The position numbers and the translations under genes are program-made. Positions 1-64,000 of a stretch of 64,000 bases of DNA are shown piece after piece. Numbering within the stretch: the first letter of the stretch is position 1; the number at the start of each line of letters is the position of its first letter. This stretch comes from Clostridia bacterium (GTDB taxonomy: Bacteria; Bacillota; Clostridia; Saccharofermentanales; Saccharofermentanaceae), in assembly GCA_016281535.1 (NCBI GenBank), contig JAEEIT010000129.1:24812-88811 (forward strand). Direction: 5' to 3'. The notes below the pieces were generated by a model that saw only the letters and a program-made list of their open reading frames with translations, was not told the DNA's origin and did not search any database.

Positions 1-474
1 CACTCCTGGCACATCGCCGTGATGGCGCTGCTTTTCAAGGAGTATTGTATTGAGGAACCGAATGTGGAGCGCGCCATCAAGATGCTGGTCGTGCACGATC
101 TCATCGAGATCTATGCCGGCGATACTTTCGCATATGATGTGGAAGGAAATGCGACTAAGGCCGAGCGCGAGGCGGCTGCAGCGGATAAACTCTATGCCCA
201 GCTTCCGCCGGAACAAGGCGCCGAGCTTCGTGCCCTCTGGGAAGAATTCGATGCGATGGAGACCGTGGATGCCAAGTATGCGGCGTGCCTGGACCGTACG
301 CAGCCGCTTCTTCACAATACCCTTACCGAGGGTCACACCTGGCGAAACGGTGGCGCGGTAAGATCCCAGGTGGAAGAGCGCGCACATATCGTCAAAGAGT
401 TCATGCCGGAATTGTATGCCTGGATCATGAAGAACCTCGACCGCGGTGTCGAGAGAGGCTGGCTGAAAGAGTAA
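1..474 (+). CDS. HD domain hydrolase, 5'-truncated
   Basis: The frame is open from base 1, so the N-terminus lies outside the window; the track's GTG at 19 is internal. The visible part carries an HD-superfamily metal site: an early histidine (HSWH), then VVHDLIEIYAGD with the HD pair, and later KYAACLDRTQPLL, which matches the conserved K-x-A-x-x-L-D-R-x-Q-P helix of the HD_3 (PF13023, YfbR-like) group. Members are metal-dependent phosphohydrolases, often 5'-deoxynucleotidases; the substrate here cannot be told. It converges with the DUF4364 gene across a gap of about 30 bases with no clear terminator. Confidence 0.8.
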   Translation, partial: HSWHIAVMALLFKEYCIEEPNVERAIKMLVVHDLIEIYAGDTFAYDVEGNATKAEREAAAADKLYAQLPPEQGAELRALWEEFDAMETVDAKYAACLDRTQPLLHNTLTEGHTWRNGGAVRSQVEERAHIVKEFMPELYAWIMKNLDRGVERGWLKE

Positions 475-505
475 ACCGAAGATAAGGAATCATCGATCGA
501 TAGTT

Positions 506-1057
506 CTATTTCTCCTCTGAAAGGATCCGCAGGATCTCCAGATATGTCTCCGCCGTGGCTTCCTGCCAGCGCTTGCAGGTTCTCTTCGCGGCGTCTTCCG
601 TAGGGGCATTCCACTTAAGCTGGAACGTTGTCGCGTGATTCTCGATGAGGCGCAGGTCCACGACCCATGTGCCTTCGTCATTCGGTGCATAGTCGGCATA
701 GACGCTGGAATCTTCGGAAGACTCCTTCTTCCAGGATCGGGACGCGGAAGTGAGGTAGGCGCGGATGCCTGCCGGAACGGAGGGCATGAGCCGATTTAGG
801 ATCTCAATGCCGGCGGGCGTAATGTCACAGCTGAGAACGGTCCTTCCGGAGGCGTCCTTCCGAAGCTCGCCTTTCCGCTCGCCCTCGGTCATCAATCGCT
901 GCTCAAGAAGTTCCTTCTTCGCCTGGGAATACAGGAAATAGTCCATGTACAGAGACTCCATCGCGCACTCCATCAGCTGCGAAGACGGAATACCGCTGAT
1001 CTTCGACAGGATGAACAGAATAATGATCTTGGCATTTGGCAGATCCGTGTTGGCCAT
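506..1057 (-). CDS. DUF4364 family winged-helix protein
   Basis: A 183-residue protein matching the DUF4364 pattern common in Clostridia: an N-terminal winged-helix segment (ILFILSKISGIPSSQL, about residues 13-28) resembling PadR-type DNA-binding domains, followed by an alpha/beta half of unknown role. Its function is not established; a transcriptional regulator is the usual guess. The start is supported by AGGAGA a few bases upstream on the minus strand. It is transcribed divergently from pgi, and the 255-base gap holds promoter-like sequences for both directions. Confidence 0.75.
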   Translation of the reverse strand: MANTDLPNAKIIILFILSKISGIPSSQLMECAMESLYMDYFLYSQAKKELLEQRLMTEGERKGELRKDASGRTVLSCDITPAGIEILNRLMPSVPAGIRAYLTSASRSWKKESSEDSSVYADYAPNDEGTWVVDLRLIENHATTFQLKWNAPTEDAAKRTCKRWQEATAETYLEILRILSEEK

Positions 1058-1087
1058 GGCAATCTCCTAGGTGAAAAGATGTAGTTC

Positions 1088-1116
1088 ATTATACGCTATT
1101 TTCTTCTTCAGAAAAA
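1088..1116 (-). promoter_or_regulatory. Candidate promoter for the DUF4364 gene
   Basis: A consensus -10 hexamer TATAAT lies on the minus strand at 1088-1093, about 30 bases before the start codon. No good -35 is visible; the T-rich stretch at 1111-1116 is the only candidate at 17-base spacing and overlaps the recurring AAAGCACTG motif. Confidence 0.4.
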
Positions 1117-1222
1117 GCACTGTGACCTTAACCGATTTCGATTTCATTTTTTCTTGACAAATGTCAGAAAGCGTTATTTTTTCGTCGGATATTAGCGCGA
1201 TTTGAACACAATTATCGCAATT

Positions 1223-1255
1223 TTGACAATTCGCACGAGGTTTTCATGCTATACT
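1223..1255 (+). promoter_or_regulatory. Candidate promoter for pgi
   Basis: TTGACA (1223-1228) and an extended -10, TGC TATACT (1247-1255), lie about 60 bases before the pgi start. The 21-base spacer is longer than ideal, so the extended -10 probably dominates. A second TTGACA (1154-1159) overlaps the small palindrome TGACAAATGTCA (1155-1166), which could be an operator. Confidence 0.45.
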
Positions 1256-1312
1256 ATATGCGGTGTTTCCGGACACCAAATCTGACATAAATGAGAATGA
1301 GGAGAAACTTTT

Positions 1313-2659
1313 ATGATTAGTCTTGATACTTCCAACATTATGCCTTTTATTGCCGAAGGCGAGATGGAGAAGATGCTGCCGCAGGTGGAAGTGGCACATA
1401 ACATGCTCCACAAGAAGACCGGCCCCGGCAGCGATTTTCTCGGATGGGTAGAACTCCCGAGCAAGTACGATAAGAATGAATTCATCCGCATCCGTAAGGC
1501 TGCGGCCAAGATCCGTAAGGATTCCGATGTGCTTCTGGTCATCGGCATCGGCGGTTCCTACCTGGGAGCCCGTGCGGCGATCGAACTTCTGTCCCACTCT
1601 TTTGCCAATGTGGCGCAGAAGAAAGTGAGAAAAGCACCGATGGTCCTGTTCTGCGGTAACTCCATCAGCGCCACCTATCTTGCTGACCTGATGGATCTTC
1701 TCGAAGGAAAGAGAGTTTCCGTTAACATCATCTCCAAGTCCGGTACCACAACCGAGCCGGCGATCGCTTTCCGTATCATCCGCGCATATATGGAAGAGAA
1801 GTACGGTAAGGAAGAAGCACGCCAGCGCATCTATGCGACAACAGATAAGGCGAAGGGTGCTCTGAAGGGCCTGGCTACGAAGGAAGGCTACGAGACATTC
1901 GTCGTTCCGGATGACGTCGGAGGACGTTTCTCCGTTCTGACCGCTGTAGGCCTTCTTCCGATCGCCGTTGCCGGCATCGACATCCGCCAGCTCATGACCG
2001 GTGCAAGAGATGCTTCCCGTGACTTTAAGAAGGTAGAGATGGAGAATGACTGCTATAAGTATGCCATCGCCAGAAACTGCCTGCTGCGCCGCGGTTACAC
2101 CACAGAGGTCATGGTCAACTATGAGCCTTCTTTCCACTTCATGACAGAATGGTGGAAGCAGCTCTATGGTGAGTCCGAAGGTAAGGACGGCAGAGGTATT
2201 TTCCCGGCCGGCGTAGACAACACCACAGATCTTCACTCCATGGGCCAGTACATCCAGGATGGTAAGAGAATGCTCTTCGAGACCGTTGTCGTCATCGACA
2301 AGGCCCGCCGTTCCTTCACGATCCCGAATGATCCGGAGAATCTGGATGGCCTCAATTTCCTGTCCGGTATGGATATGAACGAGGTAAACCTCAAGGCGAT
2401 GCAGGGTACTGTTCTGGCGCACGTAGACGGTAAGGTCCCGAACCTCATCATCCACGTTCCGGAACTCAATGAATACTGGCTCGGCCAGCTGATCTACTTC
2501 TTCGAGAAGGCCTGCGGTATTTCCGGTTACCTCAATTCCGTAAATCCGTTCAACCAGCCGGGTGTGGAAGCGTATAAGAAGAACATGTTCGCGCTTCTCG
2601 GTAAGCCGGGTTACGAAGCAGAGAAGAAGGCGCTGGAGAAGAGACTGAAGAATAAGTAA
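1313..2659 (+). CDS. pgi: Glucose-6-phosphate isomerase
   Basis: Cytoplasmic glycolytic enzyme interconverting glucose 6-phosphate and fructose 6-phosphate. The 448-residue length is typical of the short Firmicutes form. Visible signatures are [11 protein letters not shown] near residue 79, the sugar-phosphate loop SKSGTTTEP near residue 142, and [16 protein letters not shown] near residue 204. GAGGAG lies about 10 bases before the ATG. The gene stands alone between a divergent regulator and a secreted-protein gene, with its own promoter region and a downstream hairpin. Confidence 0.97.
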
Positions 2660-2701
2660 TTTCCATGCGAAAGCACTGTTCTGTCAGCTTATATGTGAAA
2701 T

Positions 2702-2739
2702 CAGAGGGGGCGGCCTCAATACTTTGAGACCGCCCTCTG
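2702..2739 (+). terminator. Hairpin downstream of pgi
   Basis: CAGAGGG..CGG.CTCAA (2702-2719) pairs with TTGAGACCGCCCTCTG (2724-2739) around a TACT loop, with a small bulge. No T-run follows, so it may be a weak terminator or an mRNA 3'-end stabilising hairpin. Confidence 0.45.
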
Positions 2740-2792
2740 CTGTCCATGAGGGCATTCGAATTCAGAAAACAATCACGATCAGCGATACAGAT

Positions 2793-2821
2793 TTGGACAC
2801 TGACATCATGTGTGATAAAAT
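2793..2821 (+). promoter_or_regulatory. Promoter for the secreted-protein gene
   Basis: TTGGAC (2793-2798), a 17-base spacer, and the extended -10 TGA TAAAAT (2813-2821), about 50 bases upstream of the start codon. The same TGATAAAAT element occurs before tig. Confidence 0.6.
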
Positions 2822-2870
2822 ATAAAGAAATGTTGATAACGACCCAGCGATCGAAAAAGAGGAGAAATTC

Positions 2871-4628
2871 ATGAAAGCTTTCAAAACGATTCTGTCTATT
2901 CTGCTTGCCATGCTTCTGCTTGTTCAGACCCTGCCGGCTACTGTCGCCGCGGATTCGCCGAATAACGGCGATCAGGGCTGCACCGTAGACTTTGTTGCCG
3001 TCGGAAACAGCGAAGGCAGCGAAACGGCGGACATTGAAAACGTGATCACGCTGCCCTCGACGGTCAGCAATATGCCGGACGGGTACGAGTTCTCCGGCTG
3101 GGTGGAATCGAGATTTACCGAGACGACCGAGGAACCTGTGTTCTACGTGCCCGGTGCGGACTATACCGTCACGGGAAATGCTACCCTGTACGCGCTGTTT
3201 ACCCGCACTGAAGAGAACGGCGAAGACTTGATCTATAAGCTGACCGATGATCTCGCCGTCGGCGGCAAGTACGTCATCACCATCGAAGAGTATGCCGTTG
3301 GAGATGCCGTAAATACATCTTTTAATCACTACGTGACCAGTCAGTCGGTCACGATCGACAGTAGCACGGATACGCTTACCGTTCCATCCGGCGTTGACGT
3401 CAACACGATCCTCTACGAGATCGAATCCGGAAATGATACATACGGCTGGATTTTTAAGAACGTTTACAACGGTCTGTATCTGACCTTGGGCTCCGACGAA
3501 TTCCTGATCGTCGGAGATACGCCACTTGCATGGCTGTATCAAAACCATAATCTTGATAATCAGGTCGACACCGAGGGCTATTACTACCTGAGCCTGCGTT
3601 CGGGCAAGTCCTCCTTCACGACCAACAAGTTTAAGGAGGATAACGTCAAACTGTATCAGAAGCTTCCGTCTTATGTCACGTTCTACATGACAGATCAGGC
3701 GATGCCCATGTTTGCGTACCATTCGCTTGTGCTCTCCGGACAGATCGGTGTGAATTTCTATCTGGATCTTCCGGAAATCGATGGTGTGGACTATACGGCA
3801 AGCTATATGACATTCGAAATTTCCGGAAAGGGCAAAGTATCCGCTGATCCGGTCCCGTACAATTCGACGCAGACGATCGCGGGGAGTACATATTACGGCT
3901 TCACCTGCTATGTGAATTCCATCCAGATGGCGGATACGATCACTGCGACATTCCATTACGGCGACGGATTGACTATTTCCGAGGAGTATTCGATAGCGCA
4001 GTATATCGCGTCATTCGATACATATGCTGAGACACATCCGGACGAATTTGATGCCGAAACGATCAACCTGGTCCATGCGGTGGCCGACTACGGTCACTAT
4101 GTACAACCGTTCCTTTCAGATGTGCGCGGCTGGACGATCGGTTCGGGCGACAATCAGTATGCGGAGATGGATAGGTTCTATACGGCCGAATATGACATTG
4201 ATACGGTCAAAGCCTCGGTAGCTGGTTATGGGATTCAGAGTACAATGAGTGATGATATTGAAGGAATCAATTACAGTCTGCTTTTGGACAGCGATACGGC
4301 GGTCTATCTGTACTTCGAGCCGGTTGCGGATTATGACGGCAGCTTTACCGTTTCCGTCGGTGGCGATCCGGTAACAGCAACAAAACTAAAAGACGGCAGG
4401 TATCTTGTGAAGATCAAGAACATCGGTGCGCATAAGCTGGGCGATCCGTATACGGTCGTTGTGACGACGACGAACGGCGAATCAACAGTAACGGGTTCCG
4501 CATTGTCGTATGTGAAAGGTTTACTGGATGCGGAAGCATACAAGGACAATACCAACGCGCAGGACGCTGCCGCAGCAATCTATTATTACCATGTTGCCGC
4601 GCAGGCATATAAAACAAAGAATCCGTAA
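2871..4628 (+). CDS. Secreted multidomain protein of unknown function
   Basis: A 585-residue exported protein. Residues 1-27 form a clear signal peptide (KTILSILLAMLLLVQTLPA, then an A-x-A cleavage region). About residues 35-105 resemble an InlB-type B-repeat (GYEFSGW ... NATLYALF). The middle is beta-rich, and from about residue 280 a module with SGQIGVNFYLDLPE, FTCYVNSIQMADTITATF and LVHAVADYGHYVQPFL resembles modules I recall in large secreted proteins of gut Clostridia; its role is unknown. There is no LPXTG, dockerin or membrane anchor. It uses more A/T-ending codons than its neighbours, which may reflect transfer. AGAGGAG supports the ATG. A 32-codon ORF follows after 14 bases. Confidence 0.8.
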   Translation: MKAFKTILSILLAMLLLVQTLPATVAADSPNNGDQGCTVDFVAVGNSEGSETADIENVITLPSTVSNMPDGYEFSGWVESRFTETTEEPVFYVPGADYTVTGNATLYALFTRTEENGEDLIYKLTDDLAVGGKYVITIEEYAVGDAVNTSFNHYVTSQSVTIDSSTDTLTVPSGVDVNTILYEIESGNDTYGWIFKNVYNGLYLTLGSDEFLIVGDTPLAWLYQNHNLDNQVDTEGYYYLSLRSGKSSFTTNKFKEDNVKLYQKLPSYVTFYMTDQAMPMFAYHSLVLSGQIGVNFYLDLPEIDGVDYTASYMTFEISGKGKVSADPVPYNSTQTIAGSTYYGFTCYVNSIQMADTITATFHYGDGLTISEEYSIAQYIASFDTYAETHPDEFDAETINLVHAVADYGHYVQPFLSDVRGWTIGSGDNQYAEMDRFYTAEYDIDTVKASVAGYGIQSTMSDDIEGINYSLLLDSDTAVYLYFEPVADYDGSFTVSVGGDPVTATKLKDGRYLVKIKNIGAHKLGDPYTVVVTTTNGESTVTGSALSYVKGLLDAEAYKDNTNAQDAAAAIYYYHVAAQAYKTKNP

Positions 4629-4642
4629 CTGAAGACGAAACC

Positions 4643-4741
4643 ATGGAACAATATGAATCTCTGAAATTCGAAATCGTCGCCTTTGAAATCGTCGACATTA
4701 TCACCGATAGCGACCCGCTCGGCCCGGAACTTGAGGTCTAG
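4643..4741 (+). CDS. Small acidic peptide ORF, 32 aa
   Basis: An ATG-to-TAG ORF too short for the supplied track, reading MEQYESLKF, EIVAFEIVDI and ITDSDPLGPELEV in sequence. It begins 14 bases after the secreted-protein stop and ends just before a strong terminator, so it would be the last cistron of that mRNA. The layout Y-E-x-x-x-F-E-I-V-x-F-E-x-x-D-I-I-T resembles tiny acidic ORFs (Y-x-x-P-x-x-E-x-x-x-F-x-x-x-D-V-I-T-T-S) that I recall in Clostridia. That resemblance is from memory, not a search. The ribosome site is weak (GAAG). Function unknown; it could be a peptide precursor or chance. Confidence 0.45.
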   Translation: MEQYESLKFEIVAFEIVDIITDSDPLGPELEV

Positions 4742-4760
4742 AATAGAATCTGCAGATCAT

Positions 4761-4803
4761 AAAAAACTGCCAACAAAAAACTATTGTTTGTTGGCAGTTT
4801 TTT
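4761..4803. terminator. Bidirectional intrinsic terminator
   Basis: AAAAAACTGCCAACAAA pairs with TTTGTTGGCAGTTTTTT around a 9-base loop. The U-run on the + side ends the secreted-protein unit, and the matching A-run gives a U-run on the - strand for the convergent membrane-protein gene. Confidence 0.9.
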
Positions 4804-4818
4804 AATGCGTGTGATTCG

Positions 4819-5298
4819 TTACCTTCCGGCCATTTCTTTCCGGGGCCGGGTGATGTGGGAGAGGAATGTAAGAAGAAGTTCCAGCGCGCAGAAGGCAACG
4901 TAGATGAGAAACAGAACCTCTCCCTTCAGAAGAAAATCACCAAGGATCGTCACATCGACGGATCCTGTGGCGTTGATGTGGTAAAGAAGACACAGAAGTC
5001 CCGTACCGACGATGCCGCTGATCGAGAAGATCAGATGGCAGATGAGATACGGCTTGGGCTTTTTCCGCCATGCGGCGAAGGAAATGATGCCGAACAGGAA
5101 GAGAAGAAAGCCGTGTGCGATGATCAGTCCGCAACTGAGTAGCAGAACGAATGATTCGGTTACGAAGTCGTCTCTTTTGCCCCAGCTCCCGACGAAAAGC
5201 TCCAGGAAAGAAAAGCCTCCGACGAGTCCGCAGAATAGAAATGAGTAAACAAATGCCAGGATATCCGTAATCAGGTTCGTAATCTTAAATCCAATCAT
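4819..5298 (-). CDS. Four-helix membrane protein, unknown function
   Basis: A 159-residue integral membrane protein with about four hydrophobic segments (ITDILAFVYSFLFCGLVGGF; LLLSCGLIIAHGFLLFLFGI; LIFSISGIVGTGLLCLLYHI; VLFLIYVAFCALELLLTFL) and a basic C-terminus. The track's start at 5466 is too early: the ATG at 5298 has AAGGGAG at good spacing and begins MIGFKITNL. I recognise no family. It is divergent from the radical SAM gene and shares its terminator with the secreted-protein unit. Confidence 0.7.
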   Translation of the reverse strand: MIGFKITNLITDILAFVYSFLFCGLVGGFSFLELFVGSWGKRDDFVTESFVLLLSCGLIIAHGFLLFLFGIISFAAWRKKPKPYLICHLIFSISGIVGTGLLCLLYHINATGSVDVTILGDFLLKGEVLFLIYVAFCALELLLTFLSHITRPRKEMAGR

Positions 5299-5444
5299 AA
5301 TCCAATCTCCCTTCGGGGCTATCGTAACGTAAAGAACGTTTCTTGGCAAGTTTTCGGAAGATGAGACCACAGAAGATAGGACATGACGGTGTTTTTGCAG
5401 TAAAATATAGAGAAACGATGAACAAGGGGAAGTGTATATCGCGA

Positions 5445-7361
5445 ATGAAATCATATCCTGCACCACTAAGTAAATCTGATCTGATGTCGGTCGAGAGCCC
5501 GGCCCGCTATGTGGGCGGAGAATTTAACGCCGTGATCAAGGAGGATATGATGGAGGAACTGGAGAAGACAGGGAAGACCTCCTACGTCCGGTTTGCCTTC
5601 TGCTTCCCCGATATCTATGAGATCGGAATGAGTAATCTTGCCCTGCAGATCTTGTACCACGTCCTGAACGAAAGTGCTTTTGTCGCATGCGAGCGTGCGT
5701 TCTCTCCCTGGTTCGATATGGATAAGATCCTGCGGGAGAAGGATATCTTGCTTTATTCCCAGGAGACGAAGACCCCTCTTTGTGATTTCGATATCCTCGG
5801 GTTTACCCTCGGGTATGAGATGTGCTATACCAATGTGCTGCAGATGATGGATCTCGGGAAGATCCCGCTTCTTGCTAAAGACCGTGACGAGGACGATCCG
5901 ATTATCTGCTGCGGCGGTCCGTGTGCGTATAATGTCGAACCGATGGCGGATTTCTTCGATATCGCCATGATGGGCGAAGGGGAAGAGATGATCCTCGAGC
6001 TTTGCGAGAAGATCCATGAATATAAACAATCGAAGGATACAGACCATCCGATGACGAGAGCGGAACTACTTCGGAACTGCGATGCCATCGAGGGGATCTA
6101 TGTTCCGTCCCTGTACGAGGTATCCTATCACGGCGGCGCCCTTGTCCGCCCGGTCGATGACGGCGTGAAACCGGTCATTAAGAAGCGCATCATCTCCGAT
6201 CTGGATACATGTACGTATCCGACGGCACCTGTGGTGTCGAATCTCCGCGTCGTACATGACAGATCGTACCTCGAAGTCTTCCGTGGATGTATCCGCGGCT
6301 GCCGCTTCTGCCAGGCGGGATTTATCTACCGTCCGGTTAGAGAGAAGTCCGTGGACGTTCTCTGTGAGCAGGGCAGGCTTCTCGAGAAGAACACCGGATA
6401 CGATGAGATGGGCCTTCTTTCGCTGGCGACCTCGGACTACACGCATTTTCCGGAACTGGCGGAGAATCTTCTCTCTACCTTTGAGGGACACCACACGAGT
6501 CTCTCGCTTCCGTCGCTGCGTCTGGATTCTTTCTCTCTCGATCTGATGGAGAAGGTCCAGTCTACGAGAAAGTCCGGCCTGACCTTCGCACCGGAGGCGG
6601 GCACGCAGCGGCTTCGTGATGTGATTAACAAGAACATTAAAGAGGAGGATATCTTCTCGGCACTGCGTCTGGCGTTCATGGGCGGCTGGAGCACGGTGAA
6701 GCTCTACTTCATGCTCGGCCTTCCGACAGAGACGGATGAGGATGTGCTCGGTATTGCCGATCTGGCGAAACGGATCGAGAAACTCTACTACGATGTGGGG
6801 CGCGAGACGGGAAGAAAGATGAGAAAACTGGAGATCACGGTCAGTACGTCTCTCTTTATTCCGAAGCCCTTTACTCCGTTCCAGTGGGAACCGCAGAATA
6901 CGAAGGAAGAGCTGATACGGAAACAGCATCTGCTTAAGGATAATATGCGCAGCAGAAATATCCGCTATGCCTGGCATGATTTTGATTCTTCCGTGTGGGA
7001 GGTCGTACTGGCCAGAGGCGACAGAAGACTCGGACCGGTACTTCTTGAAGGGTACCGCGCCGGGCATTTCTTCGATGCCTGGGATGATCACTTCCATCTT
7101 TCTGACTGGGAAGAGATATTGAACCGTCACGGCATGACGATCGATGAGTTTGCCCGGGAGTTCTCCGAGGAGGAGACGCTTCCGTGGGATCACGTAAGTG
7201 TAGGTGTCAGTAAGAAGTTCCTGCTTTCCGAGCGCCATAAGGCGCACGAGGAGAAGACCACGCCCTCCTGCCGGGAACACTGCTCAGGTTGTGGTGCGGC
7301 ATCTTTCGGTGTCGGGGAATGCTTCGCGAAAAGAGAGGTGAAAGCAGATGCTGCAGAGTGA
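5445..7361 (+). CDS. TIGR03960-type B12-binding/radical SAM protein
   Basis: The opening DLMSVESPARYVGGEFNAV, an N-terminal half resembling a B12-binding Rossmann domain (residues about 60-220) and the radical SAM cluster motif FRGCIRGCRFCQAGF (C-x3-C-x2-C near residue 282) identify the TIGR03960 family. The precise reaction is not known. The C-terminus is cysteine-rich (CREHCSGCGAASFG). I chose ATG 5445 because it places the family's usual N-terminus first; ATG 5418 is also possible, and ATG 5343 lies upstream of a likely -10 (TAAAAT at 5401). It overlaps its partner gene by 14 bases. Confidence 0.85.
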   Translation: MKSYPAPLSKSDLMSVESPARYVGGEFNAVIKEDMMEELEKTGKTSYVRFAFCFPDIYEIGMSNLALQILYHVLNESAFVACERAFSPWFDMDKILREKDILLYSQETKTPLCDFDILGFTLGYEMCYTNVLQMMDLGKIPLLAKDRDEDDPIICCGGPCAYNVEPMADFFDIAMMGEGEEMILELCEKIHEYKQSKDTDHPMTRAELLRNCDAIEGIYVPSLYEVSYHGGALVRPVDDGVKPVIKKRIISDLDTCTYPTAPVVSNLRVVHDRSYLEVFRGCIRGCRFCQAGFIYRPVREKSVDVLCEQGRLLEKNTGYDEMGLLSLATSDYTHFPELAENLLSTFEGHHTSLSLPSLRLDSFSLDLMEKVQSTRKSGLTFAPEAGTQRLRDVINKNIKEEDIFSALRLAFMGGWSTVKLYFMLGLPTETDEDVLGIADLAKRIEKLYYDVGRETGRKMRKLEITVSTSLFIPKPFTPFQWEPQNTKEELIRKQHLLKDNMRSRNIRYAWHDFDSSVWEVVLARGDRRLGPVLLEGYRAGHFFDAWDDHFHLSDWEEILNRHGMTIDEFAREFSEEETLPWDHVSVGVSKKFLLSERHKAHEEKTTPSCREHCSGCGAASFGVGECFAKREVKADAAE

Positions 7362-8103
7362 ACGGGAGAAGATGATGACCCTGCAGCCGCACCAGAAGGC
7401 GTATGTCCAGCGTGCGTGCTTCAGCAGGGAAGGTGCGACGGTCTATCTCGGACATCTGGACCTGATGACCTGCTTCGAGAGAGCGGCCAGAAGAGCGGAA
7501 CTTCCGATCCTGTATTCCCAGGGGTATAACCCCCGTCCTATGATGGTCTTCGCGCTTCCGTTAGGTGTCGGGATCGAGTCGAGAAGCGACTATCTCGACG
7601 TATCACTCGAAGTGCCCTACGATCCGGTGCTTTTTACCGAGGAGATGAATCGTTGCCTTCCGGAAGGTCTTCAGATCCTGAGGTCGAAGCAGATCCCGGA
7701 ACCGAAGGACAGCATTATGTCCATCGTGACGACGGCGACGTACCGGTTCGAAGCGACCGGGATCCGGGAAGCGATGAACGATGCGATGAAGAGGGAGACC
7801 CTGATCGTGACGAAGATCGCGAAGGGGAAAGAGAAGCAGACCGATATCCGGCCACTGCTCCTGTCGATCAAGAAGGACGGGGGCGAAGATCCGGATGCGG
7901 TGGAGTTCTTCGCCAGCGCGGGCTCGGAGAAGAATGTCCGGCCGGACCTGATCCTCAGCAGCCTTTCCCTGTACTGCGGGATGGACAAAGAAACTGCCGA
8001 CAGTGCCAGAGTCATCCGGACAGGGCTGTTCTCCGGGAAGTATCCGAAGATCTTGCCGATCGATGAGACACCGATCCGTAAGTTCGAAGATTTCACGAAT
8101 TGA
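7348..8103 (+). CDS. TIGR03936/DUF2344 radical-SAM-linked protein
   Basis: A 251-residue protein of the DUF2344 family, which nearly always sits behind a TIGR03960 radical SAM gene. Signatures are YLGHLDLMTCFERAARRAELP and YSQGYNPRPMMVFALPL in the first 70 residues. GAGAGGTG precedes the ATG, and the start lies inside the upstream gene, so the two are translationally coupled. The pair often lies near ribonuclease G or rplU in Firmicutes, but not here. A joint role in RNA or ribosome modification is plausible but unproven. Confidence 0.85.
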   Translation: MLQSEREKMMTLQPHQKAYVQRACFSREGATVYLGHLDLMTCFERAARRAELPILYSQGYNPRPMMVFALPLGVGIESRSDYLDVSLEVPYDPVLFTEEMNRCLPEGLQILRSKQIPEPKDSIMSIVTTATYRFEATGIREAMNDAMKRETLIVTKIAKGKEKQTDIRPLLLSIKKDGGEDPDAVEFFASAGSEKNVRPDLILSSLSLYCGMDKETADSARVIRTGLFSGKYPKILPIDETPIRKFEDFTN

Positions 8104-8165
8104 CTTTCCATTTCGGAAGGTTTCGTGTATGATTTTCTTATGTGCCGAAAGGAGTAATAGAGAAG

Positions 8166-8663
8166 ATGGATCCGAAAGAGAATGATTTCGCGGAGAGCCT
8201 GTTAAGTATATTCGATAATGTTCTTCTGACTGAAGAAATGGCGTTGTCTAAGGGCTATTTTTCCGACCTTTCCATCGCAGAACTTCACACGATCAATGCG
8301 ATCGGACCGTATGATGCAAGGACGATGACCGAGACGGCCAATATCCTGGGGATCACGGTCGGCACGCTCACTGTTTCCGTGGACCGCCTTGTGAAGAAAG
8401 AATATGTGGAGCGCCAGAGGGATACGAAGGACCGAAGGATCGTCCGGATCTCCCTCACCCGTCAGGGGAAGCTCGCGTACCGCATGCATTCCAAGTTCCA
8501 CAGAGTACTGGCCAAGCGTATCTTCGATCCGCTTTCCGATGAGGAGAAACGGATCCTGACGAATACGATCTCGGAGATCGATACGTTTGTCAAAGAGCAG
8601 TATAAGAAGTACAGCAACGGCGAACAGTATAAGAAGATCGTCCGTGACGATACGGAGGTATAA
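8166..8663 (+). CDS. MarR-family regulator, FabT-like
   Basis: A 165-residue winged-helix regulator. The helix-turn-helix and wing are visible as TANILGITVGTLTVSVDRLV and RDTKDRRIVRISLT, the latter being the MarR wing with its D-x-R-x-x-x-x-L-T pattern. The next gene, one base downstream, is an acyl carrier protein, and lipid genes follow, as with FabT, the MarR-type repressor of fatty-acid synthesis in streptococci. I prefer ATG 8166 (AAAGGAG upstream) to the track's GTG at 8142. A FabT-like palindrome lies at 10819-10845. The FabT assignment is inference from context. Confidence 0.75.
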   Translation: MDPKENDFAESLLSIFDNVLLTEEMALSKGYFSDLSIAELHTINAIGPYDARTMTETANILGITVGTLTVSVDRLVKKEYVERQRDTKDRRIVRISLTRQGKLAYRMHSKFHRVLAKRIFDPLSDEEKRILTNTISEIDTFVKEQYKKYSNGEQYKKIVRDDTEV

Positions 8664-8664
8664 G

Positions 8665-8970
8665 ATGGCTGATTCGAAGAAGAACGATAAAGTGAATAAG
8701 GCACCGGAGACAGAAACGCCCGTAAGTTTCGAGAAGGAAGACATTTTCGGAACCCTGTCGGACATGCTCTCGGAACTTCTGGACATGCCGAAAGACAGTT
8801 TCCGTTATGACACGATGATATTCGATGAACTGCCGCTGGATTCGCTTCAGCTTTATGAGCTGGTGGTCGATCTGGAGACGAAGTTCGATATCCGTATTCC
8901 GGATGAAGACATCGAGAAGATCACGACGATCGGTGATGTGGTGGACATGATCCACGAAGCGGGGAAATAA
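8665..8970 (+). CDS. Acyl carrier protein
   Basis: A 101-residue acidic carrier protein. The phosphopantetheine attachment serine is Ser60 in LDSLQLYELVVDLE, and the flanking helices look normal (DEDIEKITTIGDVVDMI). Compared with a standard 75-80 residue AcpP it has a Lys/Glu-rich N-terminal extension of about 20 residues. GGAGG is well placed before the ATG, and the start is one base after the MarR stop. It may be a second ACP for membrane-lipid or acyl-transfer work with the neighbouring genes. Confidence 0.85.
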   Translation: MADSKKNDKVNKAPETETPVSFEKEDIFGTLSDMLSELLDMPKDSFRYDTMIFDELPLDSLQLYELVVDLETKFDIRIPDEDIEKITTIGDVVDMIHEAGK

Positions 8971-8973
8971 GAG

Positions 8974-9942
8974 TTGCAGTATATCTTCATTGTCAATTCG
9001 AACATCCATAAGAAGAGGAAGAGAGCCCTGGAGAAGGCAGTGGCTGCTCTTCCTTCTGATCTGCGTAATAAGTCGAAGATCGTCTATACCGAGCATAGTA
9101 ACCATGCGGAGGAACTGGCGGTCAGCTTCTCGGACCGGTATGGTTCCGAGTGCATCATCTTCGCCTGCGGCGGCGACGGCACGGTCCATGAGATCGCCAA
9201 TGCCCTGGCCTTCCGGAATTCCCCTATGGCGGTGATCCCGCTTGGTACCGGTAACGACTTCGCCAGAACGGTGTATCCGAAGGAGATCTATAAGAATCCT
9301 CTTTCGATCTTAAGTAAGCTCGAGCAGCCGATGATCAAGCCGATCGATCTTCTTCGTATCGACAGCTATGACCTGATGGGGAACCATCTTCCTTTCTGGA
9401 GCCGGTACAGCCTGAATATCGCATCGATGGGGCTGGATACGCAGGTCCAGTCGAAGGCGAAAGCCATCGTGGCGAAGCATCCGAAGAGCCTGTTCTTCCG
9501 GAATAACGCCTATTCGATGGCAGCCATCTCCTGCCTTCTGAACGGCTGGCGGTATGCGATGGACTATTCCATCGAATTGGAAAACGGGGAGATGATCGAG
9601 AAGAAGGGTGTACCGTATTCTCTGGTCAGCATCTGCAACGGCCGCTTCTACGGCGGCGGATTCTGCCCGGCGCCTCAGGCCAGTATCGAAGATGGTGTTC
9701 TGGATATCTGCGTGGTGGACAACATGTCGAGGTCGAAGGCATTCTCCCGGCTTCTTCAGTATAAGAAGGGGAAACACATCGGCAAGAAAGGCTTCACGAT
9801 CTATCGTTCCACGAGCGGGATCTTCTCTTCGCTAGACAGTAATCTTCAGATGCAGGGAAACTATGACGGCGAGGACTTCTTCGGTCATAAGATCCGATAC
9901 GAAGTCGTGCCGAAGGCGATCCAGCTGGCGTTCTTCTCCTGA
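8974..9942 (+). CDS. Diacylglycerol kinase-family lipid kinase
   Basis: A 322-residue protein of the YegS/BmrU/DgkB group, which phosphorylates diacylglycerol-like lipids at the membrane using ATP. The kinase loops are CGGDGTVHEIANAL near residue 70 and PLGTGNDFART near residue 90; the C-terminal half carries GRFYGGGFCPAPQA and DGVLDICVV. The start is a TTG three bases after the ACP stop. Its place between an ACP and an acyltransferase suggests phospholipid synthesis or recycling. Confidence 0.87.
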   Translation: MQYIFIVNSNIHKKRKRALEKAVAALPSDLRNKSKIVYTEHSNHAEELAVSFSDRYGSECIIFACGGDGTVHEIANALAFRNSPMAVIPLGTGNDFARTVYPKEIYKNPLSILSKLEQPMIKPIDLLRIDSYDLMGNHLPFWSRYSLNIASMGLDTQVQSKAKAIVAKHPKSLFFRNNAYSMAAISCLLNGWRYAMDYSIELENGEMIEKKGVPYSLVSICNGRFYGGGFCPAPQASIEDGVLDICVVDNMSRSKAFSRLLQYKKGKHIGKKGFTIYRSTSGIFSSLDSNLQMQGNYDGEDFFGHKIRYEVVPKAIQLAFFS

Positions 9943-9958
9943 TTTTGAAGAAAGACAC

Positions 9959-10687
9959 TTACTGCAGGTTTACGTCCTTTTTCTCCATATCTTTCATCCA
10001 GGAGAGCACGGCGTCCGTCATCTGGTGCGCATCTTTATTGAAATTCTCGGGAATCATGGGCTGACCGAAATGGATCGTGATGCGCTTCCTTCTGTGGTTC
10101 TTCTTGTCCCATGTCTGCGGACGCTTCATGTGACGTGACCATGCCTGGTATCCGCCCTCGATGTAGACGGGCAGAAGCGGAACGTTCGCCTTGATCGCGA
10201 TGTAGGCGGCGCCGTCTTTAAACTCGCCGAGATGACCGTCGTGGCTTCTCGTTCCTTCCGGATGGACCAGAATGATATTGCCGTTATCGACTTCCTTCTT
10301 CGCCTTGATCAGGCCACGCACCGGGTTGCCGAAACGGTCGACGGCGATGCCTCTTCCGACGTGCATCATGACACGTCCGAGACGGCCGTAATTCGTCTCC
10401 AGGTCGGAAGCGGCCAGGGCACAGAAGACCTTCCTGTGTTTTCTCGGCAGCATGCTCATGATCCACATGCCGTCTGCATAGGTCTGGTGATTCGAGCAGA
10501 TCACATAGGGACTCTGGCTCGGGATATTCTCTTTCTCTCCGGGGCGGAGCTTAACGAGGATCCGGGTGATCGCCATGGAGACGTGGTACCAGAAGAATCC
10601 GGTGAATCCACGCGGTGTCGGGTATTTGTTATTCAGTTCCTCAGCCGAATGGGCCGGGGCGGCAGCGCCGTTCTCTTTCGATGACAT
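9959..10687 (-). CDS. plsC: 1-acyl-sn-glycerol-3-phosphate acyltransferase family
   Basis: A 242-residue membrane-associated acyltransferase. The catalytic H-x4-D motif is in CSNHQTYADGMWI, and the substrate-binding motif is VHPEGTRSHDG; VPLLPVYIEGG is the fourth block. PlsC acylates lysophosphatidic acid to phosphatidic acid, using acyl-ACP or acyl-CoA. GAGGAGA is well placed before the start. It converges with the lipid kinase gene, only 16 bases apart, and is divergent from the acyl-CoA synthetase. Confidence 0.88.
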   Translation of the reverse strand: MSSKENGAAAPAHSAEELNNKYPTPRGFTGFFWYHVSMAITRILVKLRPGEKENIPSQSPYVICSNHQTYADGMWIMSMLPRKHRKVFCALAASDLETNYGRLGRVMMHVGRGIAVDRFGNPVRGLIKAKKEVDNGNIILVHPEGTRSHDGHLGEFKDGAAYIAIKANVPLLPVYIEGGYQAWSRHMKRPQTWDKKNHRRKRITIHFGQPMIPENFNKDAHQMTDAVLSWMKDMEKKDVNLQ

Positions 10688-10818
10688 GACGATTCTCCTC
10701 GTACCTATTATCTTCTTTACGCTATGCTAGACTACATTTATCGGATTGTCAATTGATTTTGCCGACAATTTTTCTTCGGCAAAAGCGCTTGAAACGGGCG
10801 AGTGACAGTGCTTTTGCC

Positions 10819-10845
10819 AAAATATTTTGAATTTCAAAATATTTT
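10819..10845. promoter_or_regulatory. 27-bp perfect palindrome, candidate FabT-like operator
   Basis: AAAATATTTTGAA, a single T, then TTCAAAATATTTT. Its core TTTGA-N3-TCAAA matches the published FabT box core (TTTGATTATCAAA). It lies just before the acyl-CoA synthetase promoter and within the shared divergent region with plsC. Confidence 0.6.
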
Positions 10846-10854
10846 CGAAATCCA

Positions 10855-10883
10855 TAGACGTAGACAAAAGAAAGTGGTATCAT
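10855..10883 (+). promoter_or_regulatory. Promoter for the acyl-CoA synthetase gene
   Basis: TAGACG (10855-10860), a 17-base spacer and the extended -10 TGG TATCAT (10875-10883). The string AAGTGGTATCATTTT closely repeats the metK promoter's CAGTGGTATCATTAC. The 27-bp palindrome lies nine bases upstream. Confidence 0.55.
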
Positions 10884-10946
10884 TTTAAAATGCGTGAGGG
10901 TGCGCATGCGCCTCATGACAGGAAGTATAACCGCGACGGAGGATTT

Positions 10947-12788
10947 ATGTCGAGCATAGTCGGGAAACCATTACACGAGGGCATTCGTTATGAGACGATG
11001 CGGGACCTGATCCTTGGATCGAAGGAGAAATATGCGACGAAGGATGCTTTCATCTTCAGAAGAAAGCCGACGGAAGCGGAGATCCATAAAACATATAATG
11101 ATTTTACATCCGATGTAGAGTACCTGGCGGAGGCCATCTCTCTTCACGGTTTCCAGGGCGGGCACCTGGGTGTGGTCGGTGAGAATGCCTATGAGTGGAC
11201 GGTGTCCTACTCGGCGATATTAAGTTCCGGTTCTGTGGGCCTTCCGCTGGACAGACTCCTTCCGGAACATGAGCTGGTCAGTCTCCTTGTCAGAGGCAAG
11301 GTGGAAGTGCTGTTCTATCACCAGAAACATCACGAGATGATCCTGAATATTGCGAAGAACGAGAAAGAGAACGGGGTTCTGGTGAAGCAGTATGTCTGCA
11401 TGTGCACCGAGTACATCGCACCGAATCTGGAATTCCCGAAGGACGATCCCCGGTTCGTGGACATTCAGGACTGGCTCGAAGAGGGAAGAAAGTCCGTGGA
11501 GAGCGGATCGAGCATTATGCGACGTGTCGCCATCGATCCGGACGAGACCCGGATCATCCTCTTTACGTCCGGTACGACGGCTATGAGTAAGGGCGTTATG
11601 CTTTCCCATAAGAACATCATGACGAATGTGTATGCGATCTCCACGACGCTGACACTGAATCCCGGAGAGAGGATCTTCTCGATACTTCCTCTGCACCATA
11701 CTTTCGAGAATACCTGTGAGTATTTCATGCTGGCCAGAGGATGCTGTATCTGTTTCTCGGATGGACTTCGTTATATCGTGAAGAACCTGAATGAGTGGCA
11801 CGTCGAGGCCTGTATCTCGGTGCCGCTTCTGTTCGAGAATATCCACGGCAAGATCAAGAGCGGTATTGAAGAATCGGGGAAAGCCGGTCTTCTTTCCATG
11901 ATGATCCCGGTCAGCAATTTCCTGAGAAAATTTAAGATCGACCTGCGGCGTGTATTCTTCTCGTCGATCATCAAGAAACTCGGCGGTCATCTGCGCCTCA
12001 TCGTTATCGGCGGCGCCGGGATCGCGAAGAACTATATCGAAGATTTCAATAACTGGGGATTCGAGTTCCTGATGGGCTACGGCCTGACCGAGACCTCTCC
12101 GGTTATCGCCGTGACGACGAATAAATGTAATGTCTACGGATCTGTCGGCAGACCGATCACAGGTGTAGAAGTGAAGATCGACACAGACAGTCCGAAAATT
12201 GGGACAGTTGGTGAGATACTATCTAGGAGTGACTGTGTCATGCAGGGTTACTACGAGAATCCGGAAGCTACGGCAGAAGTGCTCGAAGAAGACGGATGGT
12301 TCCACACCGGAGATATGGGTTATCTCGATAAGAAGGGATGCCTGCATATCACCGGCCGTGTGAAGTCGATGATCGTGCTTACCAACGGAAAGAAAGCTTT
12401 CCCGGAAGAGATGGAATCTCTTCTGAATAACATCCCGGGCGTCAAGGAGGCTTTCGTCTGGGGATGTAAGGACGATAAGGATGCTGTGGACATTTGCGCC
12501 AAGCTCCTTATCGACCGGAAAGTCATCGGTGAGAACCTCCCGATCCCGGATACGACCGCAGGTGATAATGCGGTACGGGAGTATCTGAGCGCGAAGATGA
12601 AGGAAGTCAACCATCAGATGCCGTCGTATAAGTCGATCCATTATTTCGTCTTCTCGGAGACGGAGATGGTGAAGACCACGACGCTGAAGGTGAAGCGTCC
12701 TTCCGAACAGCAGGCGATCGAGGCAACACTCGAGAAGGCCGGCACGACAATGAAAGCAGCGAACGGACAGAATCTGGATACCCTCTGA
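10947..12788 (+). CDS. Long-chain acyl-CoA synthetase (AMP-forming)
   Basis: A 613-residue ANL-superfamily ligase that adenylates a fatty acid and transfers it to CoA or another thiol. Visible motifs are IILFTSGTTAMSKGVMLSH (P-loop, near residue 203), GYGLTETSPV, GWFHTGDMGYLDKKG, and TNGKKAFPEEME near the C-terminal hinge. I chose ATG 10947 because CGGAGG precedes it; the track's earlier starts lie around the promoter. Given the neighbouring ACP, acyl-ACP synthetase activity is also possible. Confidence 0.85.
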   Translation: MSSIVGKPLHEGIRYETMRDLILGSKEKYATKDAFIFRRKPTEAEIHKTYNDFTSDVEYLAEAISLHGFQGGHLGVVGENAYEWTVSYSAILSSGSVGLPLDRLLPEHELVSLLVRGKVEVLFYHQKHHEMILNIAKNEKENGVLVKQYVCMCTEYIAPNLEFPKDDPRFVDIQDWLEEGRKSVESGSSIMRRVAIDPDETRIILFTSGTTAMSKGVMLSHKNIMTNVYAISTTLTLNPGERIFSILPLHHTFENTCEYFMLARGCCICFSDGLRYIVKNLNEWHVEACISVPLLFENIHGKIKSGIEESGKAGLLSMMIPVSNFLRKFKIDLRRVFFSSIIKKLGGHLRLIVIGGAGIAKNYIEDFNNWGFEFLMGYGLTETSPVIAVTTNKCNVYGSVGRPITGVEVKIDTDSPKIGTVGEILSRSDCVMQGYYENPEATAEVLEEDGWFHTGDMGYLDKKGCLHITGRVKSMIVLTNGKKAFPEEMESLLNNIPGVKEAFVWGCKDDKDAVDICAKLLIDRKVIGENLPIPDTTAGDNAVREYLSAKMKEVNHQMPSYKSIHYFVFSETEMVKTTTLKVKRPSEQQAIEATLEKAGTTMKAANGQNLDTL

Positions 12789-12819
12789 CAGCATCATTGA
12801 CTGCAAGGAGGAGAGAATC

Positions 12820-15800
12820 ATGGCTTTTCATTTGCTATATGGCGAGAACCCGGGACTTCTTCTGGACCGTGCTCTTGAACGGATCTGCGAGGAAGCGGTC
12901 CGCTGGCCGACGAAGCGTGGCTATATTATTGTTCCCGAGAAGATGAAGGCGGAAGTGGAACGCCGCTATATCGAGATCCTTCAGGAGAAGAAGGCAGGCG
13001 GAGATCCGCGCGCGGCGTTCATGATGATCGATGTCGTGAGTTTCTCGCGTTTAGCCTACCGTGTCGTAAGTGAAGTCGGCGGAACATCCGGAAGGTCGAT
13101 GGATCCGGTCGCCAAGACTATCCTGATCCACCGTATTCTGCGCGAGAACGAGGAGTCCTTCCCGCAGCTTTCCCGGTTCGCCGAGCGTGTCGGTTCGGTC
13201 CGCGAGATCGATGAGGTCCTCGGTGATTTCTACAGGTATAACATTACCGCACCGATGCTTAAGGAGATGGACCGCGAAGGGATCGATCCGACCGTTGCGC
13301 AGAAGATCTCTGATTTCGGACTTCTGATCGAGAAGCTGGATCAGCAGAGGGAAGCGTACGGGTTTGCTCCGGAGCGCTACTCGATGAAGCGTCTGGCCGA
13401 GGTGCTGGAACTCATGCGGGAGGATGCGCCCGAGACGAAGACCTGGCCGCTTCGACGCCTCTCATTCCTCCGCCAGGCATCCGCCTGGATCCTGGGTTTC
13501 GGAGAGAACCGTATCTTCACTCCGGAGGAATATAACATTGTTACACTCCTTGCATCGGTCATGGAGAAGGTGACTCTGACGGCTGTTTCCGATCTTCGCG
13601 GGGAGGCATCGGAGAACGATCTGTGCCATTTCGGAAATAAGACCGTCGAATACTTCGGGAAGGTCAAGCCTTTCTCTTCGATGGAGAGAATCGAGGGTAA
13701 GAGTCAGCAGAATGCGCGCCTTCAGAAGATCTTCCGGGATTATTCCACACGTGCCGGCAAGAAGGAGGAGGATGCCTTTTTCCAGGCGCCGGTGGAGATC
13801 CGCGTGTTCCCGCAGATCAACGATGAGCTGGAATATGTGGCGGCCCGGATCAGCGAGATGGTTCGTCTGGGTGATTACCGCTATCGCGATATTACGGTCG
13901 TGCTGTGTGATCCGTCCAAGTACGAGAGCAGCCTTCATGCGGCATTTGCCCGCTTCGGCCTGGATGCATTCCTGGATTCGAATTCCCGCCTGATGGGGAC
14001 TTCGTGGCTTCAGTATGTGCAGGCGGTTCTGGATATGTGCCGGTATAACTGGAAGCTTTCTTTCGTGATGAACTGGATGAGAAGCGGATTTGTCGCGCTC
14101 TCTCCGATCCTGATCGACAAATTCGAGAATTACTGCCTTCTTCACGGCATTAAGGACAGAGGCAGGATGCTCAAGTGTCTTTCCTATGCGAAGGATGAAC
14201 ATGAGAAGACCTATTTCGAGCCGGTCAGCAGGAAGATCAAGGAACTGGATCAGGGCATCCGCGAGCTGACAAGAAGAAATACATGCAGTGAGAGGGCGGT
14301 CGTTCTTCACGATCTGATCGCGACGCAGCAGGAGAAAGTCGAGAAGCTGGTCGATGAGTGGGCGAGTGCCGGGAACCAGGAGGCGGCGCTGGCGCTGGCC
14401 GCATCGTATAATGCTTTGGACGATGCCCTTCGGGCACTGGCGGGACCGGTCGGGGATTTCGATATTTCCTGCGATAACTTCTGCGATGCCGTACTCTCTG
14501 CCGTCTCGTCCAAGGTGCTTCGTAAGATCCCGTCGTATGTGGACCAGATTACCGTGACGGATCCTGCCAATGCATACAGGCGACCCTGCCGTACGCTCTT
14601 CGTCGTCGGCCCGAACCGGAATAATTTCCCGTTCTCGTCTCCGTCGGAAGGATATCTGAAGAACCGGGAACGTGAAGTGATCGCAGAGAAGCTTTCTATG
14701 GTTTTTCCGAATCATGCGAAGGACCGCTCCTACTCGGACTTCTTTACCGCGTGTGCACTTCTTCAGGTGCCTACGGAACGGATCATCTTCACGATGGGCA
14801 ATAACGTGGAGATGTCCTCCATGATCCATTTTATTCAGGAGAATTACCCGAATATCTCCGCTGCCTCTATGGAGAATCTTTCTCTTTCCGATCCCCGTGT
14901 ACTTAAGTCGGACCGCATGCAGGATTATCTGCGGGAAGCGCTTACGGACCGTATCACGGTGGGCGCGGAGGAATGGGACAAACTCCGGAGGGTCTGGAAG
15001 AAGTATTTCGGGATGCGGGACCTTTCCGACGAACAGAAGAAGGATCCGGATCTTCAGATCCCGAAGGAACAGATCCTGGAAAGATTTAAAGGACAGATGC
15101 GGATGAGCGTGTCTTCGATCGAGTCGTATGTGATGTGCCCGTACCGGTATTTCTGCGAGAAGGTACTGAAGGTCGAAGAGAGAAAGGTCCAGTCTCTGGC
15201 ATATACGGATATCGGAACGATCGCACATGAGATGGTGCGTCATGCGGTGGAAGAATTCCGGGCAGAACTCGACAAGGCCCCGACCGCAGAAGAGAAGAAA
15301 GAAATCCTTGCCGCTTATACCTCCCGGGAGAAGCGTCCGTGGGCGGAGAAACTTCTTTCGGACGTGCACGAGAAGAGTACGTTCGCCTTCAGCGAGGATC
15401 CGGCCATGAAGAAAGAAGCAGACGGAAGGATCGTCCGAAGTGTATCGGAAACGCTACAGGAAGTGTTTGACCGCATCGATCCGGACGGTTTCGTTCCGGC
15501 CCGGTTTGAGATGGATTTCGGTAAGGACGGCGCTCCTCCATATGAGATCACATTGAAGGACGGAGAGAAGGTGGACTTTAACGGTACGATCGACCGTGTG
15601 GATATCGATCCTGTCAATAAGCGTTTCCGGATCGTCGATTATAAGACCGGTGCCAAGAAGATCGATTACGATGCGATCTATGCGGGAGAAAGTGTCCAGC
15701 TTCTGGCATATATGTATATCTATCAGAAGCTTTTTGAGAAGGAATTCTCACCGGACGGGGTGTCTTATCTTCAGGTCCGGACGGCAAGTGAGAAATCACC

Positions 15801-16194
15801 GCTTCTGGGCCAGTCATTCAGTGAAGAGAACATCAGGAAGGCGCGGGAAGAATCCCTGAAGAAGGCCTATCGTGGCGGTACCTTCTCGATGCAGGCCGAT
15901 TCGGAGGATATGCTCCTGGCAGCGGAAAGGTCGATCGAAAGCATTAAGAAGAACTGTGAACTTCTTTTCGGCGGACATTTCCCGTCCAAGCCGGGAAAGA
16001 TCGGAAAGAAGTCTTTTGTGGACTGCAGCACATGTGCTTTTGCAGCGGTATGTAATCAGGATCAGCTGGCGCCGCAGTATACGAAGCTTCCGACCTTCCC
16101 GATGGTAAAGGGCGGAGCGGATGGAAAGAAAGTGTCTTTCTTTACGGCATTGAAGGGAAGTGAGAAGAGTGAATCCGACAACGGAACAAAGTAA
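12820..16194 (+). CDS. addB: ATP-dependent nuclease subunit B (AddB/RexB)
   Basis: A 1124-residue subunit of the AddAB helicase-nuclease, which processes double-strand breaks for recombination. The C-terminal PD-(D/E)XK nuclease shows FNGTIDRVDID, RIVDYKTGAKK and ESVQLLAYMY. The iron-sulfur staple is visible as CPYRYFC in the nuclease entry and CSTCAFAAVC near the end. The N-terminus, where B. subtilis AddB has a Walker A (GRSGSGKT), reads LLYGENPGLLLDRAL and lacks it, as I recall for streptococcal RexB. AGGAGGAG precedes the ATG; addA overlaps the end. Confidence 0.92.
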   Translation: MAFHLLYGENPGLLLDRALERICEEAVRWPTKRGYIIVPEKMKAEVERRYIEILQEKKAGGDPRAAFMMIDVVSFSRLAYRVVSEVGGTSGRSMDPVAKTILIHRILRENEESFPQLSRFAERVGSVREIDEVLGDFYRYNITAPMLKEMDREGIDPTVAQKISDFGLLIEKLDQQREAYGFAPERYSMKRLAEVLELMREDAPETKTWPLRRLSFLRQASAWILGFGENRIFTPEEYNIVTLLASVMEKVTLTAVSDLRGEASENDLCHFGNKTVEYFGKVKPFSSMERIEGKSQQNARLQKIFRDYSTRAGKKEEDAFFQAPVEIRVFPQINDELEYVAARISEMVRLGDYRYRDITVVLCDPSKYESSLHAAFARFGLDAFLDSNSRLMGTSWLQYVQAVLDMCRYNWKLSFVMNWMRSGFVALSPILIDKFENYCLLHGIKDRGRMLKCLSYAKDEHEKTYFEPVSRKIKELDQGIRELTRRNTCSERAVVLHDLIATQQEKVEKLVDEWASAGNQEAALALAASYNALDDALRALAGPVGDFDISCDNFCDAVLSAVSSKVLRKIPSYVDQITVTDPANAYRRPCRTLFVVGPNRNNFPFSSPSEGYLKNREREVIAEKLSMVFPNHAKDRSYSDFFTACALLQVPTERIIFTMGNNVEMSSMIHFIQENYPNISAASMENLSLSDPRVLKSDRMQDYLREALTDRITVGAEEWDKLRRVWKKYFGMRDLSDEQKKDPDLQIPKEQILERFKGQMRMSVSSIESYVMCPYRYFCEKVLKVEERKVQSLAYTDIGTIAHEMVRHAVEEFRAELDKAPTAEEKKEILAAYTSREKRPWAEKLLSDVHEKSTFAFSEDPAMKKEADGRIVRSVSETLQEVFDRIDPDGFVPARFEMDFGKDGAPPYEITLKDGEKVDFNGTIDRVDIDPVNKRFRIVDYKTGAKKIDYDAIYAGESVQLLAYMYIYQKLFEKEFSPDGVSYLQVRTASEKSPLLGQSFSEENIRKAREESLKKAYRGGTFSMQADSEDMLLAAERSIESIKKNCELLFGGHFPSKPGKIGKKSFVDCSTCAFAAVCNQDQLAPQYTKLPTFPMVKGGADGKKVSFFTALKGSEKSESDNGTK

Positions 16195-19100
16195 TATCAT
16201 TAAAGAACCCCGCGGGAATCTTCTTGTCAGTGCTGCTGCCGGCTCCGGAAAGACGACTGTCATGACGGAGCGTATCGTCGCGCGGATCCTGAAGCGTGAA
16301 CTGAGCGTGGACCGTATGCTGGTCATGACATTTACGAATGCGGCCGCGGCCAATATGAGTGCGAAACTGGAAGAGAAGCTCCGTGCGGTTCTTGCGAAGA
16401 CTTCCGACCGCGAGATGCGTAAATATCTCAGCTCGCAGATCGCGATGCTTCCGTCTGCATTTATCTCTACGATCGATGCCTTCTGCGTGAAGGTCATAAG
16501 CAGTTTTTCTTCTTCGGTCCGTGACGAGAACGGTGAACTTCTGATCGAGCCCGGAAGTACTGTGCTGGACGATACACATAAGGCTATCCTTCTTTCCGAA
16601 TCCTTCGATGAAGTGTTTGCCGAGGCCTATCTTCTGACCGAGAAGGCGGATGCCGATCCGGAGTACGGGAAAGAGATCATGGACAGTGGCAAGGATGGCA
16701 CCTGGCCGGGAGATCTTCTTGAGCTGGGCGTGACCCGCAAGGTGTGGGCGGAACAGTTCATCGGGATGGTCACGTCCCTGGGATCCGGCAGAGATGACCG
16801 GAGCCTTAAAGAAGACATGATGAAGAAGCTCGACTATCTGCGGAGCCTTCCTCGTTACCGGCTGTGGCTTACTGAGAAACTTCTGAAGAAGAAAGAAGAG
16901 TCCGACGCCCCGCTTTCTTCACCGTTTTACGGAAGGATCTGGAAGACTGTGCGCACCCTGGTGAAGGAACGTCTCCCGTATGTGCGTAAGAATTTTGCGG
17001 ATGTTGACCAGGTCATCTTCCTTAAAGATGCGAAGAAGAATGCGGAAAGACAGAAACAGTGGAAGATCTGGCTCGCTTATGTTCTTGCATTCGGAGAGTA
17101 TATTGCAGATACGGAAGAATTCGACTGGGATGAACTGGTTGCCCGTGCTGCGAAGAAGCCTTCCGATAAGCTTCCTGATGCGAGAAGAAGCAAGAATACG
17201 GATGATACACTTCTGGATTATTTGGACGAGCTGGGCCCGTTCTATGAACTTTCGTATCTTCTGACCGGAGTCAGCAAGAACGGTGACCTCACGAAGGTTA
17301 TGAATAAGTACACCCGCTTCTTCTTCGGCAAGACGGAGGAGGAACTCCGTGAGGAAGCCCGGAACTTGTTCCCGACGCTTCTTCGGTACTTCGAGGTGGT
17401 TCTGGCAGCAGATAGAAGATATGCGGAGAAGAAGAGGAAAGAGTCTTCTCTTGACTTTACGGATCAGGAACAGATGGCGATGCTTCTTCTTTCCCAGGAG
17501 GAAGTTGCTTCGTACTACCGGGATCTTTTCGACGAGATCTATATTGATGAATATCAGGATAACAGTGGGGTGCAGGATGCGATCGTGCAGTGTTTCTCCC
17601 GTGAAAATGTCTTCTTCGTGGGAGATGTGAAGCAGAGCATCTACCGGTTCCGTCATGCGAAACCACAGATGTTCCTTGACCGCTGTGAGAAATACGAAGC
17701 GGGACAGGGGGGAACGCTGTTCAGGCTTAAGGAGAATTTCAGAAGCGTAAGCGGTGTGCTTTCTGTGGCGAATGAAGTATTCGAAGAGATCATGGGCAAG
17801 GACTTCGCGGACATTGAATACGATGATTCGCATGCCTTGAAGAAAGGTGTCAAGCAGAATGAACCCAAGGAGACAGGTGGCTCTCCGGTGACGGTGATCC
17901 TGGCTGAGGATGACTGGGTGGAAGAGGACGAAGAGGACGAGAAGAGTTCGGCAGAAGATACCGGATCTTCGGATGGAACTTCGGCTCAGAAAGAGGAAGG
18001 AAAAGACGAAGGAACATCTGAATCTGATGAGGATGGCGATGAGTACGGACAGTCCGACGAACAGCTTCTCAAGAATGTGGAGAAGGAAGCCCGGATCATT
18101 GCCCGGAAGATCTATGAACTGAGCCGTCTGCCCGGTTTCTCCTATAAGGACTGTGCTGTCCTCACGACGACGAATGCGACGGCGATGAAGGCGGCGGAGA
18201 TGCTCGGGAAGTGCGGGATCCCTGCAAGAGGCCCTTTCCTCGGAAATATTCTCCAGCATCCTGACCTTCGGGTCATGATCGATCTGGCACGTATTACGGA
18301 TAATGTGCTGGTGGATATTCCGCTGGCTTCTGTCATGAAGTCCGGTATTCCGCAGGCCGGATTCTCGGATGAGGATCTTCTTGTGATCCGGCTGTTCGCG
18401 GATAAGGAAGGAAGAGGTGCCGCACTGTTCTGCGAGAAAGTTCTGTTCTTTGCCGAGAAAGCAGAGGGAGACCTGGCGGAGAAAGTCCGTTCGTTCCTGT
18501 CTTTCGTGAATGATCTTCGGACCTGGGCGATGCAGATGCCCATGACCAAATGGCTTGAACACGTGTATGCGATTACGGACTATCCGAAGCGTGTCCGGAT
18601 GCAGATGAACGGTGAAGAACGATATTTCGCACTGATGTCACTGGCCGAATGGGCGGCCCGGTTCGACCTGACAAGAAGATCCGGACTTCGCGCATTTGTG
18701 GGATACATTGAAGAGATGGACGCCCAGAAGGACAGCAAGACCGAGATTGAGCTTTCCGCTTCGCTGGAAGATGTGGTGCGCTGCATGACGATCCATAAGA
18801 GTAAGGGTCTGGAATTTCCGTATGTTTTCCTCTGCGGGCTTCAGGCTTCGCAGAAGGCGGATGCCTCTCCGGTACGCCTTAACGAGAATGGTGAGATGGC
18901 TGCGGTATGTTATTGTCCGCAGTGGCAGGCAAAATATGAACCTCATGATTTCTTCTTCCTGAATATGGAGAACCGGCGCGAAGAAGAAGCGGAAAAGATC
19001 CGCCTTCTGTATGTCGCCATGACTCGTGCGGAGAAGAAACTGTTCGTTGTGGCGGTGGTCAGGCGTACGAAAGAGAATATGATCAGCGGCTGTTCGTGGG

Positions 19101-20164
19101 TGAATGAGGTAATGGCTGCACCACAGGGAGAGAAACTTCCTTACACGACGATGTGGAAGCTGGGGACGCATCTTCAGAGACTTCTGGCGGCGCTGGTGCG
19201 AAGACATCCGGCATGGGTGGATCCGATCCTCAATCGGGTAAAGGTAGAGGAAGGAGATCTGGATTATTCGGGTGAAGAGAGAAGTCCCGACAGCCCGGAT
19301 CTGGCGTTGATCGTCGACAGTGGCAGCAGGCTGTCGGTAAGTCCGGTCGAGCCGCCTTCTTCAGATGCTGCTGCATATGAGGAAGCGAGAAACGAGAAGA
19401 TTGAAATGAAACTTACTGCTGAAGAAAATAGGCGTTTCGCGCTTCTTGAGATGGATGAGAAAGGGTGGAAGGAGCTCGACCTGATCCCGTCGAAATCCAC
19501 AGTCAGCGACTTTGCCCGCATGCTGAACCGGGAAGAGACCGAGGAAGAGGAAGAGCCGGCGAGGCTGGAAACCATGAATATGCGTGTGCATGAAAGTGCC
19601 GAGAAATGGAAAGGTTCAGGATATACCGCTGCGGAGCTGGGTACACTTCTTCACAGTGCCTGGCAGTATCTCGATTTCGCGGGAATTCGAAGCAGTGGCG
19701 GTAAAGTGGACTGGCAGGCTGAACTTACGAAACTTTCAAGTAACGGCATGATCGCGAAGGATCAGGTCGAAGTGCTTCTTCCCTTTGCACCATGTATGCA
19801 GAAGTTCCTGGAAAGTGATCTTTGCGGCTCGGTCGTTTCGGCAGAGGAAGATCCGGAACGGGGAACGTTCAGGGAGATCCCCTTTGCGCTTGCTCTCCCG
19901 GGGGCGGAAGGAGACGGACACGATTTTACTCTTGTACAGGGTATGATCGATATCTGGTTCATTGATACAGACGGACAGGCTGTACTGATCGACTATAAAT
20001 CCGACCGGATCTCCGGAAGTGCCGAAGAGAAGCAGGCGGAAGTCGAGAAGCGCCATAAGGCCCAGATCGATATGTATGCGCAGGCGATTACGGCGGCGAC
20101 CGGAAAACAGGTGAAGCGTAAGATCATCTGGCTGATTCGGGACGGAATGGCGATTGAACTGTAG
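16160..20164 (+). CDS. addA: ATP-dependent helicase/nuclease subunit A (AddA)
   Basis: A 1334-residue UvrD-like helicase with a C-terminal nuclease. Motifs in order: SAAAGSGKTTVMTERI (Walker A), YIDEYQDNSG (motif II), FFVGDVKQSIYRFRHA (III), LKENFRS (IV), MTIHKSKGLEFPYVFL (V), LLYVAMTRAEKKL (VI), and the nuclease residues in MIDIWF...AVLIDYKSDR. The start is a GTG; 16169 (VNPTTEQ) is an alternative to 16160. It overlaps addB by up to 35 bases. A strongly acidic segment of about 55 residues (near 583-640) interrupts the helicase core and is unusual. Confidence 0.93.
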   Translation: MRRVNPTTEQSNIIKEPRGNLLVSAAAGSGKTTVMTERIVARILKRELSVDRMLVMTFTNAAAANMSAKLEEKLRAVLAKTSDREMRKYLSSQIAMLPSAFISTIDAFCVKVISSFSSSVRDENGELLIEPGSTVLDDTHKAILLSESFDEVFAEAYLLTEKADADPEYGKEIMDSGKDGTWPGDLLELGVTRKVWAEQFIGMVTSLGSGRDDRSLKEDMMKKLDYLRSLPRYRLWLTEKLLKKKEESDAPLSSPFYGRIWKTVRTLVKERLPYVRKNFADVDQVIFLKDAKKNAERQKQWKIWLAYVLAFGEYIADTEEFDWDELVARAAKKPSDKLPDARRSKNTDDTLLDYLDELGPFYELSYLLTGVSKNGDLTKVMNKYTRFFFGKTEEELREEARNLFPTLLRYFEVVLAADRRYAEKKRKESSLDFTDQEQMAMLLLSQEEVASYYRDLFDEIYIDEYQDNSGVQDAIVQCFSRENVFFVGDVKQSIYRFRHAKPQMFLDRCEKYEAGQGGTLFRLKENFRSVSGVLSVANEVFEEIMGKDFADIEYDDSHALKKGVKQNEPKETGGSPVTVILAEDDWVEEDEEDEKSSAEDTGSSDGTSAQKEEGKDEGTSESDEDGDEYGQSDEQLLKNVEKEARIIARKIYELSRLPGFSYKDCAVLTTTNATAMKAAEMLGKCGIPARGPFLGNILQHPDLRVMIDLARITDNVLVDIPLASVMKSGIPQAGFSDEDLLVIRLFADKEGRGAALFCEKVLFFAEKAEGDLAEKVRSFLSFVNDLRTWAMQMPMTKWLEHVYAITDYPKRVRMQMNGEERYFALMSLAEWAARFDLTRRSGLRAFVGYIEEMDAQKDSKTEIELSASLEDVVRCMTIHKSKGLEFPYVFLCGLQASQKADASPVRLNENGEMAAVCYCPQWQAKYEPHDFFFLNMENRREEEAEKIRLLYVAMTRAEKKLFVVAVVRRTKENMISGCSWVNEVMAAPQGEKLPYTTMWKLGTHLQRLLAALVRRHPAWVDPILNRVKVEEGDLDYSGEERSPDSPDLALIVDSGSRLSVSPVEPPSSDAAAYEEARNEKIEMKLTAEENRRFALLEMDEKGWKELDLIPSKSTVSDFARMLNREETEEEEEPARLETMNMRVHESAEKWKGSGYTAAELGTLLHSAWQYLDFAGIRSSGGKVDWQAELTKLSSNGMIAKDQVEVLLPFAPCMQKFLESDLCGSVVSAEEDPERGTFREIPFALALPGAEGDGHDFTLVQGMIDIWFIDTDGQAVLIDYKSDRISGSAEEKQAEVEKRHKAQIDMYAQAITAATGKQVKRKIIWLIRDGMAIEL

Positions 20165-20167
20165 AAA

Positions 20168-20184
20168 TTGTGCAATCTGCACAA
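20168..20184. promoter_or_regulatory. Inverted repeat TTGTGCA-N3-TGCACAA
   Basis: A perfect 7-bp inverted repeat just after the addA stop and upstream of the first sigma-factor gene. A related GTGCAA...TTGCAC repeat overlaps the next promoter at 21865. Could be an operator or a small transcript hairpin. Confidence 0.4.
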
Positions 20185-20229
20185 ACGAACATAGAACTAA
20201 AGGAGGACGTTTCATTAGAAATGCCCTCT

Positions 20230-20256
20230 TTGCTTCTGTGGGAATTGCCGTATAAT
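20230..20256 (+). promoter_or_regulatory. Candidate promoter for the alternative sigma factor
   Basis: A perfect -10 TATAAT (20251-20256) with a weak -35 TTGCTT (20230-20235) and a short 15-base spacer. It would give a leader of about 85 bases before the start at 20348. AAGGAGG at 20200-20206, upstream of this promoter, has no clear gene of its own. Confidence 0.4.
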
Positions 20257-20347
20257 TATTTTGGGCGAATTTCCACACTAAACACATTTTTATGCCCTTG
20301 TTTCCCATACACCACACACGCAAATGTACAAGGAGGACGATGTACAT

Positions 20348-21295
20348 ATGGCTACTATTCTCTCTAAGCACCCGGAAGCTATGGACTCGGAAAACGAGAT
20401 GTTTCTCTCTTCAGATGAGGCTCTTTCTTCGTTTCAGGAGAAAGAGAGTGACGCTGAAGGAAAAGAGGATCTCGGATCCGGATACATGGACGATTCCACG
20501 AAGCAGTATATGGCGGAGATCGGCCGCTATCCTCTTCTTACCCCGGAAGAGGAACTGGATGTTGCCCGCCGTGTGGCGGAAGGGGATGAAGAGGCAAGGA
20601 GTACGCTTATTACGAGCAACCTGCGCCTGGTCGTCTCTATTGCGAAGAAGTATACTTCTTCCGGTATGCTGATCCTGGATCTGATTGAGGAGGGAAATAT
20701 CGGTCTGATGAAGGCCGTGTCGAAATACGACTACAGGAAAGGTTATAAGTTCAGCACGTATGCGACCTGGTGGATCCGCCAGGGGATCACGCGCGCCATT
20801 TCCGAGAAATCGCGCCTGATCCGGCTCCCTGTTCACGCGTGCGAATCCGTGAACCGTATGAACCGCTGCATCCGTGAACTGACACAGAAGCTCGGCCGTG
20901 AACCTTCGGAAGAGGAAGTGGCCGGAAGCATGGGCTGCTCGGTAAAGAAAGTCCGTGAACTCAGCGATATCAGCCGTGATCCTGTCTCTACGGATAAGCC
21001 TGTGGGAGAAGAGGGAGATGCCACGCTGGGCGATCTGGTCGTGGATGGAAGTATCCCGTCTCCGGAAGAGACCGTAGAGAATACACTCCTTCGTGAACGG
21101 ATGGAGGAGATCCTGGACAAGTGTCTGGATCCGAGAGAACGGACGGTGATACGCTGGCGGTACGGCTTCGACGGAGGTCGTCAGCGCACGCTGGAAGAGA
21201 TCGGCCGGCATTTCTCCGTGACACGTGAGAGGATCCGCCAGATCGAGGCGAAGGCCCAGCGTAAGATTAAGAGAGAACTCAGTAAGAACGCCTGA
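20348..21295 (+). CDS. SigA-like sigma-70 factor, group 2 candidate
   Basis: A 315-residue sigma factor. Region 1.2 (KQYMAEIGRYPLLTPEEE), 2 ([12 protein letters not shown] ... LIEEGNIGLMKAV ... [17 protein letters not shown]), 3 (PVHACESVNRMNR) and 4 ([20 protein letters not shown]) are all present; region 1.1 is absent. Relative to the SigA downstream it differs in region 2.4 (SEKSRLIRLPVHACESV against [17 protein letters not shown]), as expected of a group 2 or stress-type sigma. ATG 20348 has AGGAGG upstream. It converges with tadA two bases away. Confidence 0.85.
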   Translation: MATILSKHPEAMDSENEMFLSSDEALSSFQEKESDAEGKEDLGSGYMDDSTKQYMAEIGRYPLLTPEEELDVARRVAEGDEEARSTLITSNLRLVVSIAKKYTSSGMLILDLIEEGNIGLMKAVSKYDYRKGYKFSTYATWWIRQGITRAISEKSRLIRLPVHACESVNRMNRCIRELTQKLGREPSEEEVAGSMGCSVKKVRELSDISRDPVSTDKPVGEEGDATLGDLVVDGSIPSPEETVENTLLRERMEEILDKCLDPRERTVIRWRYGFDGGRQRTLEEIGRHFSVTRERIRQIEAKAQRKIKRELSKNA

Positions 21296-21297
21296 TC

Positions 21298-21807
21298 CTA
21301 GCTTCTGTCTTCGGATTTCTTTGCCCGGAGAGCGCGGAAAAACTCCTTAAGAAGGGCACTGGACTCTGCCTCCAATATCCCGCCGGTGGACTCGACGTGA
21401 TGATTGTGGGGGAGATCGAAGAGCCGGCTCTTCGAGAAGACGGCTCCGCCCTTCGGATCGTAGGCACCGAAATACACGTGCCGTATATGAGACTGTATGA
21501 TGGCACCGGCACACATGTAACAGGGCTCGAGTGTCACATACAGATCACAGTCGAAAAGATGCCAGGCGGACAGCTTGCGGCAGGCCTTCGAGATGCATAC
21601 CATCTCCGCGTGAAGCGTCGCATCCTGCTTCGTCTGGCGGAGATTGTGGGCACGGGATATGATCCGGCCGTCCTTGACGATGACGCATCCGATGGGGGAT
21701 TCGCCTAAAGCGTAGGCTTTCTGCGCCTCCTTCAGGGCGGCGCGCATGAATTTGGTATGTGTTTCGATTTCGGAAGTCCGGTCGTCCGGAAGATGGGAAG
21801 CAGCCAA
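21298..21807 (-). CDS. tadA: tRNA-specific adenosine deaminase
   Basis: TadA converts A34 to inosine in tRNA-Arg(ACG). The zinc site is shown by TLHAEMVCI (H-A-E) and LEPCYMCAGAI (P-C-x2-C), with the family's GAYDPKGGAV afterwards. I chose a TTG start at 21807 (LAASHLPDD), because AGAGGA lies eight bases upstream and the track's ATG adds 21 residues without family match. The product is 169 residues. Its substrate, tRNA-Arg(ACG), is encoded at 60111 in this window. Confidence 0.9.
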   Translation of the reverse strand: MAASHLPDDRTSEIETHTKFMRAALKEAQKAYALGESPIGCVIVKDGRIISRAHNLRQTKQDATLHAEMVCISKACRKLSAWHLFDCDLYVTLEPCYMCAGAIIQSHIRHVYFGAYDPKGGAVFSKSRLFDLPHNHHVESTGGILEAESSALLKEFFRALRAKKSEDRS

Positions 21808-21864
21808 ATGTAATATCCTCTTTTCTTGCTCATACACAGATTTTCTAAAAAGAAAACGAAATTT

Positions 21865-21907
21865 GTGCAACTTTTTATTTGCACTTACTCAAGTCTGCGT
21901 ATATAAT
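21865..21907 (+). promoter_or_regulatory. Promoter with overlapping inverted repeat
   Basis: TTGCAC (21879-21884), 17-base spacer, TATAAT (21902-21907): a strong promoter for the zinc-ribbon gene. The -35 is the right arm of a GTGCAA-N8-TTGCAC inverted repeat, which resembles the repeat at 20168. Confidence 0.7.
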
Positions 21908-21971
21908 GTACTTTGCCTATATGTGGTATTATACCCTTTTATAGGTGATAGAGCAAAGGAAAAAGGATTAA

Positions 21972-22751
21972 ATGGCTACAGAACAAGGTATTTGTAAGAA
22001 TTGCGGTTCGCTTCTTATGGTGAACAGCAGTGATGAATTGTGCGAATGTATTTTTTGCGATTGCGTATTTCCCAGTGCAGAGGCAATCGAGATCTTTAAA
22101 AACCCGGACGGAGTAGAATTCCCGAATCTTCCTCAGCCGAAGCGTGAGGGCAAGGTGACACGTCATACCGTGACGCCGGTCTTCGACGATGTGGTAGAGA
22201 AGGCTGTTCGGGTCGATAAGGCCGTAAACAAAGAAGCAAAAGTCGAGAAGCTCTACGAGCTTTCCCCGGATGATGTAAAGACACCGAAGAAGGTGAAGAT
22301 GATCGTTTACCTGGCGACTGCCGCCTGTCTTCTGATCGTTCTGGGTATTTCCATTCCGCTTTGCGTGATCCGCTCGAACCATGCGAAGGGGATCGAGAAG
22401 AATATAGCCCGCTGTATCACGGATTCCGGCATGAAAGTGTCAACTGAGGTGGATGGCGGATATGCGACCGGGTATAAGATCTCCGGACAGACGAATAAGA
22501 AACTGGAACTCGTTTCTTCCGAAGATGTGGAGAAAGCGCAGGTCCTGTCGGCTTTTGAGTCGTACTGTGCGATCCGCGGCGAAGAGTACGGGTACTCTTC
22601 ATCTGACAGTGCTCATTACTACAGTGGTGTAGTTCTTACAGTATATGCTCCGAATGGAAGATTTACGATCGAAGGGAATAAGGAAGGCGTAAGTGAAGAG
22701 AACGTCGAGTTGTTCGTTCCCGAAACAGAAGAGTCGGAAAGCGAAACATAA
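21972..22751 (+). CDS. Zinc-ribbon, single-pass membrane protein
   Basis: A 259-residue protein of no family I recognise. Residues 8-28 form a zinc-ribbon-like element (CKNCGSLL ... CECIFCDCVF). A charged linker follows, then one transmembrane segment (MIVYLATAACLLIVLGISIPL, about residues 113-133) and an outer domain of about 120 residues ending in an acidic tail. The likely topology is zinc ribbon inside, soluble domain outside. It lies directly before rpoD, where many Firmicutes have dnaG. It has its own strong promoter and may share a transcript with rpoD. Confidence 0.7.
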   Translation: MATEQGICKNCGSLLMVNSSDELCECIFCDCVFPSAEAIEIFKNPDGVEFPNLPQPKREGKVTRHTVTPVFDDVVEKAVRVDKAVNKEAKVEKLYELSPDDVKTPKKVKMIVYLATAACLLIVLGISIPLCVIRSNHAKGIEKNIARCITDSGMKVSTEVDGGYATGYKISGQTNKKLELVSSEDVEKAQVLSAFESYCAIRGEEYGYSSSDSAHYYSGVVLTVYAPNGRFTIEGNKEGVSEENVELFVPETEESESET

Positions 22752-22829
22752 GGATATACTGCTTTAGGTGATGGGAAGCCCGGTGCAGAGGTGATCTGCA
22801 CATATATGCACGAATTTGGAGGCATAAGC

Positions 22830-23897
22830 ATGGCAAGTGATTTTTCAACAATTCTCCAGAAACTGGAAAATATGGCGTTAGCCAACAACAATACGATTTC
22901 CTCTCTGGATGTAATGACGGTGATCGAAGAAAATGACGGCGATCCGGATATGGTCGATAAGGTCTTCGACGAGATGGAGGCGAAAGGTATCTCCATTTCC
23001 GACGGATCCATTATGGAAGATGACGCGATCCGCGAACTGAACCTGGATACCGGTGCGGTCGATGGCGCGGGCATGGACGATCCGGTCCGTATGTATCTGA
23101 AAGAAATCGGTAAGGTTCCGCTTCTTACGGCCGATCAGGAGCAGGAACTCGCACAGCGTATGCTCGAGGGCGATGAAGAGGCCAAGAGCAAACTGATCGA
23201 GGCGAACCTCCGTTTGGTGGTTTCGATTGCGAAGAGATATCTGGGTCGTGGTATGCAGTTCCTCGATCTGATCCAGGAAGGAAACCTGGGCTTGATCAAG
23301 GCCGTAGATAAGTTCGACCATTCGAAAGGTTTTAAGTTCAGTACCTATGCGACATGGTGGATCCGTCAGGCGATCACCCGTGCGATTGCGGACCAGGCCA
23401 GAACGATCCGTATTCCGGTCCACATGGTGGAGACGATCAACCGTCTGGTGCGTGAGCAGCGTTCCCTGATCCAGGAACTGGGCCGTGAGCCTACCGTGGA
23501 AGAAATCGCCGAGCGCATGGGCATGTCTGTGGAGAAGGTCCGTGAGATCCAGAAGATCTCCCAGGAACCGGTTTCTCTCGAGAAGCCGATCGGTGAGGAA
23601 GAAGACAGCCATCTCGGTGACTTTATCCCGGATGACGATGCGATGTCTCCTGCCGATCAGGTGGCATATACGCTTCTTAAGGAACAGCTCCTTGACGCCA
23701 TGAAGGGTCTTACTGCCAGAGAAGAGAAGGTACTGCGCCTCCGTTTCGGTCTGGATGACGGCCGCCAGCGTACTCTCGAAGAAGTAGGTAAGGAATTCAA
23801 CGTTACCCGTGAGCGTATCCGTCAGATCGAAGCGAAGGCTCTTCGTAAGCTTCGTCATCCCAGCCGTGCCAAGAAGTTAAAAGAATTCCTCGACTAA
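22830..23897 (+). CDS. rpoD: Primary RNA polymerase sigma factor SigA/RpoD
   Basis: A 355-residue housekeeping sigma factor. A short region 1.1 (residues about 10-60) precedes 1.2 ([19 protein letters not shown]), 2.1-2.4 ([19 protein letters not shown] ... [17 protein letters not shown]), 3 ([13 protein letters not shown]) and 4.2 ([20 protein letters not shown]). ATG 22830 is chosen for its GGAGG; the track adds 13 extra residues. The usual dnaG neighbour is missing. The Rnf-like cluster starts 27 bases after its stop and may be co-transcribed. Confidence 0.95.
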
Positions 23898-23924
23898 CCC
23901 TGTTCTTTCGGCGAGGTCGGTTAT

Positions 23925-25265
23925 ATGAAGCGGCTTACTTTCAAATCCGGATTTATATCCAGAGATGGACTGGACTTCGTCAATCAGAGGAAGTTCATGC
24001 GTGAAGCCCTGCTTGAGGTATGCTCTCCGAAAGAAGTGACCATTCCCATGAAGCAGCATGTCGGCACACCATGCGAACCTGTCGTTTCCGTCGGGGACAG
24101 TGTGGCGATGGGCGATCCTGTCGGCATGCCTTCGGATATGGGAGGCGTCCCTGTGCATGCAAGCATCTCCGGTACGGTCACGAGAATCGATACGATCCGG
24201 CTTCCCAATAAGGTCAGCTGCAAAGCAGTGACGATCAAGAACGATCTTCACCGCCGTGTTTCTCCGCGTATTACGCCAAGGAAAAACTACTCGTCGCTTT
24301 CGATCGAAGAGATGACGAAGCTTCTGTGGGCTTCCGGGATCTGCGGCATGGGCGGAGAAGGTGTACCGACGTACACGAAGTGCATGCGTGCAAGAAATGC
24401 CGGTGTGGATACACTTCTGGTCAACTGTACACAGAGTGAACCGTTCCTTTCCTGCGATCTTCACCATGTCCGGGTCAATGCGGCGAAGGTACTTCAGGGG
24501 GCCATGGCGCTGAGCGGGATCTGTCACGTGAAGAGAGTCCTGTTCTGTATTGAAGATACGTGGACAGATGAGATCGTGGCCCTCAACCAGGCGGTAGAGA
24601 ATGCGAAAGGACGCTATCTGGACAGAAAGATCGAAGTGCGCTTGTTTAAACCGAGATTCCCGCAGGGCTGTCAGCAGCTCCTGATCAAGGCACTCTACGG
24701 CGTCGAGCTCGAACTGGGAAGACAGCCTGAAGAAGCCGTAAAGGCAGTACTGTTTAACGCGTCGACATGTTTCGCTTTCTCGGAGATGATCGAGAAGAAC
24801 CAGCCACTGACATCACGTATCGTGACGATATCCGGCGATACGATCACGGGACATAACGTGCTCGTGCCGATCGGTACCAGTGTGGCGGAGATCCTGGAGA
24901 GAGTTCCGGGTGCCCATAGCGCCCAGCGTGTCGCATGGGGCGGGGCCATGACGGGAGTTGCCATCGACCGGCTGGACGTACCGATCATCAAGACCACCGC
25001 TGCGATTACGATCATCCGGAAATTCGAACCGCCGAGAACGAACTGCATTCACTGCGGTTCCTGTATCGGGGCCTGTCCCGTAGGACTTGCTCCTGTCCTT
25101 CTGAACCGTCTGATCGAACTGGGGCAGACCGAGCAGCTGAAGTCGGAATCCGTGGAACAGTGTATCGCCTGCGGTGCCTGTTCGTATGTATGCCCGGCCG
25201 GCATCGAACTGTCGACGAATATTGCGAAAGCGGCCCATCGGGCAAGAAGGAGCGGACGGGTATGA
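23925..25265 (+). CDS. rnfC: RnfC-like electron transport subunit
   Basis: A 446-residue RnfC homologue, the peripheral NADH/FMN and iron-sulfur subunit of the Rnf complex. Two intact [4Fe-4S] motifs lie at the C-terminus: CIHCGSCIGACP and CIACGACSYVCP. The N-terminal barrel-sandwich region (GDPVGMPSDMGGVPVHASIS) and PQGCQQLLI are present. The FMN/NADH loop, normally GGAGFPTHVK, reads GGEGVPTYTK, and the usual NGAECEPYL reads NCTQSEPFL, so nucleotide binding may be altered. It overlaps rnfD by an ATGA. Confidence 0.85.
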   Translation: MKRLTFKSGFISRDGLDFVNQRKFMREALLEVCSPKEVTIPMKQHVGTPCEPVVSVGDSVAMGDPVGMPSDMGGVPVHASISGTVTRIDTIRLPNKVSCKAVTIKNDLHRRVSPRITPRKNYSSLSIEEMTKLLWASGICGMGGEGVPTYTKCMRARNAGVDTLLVNCTQSEPFLSCDLHHVRVNAAKVLQGAMALSGICHVKRVLFCIEDTWTDEIVALNQAVENAKGRYLDRKIEVRLFKPRFPQGCQQLLIKALYGVELELGRQPEEAVKAVLFNASTCFAFSEMIEKNQPLTSRIVTISGDTITGHNVLVPIGTSVAEILERVPGAHSAQRVAWGGAMTGVAIDRLDVPIIKTTAAITIIRKFEPPRTNCIHCGSCIGACPVGLAPVLLNRLIELGQTEQLKSESVEQCIACGACSYVCPAGIELSTNIAKAAHRARRSGRV

Positions 25266-26227
25266 AGAGAAAACAGCTCGCTCCCCATATTCATGCCGAT
25301 CAGCCGGCCTCGGTCCGCTACATCTATGTGCTGCTGGCCCTTCTTCCGGCCTGGATCGGTGCCGTATTCTACTATGGGATCCGTGTGGTCGTACTCTCGG
25401 CCGTTTCCATGGGATGTTTCTTCCTTTCGGACTACATCGTCTCCAGACGCATGTATCCGGAACAGTCATACTATGTGGACTTAAGCTCTCTGATCAGCGG
25501 ACTTCTCCTGGTTCTGATGGTCCCGGCGTCCACATCGGTCTGGGCGGTCCTTCTGGCCTCCCTCTTCGGATCGCTTCTCGTGAAGCAGGCATTCGGAGGC
25601 GTGGGAACGAATATCTTAAATCCCGCACTGGCATCGCGGGCATTCCTGGAATTCACATTTCCTGTCCAGATGACGGCGGTGGAAGCCCCGTTTTCCGGGC
25701 TGTGGCATCTTTCCTCGCTTCTGAACGGAAAGCCGGCCGCGCAGATGGTCTCCACAGAGACTTCCGTTCCGTGGATGCATATTCTCTCCGGACGGATCAC
25801 CGGCATGGCAGGCGTCACGTCGATCGTGCTCCTTCTGATCGGTCTTCTGATCCTTCTTGAGAGAAGACTGTTCCGTTTCGAAGCGCCGGCGGGATACTTC
25901 CTGGTCCTGATATTCGGATATGTTCCTTTCTACTGGGATGCGCTGCGGTTCGATACCTTTTTCGTCTGGCTCTGTACTGGCGGACTTCTTCTGGTGGGGA
26001 TCTTCATGTTAAATGACTATTCCACGATCCCGATGGATCCGAAGGGAAGGTTTCTGTTCGGGCTGATAGCCGGTCTTCTGACGCTGGTGATGTACCGCTT
26101 CGGAAACAGTACCTATGCGATGGTATTCCCGGTTCTGATGATGAATATGACGACGCCGATCTTCGATCACTATCTGCGTCCGCGTGCTTTCTCCAAGCCG
26201 AGCTGGTACAGGGAGGTGGAAGAATGA
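25262..26227 (+). CDS. rnfD: RnfD-like membrane subunit
   Basis: A 321-residue integral membrane protein with about eight to ten hydrophobic segments and the RnfD landmark FGGVGTNILNPALASRAFL (residues 111-129). Where canonical RnfD has the flavinylation sequence D-x-x-S-G-A-T, the aligned stretch reads QMVSTETSV (about 161-169): the last threonine remains but Asp, Gly and Ala are replaced. The start ATG overlaps the rnfC stop and the stop overlaps the rnfG start, so the cluster is translationally coupled. Confidence 0.82.
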   Translation: MKRKQLAPHIHADQPASVRYIYVLLALLPAWIGAVFYYGIRVVVLSAVSMGCFFLSDYIVSRRMYPEQSYYVDLSSLISGLLLVLMVPASTSVWAVLLASLFGSLLVKQAFGGVGTNILNPALASRAFLEFTFPVQMTAVEAPFSGLWHLSSLLNGKPAAQMVSTETSVPWMHILSGRITGMAGVTSIVLLLIGLLILLERRLFRFEAPAGYFLVLIFGYVPFYWDALRFDTFFVWLCTGGLLLVGIFMLNDYSTIPMDPKGRFLFGLIAGLLTLVMYRFGNSTYAMVFPVLMMNMTTPIFDHYLRPRAFSKPSWYREVEE

Positions 26228-27444
26228 CCCGGTCTTTCTTTAAAGGTGTGACGATACATGCGGCCATCTGTGTGCTGGTCACGCTGACCTTTCTTTTCTC
26301 GTGCCTGAGTTATGCCCGGTCCGTGGCCCGTTCCGGACAGCAGGAAGAATACCGGGAACTCTACGGTTCTCTTCTCATGGCATCGGAGTACCGGTCACTT
26401 AAGACGGAAGTGCTGGACAATCACGAAGATATACTGGCGGTGTATAGTGCATATGACGAATCGGGACGTCTCATCGGGTATATTCTGGATGTGCAGACAC
26501 AGAACGCAGACGGCATGATCCATACACAGATGAGTATCAGCGAAGACGGAGAGAACCTGATGAATATCCGGGTGGTCGAGCAGAGCGGAATCGGAGAAGC
26601 TCTGACCGAGGAGCAGATGGATACGCTCCGCACCCAGCTTAAGGGACAGCGTATTCCGGTTTCAGTCCGTAAAGACCTGCCGACCGAAGCCTATAAGCAG
26701 ATGGACTATGACCCGCTCCTGGGGCTTCACGATGGCGTGTACTACGCACAGGCAGAGAATGCCGCATCGGACGGGTATAAGGATTACTGTGAGATCGAGG
26801 TCAGTGGCGGCCGTATCGTACGTGTGGAGTGGGATGCGGAAAATGAACTGTCCCACACCCGTTCCCAGGACTCGATCAGTGGGGAGTATAAAGTAAGCGG
26901 AAATATCTGGGCCGAGCAGTCCTATCGCCTCTGTAACCGTCTGGTGCTGGTACAGGATCCGGTGAAGCTGGCGATGAAGTCTGACGGAAAAACAGAGATC
27001 ATCGACGGTGTGACGATCGATATTTCCACTTTCGTCCAGCTCGTGAACGACTGCATCGCGAACTCGCGTGCTTCCTTTACGAAAGAGCAGTACCTGAAGA
27101 ATCAGAGCGGTACGGAGGATCCGGACGACGATGCGTCTTCGGAGACGACGGCGCCGCCGGAGGAGATCACGCCTGCCGTAACGGATGAGACGAAAGGAGC
27201 GCCGGAACCGACGACGGCTGCTGACACGGAACCTTCCGAACTCGGCGTCATCGGCGGAGAAGACGGTGTGGTCTCGGGAGAAGGAGATAACATCCTCTCG
27301 GATAGTGTGGACGGCATTCCATTAAGTGAGATCCGAACCTATATCGACGGACTTCCTGAAGCGCAGGCACAGACGGCGGCACTTCTGTCTTCGGTAAATG
27401 AGGCGTATAAGTTTATGCGTGAATATTTGAACTGGGTAGGCTGA
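26224..27444 (+). CDS. rnfG: RnfG-like FMN-binding-domain protein
   Basis: A 406-residue protein: one N-terminal membrane helix (about 8-29), an RnfG-like domain (DESGRLIGYILDVQTQ ... NIRVVEQSGI), then a second FMN_bind-like unit (GLHDGVYYAQAEN ... EVSGGRIVRVEWD). A long acidic Ser/Thr/Pro-rich linker (about 285-350) and a short C-terminal helix follow. The covalent FMN site, normally D-x-x-S/T-G-A-T, reads DGVTIDIS (261-268) and has no acceptor threonine in place. It is about twice the length of a usual RnfG. The symbol is by homology; redox function is doubtful. Confidence 0.7.
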   Translation: MTRSFFKGVTIHAAICVLVTLTFLFSCLSYARSVARSGQQEEYRELYGSLLMASEYRSLKTEVLDNHEDILAVYSAYDESGRLIGYILDVQTQNADGMIHTQMSISEDGENLMNIRVVEQSGIGEALTEEQMDTLRTQLKGQRIPVSVRKDLPTEAYKQMDYDPLLGLHDGVYYAQAENAASDGYKDYCEIEVSGGRIVRVEWDAENELSHTRSQDSISGEYKVSGNIWAEQSYRLCNRLVLVQDPVKLAMKSDGKTEIIDGVTIDISTFVQLVNDCIANSRASFTKEQYLKNQSGTEDPDDDASSETTAPPEEITPAVTDETKGAPEPTTAADTEPSELGVIGGEDGVVSGEGDNILSDSVDGIPLSEIRTYIDGLPEAQAQTAALLSSVNEAYKFMREYLNWVG

Positions 27445-27445
27445 T

Positions 27446-28573
27446 ATGAAGGAGAAAGGCTATATTTCGACAAAACAATACAGGATCCTGCTTTCCTTCG
27501 CGCTGCTGATGATCTTCACCACCAGCTCGCTTCCGGCGTTCTGCGGAGCCTGCGTACAGATCATAGTGTTTCTTCTTCTCAACCGGGAAGTGTTCCTCCG
27601 CGTCTCCAATAAACGGATCAGCTGGGGCGTGTTTCTCATTACCGCAGCACTTATGGGGGAGGGAGTTTATCTTCTTTCTCCATATCTTCCCGCATCGTTC
27701 TCCAGCGAAGGATTCTTCCTTCTTCCTGCTTCGACATTTCTTTTCCTGAGTGTGCCGATGTTCGACTATTTCGATGCGGAACATCAGATCTCTCTTCCTG
27801 AGATCTGGCGGGGATTCTTCTATTTCGTCCCGGCCGGAATCATCATATCGATGCTTCGGGAACTGTTCGGAAATGCATCGGTGTGCGGAGTCTATTTTGA
27901 GTCGCTTACCCGGTATGAGATCCGGTTCTTCGCGCATACGTCGGGGTCGGCACTTCTGGTCCTGGTGTCCCTTCTTTTCCTGTACTTTCTTAAGAACGGG
28001 GAGTCGGATACGCCGACCGTCATGGATACGAAGGAACAGCGTTCGAGGATATTCCGCCCGATCTCCCTTGCTAAGGAGAAACGGTTCCTGCTTCTGAGCC
28101 TTTGTCTTCTGATTTATGTCCTGCTGTTCGGGGCGATCGGGATCCTTCTGATCTTTCACGTGCCGTCCTTCCTGCATCAGCCGGCCCATATCGTCCTTCT
28201 GTCGTCGGTCGTTTCACCTCTTTTATTCACGCTGATCGTGAAAGGCCTGAAGCAGAGTGAAACGCTTGACGAGTATAACTATGTACCCTTCCTGGGTGTC
28301 ATTACGACCTCGATCCCCCTGATATTCTATATGCGCGATCTGGTCCTGCCGTCGGATGTTTCGACGGGGATGAGGATCCTCTGGTGGAGTGCTCTGACCG
28401 TCGGGGTCTGGCTCTTCTCCGTTGCCGTGTTCGCATATTGCCGGGTGATCAACGGAAGGCTTTTGTTCGGTAAGCAGCCCCGCTGTCTGGAGGGGATCCC
28501 GTTGATCGTGCTGCATGTCCTTCTGGCCATGATCGTGTTCATGCCGTGGACGCAGGTCCTGATCAATATCTGA
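27446..28573 (+). CDS. RnfE-RnfA-like fused membrane protein
   Basis: A 375-residue protein with about ten or eleven hydrophobic segments. Residues 91-148 align by eye to RnfE (MLRELFGNASVCG against the usual GAIREILGNGTLFG), and residues 279-360 to RnfA (YVPFLGVITTSIPL against YLPLITTNCAVL; LEGIPLIVLHVLLA against the last helix). The halves therefore look like RnfE fused to RnfA. The cysteines that hold the [2Fe-2S] cluster in RnfA/RnfE (the TNC motif) are STF and TTS here. It starts one base after rnfG and is last in the cluster; no rnfB follows. Confidence 0.6.
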   Translation: MKEKGYISTKQYRILLSFALLMIFTTSSLPAFCGACVQIIVFLLLNREVFLRVSNKRISWGVFLITAALMGEGVYLLSPYLPASFSSEGFFLLPASTFLFLSVPMFDYFDAEHQISLPEIWRGFFYFVPAGIIISMLRELFGNASVCGVYFESLTRYEIRFFAHTSGSALLVLVSLLFLYFLKNGESDTPTVMDTKEQRSRIFRPISLAKEKRFLLLSLCLLIYVLLFGAIGILLIFHVPSFLHQPAHIVLLSSVVSPLLFTLIVKGLKQSETLDEYNYVPFLGVITTSIPLIFYMRDLVLPSDVSTGMRILWWSALTVGVWLFSVAVFAYCRVINGRLLFGKQPRCLEGIPLIVLHVLLAMIVFMPWTQVLINI

Positions 28574-28597
28574 TGTGAGGAAAAGGAGAAGTAACAA

Positions 28598-29815
28598 GTG
28601 AGAATCGTGATCACGTGCCTGTTCGGGCTGGAACATTATTGTGTAGAGGATCTGGAGAATATCGGTTATTCCAGGGACCGGATCTTCGTTACCGACGGGC
28701 AGGTCGTTCTGGATACGACGCCGAAGGACATGGCGTCGGATGCGGCGAGAGTGTGCCTGTGGAGCCGGCGGGGAGAACGTGTTCTCCTTTCGATCGATGA
28801 ATTCCACGCGGAGACATTCGATGATTTCTTCGACGGGATCGCTTCGATTTCCTGGGTGAACTATATTCCGACAGGCGCGGCGTTCCATGTGAACGGCTAT
28901 TCGCGTGATTCGAAACTGTTCGGGATCCCGGCCTGCCAGAGCCTTTGTAAGAAGGCCATTGTAAAAGCACTGTCCTCCCTTCGTCCGACTTCTTCGGAGG
29001 AACGGATCTTCGAAGATGAGAAGATCGGTCTGGTGAAAGTGGTCTTCGGGATCGTGAAGGATAACGTCAACGTCATGATCGATATCACGGGAGACGGTCT
29101 CCATAAACGCGGATATCGCCCGTTGATGCACGAAGCCCCGATCAAAGAGACCCTCGCGGCCGGCATGGTGAGCGCGGCCCAGTACCGCTTCTTCGGGGAA
29201 GAGGCGCTGGTCGATCCCTTCTGCGGGTCCGGCACCATCGTGATCGAGGCGGCCCTGATGGCGCTGAATATCGCACCGGGACTGAACCGTGCCTTCTCCG
29301 GTGAGGCACTTCCTTATATCGGGAAACAGGCATACGACCGGGCCAGGGAAGAGGCGCGGGATCTTATGGATCTGACCCCGATGGATGATATCTATTTCTA
29401 CGGTTCGGATATCGATCCGAAGGCGGTGCGGGTGGCCGAGAATAATGCGAAAGCAGCAGGTGTTTCCGACTTCGTACGCTTCAAGGTCTCGGATTTTCGG
29501 GACCAGACGCCGGAGGCACTCCTGTCCTGGACGAACATGAAACGTCAGCTGATCCTCTGTAATCCTCCGTATGGCGGCCGTCTTCTGACACCGGAAGCGG
29601 CAGCAGAGATCTACCGGGGCATCGCATCGACTTATCTGGACAGGAACGGATACTGTAGAAAAGGCATCCGGCTGTCGGTCATCACGCCGGACGATTCTTT
29701 CGAGAACCAGGTGGTGCGAAAAGCAGATAAAAGACGAAAACTGTATAACGGTTCCATTCGATGCCAATTGACAAATTATTTTCGTCTTCCTCCGAAAGAA
29801 AAAGGGGACCGATAG
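28598..29815 (+). CDS. THUMP-domain class I RNA methyltransferase
   Basis: A 405-residue protein of the RlmL N-terminal/YpsC family, which methylates guanine N2 in 23S rRNA or related RNA. A THUMP-like domain (about 60-160) precedes the Rossmann methyltransferase with LVDPFCGSGTIVIEAALMA (SAM site) and LILCNPPYGGRLL (catalytic N-P-P-Y). The start is a GTG with AAAGGAG upstream. It is separate from the Rnf-like cluster in function and is followed by a strong terminator. Confidence 0.87.
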   Translation: MRIVITCLFGLEHYCVEDLENIGYSRDRIFVTDGQVVLDTTPKDMASDAARVCLWSRRGERVLLSIDEFHAETFDDFFDGIASISWVNYIPTGAAFHVNGYSRDSKLFGIPACQSLCKKAIVKALSSLRPTSSEERIFEDEKIGLVKVVFGIVKDNVNVMIDITGDGLHKRGYRPLMHEAPIKETLAAGMVSAAQYRFFGEEALVDPFCGSGTIVIEAALMALNIAPGLNRAFSGEALPYIGKQAYDRAREEARDLMDLTPMDDIYFYGSDIDPKAVRVAENNAKAAGVSDFVRFKVSDFRDQTPEALLSWTNMKRQLILCNPPYGGRLLTPEAAAEIYRGIASTYLDRNGYCRKGIRLSVITPDDSFENQVVRKADKRRKLYNGSIRCQLTNYFRLPPKEKGDR

Positions 29816-29865
29816 TCCACCGATTGCGGACAGCGAAATTGTCAAATTGAAATTTTATGACCTTG

Positions 29866-29891
29866 AAAAGCCCTGAAATCGGGGCTTTTTC
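29866..29891 (+). terminator. Intrinsic terminator
   Basis: AAAAGCCC, loop TGAAATCG, GGGCTTTT with a T-run, 50 bases after the methyltransferase stop. Confidence 0.85.
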
Positions 29892-29998
29892 ACGTCGTGA
29901 AAACTTTTGGTGTTTTTCAGAAAAAGCCTTGACAAAAAATACCCTGCCTAGTTTCAAGCGTTTGAGAGGGCCCTTTTACCGAAAGCCTTGTTTTTGAG

Positions 29999-30068
29999 TT
30001 ATCCACAGAGTTTTCCACTTTTTCCACAGGTTTTTTGTTGACTGGAAGAGGAAAACTGTGGAAAACTC
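29999..30068. other. DnaA-box cluster
   Basis: Within 70 bases there are a perfect DnaA box TTATCCACA (29999-30007), TTTTCCACT (30011-30019), TTTTCCACA (30020-30028) and, reversed, TGTGGAAAA (30057-30065). GAGTTTTCCAC (30008-30018) and GTGGAAAACTC (30058-30068) form a perfect 11-bp inverted repeat. A T-rich and then A-rich tract follows to about 30150. This fills the 428-base gap before proA together with the terminator and promoter. It resembles an origin-type or DnaA-titrating site; no dnaA or dnaN is in the window. Confidence 0.65.
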
Positions 30069-30182
30069 GTTGCATCAATCGGTTGTCATTTGGCTTCGTT
30101 TTCTTTTCTTTTTCTTTCGAAATGAAAACAGAAACGAAAGTGCAAAAATCCTTGAACTTCTCGGTTCATACAGTAGGGAATC

Positions 30183-30191
30183 TGATATAAT
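30183..30191 (+). promoter_or_regulatory. Extended -10 promoter for proA
   Basis: TGA TATAAT, a consensus -10 with TG extension, 53 bases before the proA start. The -35 region (GGTTCA at 30163-30168) is weak. Confidence 0.6.
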
Positions 30192-30208
30192 AAGGTGAAG
30201 TAGTTTGG

Positions 30209-30224
30209 AGAGTGGGGACACTCT
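30209..30224 (+). other. Leader hairpin before proA
   Basis: AGAGTG-GGGA-CACTCT, a perfect 6-bp stem with a tetraloop in the proA leader, 19 bases before the ATG. No T-run follows. Confidence 0.4.
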
Positions 30225-30243
30225 GGAAGAGAAGGTTTACGTT

Positions 30244-31524
30244 ATGACGGATTTTGAGATGCGCGCGCAGGCTGCGAAACAGGCTTCTTTCGAGATGGCC
30301 GTACTGCCGACGAAGCTGAAAGATGAGGCACTTCTGGCCATCGCGCAGGCCCTCCTGGATAGAAAAGAAGAGATCTTTTCCGCGAATGCGATCGATCTTA
30401 AGAATGCAGAGGAGTCCGACCTTCCCATGCCGCTTCAGAAGAGGCTGCGTTTCGATGAACATAAACTCAATGATGTGGTGGCAGGACTGAAGAGCCTGAC
30501 AACACTGGAAGACCCGGTGGGGCGTGAACTGATGAAGACCGAGCTGGATAACGATTTGGTGCTGACTCGTGTGTCCTGCCCGATCGGCGTGCTGGGTATT
30601 ATTTTCGAATCCCGTCCGGACGCACTTGTCCAGATCGCATCGCTTGCCCTGAAATCGGGAAACGCCTGCTGTATGAAGGGCGGTAGTGAAGCCGTGAACA
30701 GCAACCGTATCCTCTTTCAGATCATCGAGCAGGCTTCGGTTTCGGTCGGTGTCCCGAAGGGCTGGATCACGTTGATGGAGAGCCGAAGCGACGTGGCCGA
30801 GATGCTTCTTCTGGACCAGTATATCGATCTGATCATCCCGAGAGGCTCGAATGCCTTCGTCCAGTACATCATGCAGCATAGTTCGATCCCGGTCATGGGG
30901 CACGCGGACGGCGTCTGCCATCTGTATATCCACGAGAAGGCGGACCGTGACATGGCATTAAAGATCGCGGTCGATAGTAAGACACAGTACGTGGCGGTAT
31001 GTAATGCCTGCGAGACCATCCTGGTGGATGCGTCCATTGCGAAGGAGTTCCTGCCGGAGCTTGCTTTCTCACTTCGGGAGAAGAATGTGGAGATCCACGG
31101 CTGCGAGAAGACGAAAGAGATCCTTCCGGATGTGCTTCCTGTGGAAGAGTGGCATCACGAGTATCTCGACTATAAGGTATCCATTAAGATCGTGTCGGGA
31201 CCGGACGAGGCGATCGCCCACATTAACAAGTACGGATCGGGTCACACCGAGTCGATCGTCACGACGGATCCTGCCGTTGCTGAGGACTTCCTGAACCGTG
31301 CCTCTTCCGGTAACGTATTCTGGAACTGCTCCACGAGATTCTCCGATGGCTTCCGCTACGGCTTCGGCGCCGAGGTCGGGATCAGTACCTCGAAGCTTCA
31401 CGCCAGAGGACCGGTGGGACTGGAAGGTCTGGTCACGTATAAGTACAAGATCCGTGGAAACGGCAATATCGTTGCGGACTATGCCGAAGGCAGACGCACA
31501 TTTACACATAAGCACATTAAATGA
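30244..31524 (+). CDS. proA: Gamma-glutamyl phosphate reductase
   Basis: A 426-residue NADPH-dependent enzyme of proline synthesis, converting gamma-glutamyl phosphate to glutamate semialdehyde. Family blocks include LDPVGRELMKTEL-like residues, VSCPIGVLGIIFESRPDAL, KSGNACCMKGGSEA, the catalytic cysteine region VAVCNACETIL and SGNVFWNCSTRFSDGFRYG. The track's TTG start at 30205 is too early; ATG 30244 gives the normal N-terminus (MTDFEMRAQAAKQAS). proB, the usual partner, is not in the window; rpiB and upp follow closely. Confidence 0.95.
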   Translation: MTDFEMRAQAAKQASFEMAVLPTKLKDEALLAIAQALLDRKEEIFSANAIDLKNAEESDLPMPLQKRLRFDEHKLNDVVAGLKSLTTLEDPVGRELMKTELDNDLVLTRVSCPIGVLGIIFESRPDALVQIASLALKSGNACCMKGGSEAVNSNRILFQIIEQASVSVGVPKGWITLMESRSDVAEMLLLDQYIDLIIPRGSNAFVQYIMQHSSIPVMGHADGVCHLYIHEKADRDMALKIAVDSKTQYVAVCNACETILVDASIAKEFLPELAFSLREKNVEIHGCEKTKEILPDVLPVEEWHHEYLDYKVSIKIVSGPDEAIAHINKYGSGHTESIVTTDPAVAEDFLNRASSGNVFWNCSTRFSDGFRYGFGAEVGISTSKLHARGPVGLEGLVTYKYKIRGNGNIVADYAEGRRTFTHKHIK

Positions 31525-31540
31525 AAAGAGGTATTGGAAA

Positions 31541-31993
31541 ATGGTAGTTTCGATTGCATCTGATCACGCAGGGTATCCGCTCCGTAAGGTCGTCGTCGAT
31601 CATCTGACGAAGCAGGGACATACGGTAGTCGAGGGTGGCGCAACATCGGCCGATGTGCCTTACAGCTACGTGCTTGCCGGCCAGAAGGTGGCAAAAGACG
31701 TCCTCGGCGGTCAGGCAGAGCGTGGGATCGTGATCTGCGGCACCGGCATCGGTATTTCGATGGTGGCCAATAAGTTCCCGGGTATCCGCTGCGCACTCTG
31801 TACGAATGAGTATATGGCGAGGATGTCCCGTCAGCACAACGATGCGAATGTGCTGTCCATGGGCGCACGCGTAGTCGGCAGTTCGCTGGCGCTGGGTATC
31901 GTGGATGCATACATGAACGAGCCCTTCGACGGCGGCCGTCACCAGACCCGCGTCAATGATATGAAGGAACAAGAGAAAGAGCTATTTAAATAA
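31541..31993 (+). CDS. rpiB: Ribose-5-phosphate isomerase B
   Basis: A 150-residue RpiB/LacAB-family isomerase interconverting ribose 5-phosphate and ribulose 5-phosphate. Signatures are IASDHAGYPLRK at the N-terminus, GIVICGTGIGISMVANK with the catalytic cysteine near residue 67, and NDANVLSMGARVVG. The ATG at 31541 is chosen over the track's longer frame; AGAGG precedes it. It supplies pentose phosphate for PRPP, which the next gene (upp) uses. Confidence 0.93.
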   Translation: MVVSIASDHAGYPLRKVVVDHLTKQGHTVVEGGATSADVPYSYVLAGQKVAKDVLGGQAERGIVICGTGIGISMVANKFPGIRCALCTNEYMARMSRQHNDANVLSMGARVVGSSLALGIVDAYMNEPFDGGRHQTRVNDMKEQEKELFK

Positions 31994-32011
31994 TTTTCGG
32001 GAGGATTACCT

Positions 32012-32641
32012 ATGGCACAGTTTTTCTTATTTGATCATCCGCTGATCCAGCACAAGATCTCCATGCTCCGCGACAAGAACACTTCGACGAAAGAGTTCCG
32101 CGAGCTGGTTCACGAGATCTCGATGCTTATGGCATATGAGGTCACCCGTGATATGCCTCTTACGGACAAGGAGATCGAGACTCCTGTTGCGAAGACGACG
32201 GCAAAAGTACTGGCGGGCAAGAAGGTCGCGCTGGTTCCGATCCTTCGTGCGGGCCTGGGCATGGTAGACGGTATGCTCTCCATCATTCCGAATGCGAAGG
32301 TCGGACATATCGGTCTTTACCGTGATCCGAACACATTAAAGCCGGTAGAGTATTACTGCAAGCTTCCGGAGGATATCGTGGACCGTGAGGTCATCGTTCT
32401 CGATCCGATGCTGGCCACAGGCGGATCTTCGTCTGCAGCGATCCAGTTCCTGAAGGACCGCGGCATCAAGAACATTAAGTTCGTCTGCCTGATCTGCGCA
32501 CCGGAAGGTATCGCAAGACTCCAGGAAGATCATCCGGACGTGCCGGTATTCTGTGCCGCCAAGGATGAAAGACTCAACGATCACGCTTACATCATCCCGG
32601 GTCTGGGCGATGCAGGCGATCGTCTTTTCGGTACGAACTAA
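32012..32641 (+). CDS. upp: Uracil phosphoribosyltransferase
   Basis: A 209-residue pyrimidine-salvage enzyme making UMP from uracil and PRPP. The PRPP loop is [16 protein letters not shown], and the uracil-binding C-terminus reads [22 protein letters not shown] precedes the ATG. Its position right before atpB is the common Firmicutes order (rpiB-upp-atp), and it may share a transcript with the ATP synthase genes. Confidence 0.96.
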
Positions 32642-32662
32642 GGAGGTCCGTAAGCAGGGTCT

Positions 32663-33538
32663 ATGAGCATAGTACTTGCCGCTTCCTGGGGCGCACAGTT
32701 CTGGGAAGCTTTTAAAGAAGAATTATCGGAGGTCTTCGGCGTATTCACCGGTAAGGCGAATATCGGCGAAGAGATCCGTGGCGCGATCCTTCAGTGGAGG
32801 GGATATATCCCCGGTACCGGTGAGCGGATTCCGATCACGGACGCCATCATTGTCACATGGGTCGCCATGCTTGTGGGTATCCTTCTGTTCTGCTGGATGG
32901 GCGGAAAGAAAGAACGGATCCCGACGAAGAGACAGGCCGTGATGGAATCCCTTATCAACATTCTGTTCGGTGTATGTAAGGATTACGGATTAAACGAGGA
33001 ACAATCGGAGAAGGTTATCCCGATGATCGGTTCGATCGGTATTTTCCTGATCTCCTGTAACGTGATCTCGATCTTCCATATCCCACCGCCGGCGAAGAAT
33101 ATCGCATTCCCGTTTGCCATGGCACTGTTTGCGATCTTCTACGTTATTTTCATGTCGATCCGTTTCGTCGGAGTGAAAGGATTCTTCCGGTCCTTCACCG
33201 ATCCGATGGGCTTCATGGTCCCCTTTAAGATCATCGACTTTTTCATTAAACCGATCTCTCTGGCGCTCCGTCTTTTCGGTAACGTATTCGGTGCGTTCAT
33301 CCTGATGGAATTCCTGAGCATCGTATGTCCGATCATCGCACCGGGTGCATTCAGTCTCTGGTTCGATCTTATGGATGGTGTCCTTCAGGCCGTCGTATTC
33401 TGTTACCTGACGACTTCCTATATCGGTGAAGTGGTCGAGAGTGCCCATGCGACGAAAGAGAGAAACGAGGAGAAAGCAAAACAGAAAGCTCAAAAGCAGG
33501 AGCAAGCAGCACCGCAGGAAGCGGAGCATGCAGCCTGA
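32663..33538 (+). CDS. atpB: ATP synthase F0 subunit a
   Basis: A 291-residue membrane subunit forming the ion half-channels. The essential arginine is in ISLALRLFGNVFGAF, and about six hydrophobic segments can be traced. The C-terminus carries an unusual Lys/Glu/Gln-rich tail of about 30 residues (KERNEEKAKQKAQ). AAGGAGG lies 16 bases before the ATG, a long spacing, but no better start is seen. First gene of the ATP synthase operon; no atpI is present. Confidence 0.93.
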   Translation: MSIVLAASWGAQFWEAFKEELSEVFGVFTGKANIGEEIRGAILQWRGYIPGTGERIPITDAIIVTWVAMLVGILLFCWMGGKKERIPTKRQAVMESLINILFGVCKDYGLNEEQSEKVIPMIGSIGIFLISCNVISIFHIPPPAKNIAFPFAMALFAIFYVIFMSIRFVGVKGFFRSFTDPMGFMVPFKIIDFFIKPISLALRLFGNVFGAFILMEFLSIVCPIIAPGAFSLWFDLMDGVLQAVVFCYLTTSYIGEVVESAHATKERNEEKAKQKAQKQEQAAPQEAEHAA

Positions 33539-33563
33539 ATGAGATAAACAGGAGGAAGAGAAG

Positions 33564-33830
33564 ATGTTTGGATTAACGAGAGTTTTATTGGATACAGCGA
33601 TCGAGGCGAAAGGCCTTGCAGGATTGGGTGCAGGTATCGCTATCGGTCTCTGCGGACTGGGTACCACGATCGGTATCGGTCTTGCCGCAGGACGTGCACT
33701 GGAGGGTTCCTCCCGTCAGCCGGAGATGTTCAGCAAACTGCAGACGCTCCTTCTGATCGCGATCGTATTCATGGAGTCCATCGCAATCTATTCGCTGGTA
33801 GTAAGTCTTCTTTTGATCTTTACGGTCTGA
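33564..33830 (+). CDS. atpE: ATP synthase F0 subunit c
   Basis: An 88-residue hairpin of two membrane helices that builds the rotor ring. The RQP loop is at 51-53 and the ion-binding carboxylate is Glu71 in VFMESIAIYSLV. Ser72 and Tyr76 match the Na+-type pattern E-S-x-x-x-Y, but the position equal to Gln32 of the Ilyobacter ring is Ile38, and Phe69 replaces its valine, as in H+-type rings. Ion choice is therefore uncertain. GGAGGAAGAG precedes the ATG. Confidence 0.95.
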   Translation: MFGLTRVLLDTAIEAKGLAGLGAGIAIGLCGLGTTIGIGLAAGRALEGSSRQPEMFSKLQTLLLIAIVFMESIAIYSLVVSLLLIFTV

Positions 33831-33849
33831 TGATAACGAGGTGAAAGAC

Positions 33850-34467
33850 ATGTATTTTGCAGCATTTAAGTTGCTTTCCGGAGCGAATGTGATGAAGCTT
33901 TCTACTTCGCTTGTGCGCCTGGCGGAAGATGCGGGTGAATCCAGTTCGCTTCTTTCCCCGGATCAGGTGGCGCACTATCTGGTGACCGGACTTGTGACGA
34001 TCGTCAATCTTCTGGTCGCCTACCTGATCTTGAAGTTCGCACTCTTTAAGCCCCTCATGAAGGTCATGAAGGGAAGGAAAGAAGCCATCGAGAAGGAACT
34101 GTCCGAGGCGGAAGAGAAGAACAAGAAGGCATCGGAGAATCTGGAAGAATCCATCAAGCGGGTCGATGCTTCCCACGAAGAAGCCATGCAGATCATCGCG
34201 GATGCCAGAACTCAGGCAGAGAAGCAGTCGGAGACGATCATCGAGACTTCCAGAAAGGAAGCACAGGAGATCCGCGACCGCGCCGAGGAAGATGCGAAGC
34301 GCACCCGTAAGGCGATGCTTGAAGAGATGAAAGACGAAGTGGCAGACCTGGCGGTTTCCATCGCGGGCCATGTCTTAAGTAATTGTGATGCGAACGCCGA
34401 CGAAGCGTCCATTCGCGCGAAGGCGAAAGAGGAACTGGATTCGGCAGAGGTGACGACCGGTGAATAA
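33850..34467 (+). CDS. atpF: ATP synthase F0 subunit b
   Basis: A 205-residue peripheral-stalk subunit: an extra N-terminal stretch of about 40 residues, one membrane helix ([20 protein letters not shown]), then a long charged coiled coil ([20 protein letters not shown] onward). I chose ATG 33850, with GAGGTG six bases upstream, over the track's GTG 33841. The gene ends inside the start of the delta-alpha fusion (8-base overlap). No delta N-terminal domain is fused here, unlike the mycobacterial b-delta protein. Confidence 0.9.
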
Positions 34468-36361
34468 CAATAGTGGTTTTGAAGTCATACGGATCGTAAC
34501 TGCTTCGGATGATATGCCACCGGAGAAAGTGGCACTGATCGCCCGCCGTTTCGCGGAGCATCTCAAGATCCAGGGATATACGATCCAACAGGAAACAGAT
34601 AAGTCGCTCATCGGCGGCTATGTGATCTATGCCCAGGGCACGAAGTACGATTACAGTGCCGCGGGCCAGCTGTCGCGTATCGGGCGGCATCTGAAGACGG
34701 ACCGTGAGAGCGATATCAAGGAGGAACTGGATGGTGCTTCCGAGATCCACCGTTCTCTGTCCGATGCACTTAAGGATTTTAAAGAAAGGCCGGCGATGCT
34801 GTTCGAGAGCGATGAGCTCTGGGAAGGTGAATCTCCGGAACAGACGAATAAGCGGGAACAGATCCTTACGGATTTTGTGAAGGCGGCATCGGTCGAACAG
34901 GTGGGCCGGGTCATCTCGGTCAGCGACGGTGTAGCCAAGGTAAGCGGCCTGGAGAATTGTGTAGCCAGTGAGCTGATCATGTTCTCCGAGACGTCCTATG
35001 GTATTGCCATGAACCTGGAGACAGACAGCGTCGGTGTCGTTCTTCTGAACGAATGCCGGGATGTGGTCGAGGGCGTGATGTGCCGCCGTACCGGTCTTAC
35101 GGTTTCGGTACCGGTCGGACATGGTATGCTCGGACGTGTCGTGGATCCGCTTGGTAATCCGATCGATGGTAAAGGAATCATCAGAAGTACGAGCAGAAGA
35201 CCGATCGAGACGCCGGCTCCGGGTATCGTAGCGAGATCTCCGATCTGTGAACCGCTTCAGACGGGCATTACGGCCATCGATGCCATGACTCCGATCGGAA
35301 GAGGACAGCGTGAGCTGATCATCGGTGACCGCCAGACCGGTAAGACCGCGATCGCCATCGATACGATCATCAATCAGCGCGGGAAGAATGTACTTTGTGT
35401 CTACGTGGCGATCGGCCAGAAGATGGCCAATATCGTCCAGGTGAAGAATACACTTGAGCAGCATAATGCTCTCGAATATACCGTTATCGTGGCCGCGAGT
35501 GCCTCGCAGCCGGCATCGCTGCAGTATATTGCTCCTTATGCCGGATGTGCGATCGCGGAAGAATTCATGTATGCCGAGCATCAGGATGTGCTGATCGTAT
35601 ACGATGACCTGTCGAAACATGCGCAGGCATATCGTGCGATCTCGCTCCTTCTGCGCCGTCCGCCGGGACGTGAAGCGTATCCGGGCGATGTCTTCTATCT
35701 GCACTCCCGTCTTCTGGAACGTTCGGCGAAATTGTCGGACGAGCAGGGAGGCGGATCCATCACGGCCCTTCCGATCATCGAGACATTAAGCGGAGATATC
35801 TCGGCGTATATTCCGACGAATGTGATTTCCATCACCGACGGACAGATCTATCTCGAGTCCGAGCTGTTCTTCGCGGGTCAGCGTCCGGCCATTAATGTGG
35901 GTCTTTCTGTTTCCCGTGTCGGTGGTGCCGCGCAGACGAAAGCCATGAAGAAAGTGGCGGGCCCTCTTCGTATCAGTCTGGCGCAGGCCCGTGAGATGGC
36001 GGCCTTTGCCCAGTTCGGTTCCGACCTGGATCCGAATACACAAAGACAGCTCAAGCGCGGCGTGATCCTCAATGAGATTTTGAAGCAGGAGCAGTACTCG
36101 CCCATGCAGATGGATGAGCAGGTCGTGATGCTTTATCTCGCCACGAATGAGAAACTGACGTTCCTGGATAAGGAAGATGCGAAAGAATACGTCACGGAAT
36201 TCCTCCAGCGTATGACGGTCCTGCATCCGGACATCATGAAGAGAATCACGGATACCCGTGTGCTGGATGACGATACGAAGAAAGAGATCGATGAGATCGA
36301 AGCGGAGTATCACGCGATGTTCGTGGCCGAGCATAAGGAATACCAGCAGCGCGAGGATTAA
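34460..36361 (+). CDS. atpA: Fused delta C-terminal domain-alpha subunit of ATP synthase
   Basis: A 633-residue protein, about 130 longer than a normal alpha subunit. Residues 10-80 match the C-terminal domain of the delta subunit: [20 protein letters not shown], then [11 protein letters not shown] and [15 protein letters not shown], equal to the delta pattern D-x-x-L-I-G-G ... D-x-S-x-x-x-x-L-x-x-I. A linker (80-130) leads to a complete alpha subunit: [17 protein letters not shown], Walker A GDRQTGKT near 290, and the arginine finger in [10 protein letters not shown]. The GTG start has GAGGTG upstream and overlaps atpF. No separate atpH exists in the operon, and the delta N-terminal domain is missing. 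Confidence 0.93.
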
Positions 36362-36367
36362 CGGGTC

Positions 36368-38700
<2,333 letters not shown>

Positions 38701-38709
38701 GGATAAACT

Positions 38710-39162
38710 ATGGCGGAAACGGTGAAAAAGAAGAAAATGACCGTGGAAGTGGTCACGCCCTACGACGTGTTCTATGAGGGACGCGTCACGAGTATCGTGA
38801 TCCCGACCCTCGATGGTCAGTTCGGTATTCTGCCGGGTCATAGTCCGCTTGTTGTTGCCATCACTCCGGGAATCGTAAGGATCGAAGAGGAAGATGAGAA
38901 ACGGAGCTTCGTCATCTCGGAAGGATTTGCCGAGATCGGACAGAATGCCGTGATTATCGTATGCAATGCGGCAGAATGGCCGGAGAAGATCGACACGACG
39001 CGAGCGAAAGAAGCGCTCGAGCGCGCCATGAGCAAGTATAACAGTGTTACATCCACCGAGCAGCAGCGCATCTACGCGCGTCATGCCATCCGTCGTGCGA
39101 AGGCCAGAATCGCCATTGCGGAAGAGTGGAAGAAGAGCAAGAAAGACAAGTGGGATCAGTAA
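38710..39162 (+). CDS. atpC: ATP synthase F1 subunit epsilon
   Basis: A 150-residue subunit: N-terminal beta sandwich (VVTPYDVFYEGRVTSIVIPT, DGQFGILPGHSPLV) and a C-terminal helical hairpin rich in Arg/Ala (ARHAIRRAKARIAIAEE). It couples rotation and can inhibit hydrolysis. It is the last gene of the operon, and the apparent terminator lies within the 3' end of the convergent FHA gene. Confidence 0.93.
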   Translation: MAETVKKKKMTVEVVTPYDVFYEGRVTSIVIPTLDGQFGILPGHSPLVVAITPGIVRIEEEDEKRSFVISEGFAEIGQNAVIIVCNAAEWPEKIDTTRAKEALERAMSKYNSVTSTEQQRIYARHAIRRAKARIAIAEEWKKSKKDKWDQ

Positions 39163-39183
39163 GAGGATTCCGCCTGTCTGCGA

Positions 39184-40422
39184 TCAGGATCCAGAGACCG
39201 GTTCTTTCCGGTCTTCTTTTTTGCTCTGGGGATGCACGAACTTCGTGACGAATTCCAGATCTCCGATGCCGACGATATCTCCATCCTGCAGATACGCTTT
39301 CTCGTGTGAAGCGAGATGCTGTCTGTTCCGATAGGTTCCTTTGCCATTCTGAAGTGCTTCAAGATAGAAACCCTGCTCATCGTAACCGAAGGAGGCATGG
39401 ATCAGCGCAACGGACGGGTGGTCGATCGTGTAGTCACACATATCCGAATCCCCGCCGACGATGAGGCGGTGGGTCCATACGGTAAAACGTGTGGGAATCA
39501 GATTCCCGGATCGGATCCCGACAAGCTCTACCGGAGCAGAGGAGAGGGAGAGCGGGGCGGGAGGATTTCCGGGAAGACTGCATCCTGGAAACAGCATCCT
39601 GGCATTTCTGCTTTTCCTGCGCTTTTCCTTCTCTTCTTCGGTAATTCTCCTCTCATGCTTATTCTGATCCATGTGCATGAGAAGGACCGTGATCAGAGAC
39701 ATGGTACATACGAAGAAAAGAAAACCGGGACCTGCGGCCCAGATCGTCCCTGCGAAACTTCTCTCGATGAAGACCGAGCAGAATAAATAGAGCAGGAAGA
39801 AAACGGACCAAAGGAACAGCATCCCACGAAGCGGAAGAGGAATCGGCCTTGAACGTTCCCACAATTCATCCCGGACATAGGAAGCGGCAGATCTCTCGTC
39901 ATCCTGCCGGAAATAGGTATAGAGCTTCTCCATGGCCGATGAGGAGATCCATTTCTTCTCATAGGGGATCGCGAGAAGTTCATCCAGTCCGTGCTCGTCA
40001 CATCCGGAGAGAAGTGCGGTCTTACCGTAGAGACGGGAGACAAGAGGAAGATAGAGGCAGACCAGTTTCTTCTTCTTCCGGTCATAGAACAGATTCTCTT
40101 TCTGAAAAAGGATGGCATTCAGATCCATCGCATAATGAAGAGAGTAGAGAAGTCCACCGAGAAAGTCGGAAAGAAGCTTCCGGGCATTTCGCCTGACTTC
40201 GATCAGATCTTTTCCTTTCAGGTCAGATAGAGGAATGCAGCTACCAAGATCGAAGACGAGCTGGGTATCCTCTTTCGAGAATTCCGCATAGATATAACAG
40301 GGGAGGAGTTCTGCCTGCAGAATGGTAAGCGCGTGCAGACAGACCTCGTCCTTGTTCTTCAGATGGATCATATAACGTCGGCCGGTATGGCCGTTTAGTG
40401 AATAATCAAATTCCGTACTCAT
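39184..40422 (-). CDS. FHA-domain protein of the Tad cluster
   Basis: A 412-residue protein. The N-terminal 200 residues resemble DUF6382 (MIHLKNKDEVCLHALTI ... GLLYSLHYAMDLNAILF), the middle has two membrane helices (GMLFLWSVFFLLYLFCSVFI; GPGFLFFVCTMSLITVLLMH), and the C-terminal 100 residues form a forkhead-associated domain (LIVGGDSDMCDYTIDHPSVALIHA). FHA domains bind phosphothreonine, and DUF6382-FHA proteins are frequent next to Tad genes in Clostridia. It is the last gene of the minus-strand Tad unit and may regulate assembly. Confidence 0.75.
   Translation of the reverse strand: MSTEFDYSLNGHTGRRYMIHLKNKDEVCLHALTILQAELLPCYIYAEFSKEDTQLVFDLGSCIPLSDLKGKDLIEVRRNARKLLSDFLGGLLYSLHYAMDLNAILFQKENLFYDRKKKKLVCLYLPLVSRLYGKTALLSGCDEHGLDELLAIPYEKKWISSSAMEKLYTYFRQDDERSAASYVRDELWERSRPIPLPLRGMLFLWSVFFLLYLFCSVFIERSFAGTIWAAGPGFLFFVCTMSLITVLLMHMDQNKHERRITEEEKEKRRKSRNARMLFPGCSLPGNPPAPLSLSSAPVELVGIRSGNLIPTRFTVWTHRLIVGGDSDMCDYTIDHPSVALIHASFGYDEQGFYLEALQNGKGTYRNRQHLASHEKAYLQDGDIVGIGDLEFVTKFVHPQSKKEDRKEPVSGS
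39195..39222 (+). terminator. Terminator for the atp operon inside the FHA gene end
   Basis: AGACCGG-TTCTTT-CCGGTCT followed by TCTTTTTT, 33 bases after the atpC stop. CCAGAG and CTCTGG flank it and could extend the stem. It overlaps the last codons of the convergent FHA gene. Confidence 0.75.
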
Positions 40423-40442
40423 GTTTCACTCCGTATCAGAAC

Positions 40443-40625
40443 TTACAGCTGACCGATTACTTTACCTTCATCGAATACATAATCCATGACAGAACCGGCA
40501 TATCCTGTCAGGGCGCTGCGGAAGGCTAACGCCAGCGCCACAAGGATCGCGATAATGATTACGACTTCAACAGTGCCCATTCCACGGGCTGTTTTAATGA
40601 GTGAATACTTGTTCAATCTATTCAT
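40443..40625 (-). CDS. Flp-type prepilin
   Basis: A 60-residue pilin precursor: a short basic leader, the processing site RG/MGTVEV with glutamate at mature position 5, and a single hydrophobic helix (VVIIIAILVALALAF), then a short outer tail. This is the Flp/type IVb pilin pattern. AGGAGG precedes the ATG on the minus strand. The prepilin peptidase (TadV) is not in the window. Confidence 0.85.
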   Translation of the reverse strand: MNRLNKYSLIKTARGMGTVEVVIIIAILVALALAFRSALTGYAGSVMDYVFDEGKVIGQL

Positions 40626-40635
40626 ATGTTACCTC

Positions 40636-42222
40636 CTAAATAAGTTGAAATGTGTTGAGAGCCGGAGCGATGGCAACAAGGAGTACAGAAACAAAATCAA
40701 GCATCATCGGTAGAATCATCGTAAATGCTTCACGTTCGCGCTTCTTGCGTGAAGCATTCCGGCAGAGTGCCCAGCATGAGGTGGACTGCAGGCGAAGAAG
40801 TCCGAGAACTTCCTGACCGCCGGAACGTTCGTATCGTGCGGCAAGGAGGAGAGCGGACTGGGCTTCGGGAATGCTGATACGATGGGAAAAAGATTCCAGC
40901 GCATCCGCAGCACTGACCCCGCCCTCAATCGTAGTGATCAGATGCTGCAGTTCATAACGCAGACAGCTCTGATCCGAAAAGGCGTACCTGCAGATGTGAA
41001 GTGCCTTCGGAAGAAGAATTCCTGATTCCAGAAGTGTCGAGAGCATCGAGATAAAAAGCGGAAGATCTTCCATGAGGATCAGTCGTCTCCGGTTCACAAG
41101 TGATTGTGCATCAACGTGGAGGAGAACCAGTATGAAGACTTCCAGAGGCAGAATCAGGAGAAAAGATGTGTTCAGAAGATAAGAGACGATACCAAAAACC
41201 GGTAAGCAGATGAGAAGCGTCAGAAGACTCTTATAGAGAAAGAAATCGAATGCGTCAAAAGGTGAAAAAGAGATCTCGGAGAACCATTCATGCACTCTTG
41301 TCGCGTACATGGACGGCAGGCTTACGGACAGTTTTCGTATCGGATTGCGGAGAATGGACGGGATCTTCTCGATTCCGTTCCGGAATGAGAATTCATTTCT
41401 GGAAGGCTTCTCTCCGATAAGTGAAAAAAGATACGTGCATGAAAACACGGCGATGATAAACGCGATGACCATCATGATCCGGCCGATCCCCGAGTTCTGC
41501 GACTGGTAGAGATAATCGCTGCTGGTCAGTGCGAGCATATATGTCACGCCGAATGGCATCAGGCACAGAAGAAAAGCTTCTGTGTTCTTTCCTGTATTAT
41601 TGGCTTCGACTTCAGAAGAAACGGCATGGAGTTCCGAGAGCATCTGACAGCTGCTGCGGAGGATGGATATGATCTGACTTCCGACAGTTTTCTGAAGGGA
41701 CAGGGCATGCAGTACAGGAAGTGTTTCATAGTAGTCAAGTTTATGACAGAAACGCACCATGCAGGCATCAAGAGGTTCGTTCGCGGAAAGCTGGTGTTCC
41801 ACATCTTTCAGAGCCGTGGCAAACGCAGCACGCCGGCCGAATGTCTTCTCGATATCGACTCTCGCGCACAGGAAGGCGCGCTCGATCGAATACCCGTCAG
41901 AAACAGAGGTGCAGAGAGACTGCATGAGCACTTTGTTCTGGGCGCGAAGAGTGGTGGTCCTTCTTCCGTAGAGTACCCGGACACAGGAAACAAACGGAAA
42001 GAATCCAAGCGGGACCGACAGCAGGAACCGGAGACGGAACTGCGGTAGAAAAGCACGGGACAGAAGGAAGACGAAGAAGATACAGACCGGAAGGATCGGG
42101 AGACACTTGCTCATGAAGATCCGATAGGTGCGCCGGCTGAGTTTTCGGATCTCGCCACCTTCCGGGAAAGAACTCTCTTTCTCGTGTAGAAATGGAAGAT
42201 GTACAGTTCTATTTTCTAACAA
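40636..42222 (-). CDS. TadB-TadC-like fused platform protein
   Basis: A 528-residue membrane protein with two type II secretion F-type units in one chain. The first (about 90-260, LMQSLCTSVSDGYSIERAFL) is TadB-like and the second (LPLFISMLSTLLESGILLPKAL, about 400-520) TadC-like; hydrophobic helices follow each. Tad systems normally use two separate genes. I chose a TTG start at 42222 (LLENRTVHL) because AAGGAGG lies eight bases upstream; the track's ATG at 42276 lies further inside the upstream gene. It overlaps the ATPase gene by 14 bases. Confidence 0.75.
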   Translation of the reverse strand: MLENRTVHLPFLHEKESSFPEGGEIRKLSRRTYRIFMSKCLPILPVCIFFVFLLSRAFLPQFRLRFLLSVPLGFFPFVSCVRVLYGRRTTTLRAQNKVLMQSLCTSVSDGYSIERAFLCARVDIEKTFGRRAAFATALKDVEHQLSANEPLDACMVRFCHKLDYYETLPVLHALSLQKTVGSQIISILRSSCQMLSELHAVSSEVEANNTGKNTEAFLLCLMPFGVTYMLALTSSDYLYQSQNSGIGRIMMVIAFIIAVFSCTYLFSLIGEKPSRNEFSFRNGIEKIPSILRNPIRKLSVSLPSMYATRVHEWFSEISFSPFDAFDFFLYKSLLTLLICLPVFGIVSYLLNTSFLLILPLEVFILVLLHVDAQSLVNRRRLILMEDLPLFISMLSTLLESGILLPKALHICRYAFSDQSCLRYELQHLITTIEGGVSAADALESFSHRISIPEAQSALLLAARYERSGGQEVLGLLRLQSTSCWALCRNASRKKREREAFTMILPMMLDFVSVLLVAIAPALNTFQLI

Positions 42223-43378
42223 GTCCGATCCCCTCCTTATAGGTGAAAATATGCTCGATCTGAAAGCGGTTCTCATGGATGGGAAGGACTCTCACGATCT
42301 CATCAATGAAACGGTGACCTTCCCGGTTTCTGGAAATATGTACGACGATGTCGACACCCATGGCGATCTGACGGATCACGGCATCGTAGGGAAGTGTGGA
42401 ACCGGCCATGACCATCGTGACAAGACGGTCCAGCATCTCGTAACAGGAATTCGCGTGCCCGGTGCAAAGGGAACCCGGATGTCCGGTATGTAATGCGTGA
42501 AGCATATCCGCGGCTTCGCTTCCTCTCACTTCGCCGACAACGATCCGGTCCGGGCGCATGCGAAGTGCAGTCCGAATCAATTGTCCGATGTCTACACCTC
42601 CGTGGCCGTCCGGCCCCGGAAGCCGGGATTCCAGCCGGACCAGATTCGAGATCCCCTGAAGGGACAGTTCGGCAGAATCCTCGATCGTGACTACTCTCTC
42701 GTTCTTGGGGATGAAGGAGGACAGGACATTGAGGAAAGTAGTCTTTCCGGAACCGGTACCGCCGCAGAGAAAGATCGTCTTTTTACCGACGACAGAAGAT
42801 GAAAGAAAACGGGCTGCTTCAGCGTTCAGAAATCCGCTCTCGATCAGGGAACGGATATCCTGACGGATACCGGTGAACTTACGTATCGTGAAGATCGGAC
42901 CATCCGGCGCGACCGGAGGAAGGACCGCATTGGCACGGGAGCCGTCAGGAAGTCTCAGGTCGGCGATGGGGAAGGATTCATTCAGCGGACGGTTGGCCGA
43001 GGAGAAAAAGTGCAGGATCAGCTGTTCAAGAGCACGGCTGCTCTCGAAGTGAAGATCGGAAGGATAAAGCATACCGCCCTTTTCATAGAAGATGTGATCC
43101 GGACCATTGACCATGATCTCGGTTATGGACTCGTCATCCATCAGGGACTGAAGAATGTCCAGCCTTCGCATACGGTTAAATAGCGTCACCGCCAGGCTTC
43201 TCTTCTCGGGAAGCGGAAGACCATGGTACCGGGAGGACTGGTTGATGATGTCCGCGATGATCTCTCGGAACGTCTCGTCGTCGACCTGATCATAGGTATG
43301 CATGGCCTGGAGGATCATGGTCGTCAGATCCGAAATGGCATTAGTCTTTTCTTCGGTTTTCTTCACTTGTGTTCTCAT
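42209..43378 (-). CDS. cpaF: TadA/CpaF-type secretion ATPase
   Basis: A 389-residue hexameric ATPase that drives Tad pilus assembly. Walker A is [17 protein letters not shown], the Asp box is [12 protein letters not shown], Walker B is [19 protein letters not shown], and the His box is [14 protein letters not shown]. An N-terminal helical domain fills residues 1-130. The start overlaps the upstream gene by ATGA. This is unrelated to the tRNA deaminase tadA at 21298. Confidence 0.93.
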
Positions 43379-44355
43379 GAGCGTGCCCCCACAGGAATCG
43401 TTCGTACTTCTCTCTGATTTCTCTCAGAGGAGCGGGCAGGATATTTAAGCGAGAAGGGGAAGTCGATGTGTGTGCTTCCGAGATGGGCCTTCTGGATCGC
43501 ATCGATCTCGTTACACAGCATGATGTCCTTCTCGACATGGAGCGGTGTCAGGATCTCCAGATGGGTAAACGGTTTACAAAGGGTATGGATCCGCTTGAAA
43601 CTGATCCCGTCACAGACTGCCATCAGCAGGGAACGTCCGTCCAAGGTCTCGAGATAAGAGACCGTACGGGAAATAAGATTATATAGCGTCCGCGGGTGAC
43701 ATGTGATGAGGTCGTCAGAGTGCTCGGGACGTCCGAACCGAAGATCTCCATAGGGGTCTGGCTCCAGAAAGGACGAGATCTGAGACGTCACCATCCGCTT
43801 CTGGCGGAGGCGCATAAGAAGCTCGGATATTCCGACCGAGCGGGTCCCCTCTTCGAGATTCCAGGATGGCGGATCTTCCGGCATCAGGATGCCCGGCATG
43901 ATATCGAGCCGTATGATATGGTCGAATCGGGTGGAGGATGCGCGGATCTGGTGAAGAACATGCGCTTCCCTTTCCTTCAGGGGGACAAAGGAAAGGGTGA
44001 GGCATGTCTGCACGGATGAATGATCGGGCAGCGGGATCTTCCCCAGGCCCGCCCGGGATTCAACTTCGTGTACGATCATAAAGATGTCCTTCGGAGGGAA
44101 GGGAGGCACCTCGGAAAGAAGGGGGATCAGAACAGGGATCCGGTCGGGAGCGCAGTGAGTCATGATCTCTTCTTCCGCGATCTCGAACTGGTTATAGAGA
44201 AGGAACTGACAGTCCAGAAGAAGTGTGGGAACGGATACGAGCACTTCTCTTCGAATCGGGTAAGAAAGAAAATCCGGAAGCTGTTTCGAAAGACGGGAAA
44301 TCAGAAGCGCGCTGAAACAGTCATCTGAATCTATTATGGCAATCGTATGCTGCAT
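43375..44355 (-). CDS. Tad-cluster protein, possible degenerate TadZ
   Basis: A 326-residue soluble protein, first in the Tad unit with AAGGAGGA before its ATG. The N-terminus (TIAIIDSDDCFSALLISRL) resembles a receiver-type start, as in TadZ/CpaE proteins, which pair a receiver-like domain with a ParA-like ATPase. The second half could be the ATPase fold, but I see no Walker A (no G-x-x-G-x-G-K or K-G-G-x-G-K). TadZ-like positioning protein is my best guess; it could instead be a lineage-specific Tad component. Confidence 0.55.
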   Translation of the reverse strand: MQHTIAIIDSDDCFSALLISRLSKQLPDFLSYPIRREVLVSVPTLLLDCQFLLYNQFEIAEEEIMTHCAPDRIPVLIPLLSEVPPFPPKDIFMIVHEVESRAGLGKIPLPDHSSVQTCLTLSFVPLKEREAHVLHQIRASSTRFDHIIRLDIMPGILMPEDPPSWNLEEGTRSVGISELLMRLRQKRMVTSQISSFLEPDPYGDLRFGRPEHSDDLITCHPRTLYNLISRTVSYLETLDGRSLLMAVCDGISFKRIHTLCKPFTHLEILTPLHVEKDIMLCNEIDAIQKAHLGSTHIDFPFSLKYPARSSERNQREVRTIPVGARS

Positions 44356-44417
44356 GATCTGTATCCTCCTTCAACGGTGAAAGTAACACCATTGAAGCAG
44401 AAAAAAGTGTTTTTGGA

Positions 44418-44437
44418 TTCGACAATTTTCGACAATT
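44418..44437. repeat. Tandem direct repeat TTCGACAATT x2
   Basis: Two perfect 10-bp copies in tandem, about 63 bases upstream of the Tad operon start codon and upstream of the metK promoter. Spacing of 10 bases is one helical turn, so a regulator site is possible. Confidence 0.6.
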
Positions 44438-44533
44438 ACGACGAAGATTGCGTGTTTTTAAGAAGAAATGCCGTGATCGCAGGGCCTGGAAAAGACAGTG
44501 AAAAAATAGTTCGAAAAACCTTCCGAAAATACC

Positions 44534-44562
44534 TTGCCAAGTGGTATATGCAGTGGTATCAT
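44534..44562 (+). promoter_or_regulatory. Promoter for the SAM riboswitch-metK unit
   Basis: TTGCCA (44534-44539), 17-base spacer, extended -10 TGG TATCAT (44554-44562). Transcription would begin about 20 bases before the riboswitch aptamer. Confidence 0.75.
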
Positions 44563-44586
44563 TACGGAAAAATCAAATGAAATGCA

Positions 44587-44690
44587 TCTCTTATCAAGAG
44601 TGACGGAGGGATCTGGCCCTATGAAGTCCGGCAACCGCGGTAAAGCAGCGGTGCCAAATCCAGCAGGTGTGACCTGAAAGATGAGGATTG
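44587..44690 (+). ncRNA. SAM-I (S-box) riboswitch
   Basis: The S-box consensus is clear: CTTATCAAGAGTGACGGAGG, then CTGGCCC, TGAAGTCCGGCAACC, GGTGCCAAATCC and GAAAGATGAG. CTTATC pairs with GATGAG to close P1. Binding of S-adenosylmethionine should favour the downstream terminator and switch off metK, which makes this ligand. Confidence 0.95.
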
Positions 44691-44704
44691 ATTATATGAC
44701 ACGT

Positions 44705-44741
44705 AAACCTTTCCTCTGGTCGTTTCAGGAGAGGTTTTTTT
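44705..44741 (+). terminator. Riboswitch-controlled terminator
   Basis: AAACCT.TCCTCTG pairs with CAGGAGAGGTTT, followed by a run of T, between the S-box aptamer and metK: the expression platform of the switch. Confidence 0.85.
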
Positions 44742-44766
44742 CATTTCAATTATGGAGGTCTTTAGT

Positions 44767-45966
44767 ATGGACAGAAACAGACAGGGAAAATGGCTTTTTA
44801 CATCGGAATCCGTTACGGAGGGACATCCGGATAAGATCTGTGACCAGATCTCGGATGCAGTACTGGACGCGATCCTTAAGGATGATCCGAAGGCGCGTGT
44901 TGCCTGTGAGACAACATGTACGACCGGTATGGTATTCGTCATGGGTGAGATCACGACGGAGGCGTATGTGGATATCCCGTCCATCGTACGTGAGACGGTC
45001 AAGGAGATCGGATATGACGGAAGTGATTCAGGCTTTGACTATAAGACCTGCGCGATCCTGACTTCGATCGATGAGCAGTCGCCGGATATTGCCCAGGGCG
45101 TCAATAAGTCACTGGAAGCCAGAGAGCATACAGACGACAGCGAACTGGATACAGGTGCCGGTGACCAGGGTATGATGTTCGGATATGCCAATAACGATAC
45201 GGAAGAGTTTATGCCGCTTCCGATCTCGCTGGCGCATAAGCTGACCCGCCGTCTGACGCAGGTCAGAAAAGAAGGCCTGGTGGACTTCCTCCGTCCGGAC
45301 GGAAAGAGCCAGGTGACAATTGAGTACGATGGACGCACGCCGAAGCGTATCGAGGCAGTCGTGATCTCGACACAGCATACTGCGGATGTGTCTTATGAAG
45401 AGCTGGCTTCTAAGGTGAAAGAACTGGTGATTTTCCCGGTTCTCCCGAAGGAGTATGTGGATGAGAACACCAAGATCTTCATCAATCCGACGGGCCGCTT
45501 CGTAGTCGGCGGTCCGCAGGGCGACAGCGGCCTGACGGGAAGAAAGATCATCGTGGATACATACGGCGGATATGCCCGTCACGGCGGCGGAGCTTTCTCC
45601 GGTAAGGATCCGACGAAGGTGGACCGTTCTGCCGCATACATGGCACGTTATATTGCGAAGAATATCGTCGCTTCCGGTATCGCGGACGAGTGTGAGATCC
45701 AGTTCGCGTATGCCATCGGTGTGGCACGTCCGGTTTCCGTGATGGTGGATACATTCGGATCAGGTAAGATCGAAGACGAGAAGATCACGGAGATCGTAAA
45801 TGAAGTGTTCGATCTTCGTCCGGCTGCCATTATCCGTGACCTGGATCTTCGCCGCCCGATCTATAAGGCGACGGCAGCATATGGCCATTTCGGAAGAAAC
45901 GATGCCGGCTTCCCGTGGGAGAAGACGGATAAAGCAGAGATCTTGAAGGCAAAGGCCGGAATCTGA
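44767..45966 (+). CDS. metK: S-adenosylmethionine synthetase
   Basis: A 399-residue enzyme making SAM from methionine and ATP. Signatures are [21 protein letters not shown] (quoted in part: [15 protein letters not shown]), [12 protein letters not shown], and [17 protein letters not shown] chose ATG 44767, eight bases after GGAGG, rather than the track's ATG 44752, which overlaps that ribosome site. Expression is controlled by the SAM-I riboswitch just upstream. Confidence 0.97.
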
Positions 45967-46000
45967 AAACTGTTCCGGCAACAGCATATAGGGGTGCCTG

Positions 46001-47752
46001 ATGGAAGGGTTGTGCCTGGATCATTTTGTTACGGATGATATGCTCCGTTCATTCTCGAATATATTGGGAGTGAACGGGCATACTTATATGCCCATGTCCG
46101 AATGGAAAAAAGAGGCGACAACGATCCTGGAAAAGGCGGTCAGAGGCACCGACTTTGCGACACCCTGTTACTTCTGCGCGTATAGAGATACACCGGCCTG
46201 TAATGAATACAGAAAGACGTTCGTTTCGGGGATCGTGCCGCGCTGGTTCGAAGAACAGATGGAGCAGGATCTGACGACTCTCTGTTTCTGGGATCCGGAT
46301 CAGTCTAAACTTAGGATCTTCAAGACTTTCGAAGAGGCGATCTCTTCCGGGAAAGAGATCTGGGTGGCCGATGCATCGGCCGTGAAAGCAGAAGCGGCGA
46401 TCGCGCATCGTATCCGCATTGCGACTTCGGGAAGAGATCTGGATAATGACTGTCTGGAACAGGTCCTGAAATGGTCTCAGATCGGTGAGAAGTTTAAACT
46501 TACGGAAGATCAGCTCGACGTGGTGCGGGCGGTCCTGAAACAGAATTTCGTCGTGGTCGACGGCGGCCCGGGAACCGGAAAAACCACGATCCTGAAAATC
46601 ATCTACCAGTATTACTGTCAGTCCTATCCGGACAAAGTATACTGCTGTGCGCCGACGGGAAAAGCCGCGAAACGAATGGCGGATCTGACGCATTCTCCGG
46701 CATCGACGATACACCGTCTTCTGGGTGCGGTGTACGACGAGGAATCGGAACAGACTGTCTTTACCTATACGAAGGAGAACCGTCATCCCGGAAGGGTATT
46801 CCTGATCGATGAGGCGAGCATGATCGATTCCGTGGTTTTTGCGTCGTTTCTGGACGCCGTGTCGAACGATGCGGTCATCATTCTCGTCGGAGATTCCCAT
46901 CAGCTTCCTTCTGTCGGAGCCGGACGTGTTCTTGCTGATCTGATCGGTTCGAATAAAGTCTGTGTGTGCACGCTCGTCGAGAACTTCCGGCAGCTCCATG
47001 ACAGCATGATCGTGAAGAATGCGTCTTTGATCCTTCATGGGGAAGATATGGAGTTCCCGGATGAAGATTCAGATATCCATTTCATCGAGGCCGGTGCCAA
47101 GGAGATCCCGCAGAAGATCGAGGAATGGATCCGGGAGCAGAATCCGGAGTTCTACATAGATAAGTGGAAAGATCTGGCGATACTGTGCCCGAAGAGGAGA
47201 GGCCCTGTCAGTACGGATGTGATCAATTCTGACCTTCAGAAACAGTGCTCGGCCCGCAATGGCACGACGCCGATGCCGCTTCGGGGCGGACAGGATGAGA
47301 AGATCAAGTTCGCCAGAAATGACCGGGTGATCCAGGTGAAGAATGATTACCGGCTCTTCACCACCAATCCGGACGGATCGGAAAACTATGGCATTTTCAA
47401 CGGTGATATCGGATATATCAAGACGGTGATCCCCTTATCGGAATTTCCGATGGAAGTGTTCTTCGATGACGGCAGGAAAGTGACGTATCCGGCGGAGAGT
47501 GCCGGAGATGTGGAACTGGCGTATGCGCTTACGGTCCATAAAGCCCAGGGTGGCGAGTGGAAGAAAGTCCTTCTGGTCCTTCCGCCGGAGCGAGGCCCGA
47601 TCTTTAACCGAAACCTTCTCTATACTGCTGTCACAAGAGCGAAAGAAGAACTCTGGATCTTAGGTGACCGTGATACGATCCGGTACATGATCCGATCCCG
47701 CTATGCGGACCGGAGAAGGACGGCACTTCGTGTCTTCCTTCAGAGCCTGTAA
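46001..47752 (+). CDS. RecD-like superfamily 1B DNA helicase
   Basis: A 583-residue ATP-dependent 5'-3' helicase of the RecD/AAA_30 type. Motifs: Walker A GGPGTGKTTILKI, Ia CAPTGKAAKRMADL, II FLIDEASMID, III VGDSHQLPSVGAG, and the C-terminal UvrD-like ALTVHKAQGGEWKKV and LLYTAVTRAKEELW. The first 170 residues are less conserved (with CYFCAYRDTPAC). It is shorter than RecD2 of Bacillus. It follows metK by 34 bases and precedes comF. Confidence 0.85.
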   Translation: MEGLCLDHFVTDDMLRSFSNILGVNGHTYMPMSEWKKEATTILEKAVRGTDFATPCYFCAYRDTPACNEYRKTFVSGIVPRWFEEQMEQDLTTLCFWDPDQSKLRIFKTFEEAISSGKEIWVADASAVKAEAAIAHRIRIATSGRDLDNDCLEQVLKWSQIGEKFKLTEDQLDVVRAVLKQNFVVVDGGPGTGKTTILKIIYQYYCQSYPDKVYCCAPTGKAAKRMADLTHSPASTIHRLLGAVYDEESEQTVFTYTKENRHPGRVFLIDEASMIDSVVFASFLDAVSNDAVIILVGDSHQLPSVGAGRVLADLIGSNKVCVCTLVENFRQLHDSMIVKNASLILHGEDMEFPDEDSDIHFIEAGAKEIPQKIEEWIREQNPEFYIDKWKDLAILCPKRRGPVSTDVINSDLQKQCSARNGTTPMPLRGGQDEKIKFARNDRVIQVKNDYRLFTTNPDGSENYGIFNGDIGYIKTVIPLSEFPMEVFFDDGRKVTYPAESAGDVELAYALTVHKAQGGEWKKVLLVLPPERGPIFNRNLLYTAVTRAKEELWILGDRDTIRYMIRSRYADRRRTALRVFLQSL

Positions 47753-47756
47753 GACT

Positions 47757-48515
47757 ATGGTCGGCGGAAGTATCCGACATTGGCCGAAGATCGTAGTGCA
47801 CTTCCTGTTTCCGGATGTGTGCATGCTCTGCGGCCGTGTGCTGTCGCCGGGAGATAACTGCAGTGAAGAGACGAAGGAACTTCTGATCTGCTCGCAGTGC
47901 CTCTGCAGAATCGTGCCACGTCATGAGGACGAACGGATCTTCCCGTGTCTGTCGGATCCCTACGAAGGGGATCCGATCCCTGACTTTGCCGTGTGGGTCC
48001 TTCTTCACTATGAGATGCCGGTCACGGTGCTCCTTCGCAATCTTAAATTCCATTCGTGGAGATATGCCGGGAAACTTCTGGGGAATCTGATCGCCAGAGA
48101 ATTCCCGAAAGATCTTCCGGCGAAGTGGGATGCGGTGATTCCGGTTCCTCTTTCGGAGAAAAGGATGCGGCAAAGGGGATATAACCAGGCGAGTGTTCTG
48201 GCGGAAGATCTGGCAAAGACTCTGGACGCGCCGCTTCTGGAAGAGACGTTGATCCGGACACGGCATACCCATCAGCAGAGCCGCTATACCGATCCCGTAT
48301 CCCGAAACGAAAACGTGAAAGGTGCTTTCGCCGTATCCGAGAAATGGGATATTCAGGGCTGGAACATACTTGTGGTCGACGATATCCTGACGACAGGGGC
48401 GACGCTTCACGAAGCGGCGAAGGTGCTCTATGAGGCCGGTGCCGCCCATGTTATGGGTGTGGTTGCGGCCACTCACCGCGAGAAGAATTCCGGGAAGGGG
48501 AAGACCCCGGCCTAG
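47757..48515 (+). CDS. comF: ComF-family amidophosphoribosyltransferase-like protein
   Basis: A 252-residue ComF protein, linked to DNA uptake and single-strand DNA handling. The N-terminus has a zinc ribbon (CMLCGRVLSPG ... CSQCLCRIV), and the C-terminus a phosphoribosyltransferase fold with ILVVDDILTTGATLHEAA and RGYNQASVLAEDLAK. The start ATG 47757 is five bases after the helicase stop; the track's earlier ATG overlaps that gene. The pairing with a RecD-like helicase points to transformation or recombination. Confidence 0.88.
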   Translation: MVGGSIRHWPKIVVHFLFPDVCMLCGRVLSPGDNCSEETKELLICSQCLCRIVPRHEDERIFPCLSDPYEGDPIPDFAVWVLLHYEMPVTVLLRNLKFHSWRYAGKLLGNLIAREFPKDLPAKWDAVIPVPLSEKRMRQRGYNQASVLAEDLAKTLDAPLLEETLIRTRHTHQQSRYTDPVSRNENVKGAFAVSEKWDIQGWNILVVDDILTTGATLHEAAKVLYEAGAAHVMGVVAATHREKNSGKGKTPA

Positions 48516-48597
48516 TATCGGACGGGAAACGATATCGGAACGCCTTCGAATTGTTACAGTTTGGTAATGGATTTTTCTTCCCTTTTGGTAGGTATAC

Positions 48598-48606
48598 TGG
48601 TATAAT
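48598..48606 (+). promoter_or_regulatory. Strong extended -10 promoter for the 6S-like RNA
   Basis: TGG TATAAT, consensus -10 with TG extension, preceded by a second TATACT (48593-48598). The -35 is unclear. Transcription would start at or just after 48612. Confidence 0.65.
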
Positions 48607-48609
48607 AAA

Positions 48610-48778
48610 GACAACCTAAAGCTGATGCTCATGTTTTTGAACCTTCATGACGTAATCGGGAATCCGGTGTCGGAGCAGAGACGATCAAGCCTTACCGCTT
48701 ACCGAAAGATAAGCGCTCCCGAGAGGAAGATCTTAGACTGCCGCAGGATACCCACCTGGCTTGTAGCTAGGTGTCAAA
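48610..48778 (+). ncRNA. 6S-like regulatory RNA candidate
   Basis: A noncoding stretch of about 165 bases behind a strong promoter. The ends pair (GACAACCTA..AGCT with AGCTAGGTGTC), a terminal stem forms from GGAGC and GCTCC enclosing GCTTACCGAAAGATAAGC, and the middle is internally looped, the architecture of 6S RNA. Segments such as TTTTTGAACC and GCCGCAGGATACCCACCT look like Firmicutes 6S sequence, from memory. The 3' end can also fold alone (CACCTGGCT-TGT-AGCTAGGTG). No T-box, RNase P, SRP or tmRNA signature is seen. A search with the Rfam 6S model would settle it. Confidence 0.5.
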
Positions 48779-48827
48779 AGTGAGTAGCGGTTTTGGGCTT
48801 TTATATTGTGCGGAAACGGAAAGTAAG

Positions 48828-49505
48828 ATGGGCCTTTGGAAAGACGCGAAACAGATTGCCAAGCGTGACCCTGCGGCGCGGGGTGTACTTTCGGTTATTC
48901 TTCTTTACCCCGGATTTCATGCTCTTGTTTTTCACCGAGTCAGTCATTTCTTCTATAAGATCCACCTGTACGGTCTTGCCCGCTGGAATTCCCAGTTCGG
49001 AAGAACCTGTACGGGAATCGAGATCCATCCCGGTGCGAAGATCGGTCAGGGACTGTTTATCGACCACGGGATGGGGATCGTCGTCGGCGAGACTGCGGAG
49101 ATCGGTGATAACTGTACGATCTACCATGGTGTGACGCTCGGTGGTACCGGCCATGGTAAAGGGAAGCGTCATCCGACACTCGGCAACGATGTGCTGATCG
49201 GTGCCGGCGCGAAGATACTTGGCCCTGTCACGATCGGTGACAATGCCCGTATCGGTGCCAATGCCGTCGTACTGCACGACGTGCCCGCGGAAGCCACGGT
49301 AGTCGGTGTTCCCGGAAAGGTCGTCCGCATGCAGGGACAGCCTGTCAATCACGCGGATGAACTGGACCATCCGACAGTGGAAGATCCGCTCGAATCAGAG
49401 ATCCGTCGTCTCACCCGTCATGTGGAAGCGCTGGAAGCCGCTGTGAAGCACCAGCACCCGGAAACGGAACTTCCCGAAGATACGGCCGACGACTATGTCA
49501 TATAG
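48828..49505 (+). CDS. cysE: Serine O-acetyltransferase
   Basis: A 225-residue left-handed beta-helix acetyltransferase making O-acetylserine for cysteine. The N-terminus ([21 protein letters not shown]) and the hexapeptide repeats ([38 protein letters not shown]) are those of the short CysE form; the C-terminus carries extra charged residues. I chose ATG 48828 rather than the track's GTG 48771, which lies inside the noncoding RNA. It precedes cysS by 10 bases, a common Firmicutes pair. Confidence 0.92.
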
Positions 49506-49515
49506 GAGCAGTAAC

Positions 49516-50939
<1,424 letters not shown>

Positions 50940-50943
<4 letters not shown>

Positions 50944-51353
50944 TGATTCCGATCCCGCCGGAGGATATTCGTGAGGTACCGACTTCGGTGCTGGCCTATG
51001 TTGGAGATGCCGTGTACGAACTGTATATCCGTATGCATATCGTATCGCGCATCGGCGGACAGTCCGGAGTGCTGCATAAGAAAGCCGTGAAGTATGTCAG
51101 TGCGACATCTCAGGCACATGCGGTCCGGGTGCTGCATGATGAACTTACGGAAGAAGAACAGTCTGTATTCCGTAGAGGGAAGAACGGGCATCAGGGAAGC
51201 ATGGCGAAGAATGCGAGCCCGGCGGACTATAAATATGCGACAGGTCTGGAGACGCTGATCGGCTATCTGTATCTGTCCGGAAACGAAGAACGAATGGAAG
51301 AACTCATCCGGCGGATCATCACGATCGTGGAAGAGACAAAGCAGGGAGAATGA
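50940..51353 (+). CDS. mrnC: Mini-ribonuclease III
   Basis: A 137-residue RNase III catalytic domain without a double-strand-RNA-binding domain. The conserved block is SVLAYVGDAVYELYIR, with the second acidic patch in LETLIGYLYLSGNEER. MrnC matures 23S rRNA in Bacillus, next to the rRNA methyltransferase encoded downstream. The start ATG overlaps the cysS stop; a second ATG follows at once. Confidence 0.93.
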
Positions 51354-51354
51354 T

Positions 51355-52251
51355 ATGAGACCAGGTATGCCGGGACCGAAAGGACCGAGACAAAACAGAA
51401 ACGAGTGGGTCAAGCCGAAGGGGATGCCGAAGGATAAGGTCCCTTCTGCAGGTGAATTCCTGAGAAGAAGAGCCGAAGCAGAGGAGAAGACGCCTACGGA
51501 TGACCGTATTGAGGGCAGAAATCCAGTCCTGGAAGCGATGCGTGCCGGGCGGACTTTCAATAAGCTCTATGTGGCGGCCAGACAGGAGAATGCACGTCCG
51601 GATCCGACCATGGCCAGGATCATCAATATGGCGAAAGAACTTCATATCCCGATCATGGAAGTCCCGAAGGCGAATCTCGATGATATGTCCCAGACACATA
51701 ACCACCAGGGCGTGATCGCACAGGTGGCCAGCCACGAATATGTCGAGATCGATGAGATGCTGCGCCGCGCCGAAGAAAAGGGAGAAGCGCCGCTCCTTCT
51801 TCTGCTTGACGAACTGAAGGATGCCTATAACCTGGGTTCGATCCTCCGTATCGCTGATGCGGCAGGGGTGCACGGTGTCATTATTCCGCAGCACCGTTCG
51901 ATCGGTCTGGATTCCATGGTAGCGAAAGCGTCCGCCGGTGCTATCGAGTATGTCCCGGTGGCAAGAGTGACGAATCTGTCCCGTACGATCCTCGAACTAA
52001 AGGAGAAAGGATTCTGGATCGCGGGAACGGATGCAGAAGGTACGAATCAGTATTACGACGATGTCTGGTCCGGACCGATGGCGATCGTGATCGGATCGGA
52101 AGGCGAAGGCATGAGTAAGAATATCAAGGACAAGTGTGATTTCCTGCTGTCGATCCCCATGGCAGGTTCGGTCAACAGCTTAAATGCGGCTGTGGCGGCA
52201 GGGATCGTGGTTTTCGAAGCGGTAAAGCAGAGAAGAAAGGGCGAAGCATGA
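51355..52251 (+). CDS. rlmB: 23S rRNA 2'-O-methyltransferase RlmB (SpoU family)
   Basis: A 298-residue SPOUT methyltransferase that modifies G2251 of 23S rRNA in its family. The substrate-binding domain starts IEGRNPVLEAMRAGRTFN; the trefoil-knot motifs are LDELKDAYNLGSILRIADA, IVIGSEGEGMSKNI and SIPMAGSVNSLNAAVAAGI. An N-terminal tail of about 50 residues rich in Lys, Pro and Arg is extra. It starts one base after the mrnC stop and overlaps the lipoprotein gene by ATGA. Confidence 0.93.
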   Translation: MRPGMPGPKGPRQNRNEWVKPKGMPKDKVPSAGEFLRRRAEAEEKTPTDDRIEGRNPVLEAMRAGRTFNKLYVAARQENARPDPTMARIINMAKELHIPIMEVPKANLDDMSQTHNHQGVIAQVASHEYVEIDEMLRRAEEKGEAPLLLLLDELKDAYNLGSILRIADAAGVHGVIIPQHRSIGLDSMVAKASAGAIEYVPVARVTNLSRTILELKEKGFWIAGTDAEGTNQYYDDVWSGPMAIVIGSEGEGMSKNIKDKCDFLLSIPMAGSVNSLNAAVAAGIVVFEAVKQRRKGEA

Positions 52252-53570
52252 TGGTATTCCCGCGTAAAACAAGACACTTCTTACGAAACCGTATCGTGTC
52301 GTGCGGGGTCGTTCTGTGCCTTTTGGCAGGGCTTCTTTCATCCTGTTCGCGCGGCAGCTTCTCGAAGAAGAAGATCGACGTGCCGGAGATGGCCAGACTT
52401 CTGGTGGACTCCCTTCAGGATATCAACGGAGCCGAGCTTTTCTATGGGAAGATCCCGGAAGAGCAGCGGGACGGTCTGACATTCTCAGAGTATTACGAGT
52501 ATATCTCCGTGCTGTCGGAGATGATGCCGTCCGGAAGCAGCGTCACGTCCTTCGAGATCGTGGAAGGACAGGAAAAAGAAGATCTTCTTTCTTCCATGCT
52601 GATCAGTAATTCCGAGGAATATGACGGTATGATCCGAAGCAGTATTCCGATCCGGGTGGAGACGACAGGTAAGAGAGCATCGGGTACGCCTCTTTACTTC
52701 TATCTGCAGACGAATGCGGACGGGGAGGTCTACCTGAACCACGAATGGATCCGCAGCTGTATCGATCTGTATGCTTTTTCGGTCCATTATTTCGAGGCGT
52801 ATGCCAATAAGAACCTGACGGACGTGATCGATCTTCTCCCTTATACGAAGACGCCGGAACCGCTGCCGCAGTCGAGGGATGTACTGAAGGCCAAGGCCAA
52901 GGAAATGATCCGTTTCTATACGCATAACGTGAAGTCCACTTCGGAGTATGAGATGATCTCCATCGATGCGACGAACCTGAATTATCTGCAGCCGGAAGTG
53001 CTCGATACACAGTTCCATACCACGACGCGGAATGTACTGTTCCGAAGCGACGATAACGGTGAGATCTCCGTATGGGATTCGATCCAGAATGAGCTGAAGA
53101 CGGTCGACCTGTATCTGTATTACAACGGGATCCGGACGGTGCGTATCGGCGAGCATGCGGCGCCGTCCCAGCTGGCGAATCTGTTCGGAACGCCGATCAC
53201 GATCTCCTGCGGTCCGGTGGTGGAAGTGAAGCCGAACGGAGATGAGATGCGGAACATTCTTATCCGCTATGACGGATTCGTTATTACGGTATACGGTACG
53301 TACCAGAATGAAGAAGAGTGGGACGGCCGGTATATGCGTTTCCGGATCTGGGATTCTTCGAAGGCCAGGATCGGGACGGAGATGGATGTGATGGATTCTT
53401 CCTGGGATATCCTGATGCGGTATCCGTTCGCGGATGAGACCGGATTCGTTCTCGAGATCGAGTCCGACGGTGAAGTCTATGTACTTGAGGTCGATCTGGA
53501 CCGTGTGAAGGCGAATGCCGACGGAAGCTATCCGGTAAGCCAGATCGTGCTGGAGTGGAAGAAGAGTTAA
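52248..53570 (+). CDS. Lipoprotein of unknown function
   Basis: A 440-residue exported lipoprotein. The signal peptide ends in the lipobox LLSSC (cysteine near residue 33). The mature protein has no domain I recognise; it is acidic and mixed alpha/beta, with a C-terminal part (LANLFGTPITISCGPVVEVK and VLEIESDGEVYVLEV) that looks beta-rich. It overlaps rlmB by ATGA and so is translated with the cysS operon, although its role is probably at the cell surface. The response regulator that follows has its own promoter-like sequence. Confidence 0.75.
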   Translation: MMVFPRKTRHFLRNRIVSCGVVLCLLAGLLSSCSRGSFSKKKIDVPEMARLLVDSLQDINGAELFYGKIPEEQRDGLTFSEYYEYISVLSEMMPSGSSVTSFEIVEGQEKEDLLSSMLISNSEEYDGMIRSSIPIRVETTGKRASGTPLYFYLQTNADGEVYLNHEWIRSCIDLYAFSVHYFEAYANKNLTDVIDLLPYTKTPEPLPQSRDVLKAKAKEMIRFYTHNVKSTSEYEMISIDATNLNYLQPEVLDTQFHTTTRNVLFRSDDNGEISVWDSIQNELKTVDLYLYYNGIRTVRIGEHAAPSQLANLFGTPITISCGPVVEVKPNGDEMRNILIRYDGFVITVYGTYQNEEEWDGRYMRFRIWDSSKARIGTEMDVMDSSWDILMRYPFADETGFVLEIESDGEVYVLEVDLDRVKANADGSYPVSQIVLEWKKS

Positions 53571-53594
53571 GACCCATAAGGTTTATGTTATTAT
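53567..53594 (+). promoter_or_regulatory. Candidate promoter for the response regulator unit
   Basis: TTAAGA (53567-53572), a 16-base spacer and the extended -10 TGT TATTAT (53586-53594). The -35 overlaps the end of the lipoprotein gene. Confidence 0.4.
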
Positions 53595-53625
53595 ATGAAG
53601 AAGCGATATAAAGAAGGGGACGACA

Positions 53626-54306
53626 ATGAAAAAGATACTGATCATCGAGGATAACACGGAAATCAACCACCTGATGGCGGATGCGCTGAAAAAGGCAGGT
53701 TATGACTGCACGCAGGCTTTCTCGGGAACCGAGGCGCTTCTTTACTATGAGAAGGATAACTACGATCTGGTCCTGATGGATATGATGCTCCCGGGCCTTT
53801 GCGGCGATGAGCTCTTCCCGAAGATGAAGGCGATCAAGAATGTGCCGGTGATCGTGGTCTCGGCTAAGGATGAGATGGATACGAAAGTGCAGATGCTCAC
53901 ATCCGGTGCGGAAGACTATATCACGAAGCCTTTCGAGATCCCGGAACTGCTGGCCCGTGTAGCGGTACAGATCCGCCGGGGAAATCCTTCCGCTTCGGAG
54001 AGTGAAGGAGGACAGCTGACGTATAAGGAACTGACACTGGATGAGAGTTCTTTTACCGTGTCGGTCAATGACAATGAGGTCCAGCTGACGAAGAGAGAAT
54101 TCCAGATCCTGGCACTTCTGGTGTCGCATCCGAAGAGAGTGTTCACGAAGCAGGACATTTACGACTGTGCGTGGAATGAGATCTATATCGGAGAAGATAA
54201 GACGATCAATGTCCACATCAGTAATATAAGAAAGAAGTTAAAGGAATTTACCGATACCGAGTTTATCGAGACGGTATGGGGTATCGGTTACAAACTGGCG
54301 AAATAA
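53626..54306 (+). CDS. OmpR-family response regulator
   Basis: A 226-residue regulator. The receiver domain has acidic residues at IIEDN, the phosphorylated aspartate in DLVLMDMMLPG, and the switch lysine in EDYITKPFEI. The C-terminal winged helix (LTKREFQILALLVSHPKRVF and DKTINVHISNIRKKL) is OmpR/PhoB type. It is the first gene of the ABC block; the likely partner kinase is encoded 4.7 kb downstream, after the transporters. Confidence 0.93.
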   Translation: MKKILIIEDNTEINHLMADALKKAGYDCTQAFSGTEALLYYEKDNYDLVLMDMMLPGLCGDELFPKMKAIKNVPVIVVSAKDEMDTKVQMLTSGAEDYITKPFEIPELLARVAVQIRRGNPSASESEGGQLTYKELTLDESSFTVSVNDNEVQLTKREFQILALLVSHPKRVFTKQDIYDCAWNEIYIGEDKTINVHISNIRKKLKEFTDTEFIETVWGIGYKLAK

Positions 54307-54323
54307 GGAGAGTGATCAAGAGT

Positions 54324-55235
54324 ATGAGCCTGATTCTTACGACAGACAGTATTACGAAGAAATTCGGCAGTAAGATCGCCGTAAACAATGTGTCGATCCA
54401 TGTGGAGCGGGGCGAGGTGTACGGCCTGATCGGAAGAAACGGTGCCGGTAAGACGACACTTCTGAAGATGCTGGCGAACCTGACAGTCCCGACGTCCGGC
54501 AGGTATTCTCTGATCGGAGCAAACGGGGAGAGCCAGGCGCAGATGATGCCCAGGGTCGGTGTACTGATCGAAGAACCCGGTGTGTTCCAGAATCTTTCCG
54601 CGCTCCAGAATCTGAAGGCGAAAGCGATCGCCTTCGGGGTGAAAGACGAAAAGTATCTTACGGATCTTCTGGATTTCGTGGGTCTGGGATATGTGGGGAA
54701 GAAGTCCGTTAAGAATTTCTCCCTCGGCATGAAGCAGCGCCTGGGTATTGCGCTGGCGCTGGTGAATTCGCCGGAGATCCTTCTTCTCGACGAGCCGATC
54801 AACGGCCTGGACCCGCAGGGTATCGCAGAGGTGCGTTCGCTGATCCACCGTCTTGTAACGGAAAGAAAGCTTACGATCATCTTAAGCAGCCATATCCTGG
54901 ATGAGCTTGCGAAGGTGGCGAACCGATACGGCATTATCCACGACGGTGTCCTTCTCGATGAAGCGACCAACGAAGAACTGGCATCCCGCTGTAAGCCTGT
55001 ACTGTGGTTCAAGACGAGTGACCCGGAGAAGACGAAGATGCTTCTGGGGACGATGGGGATCACGCAGTATGAATATGTGGAAGACCATTTCGAGATCCAT
55101 GAGAGAGTGGATGAGGGAGGAAGTATCTCCATGGCACTGGCCAAGGAAGATGTCCAGACCCTCGAGATGAGAAAAGAAGGCCAGTCTCTCGAAGAGTATT
55201 ACTTCCAGCTGACAGGAGGTGCTCCGAATGTTTAA
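54324..55235 (+). CDS. ABC transporter ATPase 1 (BcrA/LanF type)
   Basis: A 303-residue ATP-binding subunit: Walker A GRNGAGKTTLLKML, signature FSLGMKQRLGIALAL, Walker B ILLLDEPINGLDPQGIAE, followed by the long C-terminal extension usual in drug-, lantibiotic- or bacitracin-export ATPases. ATG 54324 is chosen; AAGGAG lies about 13 bases upstream. The end overlaps permease 1 by eight bases, so the two are coupled. Confidence 0.92.
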   Translation: MSLILTTDSITKKFGSKIAVNNVSIHVERGEVYGLIGRNGAGKTTLLKMLANLTVPTSGRYSLIGANGESQAQMMPRVGVLIEEPGVFQNLSALQNLKAKAIAFGVKDEKYLTDLLDFVGLGYVGKKSVKNFSLGMKQRLGIALALVNSPEILLLDEPINGLDPQGIAEVRSLIHRLVTERKLTIILSSHILDELAKVANRYGIIHDGVLLDEATNEELASRCKPVLWFKTSDPEKTKMLLGTMGITQYEYVEDHFEIHERVDEGGSISMALAKEDVQTLEMRKEGQSLEEYYFQLTGGAPNV

Positions 55236-56079
55236 TGTATTACGTATGCATATGTACCGTGTTTCGCGGTCCGTTTCCACCTATGTTCTGGCCGGCCTGA
55301 TGATCCTGTTCCTTTTTCTTTCATTCGGTCTGGCGTTCCTGATCTTCGAAGATCCGCTGAGTATCGGTCTTGCTGACGCTTTCAAGGATGTCTATGGAGG
55401 GGGCACAGTTTCCCCTTCTGTCATGCATCGGTTCTTCATCCAGTCGAACGATGCGGTGATCATCCTTCTGACGATCTTCGGCGTCCTTCTGACGCATAGT
55501 GATTTTTCGAAAGGATTTGCCAAGAATACCTATACGATGTTCGAAAGAAAGTCGAAGTTCGTTCTGGCGAAGTGGGGCGCACTTGTCTCCTGTGTGACGG
55601 TCACCTATGTGACGCTCACGGCTTTAGGTCTCGGACTGAGTGCACTTCTCCGGTCTTTCGAACCCGTCGGATGGGATGAGTATCTCAAGGGATGGATCGT
55701 CGTATATCTCTGTCTGGTCTCGATGCTGACGCTGGTGTTCATGATCACGTCTCTCTTTAAGAGCCCGGTCGGCGGCATGGTGATCGGACTGGTCCTTGCC
55801 ACCGGTGTATTCCAGACTCTGGAGAGCCTTCTGGATCTTCTGATCGCGAAGCTGAGCGGTGCCGATATGGATGCCGCACTGTCCGGCATGATGGGGATCG
55901 ACACCGGTGAGAAGATCTTCCGTATCTCCGACTACTGTCTGGATAATGTTTATCTTTCTTATAAATCCAGTATGGGGACGGCGGATACGGTGCGTACCAT
56001 CGTGGTTGCCCTGGTCTATATGGCGCTGGCTTTAGGACTTACGATGCTCTTATCTGAGAAGAAGGATGTCCGGGTCTGA
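55228..56079 (+). CDS. ABC-2 type permease 1
   Basis: A 283-residue membrane protein with about six hydrophobic segments (TYVLAGLMILFLFLSFGLAF; AVIILLTIFGVLLTH; GGMVIGLVLATGVFQTL; TIVVALVYMALALGLTML). It is the permease partner of ATPase 1 and resembles the ABC-2 permeases of lantibiotic-immunity and BcrB-like systems. The start at 55228 follows GGAGG. Large outer loop between the first two helices. Confidence 0.8.
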   Translation: MFNVLRMHMYRVSRSVSTYVLAGLMILFLFLSFGLAFLIFEDPLSIGLADAFKDVYGGGTVSPSVMHRFFIQSNDAVIILLTIFGVLLTHSDFSKGFAKNTYTMFERKSKFVLAKWGALVSCVTVTYVTLTALGLGLSALLRSFEPVGWDEYLKGWIVVYLCLVSMLTLVFMITSLFKSPVGGMVIGLVLATGVFQTLESLLDLLIAKLSGADMDAALSGMMGIDTGEKIFRISDYCLDNVYLSYKSSMGTADTVRTIVVALVYMALALGLTMLLSEKKDVRV

Positions 56080-56109
56080 CGCCCATTCTTCGTCAAAAGC
56101 ACTGAAATC

Positions 56110-56150
56110 AGGCGCTCCGGAGGTTTTTTTCGGGGCGCTTAATCTTTTCT
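56110..56150 (+). terminator. Candidate terminator after permease 1
   Basis: AGGCGCTCCG pairs with CGGGGCGCTT (two G-U pairs) around a T-rich loop, followed by a T-rich tail. It separates the first and second ABC units. Confidence 0.55.
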
Positions 56151-56243
56151 TAACTTTTTCTTTTCGAATAATAAACTTCTCCTTGGCGATTGATTAGGAT
56201 TTGTTTTCTAGAATGAACCTGTAAACACAAGGAGGAGCAAAAC

Positions 56244-57155
56244 ATGGATTACATTTTAACGACTCATGAACTGACCAAAACGTATGGCAAGTACAACGCG
56301 GCCAATGAAGTATCCATTCACGTCCAGCGCGGCGGAATCTATGGCCTGATCGGAAGAAACGGTGCAGGTAAGACCACATTGATGAAGATGATCGGCGGAC
56401 TTTCCCGTCCGACTTCCGGACACTTCGAGATCCACGGTAAGAACGGGGAGACCACAGAGCAGATGATGCCGAAGGTCGGTATCCTGATCGAAGCCCCCGG
56501 CCTGTATCCGAATATGACGGCGATGCAGAACCTGACCACGAAGGCAATCGCGCTGGGGATCCACGATAAGAAATATCTGCAGGGCCTTCTCGAAGAAGTC
56601 GGACTTGCGGATACCGGTAAGAAGAAAGCGAAGCAGTTCTCACTCGGTATGAAGCAGCGTCTGGGCATCGCGATGGCACTTGTGAATCAGCCGGAGCTCC
56701 TGATCCTCGACGAGCCGATCAACGGACTGGATCCGCAGGGTATCGCGGAAATGAGAGCGATCCTCCACCACCTTTGCCATGACCGTGGTATCACGATCCT
56801 GATCAGCAGCCACATACTGGATGAACTCTCGAAGGTGGCCACACAGTATGGAATCATCCACGAAGGAAAGCTTCTGGAAGAAGAGACGAAAGAAGAACTG
56901 TTCAGCAAGTGCTGTGAGAGACTGGAACTCCGTACCAGCGATATCGGAAAGACACTGCAGATCCTCGGGCTCATGGGATTCTCGAAGATGGAAGTCAAGG
57001 ACGATGCCATCAATATCTATGAACGGATCAATGAGAGCGGCGCGATCACCGTAGCACTGGCGAAGGAGAACATCCAGACCAATGAGATCGCAGTAAAGAG
57101 TGAAGCACTTGAAGATTATTACTTCCAGCTGACAGGAGGAAAAGAAAATGTTTAA
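56244..57155 (+). CDS. ABC transporter ATPase 2
   Basis: A 303-residue paralogue of ATPase 1, with the same GRNGAGKTTL, FSLGMKQRLGIAMAL and LDEPINGLDPQGIAE motifs and the same C-terminal ending (EALEDYYFQLTGG). AAGGAGGAG precedes the ATG. It is paired with permease 2 by an eight-base overlap, exactly like the first pair, which shows that the pair arose by duplication. Confidence 0.93.
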   Translation: MDYILTTHELTKTYGKYNAANEVSIHVQRGGIYGLIGRNGAGKTTLMKMIGGLSRPTSGHFEIHGKNGETTEQMMPKVGILIEAPGLYPNMTAMQNLTTKAIALGIHDKKYLQGLLEEVGLADTGKKKAKQFSLGMKQRLGIAMALVNQPELLILDEPINGLDPQGIAEMRAILHHLCHDRGITILISSHILDELSKVATQYGIIHEGKLLEEETKEELFSKCCERLELRTSDIGKTLQILGLMGFSKMEVKDDAINIYERINESGAITVALAKENIQTNEIAVKSEALEDYYFQLTGGKENV

Positions 57156-57948
57156 TTTGATCAAGATGAATCTGTACCGCATGACACATGCGGTATCTAC
57201 CTGGGTAATCGCTATCGTGACCGTGCTGTATGCATTCCTTCAGTTCGGTGCACTCAAGCTCATGATGGATGACCCGCTGCACATGTTTGACGGAGGTGCC
57301 GTTTCGATTCTGGGAATGGATAATGTGACAGGCGTTGATACCGTTACGAATTTCCTTCAGAATTCCAATGTTCTTATCATCTTCGCTGTCTTCGTCGTGA
57401 TCTTCGCCAATGCGGAGCAGAAGTGCGGATTCGACAAGAACATCATCGGGATCACACAGCACAGATGGAAGCACACAGTCGCCAGATGGCTCTCCGCCGT
57501 GATCGGTGTTACGGCTCTTATCCTGCTCGGTTACGGGATCATGTTCGGCCTGTCTGCTCTCTTTATCAATCACTTCACACTCGGAAGTGTCGCAGCGATT
57601 GCAAGATCCTTCGGACTGATGTATATGGGCATGGTTGCCTTCTCCGCAGTATTCTTCTTCTTTACCACACTCTTTAAGAGCTCTGCCGGCGGCATCGTTG
57701 CCTCCCTGGTGATCTCTCTGGGTATCCTGAATCTGATCGAGAAGCTTCTGGACCTTCTTACCAAGAAGTTCATCTCCAACCCGAGATTCCTTCCGTCTGA
57801 CTTCTTCTTCGACAATGCGTACATGACATTCGATCATGCCGGAGCCGGTACCAAGGCCATCCTCGGATTCGTAGCCATCTGCGCGGTATACGCCATCATC
57901 TCTATGGGTGCGAGCATGCTCCTGCAGCAGAGAAGAGACGTGAAATGA
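57148..57948 (+). CDS. ABC-2 type permease 2
   Basis: A 266-residue permease with about six hydrophobic segments (STWVIAIVTVLYAFLQF; LIIFAVFVVIFAN; VIGVTALILLGYGIMFGLSA; GGIVASLVISLGILNLI; ILGFVAICAVYAIISMGAS). It resembles permease 1 in length, in the start (MFNLIKMNLYRM against MFNVLRMHMYRV) and in the FKSSAGGIV/FKSPVGGMV segment. It ends its own unit, before a strong terminator. Confidence 0.85.
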   Translation: MFNLIKMNLYRMTHAVSTWVIAIVTVLYAFLQFGALKLMMDDPLHMFDGGAVSILGMDNVTGVDTVTNFLQNSNVLIIFAVFVVIFANAEQKCGFDKNIIGITQHRWKHTVARWLSAVIGVTALILLGYGIMFGLSALFINHFTLGSVAAIARSFGLMYMGMVAFSAVFFFFTTLFKSSAGGIVASLVISLGILNLIEKLLDLLTKKFISNPRFLPSDFFFDNAYMTFDHAGAGTKAILGFVAICAVYAIISMGASMLLQQRRDVK

Positions 57949-57992
57949 TTACACAGCATGACCTTTCGTAACATAATACCCTCTTAACAAGG

Positions 57993-58038
57993 AAATAGAA
58001 CTCGGCCCTGATGAAGCGCCGGTGTTCTATTTTCTTTT
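57993..58038 (+). terminator. Intrinsic terminator after permease 2
   Basis: AAATAGAAC (57993-58001) pairs with GTTCTATTT (58024-58032), with an inner CGGC/GCCG stem, followed by TCTTTT. Confidence 0.85.
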
Positions 58039-58065
58039 ACCATACAAAATAGGAAATGATATAAT
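58037..58065 (+). promoter_or_regulatory. Promoter for the ATPase 3-kinase unit
   Basis: TTACCA (58037-58042), 17-base spacer and extended -10 TGA TATAAT (58057-58065), directly after the upstream terminator. Confidence 0.65.
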
Positions 58066-58110
58066 AAGACACGCGGGCGTCCGTGTGAAACAGCAAAGAA
58101 GGAGCATAAA

Positions 58111-59037
58111 GTGGAAGAGTATATTCTGGAAACGGATAATATCACGAAGAAGTACGGTGCCATCATCGCAGTCGATCATGTCTCGATCCATCTGAAAAGA
58201 GGCGAGATCTATGGCCTGATCGGCAGGAACGGTGCCGGTAAGACAACGCTTCTGAAGATGCTGGCGGGACTGGCGAAACCGACCGAAGGAAGTTACCGGA
58301 TCTTCGGCGAGTCCGAGAAGAAAACGGCGAAGCTTCGTGACCGGATCGGAGTCCTGGTCGAGAGCCCGGGGCTGATCCCGAATATCAGCGCCATGGAGAA
58401 TATGAAACTCCAGGCACTGATGCTGGGCATGAACGACGAAGCTTTTCTACTGGAATTACTACACGATGTCGGACTGGGGAACACAGGGAAACTGGCCGTG
58501 CGGAAGTTCTCCATGGGTATGAAACAACGTCTGGGTATCGCCATCGCGCTGGTCGGACATCCGGATCTTCTTCTGCTGGACGAACCGATCAACGGACTGG
58601 ATCCACAGGGTATCGTCGAGATCCGTGAACTGATCGAGCGCCTGAGTAAAGAGAGACATATCACGATCATGATCTCTTCCCATATTCTCGAGGAGCTGTC
58701 CAAGATCGCCACGAGATATGGCATTATCCATCACGGACAGATCATAGATGAGTTTACGCATCAGGAACTGCTCCGTCGCTGCAGTGAGCGGATCGAGCTC
58801 CGTCCGAGTGATGCGACCCGTGCCGTTACGGTGATCGAAGGCATGGGGATCCGGGATTTTAAGGTGCTCGATAACAGCATCATCCAGATCTTCGAACGGC
58901 TCGATGACAGTGGGGAGATCGTCCTGGAACTGGCGAAGAATAACATTAAGACACTGAACATCGCTGTGAAGAACGAAGCGCTCGAGGATTATTATCTGTC
59001 GATCACGGGTGGCGCAGATGTCGCCCGTCGGGCGTAA
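58111..59037 (+). CDS. ABC transporter ATPase 3
   Basis: A 308-residue third paralogue with GRNGAGKTTLLKML, FSMGMKQRLGIAIAL and LDEPINGLDPQGIVE. The GTG start has AAGGAG seven bases upstream. Unlike the first two it has no permease gene: the histidine kinase follows after 17 bases. It may work with permease 1 or 2, or have a regulatory role. The C-terminus (EALEDYYLSITGG) still matches the paralogues. Confidence 0.92.
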   Translation: MEEYILETDNITKKYGAIIAVDHVSIHLKRGEIYGLIGRNGAGKTTLLKMLAGLAKPTEGSYRIFGESEKKTAKLRDRIGVLVESPGLIPNISAMENMKLQALMLGMNDEAFLLELLHDVGLGNTGKLAVRKFSMGMKQRLGIAIALVGHPDLLLLDEPINGLDPQGIVEIRELIERLSKERHITIMISSHILEELSKIATRYGIIHHGQIIDEFTHQELLRRCSERIELRPSDATRAVTVIEGMGIRDFKVLDNSIIQIFERLDDSGEIVLELAKNNIKTLNIAVKNEALEDYYLSITGGADVARRA

Positions 59038-59054
59038 GGAAAGGAAAAGGGGAT

Positions 59055-60053
59055 ATGATTTTCTGGGCCATCGGAGCAACCATACTGGCTATCGCTCTCT
59101 TTATAGCATTCATCCGGTACCGTAACCAGATCCGGAAGAACTGCCGCCAGCTGGAAGTGATGAACCGCCATGCCTCGAACCAGCGGCTGACTTCCGAGGT
59201 GCCGTATAAGGAAGTAAACGAATTAGTACTTCTGATCAATGAACTCTGTAACCGTTATCAGGAAGAGGGCATCATCATGGAGAGAAACGAGAATGCCCTG
59301 AAGGAAGCCGTCGCCAATCTGTCCCACGATATCCGTACACCGCTTACCTCACTCGACGGCTACGTCCAGCTGCTGGTCATGTCCGACTCCGCGGAGGAGA
59401 AGGAACACTATCTGCAGATCATCAAGAACCGTATCGAGAGCCTGAAGGAACTCCTTGAGGAACTCTTCACCTATACGAAGATGCAGGATCAGAACTATGA
59501 ACTGTCTACGGTACCGATGGACGGCCGGCAGTGTATCTGTGAGACTGTACTGTCTTTCTATGAGGATTTCGAGAAGAGAGGCCTGTCGCCGGAGGTGAAC
59601 TTCTGCGAAGAGAATCTCATGATCAAGGGCAACGAGGTGGCGCTGCGCCGGGTGGTCCAGAATCTGGTGAAGAATGCGCTGGAACACGGGAAGAACCGTC
59701 TCGGCATGACGCTGGAAAAGTCGGAAGGAAATCTGCGGTTTACCTGCTTTAACGACAAGAAACCGGAGGAGATCATCGATGTGGATAAGATCTTCACGCG
59801 GTTCTACAAGGGAGATAAAGCGAGGACTTCGACCTCGACAGGCCTGGGACTCGCTATTGCGAAGGGACTGGTCGACCGTATGAACGGAACGATCAGGGCA
59901 GACGTGGAGAACGAGATCTTCCGTGTCGATGTCCGGATCCCGCTATATGATCCGAATCGTCCGGAGCCGGTTGCTGAGAAAAAGCCTTCTGAGAAGAAGT
60001 CTTCGGAGAAACGTTCGAAGGAAAAACTGAAGAATATTTCTAAAGACCATTGA
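59055..60053 (+). CDS. Sensor histidine kinase, minimal sensor
   Basis: A 332-residue kinase. One N-terminal membrane helix (FWAIGATILAIALFIAFI) and no outer sensor domain; then a HisKA domain with the phosphorylated histidine in ANLSHDIRTPLTSLDG, N box QNLVKNALEHGK and G2 box STSTGLGLAIAKGL. The C-terminal tail is Lys/Ser/Glu-rich. Such kinases with short N-termini often sense through an ABC transporter, and this one is the likely partner of the response regulator at 53626. The stop overlaps the tRNA promoter. Confidence 0.9.
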   Translation: MIFWAIGATILAIALFIAFIRYRNQIRKNCRQLEVMNRHASNQRLTSEVPYKEVNELVLLINELCNRYQEEGIIMERNENALKEAVANLSHDIRTPLTSLDGYVQLLVMSDSAEEKEHYLQIIKNRIESLKELLEELFTYTKMQDQNYELSTVPMDGRQCICETVLSFYEDFEKRGLSPEVNFCEENLMIKGNEVALRRVVQNLVKNALEHGKNRLGMTLEKSEGNLRFTCFNDKKPEEIIDVDKIFTRFYKGDKARTSTSTGLGLAIAKGLVDRMNGTIRADVENEIFRVDVRIPLYDPNRPEPVAEKKPSEKKSSEKRSKEKLKNISKDH

Positions 60054-60078
60054 CAACGAAGAATCTTCGGACTAAAAT
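60051..60078 (+). promoter_or_regulatory. Promoter for tRNA-Arg
   Basis: TTGACA (60051-60056), 16-base spacer, TAAAAT (60073-60078), 32 bases before the tRNA. The -35 contains the stop codon of the kinase gene. Confidence 0.75.
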
Positions 60079-60110
60079 ACATCATGCTGTGCAAGCGGCA
60101 ACGAATATTT

Positions 60111-60187
60111 GCGCCCGTAGCTCAACTGGATAGAGTGTCTGACTACGGATCAGAAGGTTGTGGATTCGATCTCTGCCGGGCGCGCCA
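60111..60187 (+). tRNA. tRNA-Arg (anticodon ACG)
   Basis: Acceptor GCGCCCG pairs with CGGGCGC, then G and encoded CCA. The D arm is GCTC..GAGT, the anticodon arm TCTGA-CTACGGA-TCAGA with anticodon ACG, and the T loop TTCGATC. A34 is the substrate of TadA, also encoded in this window (21298). Confidence 0.97.
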
Positions 60188-60191
60188 GATC

Positions 60192-60234
60192 AGGACCGTT
60201 TCTTGAAGGAGACTTCGGAGACGGTCCTTTTTCC
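60192..60234 (+). terminator. Terminator after tRNA-Arg
   Basis: AGGACCGTTTC pairs with GAGACGGTCCT around a loop, followed by TTTTT. Confidence 0.85.
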
Positions 60235-60297
60235 GCTTAGGGAAAGGCGGCAGACGGGAGCTTCGGGGAAGTACGACAGGGATGTTGGAAAAGATGA

Positions 60298-60326
60298 TTG
60301 AAATACTGGATATTCTGTGATAAAAT
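60298..60326 (+). promoter_or_regulatory. Promoter for tig
   Basis: TTGAAA (60298-60303), 17-base spacer, extended -10 TGA TAAAAT (60318-60326), about 45 bases upstream of the start. Confidence 0.75.
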
Positions 60327-60374
60327 ACCTGTTCGTGTGACTAGATTTTCATTTTATATATGGAGGATATATAT

Positions 60375-61703
60375 ATGGCATCGATCGAGAAAAAGGATAA
60401 CAATATCGTAGTTATCTCATTAGAAGCATCCCAGGAAGAGTTTAAGGACGCGATGATGAAGTCCTTCAACAAGAATAAGAACCGTTTCCAGATCCCTGGT
60501 TTCCGTAAGGGTAAGGCACCGTTCAAGCTCGTTACCCAGTACTATGGCGAGGGCGTTCTTTATGATGATGCCATTGATTTTGTTGTAAATCCTGCTTACC
60601 AGGCAGCGGTGAAGGAGAATAACCTGGAGGTCGTTTCCCGTCCGGAACTGGATATCCAGGAGATCGGTCTGGATAAGGGCATGAAGTACACCGTTTCCGT
60701 AACCGTGAAGCCGGAAGTGGAACTCGGCCAGTACGAGGGTGTAGAAGCAGAGTACCGCTATATTGCTCCGACAGATGAGACGGTCGAGGCTGAGCTGAAG
60801 CGTCAGCAGGACAGAAACGGCCGTATGGTTCCGGTCGAGGGACGTGCGGTTGAAGATGGCGATACCGTTACCATCGACTACGAAGGTTTCGTTGACGGTG
60901 TGGCTTTCGAAGGCGGAAAGGACGAGGGTCACAATCTGAAGATCGGTTCCAATTCCTTCATCCCGGGCTTCGAGGAGCAGCTCATCGGACATAACATCGA
61001 CGAAGAGTTCCCGATCACAGTGACTTTCCCGGAGGACTATCACGCGGAGAACCTCAAGGGCAAGGAAGCGACATTCCAGATCAAGATCCACGACATTAAG
61101 GTCAAGGAACTTCCGGAGCTGGACGATGATTTCGCGAAGGATGTTTCCGAGTTCGATACTCTCGAAGAGTATAAGGCAGACATCCTGAAGACACAGACCG
61201 AGCAGGCGGAGAAGTCCGCTCAGGACCGTTTCGAGAACGAGGTGGTCAAGGTCGTAACCGAGAATGCGAAGGTAGACGTTCCGGACTGCATGGTCGAGAC
61301 AGAGATCGACAGCATGATCGATGAGCAGAGCTACCGTATGAGATCCCAGGGCATCGAACTGGAGATGTATTTGAAGTACATGGGCCAGACCATGGAGGAA
61401 TACCGCGAGGGTATCCGCACGATGGCGGCTTCCCGTGTGAAGACTTCTCTGGTGCTCGAGGCTGTCGGTAAGGCGATGAACATCGAAGCCACCGATGCAG
61501 ATGTCGAGGAAGAAGCAGAGAAGATCGCTGCACAGTATGGCATGAAGAAGGAAGATTTCATGGCCCGCATCAAGGACAACGATCAGTTTATCCGTGACAG
61601 CATCATCGGCAGAAAGACCGTAGACGCCCTTGCTGAGAAGGCGGTTAAGGTCGAGCCGAAGGAAGAGCCGAAGGAAGAGAAAGAAGCTTCTTCTGAGGAG
61701 TGA
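60375..61703 (+). CDS. tig: Trigger factor
   Basis: A 442-residue ribosome-bound chaperone and prolyl isomerase. The ribosome-docking motif is GFRKGKAPFKLV near residue 45, the FKBP-like domain starts DGDTVTIDYEGFVDGVAFEGG near residue 160 (quoted in part: TVTIDYEGFVDG), and the C-terminal arm is helical with an acidic end. ATG 60375 is used because GGAGG lies eight bases before it; the track's ATG 60360 overlaps that site. clpX follows but clpP is not between them. Confidence 0.96.
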   Translation: MASIEKKDNNIVVISLEASQEEFKDAMMKSFNKNKNRFQIPGFRKGKAPFKLVTQYYGEGVLYDDAIDFVVNPAYQAAVKENNLEVVSRPELDIQEIGLDKGMKYTVSVTVKPEVELGQYEGVEAEYRYIAPTDETVEAELKRQQDRNGRMVPVEGRAVEDGDTVTIDYEGFVDGVAFEGGKDEGHNLKIGSNSFIPGFEEQLIGHNIDEEFPITVTFPEDYHAENLKGKEATFQIKIHDIKVKELPELDDDFAKDVSEFDTLEEYKADILKTQTEQAEKSAQDRFENEVVKVVTENAKVDVPDCMVETEIDSMIDEQSYRMRSQGIELEMYLKYMGQTMEEYREGIRTMAASRVKTSLVLEAVGKAMNIEATDADVEEEAEKIAAQYGMKKEDFMARIKDNDQFIRDSIIGRKTVDALAEKAVKVEPKEEPKEEKEASSEE

Positions 61704-61727
61704 TCCTTCCGATAGAAAAAGAATTCC

Positions 61728-61764
61728 GATGCCTCATTTGCGAAAAGCAGATGAGGCATTTTTC
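61728..61764 (+). terminator. Intrinsic terminator after tig
   Basis: ATGCCTCATTTGC pairs with GCAGATGAGGCAT around GAAAA, followed by TTTTT. It separates tig from clpX. Confidence 0.9.
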
Positions 61765-61842
61765 TACGTTCGCAAATTGAAAAGAATTAGTAACACAAAA
61801 ATCGATATCCTCGATTGATTCATAAGTAGACTTCGGGTAACA

Positions 61843-61851
61843 TGATATAAG
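61843..61851 (+). promoter_or_regulatory. Extended -10 promoter for clpX
   Basis: TGA TATAAG, 60 bases before the clpX start, after the tig terminator. No strong -35 is visible. Confidence 0.5.
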
Positions 61852-61910
61852 AAAAGATATGCAGAACGGAATGGTTTCCAATCATGTTCTGTAGTGATAG
61901 AGGAGTTTGT

Positions 61911-63221
61911 ATGGGTAAAGACGATAGGCTGGACTTTGATGGAATCATTCATTGCTCTTTCTGTGGAAAGGGTGAGAACGAGGTTTCCCGCATGCTTGCG
62001 GGTCCGCCGGGCATATATATCTGTAATGAATGCGTGATGATCTGTGAATCGATCCTTCAGGAGGATGAGGTTGGCTTTAAGCCGACGAAGTCCGGAAAGT
62101 CCACGCAGAAGGATCATCTGCCGACACCGGCTGAACTGAAGGCGGCGCTTGATGAGTATGTTATCGGTCAGGAGCAGGCGAAGAAGGCTCTGGCTGTTGC
62201 GGTATATAACCACTATAAGCGTGTCTTCTCCAAGTTCAATTCTACGGATGATATCGAACTTACGAAGAGTAATATCCTCCTGATCGGACCGACGGGCTGT
62301 GGGAAGACGCTTCTGGCCCAGACACTGGCACGTGCGCTGAATGTTCCTTTCGCCATCGCGGATGCGACGACCCTGACAGAGGCCGGTTATGTGGGTGAGG
62401 ATGTCGAGAACATTCTTCTGAAGCTTCTTCAGGCGGCAGACTATAATGTCGAGGCGGCCCAGAAGGGAATCGTCTATATCGATGAGATCGATAAGATCAC
62501 CAAGAAGTCCGAGAATCCGTCGATCACCCGTGATGTAAGTGGTGAGGGCGTGCAGCAGGCCCTGCTTAAGATCCTGGAGAGTACCGTGGCGAATGTGCCT
62601 CCGCAAGGCGGAAGAAAGCATCCGCATCAGGAGTTCATCCAGATCGATACGACCAATATCCTCTTTATCTGCGGCGGTGCCTTCGATGGACTGGAGAAGA
62701 TCATCGAGCAGCGTATCGGTAAGAAGAATTTCGGATTCGGTGCCGAGATCGTTTCCCAGCAGGAGAAGCAGGCCGGTGAGTGGCTCAGTGAGCTGGTGCC
62801 GCAGGATCTGATGAAGTACGGCCTGATCCCGGAGTTTATCGGACGTGTGCCGATCAACGTCACGCTCGACGGCCTGGATGAAGAGGCTCTGATCCGGATC
62901 CTTCGTGAGCCGAAGAATGCGCTGCTGAAGCAGTACTGGAAGATGCTGAAGATGGATGGTGTCGAGCTGGAGTTCGACGATGATGCTGTCGAAGCCATCG
63001 CGAAGAAAGCCATCGAGAGAAAGACCGGTGCGCGTGGTCTTCGTGCGATCCTGGAGGATCTGATGATGGACATCATGTACGAAGTGCCGTCTGAGCAGGA
63101 CGCGGTCAAGTGTATCGTACATAAGGATTGTGTAACGGAAGGTGCCCGCCCTGAGCTGATCAAAGGTGCGAAACCGAAGAAGCAGAGAAGCAGCAGGGAG
63201 AAAGAAGAAAAGGGCGCTTGA
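61911..63221 (+). CDS. clpX: ClpX protease ATPase subunit
   Basis: A 436-residue AAA+ unfoldase. The C4 zinc-binding domain is [11 protein letters not shown] ... CNECVMIC, Walker [16 protein letters not shown], Walker [11 protein letters not shown], and the sensor/arginine region [10 protein letters not shown]. The ClpP-docking loop, normally I/L-G-F, is probably IGKKNFGFG near residue 270. ATG 61911 (GAGGAG upstream) is preferred to the track's 61884. clpP is not adjacent, unlike the common tig-clpP-clpX order. Confidence 0.96.
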
Positions 63222-63234
63222 TTGAGGAAGGCGT

Positions 63235-63603
63235 ATGGCGAAGAAACTAAGTCAGCTCATTGCTGAGGCAGAGAAGTTTCTTAAAGAATTTGACCAGGCT
63301 GAAGCAGGTTCCGGAAGCGGCGATCCACGCCGTCTTTCTGACCTGCTTTCTTATATGGAGAGATGGCTTCTGTATTTCCAGCATGAGCGGCTGATCCACC
63401 TGATCGTGACGGTGCTCTTCGCACTGGCCATGCTGATCGTATTCAGTGCTTTTGTCATCTCCGGAGCGCTGTATCTTCTGCCGCTTCTGGCACTGATACT
63501 GGTGCTCCTCGTCCCTTATATCGTTCACTATTTTCACCTGGAAAACGGTGTGCAGAAACTATATACCCTAATTGATGAAATGCTAAAGCGGAAGGAGCAA
63601 TGA
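63235..63603 (+). CDS. Small two-helix membrane protein
   Basis: A 122-residue protein with a soluble N-terminal half (residues 1-58, charged, probably helical) and two membrane helices (LIVTVLFALAMLIVFSAFVI; ALYLLPLLALILVLLVPYIV), then a short charged tail. No family recognised. GAGGAAGG precedes the ATG. It begins 13 bases after clpX and ends just before the kinase gene, so the three may be one transcript. Confidence 0.7.
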   Translation: MAKKLSQLIAEAEKFLKEFDQAEAGSGSGDPRRLSDLLSYMERWLLYFQHERLIHLIVTVLFALAMLIVFSAFVISGALYLLPLLALILVLLVPYIVHYFHLENGVQKLYTLIDEMLKRKEQ

Positions 63604-63605
63604 CT

Positions 63606-64000
63606 ATGGCGAAGTATTACATTTGTCTCGATATCGGCGGCACGAAGGTGCTCGGCGTGATCTTTAACAGCAAGCGTGAGATCGTGTACCGGATCAAGAA
63701 GAAGACGAAGGCCGGCGGAGATGATTCGCAGAATATCGAGAATACGATCATTACGCTGGTGGAAGAACTGATCTCAGAGTTTAAGATCTCCATCAAGGAT
63801 GTGGCGGCGATCGCGGCAGGCGCGCCGGGCGTCATCAATATCGAAAAGGGTGTCGTGCTTTTCTCACCGAATCTTCCCTGGAGAAACTACGAGATCAAGA
63901 AGGCGATCGAGAAGAAGTTCAAGGTGCCGTTCTTTATCGGCAATGACGTAAATGTCGGAGTTTACGGCGAGTGGAAATACGGCGCGGCGAAGGGACTTAC
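63606..64000 (+). CDS. ROK-family sugar kinase, 3'-truncated
   Basis: The first 131 residues of a ROK-family glucokinase-type protein that runs off the window. The phosphate-binding motif is CLDIGGTKVLGVIF, and the sugar-binding block starts FIGNDVNVGVYGEW. ATG 63606 is chosen because GGAG lies eight bases upstream; ATG 63600 overlaps the preceding stop and is too close to the ribosome site. The likely reaction is ATP-dependent phosphorylation of glucose or a related sugar, feeding the pgi step. Confidence 0.88.
   Translation, partial: MAKYYICLDIGGTKVLGVIFNSKREIVYRIKKKTKAGGDDSQNIENTIITLVEELISEFKISIKDVAAIAAGAPGVINIEKGVVLFSPNLPWRNYEIKKAIEKKFKVPFFIGNDVNVGVYGEWKYGAAKGL

What the first reader, a model, noticed from the sequence alone, without database searches (positions are those of the whole stretch)
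34460..36361. ATP synthase alpha subunit carries a fused delta C-terminal domain; no separate delta gene
Seen: one open frame whose residues 10-80 match the delta-subunit C-terminal domain ([20 protein letters not shown]), joined by a linker to a complete alpha subunit; the operon runs a-c-b-(delta C-alpha)-gamma-beta-epsilon. Known: F1Fo needs delta, whose N-terminal six-helix domain sits on the alpha N-termini and whose C-terminal domain holds subunit b; mycobacteria have a b-delta fusion. Inference: here the b-binding domain is tied to alpha directly and the N-terminal domain is dispensed with. Because F1 has three alpha chains, there would be three delta C-domains for the b stalk, which raises the stoichiometry question: two may be idle or bind extra partners. 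I know of no description of this arrangement.
Basis: partly seen in the sequence, partly recalled or inferred. Interest (0 to 1): 0.87.

Follow-up and report, generated by a model that had tools for sequence, protein, structure and literature searches.

The report
ATP synthase with three stalk-docking sites
In a gut bacterium the piece that anchors the ATP synthase's outer stalk is built into each of its three alpha subunits instead of being one separate subunit, the same design engineers used in 2025 to make an enzyme with up to three stalks that makes ATP at unusually low voltage, and here it is shown to be widespread and to have arisen more than once.

Summary
Window 34460-36361 is one 633-aa frame: a delta/OSCP C-terminal domain (Pfam PF00213 positions 107-172, above cut-off), a linker and a complete alpha subunit. 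The operon is a-c-b-(deltaC-alpha)-gamma-beta-epsilon. The window's genome has no other OSCP match. No delta N-terminal domain was found in 23 genomes of the genus, and five near-complete ones each have a single atpA, the fused one. So all three alphas of each F1 must carry a stalk-docking domain.

The arrangement is not undescribed. Ueno et al. [quoted passage not shown]

New here: the fusion occurs in at least 15 family-level groups of the phylum and is not one clade (AU p 7e-62). The domain is under strong purifying selection. The alpha N-terminal helix that binds delta's N-domain has decayed. No fused family has a Na+-type c-subunit (0/15, against 15/24 with canonical delta). All eight genomes examined with both enzymes pair a fused H+-type with a canonical Na+-type.

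Best reading: a proton F-ATP synthase with more than one peripheral stalk. Stalk number is inferred, not shown.

The parts
32663..33538 (+). atpB, Fo subunit a (291 aa), carries the RLFGN motif around the essential arginine
   Evidence: PF00119 121 bits
33564..33830 (+). atpE, Fo subunit c (88 aa); ion-site letters I-F-E-S-I-Y, i.e. proton type, no Na+ ligand set
   Evidence: PF00137 67 bits; motif comparison; nearest solved c-rings chloroplast and cyanobacterial
33841..34467 (+). atpF, stalk subunit b (208 aa), overlaps the next start by 8 bases
   Evidence: PF00430 82 bits
34460..36361 (+). fused delta C-terminal domain - alpha subunit (633 aa, GTG start)
34478..34699 (+). delta/OSCP C-terminal (b-binding) domain, residues 7-80; dN/dS 0.062 within the genus
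   Evidence: PF00213 107-172; hhalign 94%; selection
34706..34744 (+). variable linker, residues 83-95; dN/dS 0.58
   Evidence: alignment A1
34745..34894 (+). helical segment with acidic insert, residues 96-145, in the place of the alpha N-terminal helix; consensus PEEIS.IIK.QI not retained
   Evidence: dN/dS 0.097
34895..36349 (+). complete alpha subunit body (beta-barrel, nucleotide-binding, C-terminal domains)
   Evidence: TIGR00962 740 bits; PF02874, PF00006, PF00306
36368..37300 (+). atpG, gamma (310 aa)
   Evidence: PF00231 263 bits
37312..38700 (+). atpD, beta (462 aa)
   Evidence: TIGR01039 736 bits
38710..39162 (+). atpC, epsilon (150 aa)
   Evidence: PF02823 92 bits

Best explanation
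This is a proton-type F1Fo ATP synthase in which delta has been reduced to its b-binding C-terminal domain and fused to the N-terminus of every alpha subunit. Shown by sequence: the fusion, the loss of delta's N-domain, a single atpA per genome (hence three docking domains per F1), purifying selection on the docking domain, and a c-subunit without the Na+ ligand set. Inferred: without delta's N-domain, which normally sits on the three-fold axis and limits the enzyme to one stalk, two or three b2 dimers can bind, each bringing its own a-subunit to the c-ring. Ions per ATP would then be the number of c times the number of a, divided by 3, two to three times the usual value. That lets the enzyme make ATP at very low proton motive force or, running backwards in a fermenter, export more protons per ATP against a small gradient.
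For: Fusion and operon. No other OSCP in the genome. No delta N-domain in 23 genus genomes. One atpA, fused, in five genus genomes 94-99% complete. Docking domain dN/dS 0.062 against 0.051 for alpha and 0.58 for the linker. The engineered deltaDN-alpha fusion of Bacillus PS3 gives up to three stalks and three a-subunits, H+/ATP 5.8, halved threshold pmf, and the authors conclude that delta's N-domain sets stalk number; a deposited fusion chain is PDB 9jc1. Alpha N-terminal helix, conserved in canonical enzymes (median 38 bits), scores at background in fused ones (median -4; null mean -7). Fused alphas do not form one clade (AU p 6.6e-62; starred branches force at least 5 changes). Fused enzymes are proton-type in 15 of 15 families; in all 8 genomes checked with both enzymes the fused is proton-type and the canonical Na+-type.
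Against: No stalk count exists for any natural fused enzyme. In the engineered enzyme cryo-EM showed mostly one stalk (51%) with 8% triple, though gels and energetics suggested about two. The operon encodes one a and one b, whose relative amounts are unknown. AlphaFold models were too poor to use. The proton/Na+ assignment rests on sequence letters, and the link with fusion could reflect shared ancestry among H+-type enzymes rather than function.
Confidence: 0.6

Rival explanations
1. Single-stalk enzyme: the fusion only replaces delta as the b anchor; one b2 dimer binds and the other two docking domains stay empty or serve assembly and stability.
For: All solved natural F-type enzymes have one stalk (stated in the paper). 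Most engineered particles in cryo-EM had one or none. Fo subunit supply could limit stalk number.
Against: Nothing visible would block the other two sites once the N-domain is gone; engineered fusion fills up to three. Repeated loss of the N-domain, the part that enforces one stalk, is unexpected if one stalk is the goal.
Confidence: 0.28
2. Mixed enzyme: an internal start or proteolysis also yields plain alpha, so only one of three alphas carries the docking domain and one stalk results.
For: The window has an ATG at residue 113 with a GAAAGG six bases upstream (sequence).
Against: That ribosome site is present in 2 of 17 genus sequences scanned; over all fused genes 9 of 49 have any such site, below the 23% found in control stretches. 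The Met itself is absent in L050 and L053.
Confidence: 0.06
3. A diverged, unrecognised N-domain protein, or delta from another operon, still caps the F1.
For: Delta N-domains are fast-evolving, so a very diverged one could be missed; genus g2 has a second operon with normal delta.
Against: A profile of 21 N-domains finds nothing in 23 genus genomes while finding relatives' at E 1e-29 or better; the alpha helix it would bind has decayed also in g2 fused alphas.
Confidence: 0.05
4. Assembly or annotation artefact, or a decaying gene.
For: The window's assembly is fragmented and 80.75% complete.
Against: Same fusion in dozens of independent assemblies and families with strong purifying selection.
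Confidence: 0.01

Closest known systems
Engineered deltaDN-alpha fused FoF1 of Bacillus PS3 (Ueno et al. 2025, PMC12229609; fusion chain PDB 9jc1)
   Same: Delta residues 105-178 fused in front of alpha, N-domain removed, no separate delta; here delta profile 107-172 fused in front of alpha.
   Different: Man-made with a short linker and the alpha N-terminal helix kept; here a 50-70-residue linker region with a conserved helical insert, and no functional or structural data.
Natural delta-alpha fusion of Acidaminococcus fermentans and UniProt G4Q3K6, A0A1I2C5T3 (noted in the same paper)
   Same: Fusion with the N-domain missing; multi-stalk structure predicted.
   Different: Three sequences named in a discussion paragraph; their sequences were not compared here. 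The window belongs to an order of Clostridia and the fusion is found here in at least 15 family groups with repeated origin.
Mycobacterial b-delta fusion
   Same: Delta joined to a neighbouring stator subunit.
   Different: Joined to b, full delta kept, one per enzyme (general knowledge; b/delta fusion in Gordonia and Mycobacterium also in PMC5709465).
N-type ATPases
   Same: No delta gene, order a-c-b-alpha-gamma.
   Different: N-ATPases have beta-epsilon first, a long E-like b and no OSCP domain (PMC5706428); the window's subunits miss the alternate F1F0 cut-offs.

Membership tests
F-type ATP synthase (bacterial F1Fo) | Complete set a, b, c, alpha, beta, gamma, epsilon in one operon | tested here: met
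   Pfam and NCBIfam matches for all seven
F-type ATP synthase (bacterial F1Fo) | Separate full-length delta subunit (six-helix N-domain plus C-domain) | tested here: not met
   Only the C-domain, fused to alpha; no N-domain in 23 genus genomes
deltaDN-alpha fusion enzymes (Ueno et al. 2025) | OSCP C-domain in frame at the N-terminus of alpha, N-domain absent | tested here: met
deltaDN-alpha fusion enzymes (Ueno et al. 2025) | No unfused alpha to dilute the fusion | tested here: met
   Own genome has one alpha; one atpA in each of five genus genomes
deltaDN-alpha fusion enzymes (Ueno et al. 2025) | More than one peripheral stalk and a-subunit per complex | not testable with these tools
   Needs cryo-EM, native MS or H+/ATP measurement
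N-type ATPase | beta-epsilon-Q-R-a-c-b-alpha-gamma order and scores above the alternate F1F0 models | tested here: not met
   Order a-c-b-alpha-gamma-beta-epsilon; alpha 605 bits against cut-off 750.5, beta 561 against 752
Na+-translocating F-ATPase | c-subunit Na+ ligands (Q or E at position 32, E65, S/T66, S/T67, Y70 in Ilyobacter numbering) | tested here: not met
   Window c reads I-F-E-S-I-Y

The most novel reading that the evidence does not exclude
Natural multi-stalk ATP synthases are common in anaerobic Bacillota and have evolved several times, specifically on proton-type enzymes. In genomes with two F-ATPases a canonical single-stalk Na+ enzyme works beside a two- or three-stalk H+ enzyme geared for very low proton motive force.
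Probability: 0.5. Interest if true: 0.9.

Novelty: new member of a known kind. Interest (0 to 1): 0.7.

Why it matters
Textbook rotary ATP synthases have one stator stalk and one a-subunit, and ions per ATP vary only through c-ring size. If these natural fusions carry two or three stalks, a second way of changing gear exists in nature and is widespread in gut anaerobes, which would change how their energy budgets are calculated. Genomes that encode both a canonical Na+ enzyme and a fused H+ enzyme make the question directly testable inside one cell.

Tried and rejected
AlphaFold models of the N-terminal part and of the whole fusion had mean pLDDT 45 and 41 because the permitted alignment was shallow; only the strand-helix-strand-strand-helix order of residues 7-79 agrees with the delta C-domain, and no fold search was run on them. 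My first delta HMM contained mis-framed sequences; it was rebuilt from 53 checked deltas with the same conclusions. A first scan for the alpha helix looked only 45 residues upstream; widened to 75, with the same result on average but showing that some fused alphas (L112, L108, L099) keep a diverged helix. Internal translation start: not supported. N-ATPase membership: rejected.

Full report
What is there. The frame at 34460-36361 (+) starts with GTG, overlaps the end of atpF by 8 bases and encodes 633 residues. Residues 13-78 match Pfam OSCP/delta positions 107-172 at 28.9 bits, over the curated cut-off of 22.3; residues 133-621 match atpA at 740 bits. The match is far beyond chance: 26.1 bits for the real segment against at most 5.9 in 2000 shuffles, and the best of 467 open frames of the window. 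Profile-profile comparison aligns the segment to the C-terminal domain of canonical clostridial deltas (94% probability, E 1.2e-7) and not to their N-terminal domain (2%). The operon is a-c-b-(deltaC-alpha)-gamma-beta-epsilon.

No delta elsewhere. The genome (2.45 Mb, 80.75% complete) has no other OSCP match even at E 10. A profile of 21 canonical N-domains finds nothing in the 23 genomes of the genus, several 98-99% complete, but finds the domain at E 1e-32 and 1e-29 in two relatives with a normal delta. Five genus genomes of 94-99% completeness each have a single atpA, the fused one. Hence each F1 of this organism should hold three delta C-domains. The window's genome also encodes a V/A-type ATPase on another contig.

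Functional constraint. Within the genus the delta C-domain evolves as slowly as alpha (dN/dS 0.062 and 0.051), the linker at residues 83-95 almost freely (0.58), and residues 96-145, a helical stretch with an acidic insert, slowly (0.097) (alignment).

What it works like. Ueno et al. 2025 (PMC12229609, read) deleted the N-domain of delta and fused its C-domain to alpha in Bacillus PS3. The enzyme formed up to three peripheral stalks, each with its own a-subunit; subunit ratios and energetics indicated two on average, H+/ATP rose from 3.0 to 5.8 and the threshold pmf halved. They concluded that delta's N-domain, on the three-fold axis, is what restricts the enzyme to one stalk. A deposited chain for such a fusion came up independently in the PDB search with the window segment (9jc1). 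Their Discussion also reports natural fusions lacking the N-domain in Acidaminococcus fermentans and two UniProt entries and predicts multi-stalk enzymes there.

How widespread. In the window's order the fusion is in all 23 genomes of the genus and in most genomes of families f1, f3 and f4; genus g2 of the same family has it too, and in 22 genomes there it stands beside a second operon with a normal 177-aa delta (both operons read). A survey of 243 Clostridia genomes and 61 across the phylum, with follow-up searches, gives the fusion in at least 15 family-level groups. On trees of alpha cores the fused forms fall in several places: one clade is rejected (AU p 6.6e-62 on 56 rows); starred branches force at least 5 changes on the first tree and at least 3 on a second with more fused rows. 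One clade (f17, f12, f26 and neighbours) holds what look like intermediates: separate delta with a weak N-domain (L136, L137, L143), truncated delta of 153 aa (L093), nearly full delta fused to alpha, 679-691 aa (L101, L102, L110), and the N-less fusion (L099, L100). The direction of change is not shown.

Two further regularities. First, canonical alphas begin with a helix of consensus RPEEISSIIK.QI (median 38 bits in a leave-one-out profile), the region that contacts delta; in N-less fusions it scores at background (median -4 bits; background mean -7, 99th percentile 2.5), although a few keep a diverged version. This fits loss of the N-domain's binding site, also in g2 where a normal delta exists in the cell. 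Second, none of 15 fused families has the Na+ ligand set in subunit c, against 15 of 24 families with canonical delta (Fisher p 9e-5; families are not fully independent); in all eight genomes read with both enzymes, the fused or full-fused one is proton-type and the canonical one Na+-type. An acidic residue at the position of Q32 is known from the Na+ enzyme of Fusobacterium nucleatum (PMC3692424; its abstract, seen, reports a novel Na+ motif, and the title names it two-carboxylate; the exact position is from my own knowledge), so Q and E were both counted as Na+ ligands.

Mechanism offered. Shown: three docking domains, no N-domain, proton-type c. Inferred: two or three b2-a units per enzyme and a correspondingly higher H+/ATP ratio. 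In fermenting anaerobes with a weak proton gradient this would allow ATP synthesis at low pmf or, in reverse, high-flux proton export per ATP. The strongest rival is that only one b2 binds. The possibility that plain alpha is also made from an internal start was tested and not supported.

Limits. No structure of usable confidence could be predicted. The window's organism is known only by relationship: nearest named records are ruminant-gut MAGs labelled Clostridiales, Mageeibacillus or Ruminococcaceae. Only open-licence papers could be searched.

Noticed in passing
L130:7744-8553 (G307) and L106:7665-8561 (G370): Delta subunits with an ordinary N-domain followed by two C-terminal (b-binding) domains in tandem (270 and 299 aa), upstream of an ordinary alpha: possible natural two-stalk enzymes by another route; no description was found.
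   Followed up: partly
L088:7805-8143, L091:9175-9447, L094:7626-7865, L096:7795-8037, L097:7970-8254: Stand-alone delta C-domain genes of 80-113 aa between b and alpha, without an N-domain; these too could dock more than one stalk. None has a Na+-type c.
   Followed up: partly
L101:7771-9843, L102:7656-9692, L110:6146-8182: Nearly full-length delta fused to alpha (679-691 aa) in families f26 and f17, while a relative of f17 (L136) still has separate genes.
   Followed up: partly
L109:1367-2125 and L162:970-1731 (family f41): A delta C-domain at the end of subunit b (253-254 aa) in a second, divergent F-ATPase with a Na+-like c-subunit; these genomes also have a normal delta operon.
   Followed up: partly
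L103:7075-7572, 7680-8123, 11516-11926 (G353): Three stand-alone delta-C-domain-like genes (137-166 aa) that lie near AAA/VWA-type genes and not near ATP synthase genes: the domain seems to serve in another context.
   Followed up: no
window 23925-28573: RnfC- and RnfD-like genes followed by two large frames without Pfam match (406 and 375 aa), about 4 kb upstream of the atp operon; a second, stronger RnfD is on another contig of the genome. It looks like an extra or diverged Rnf cluster.
   Followed up: partly
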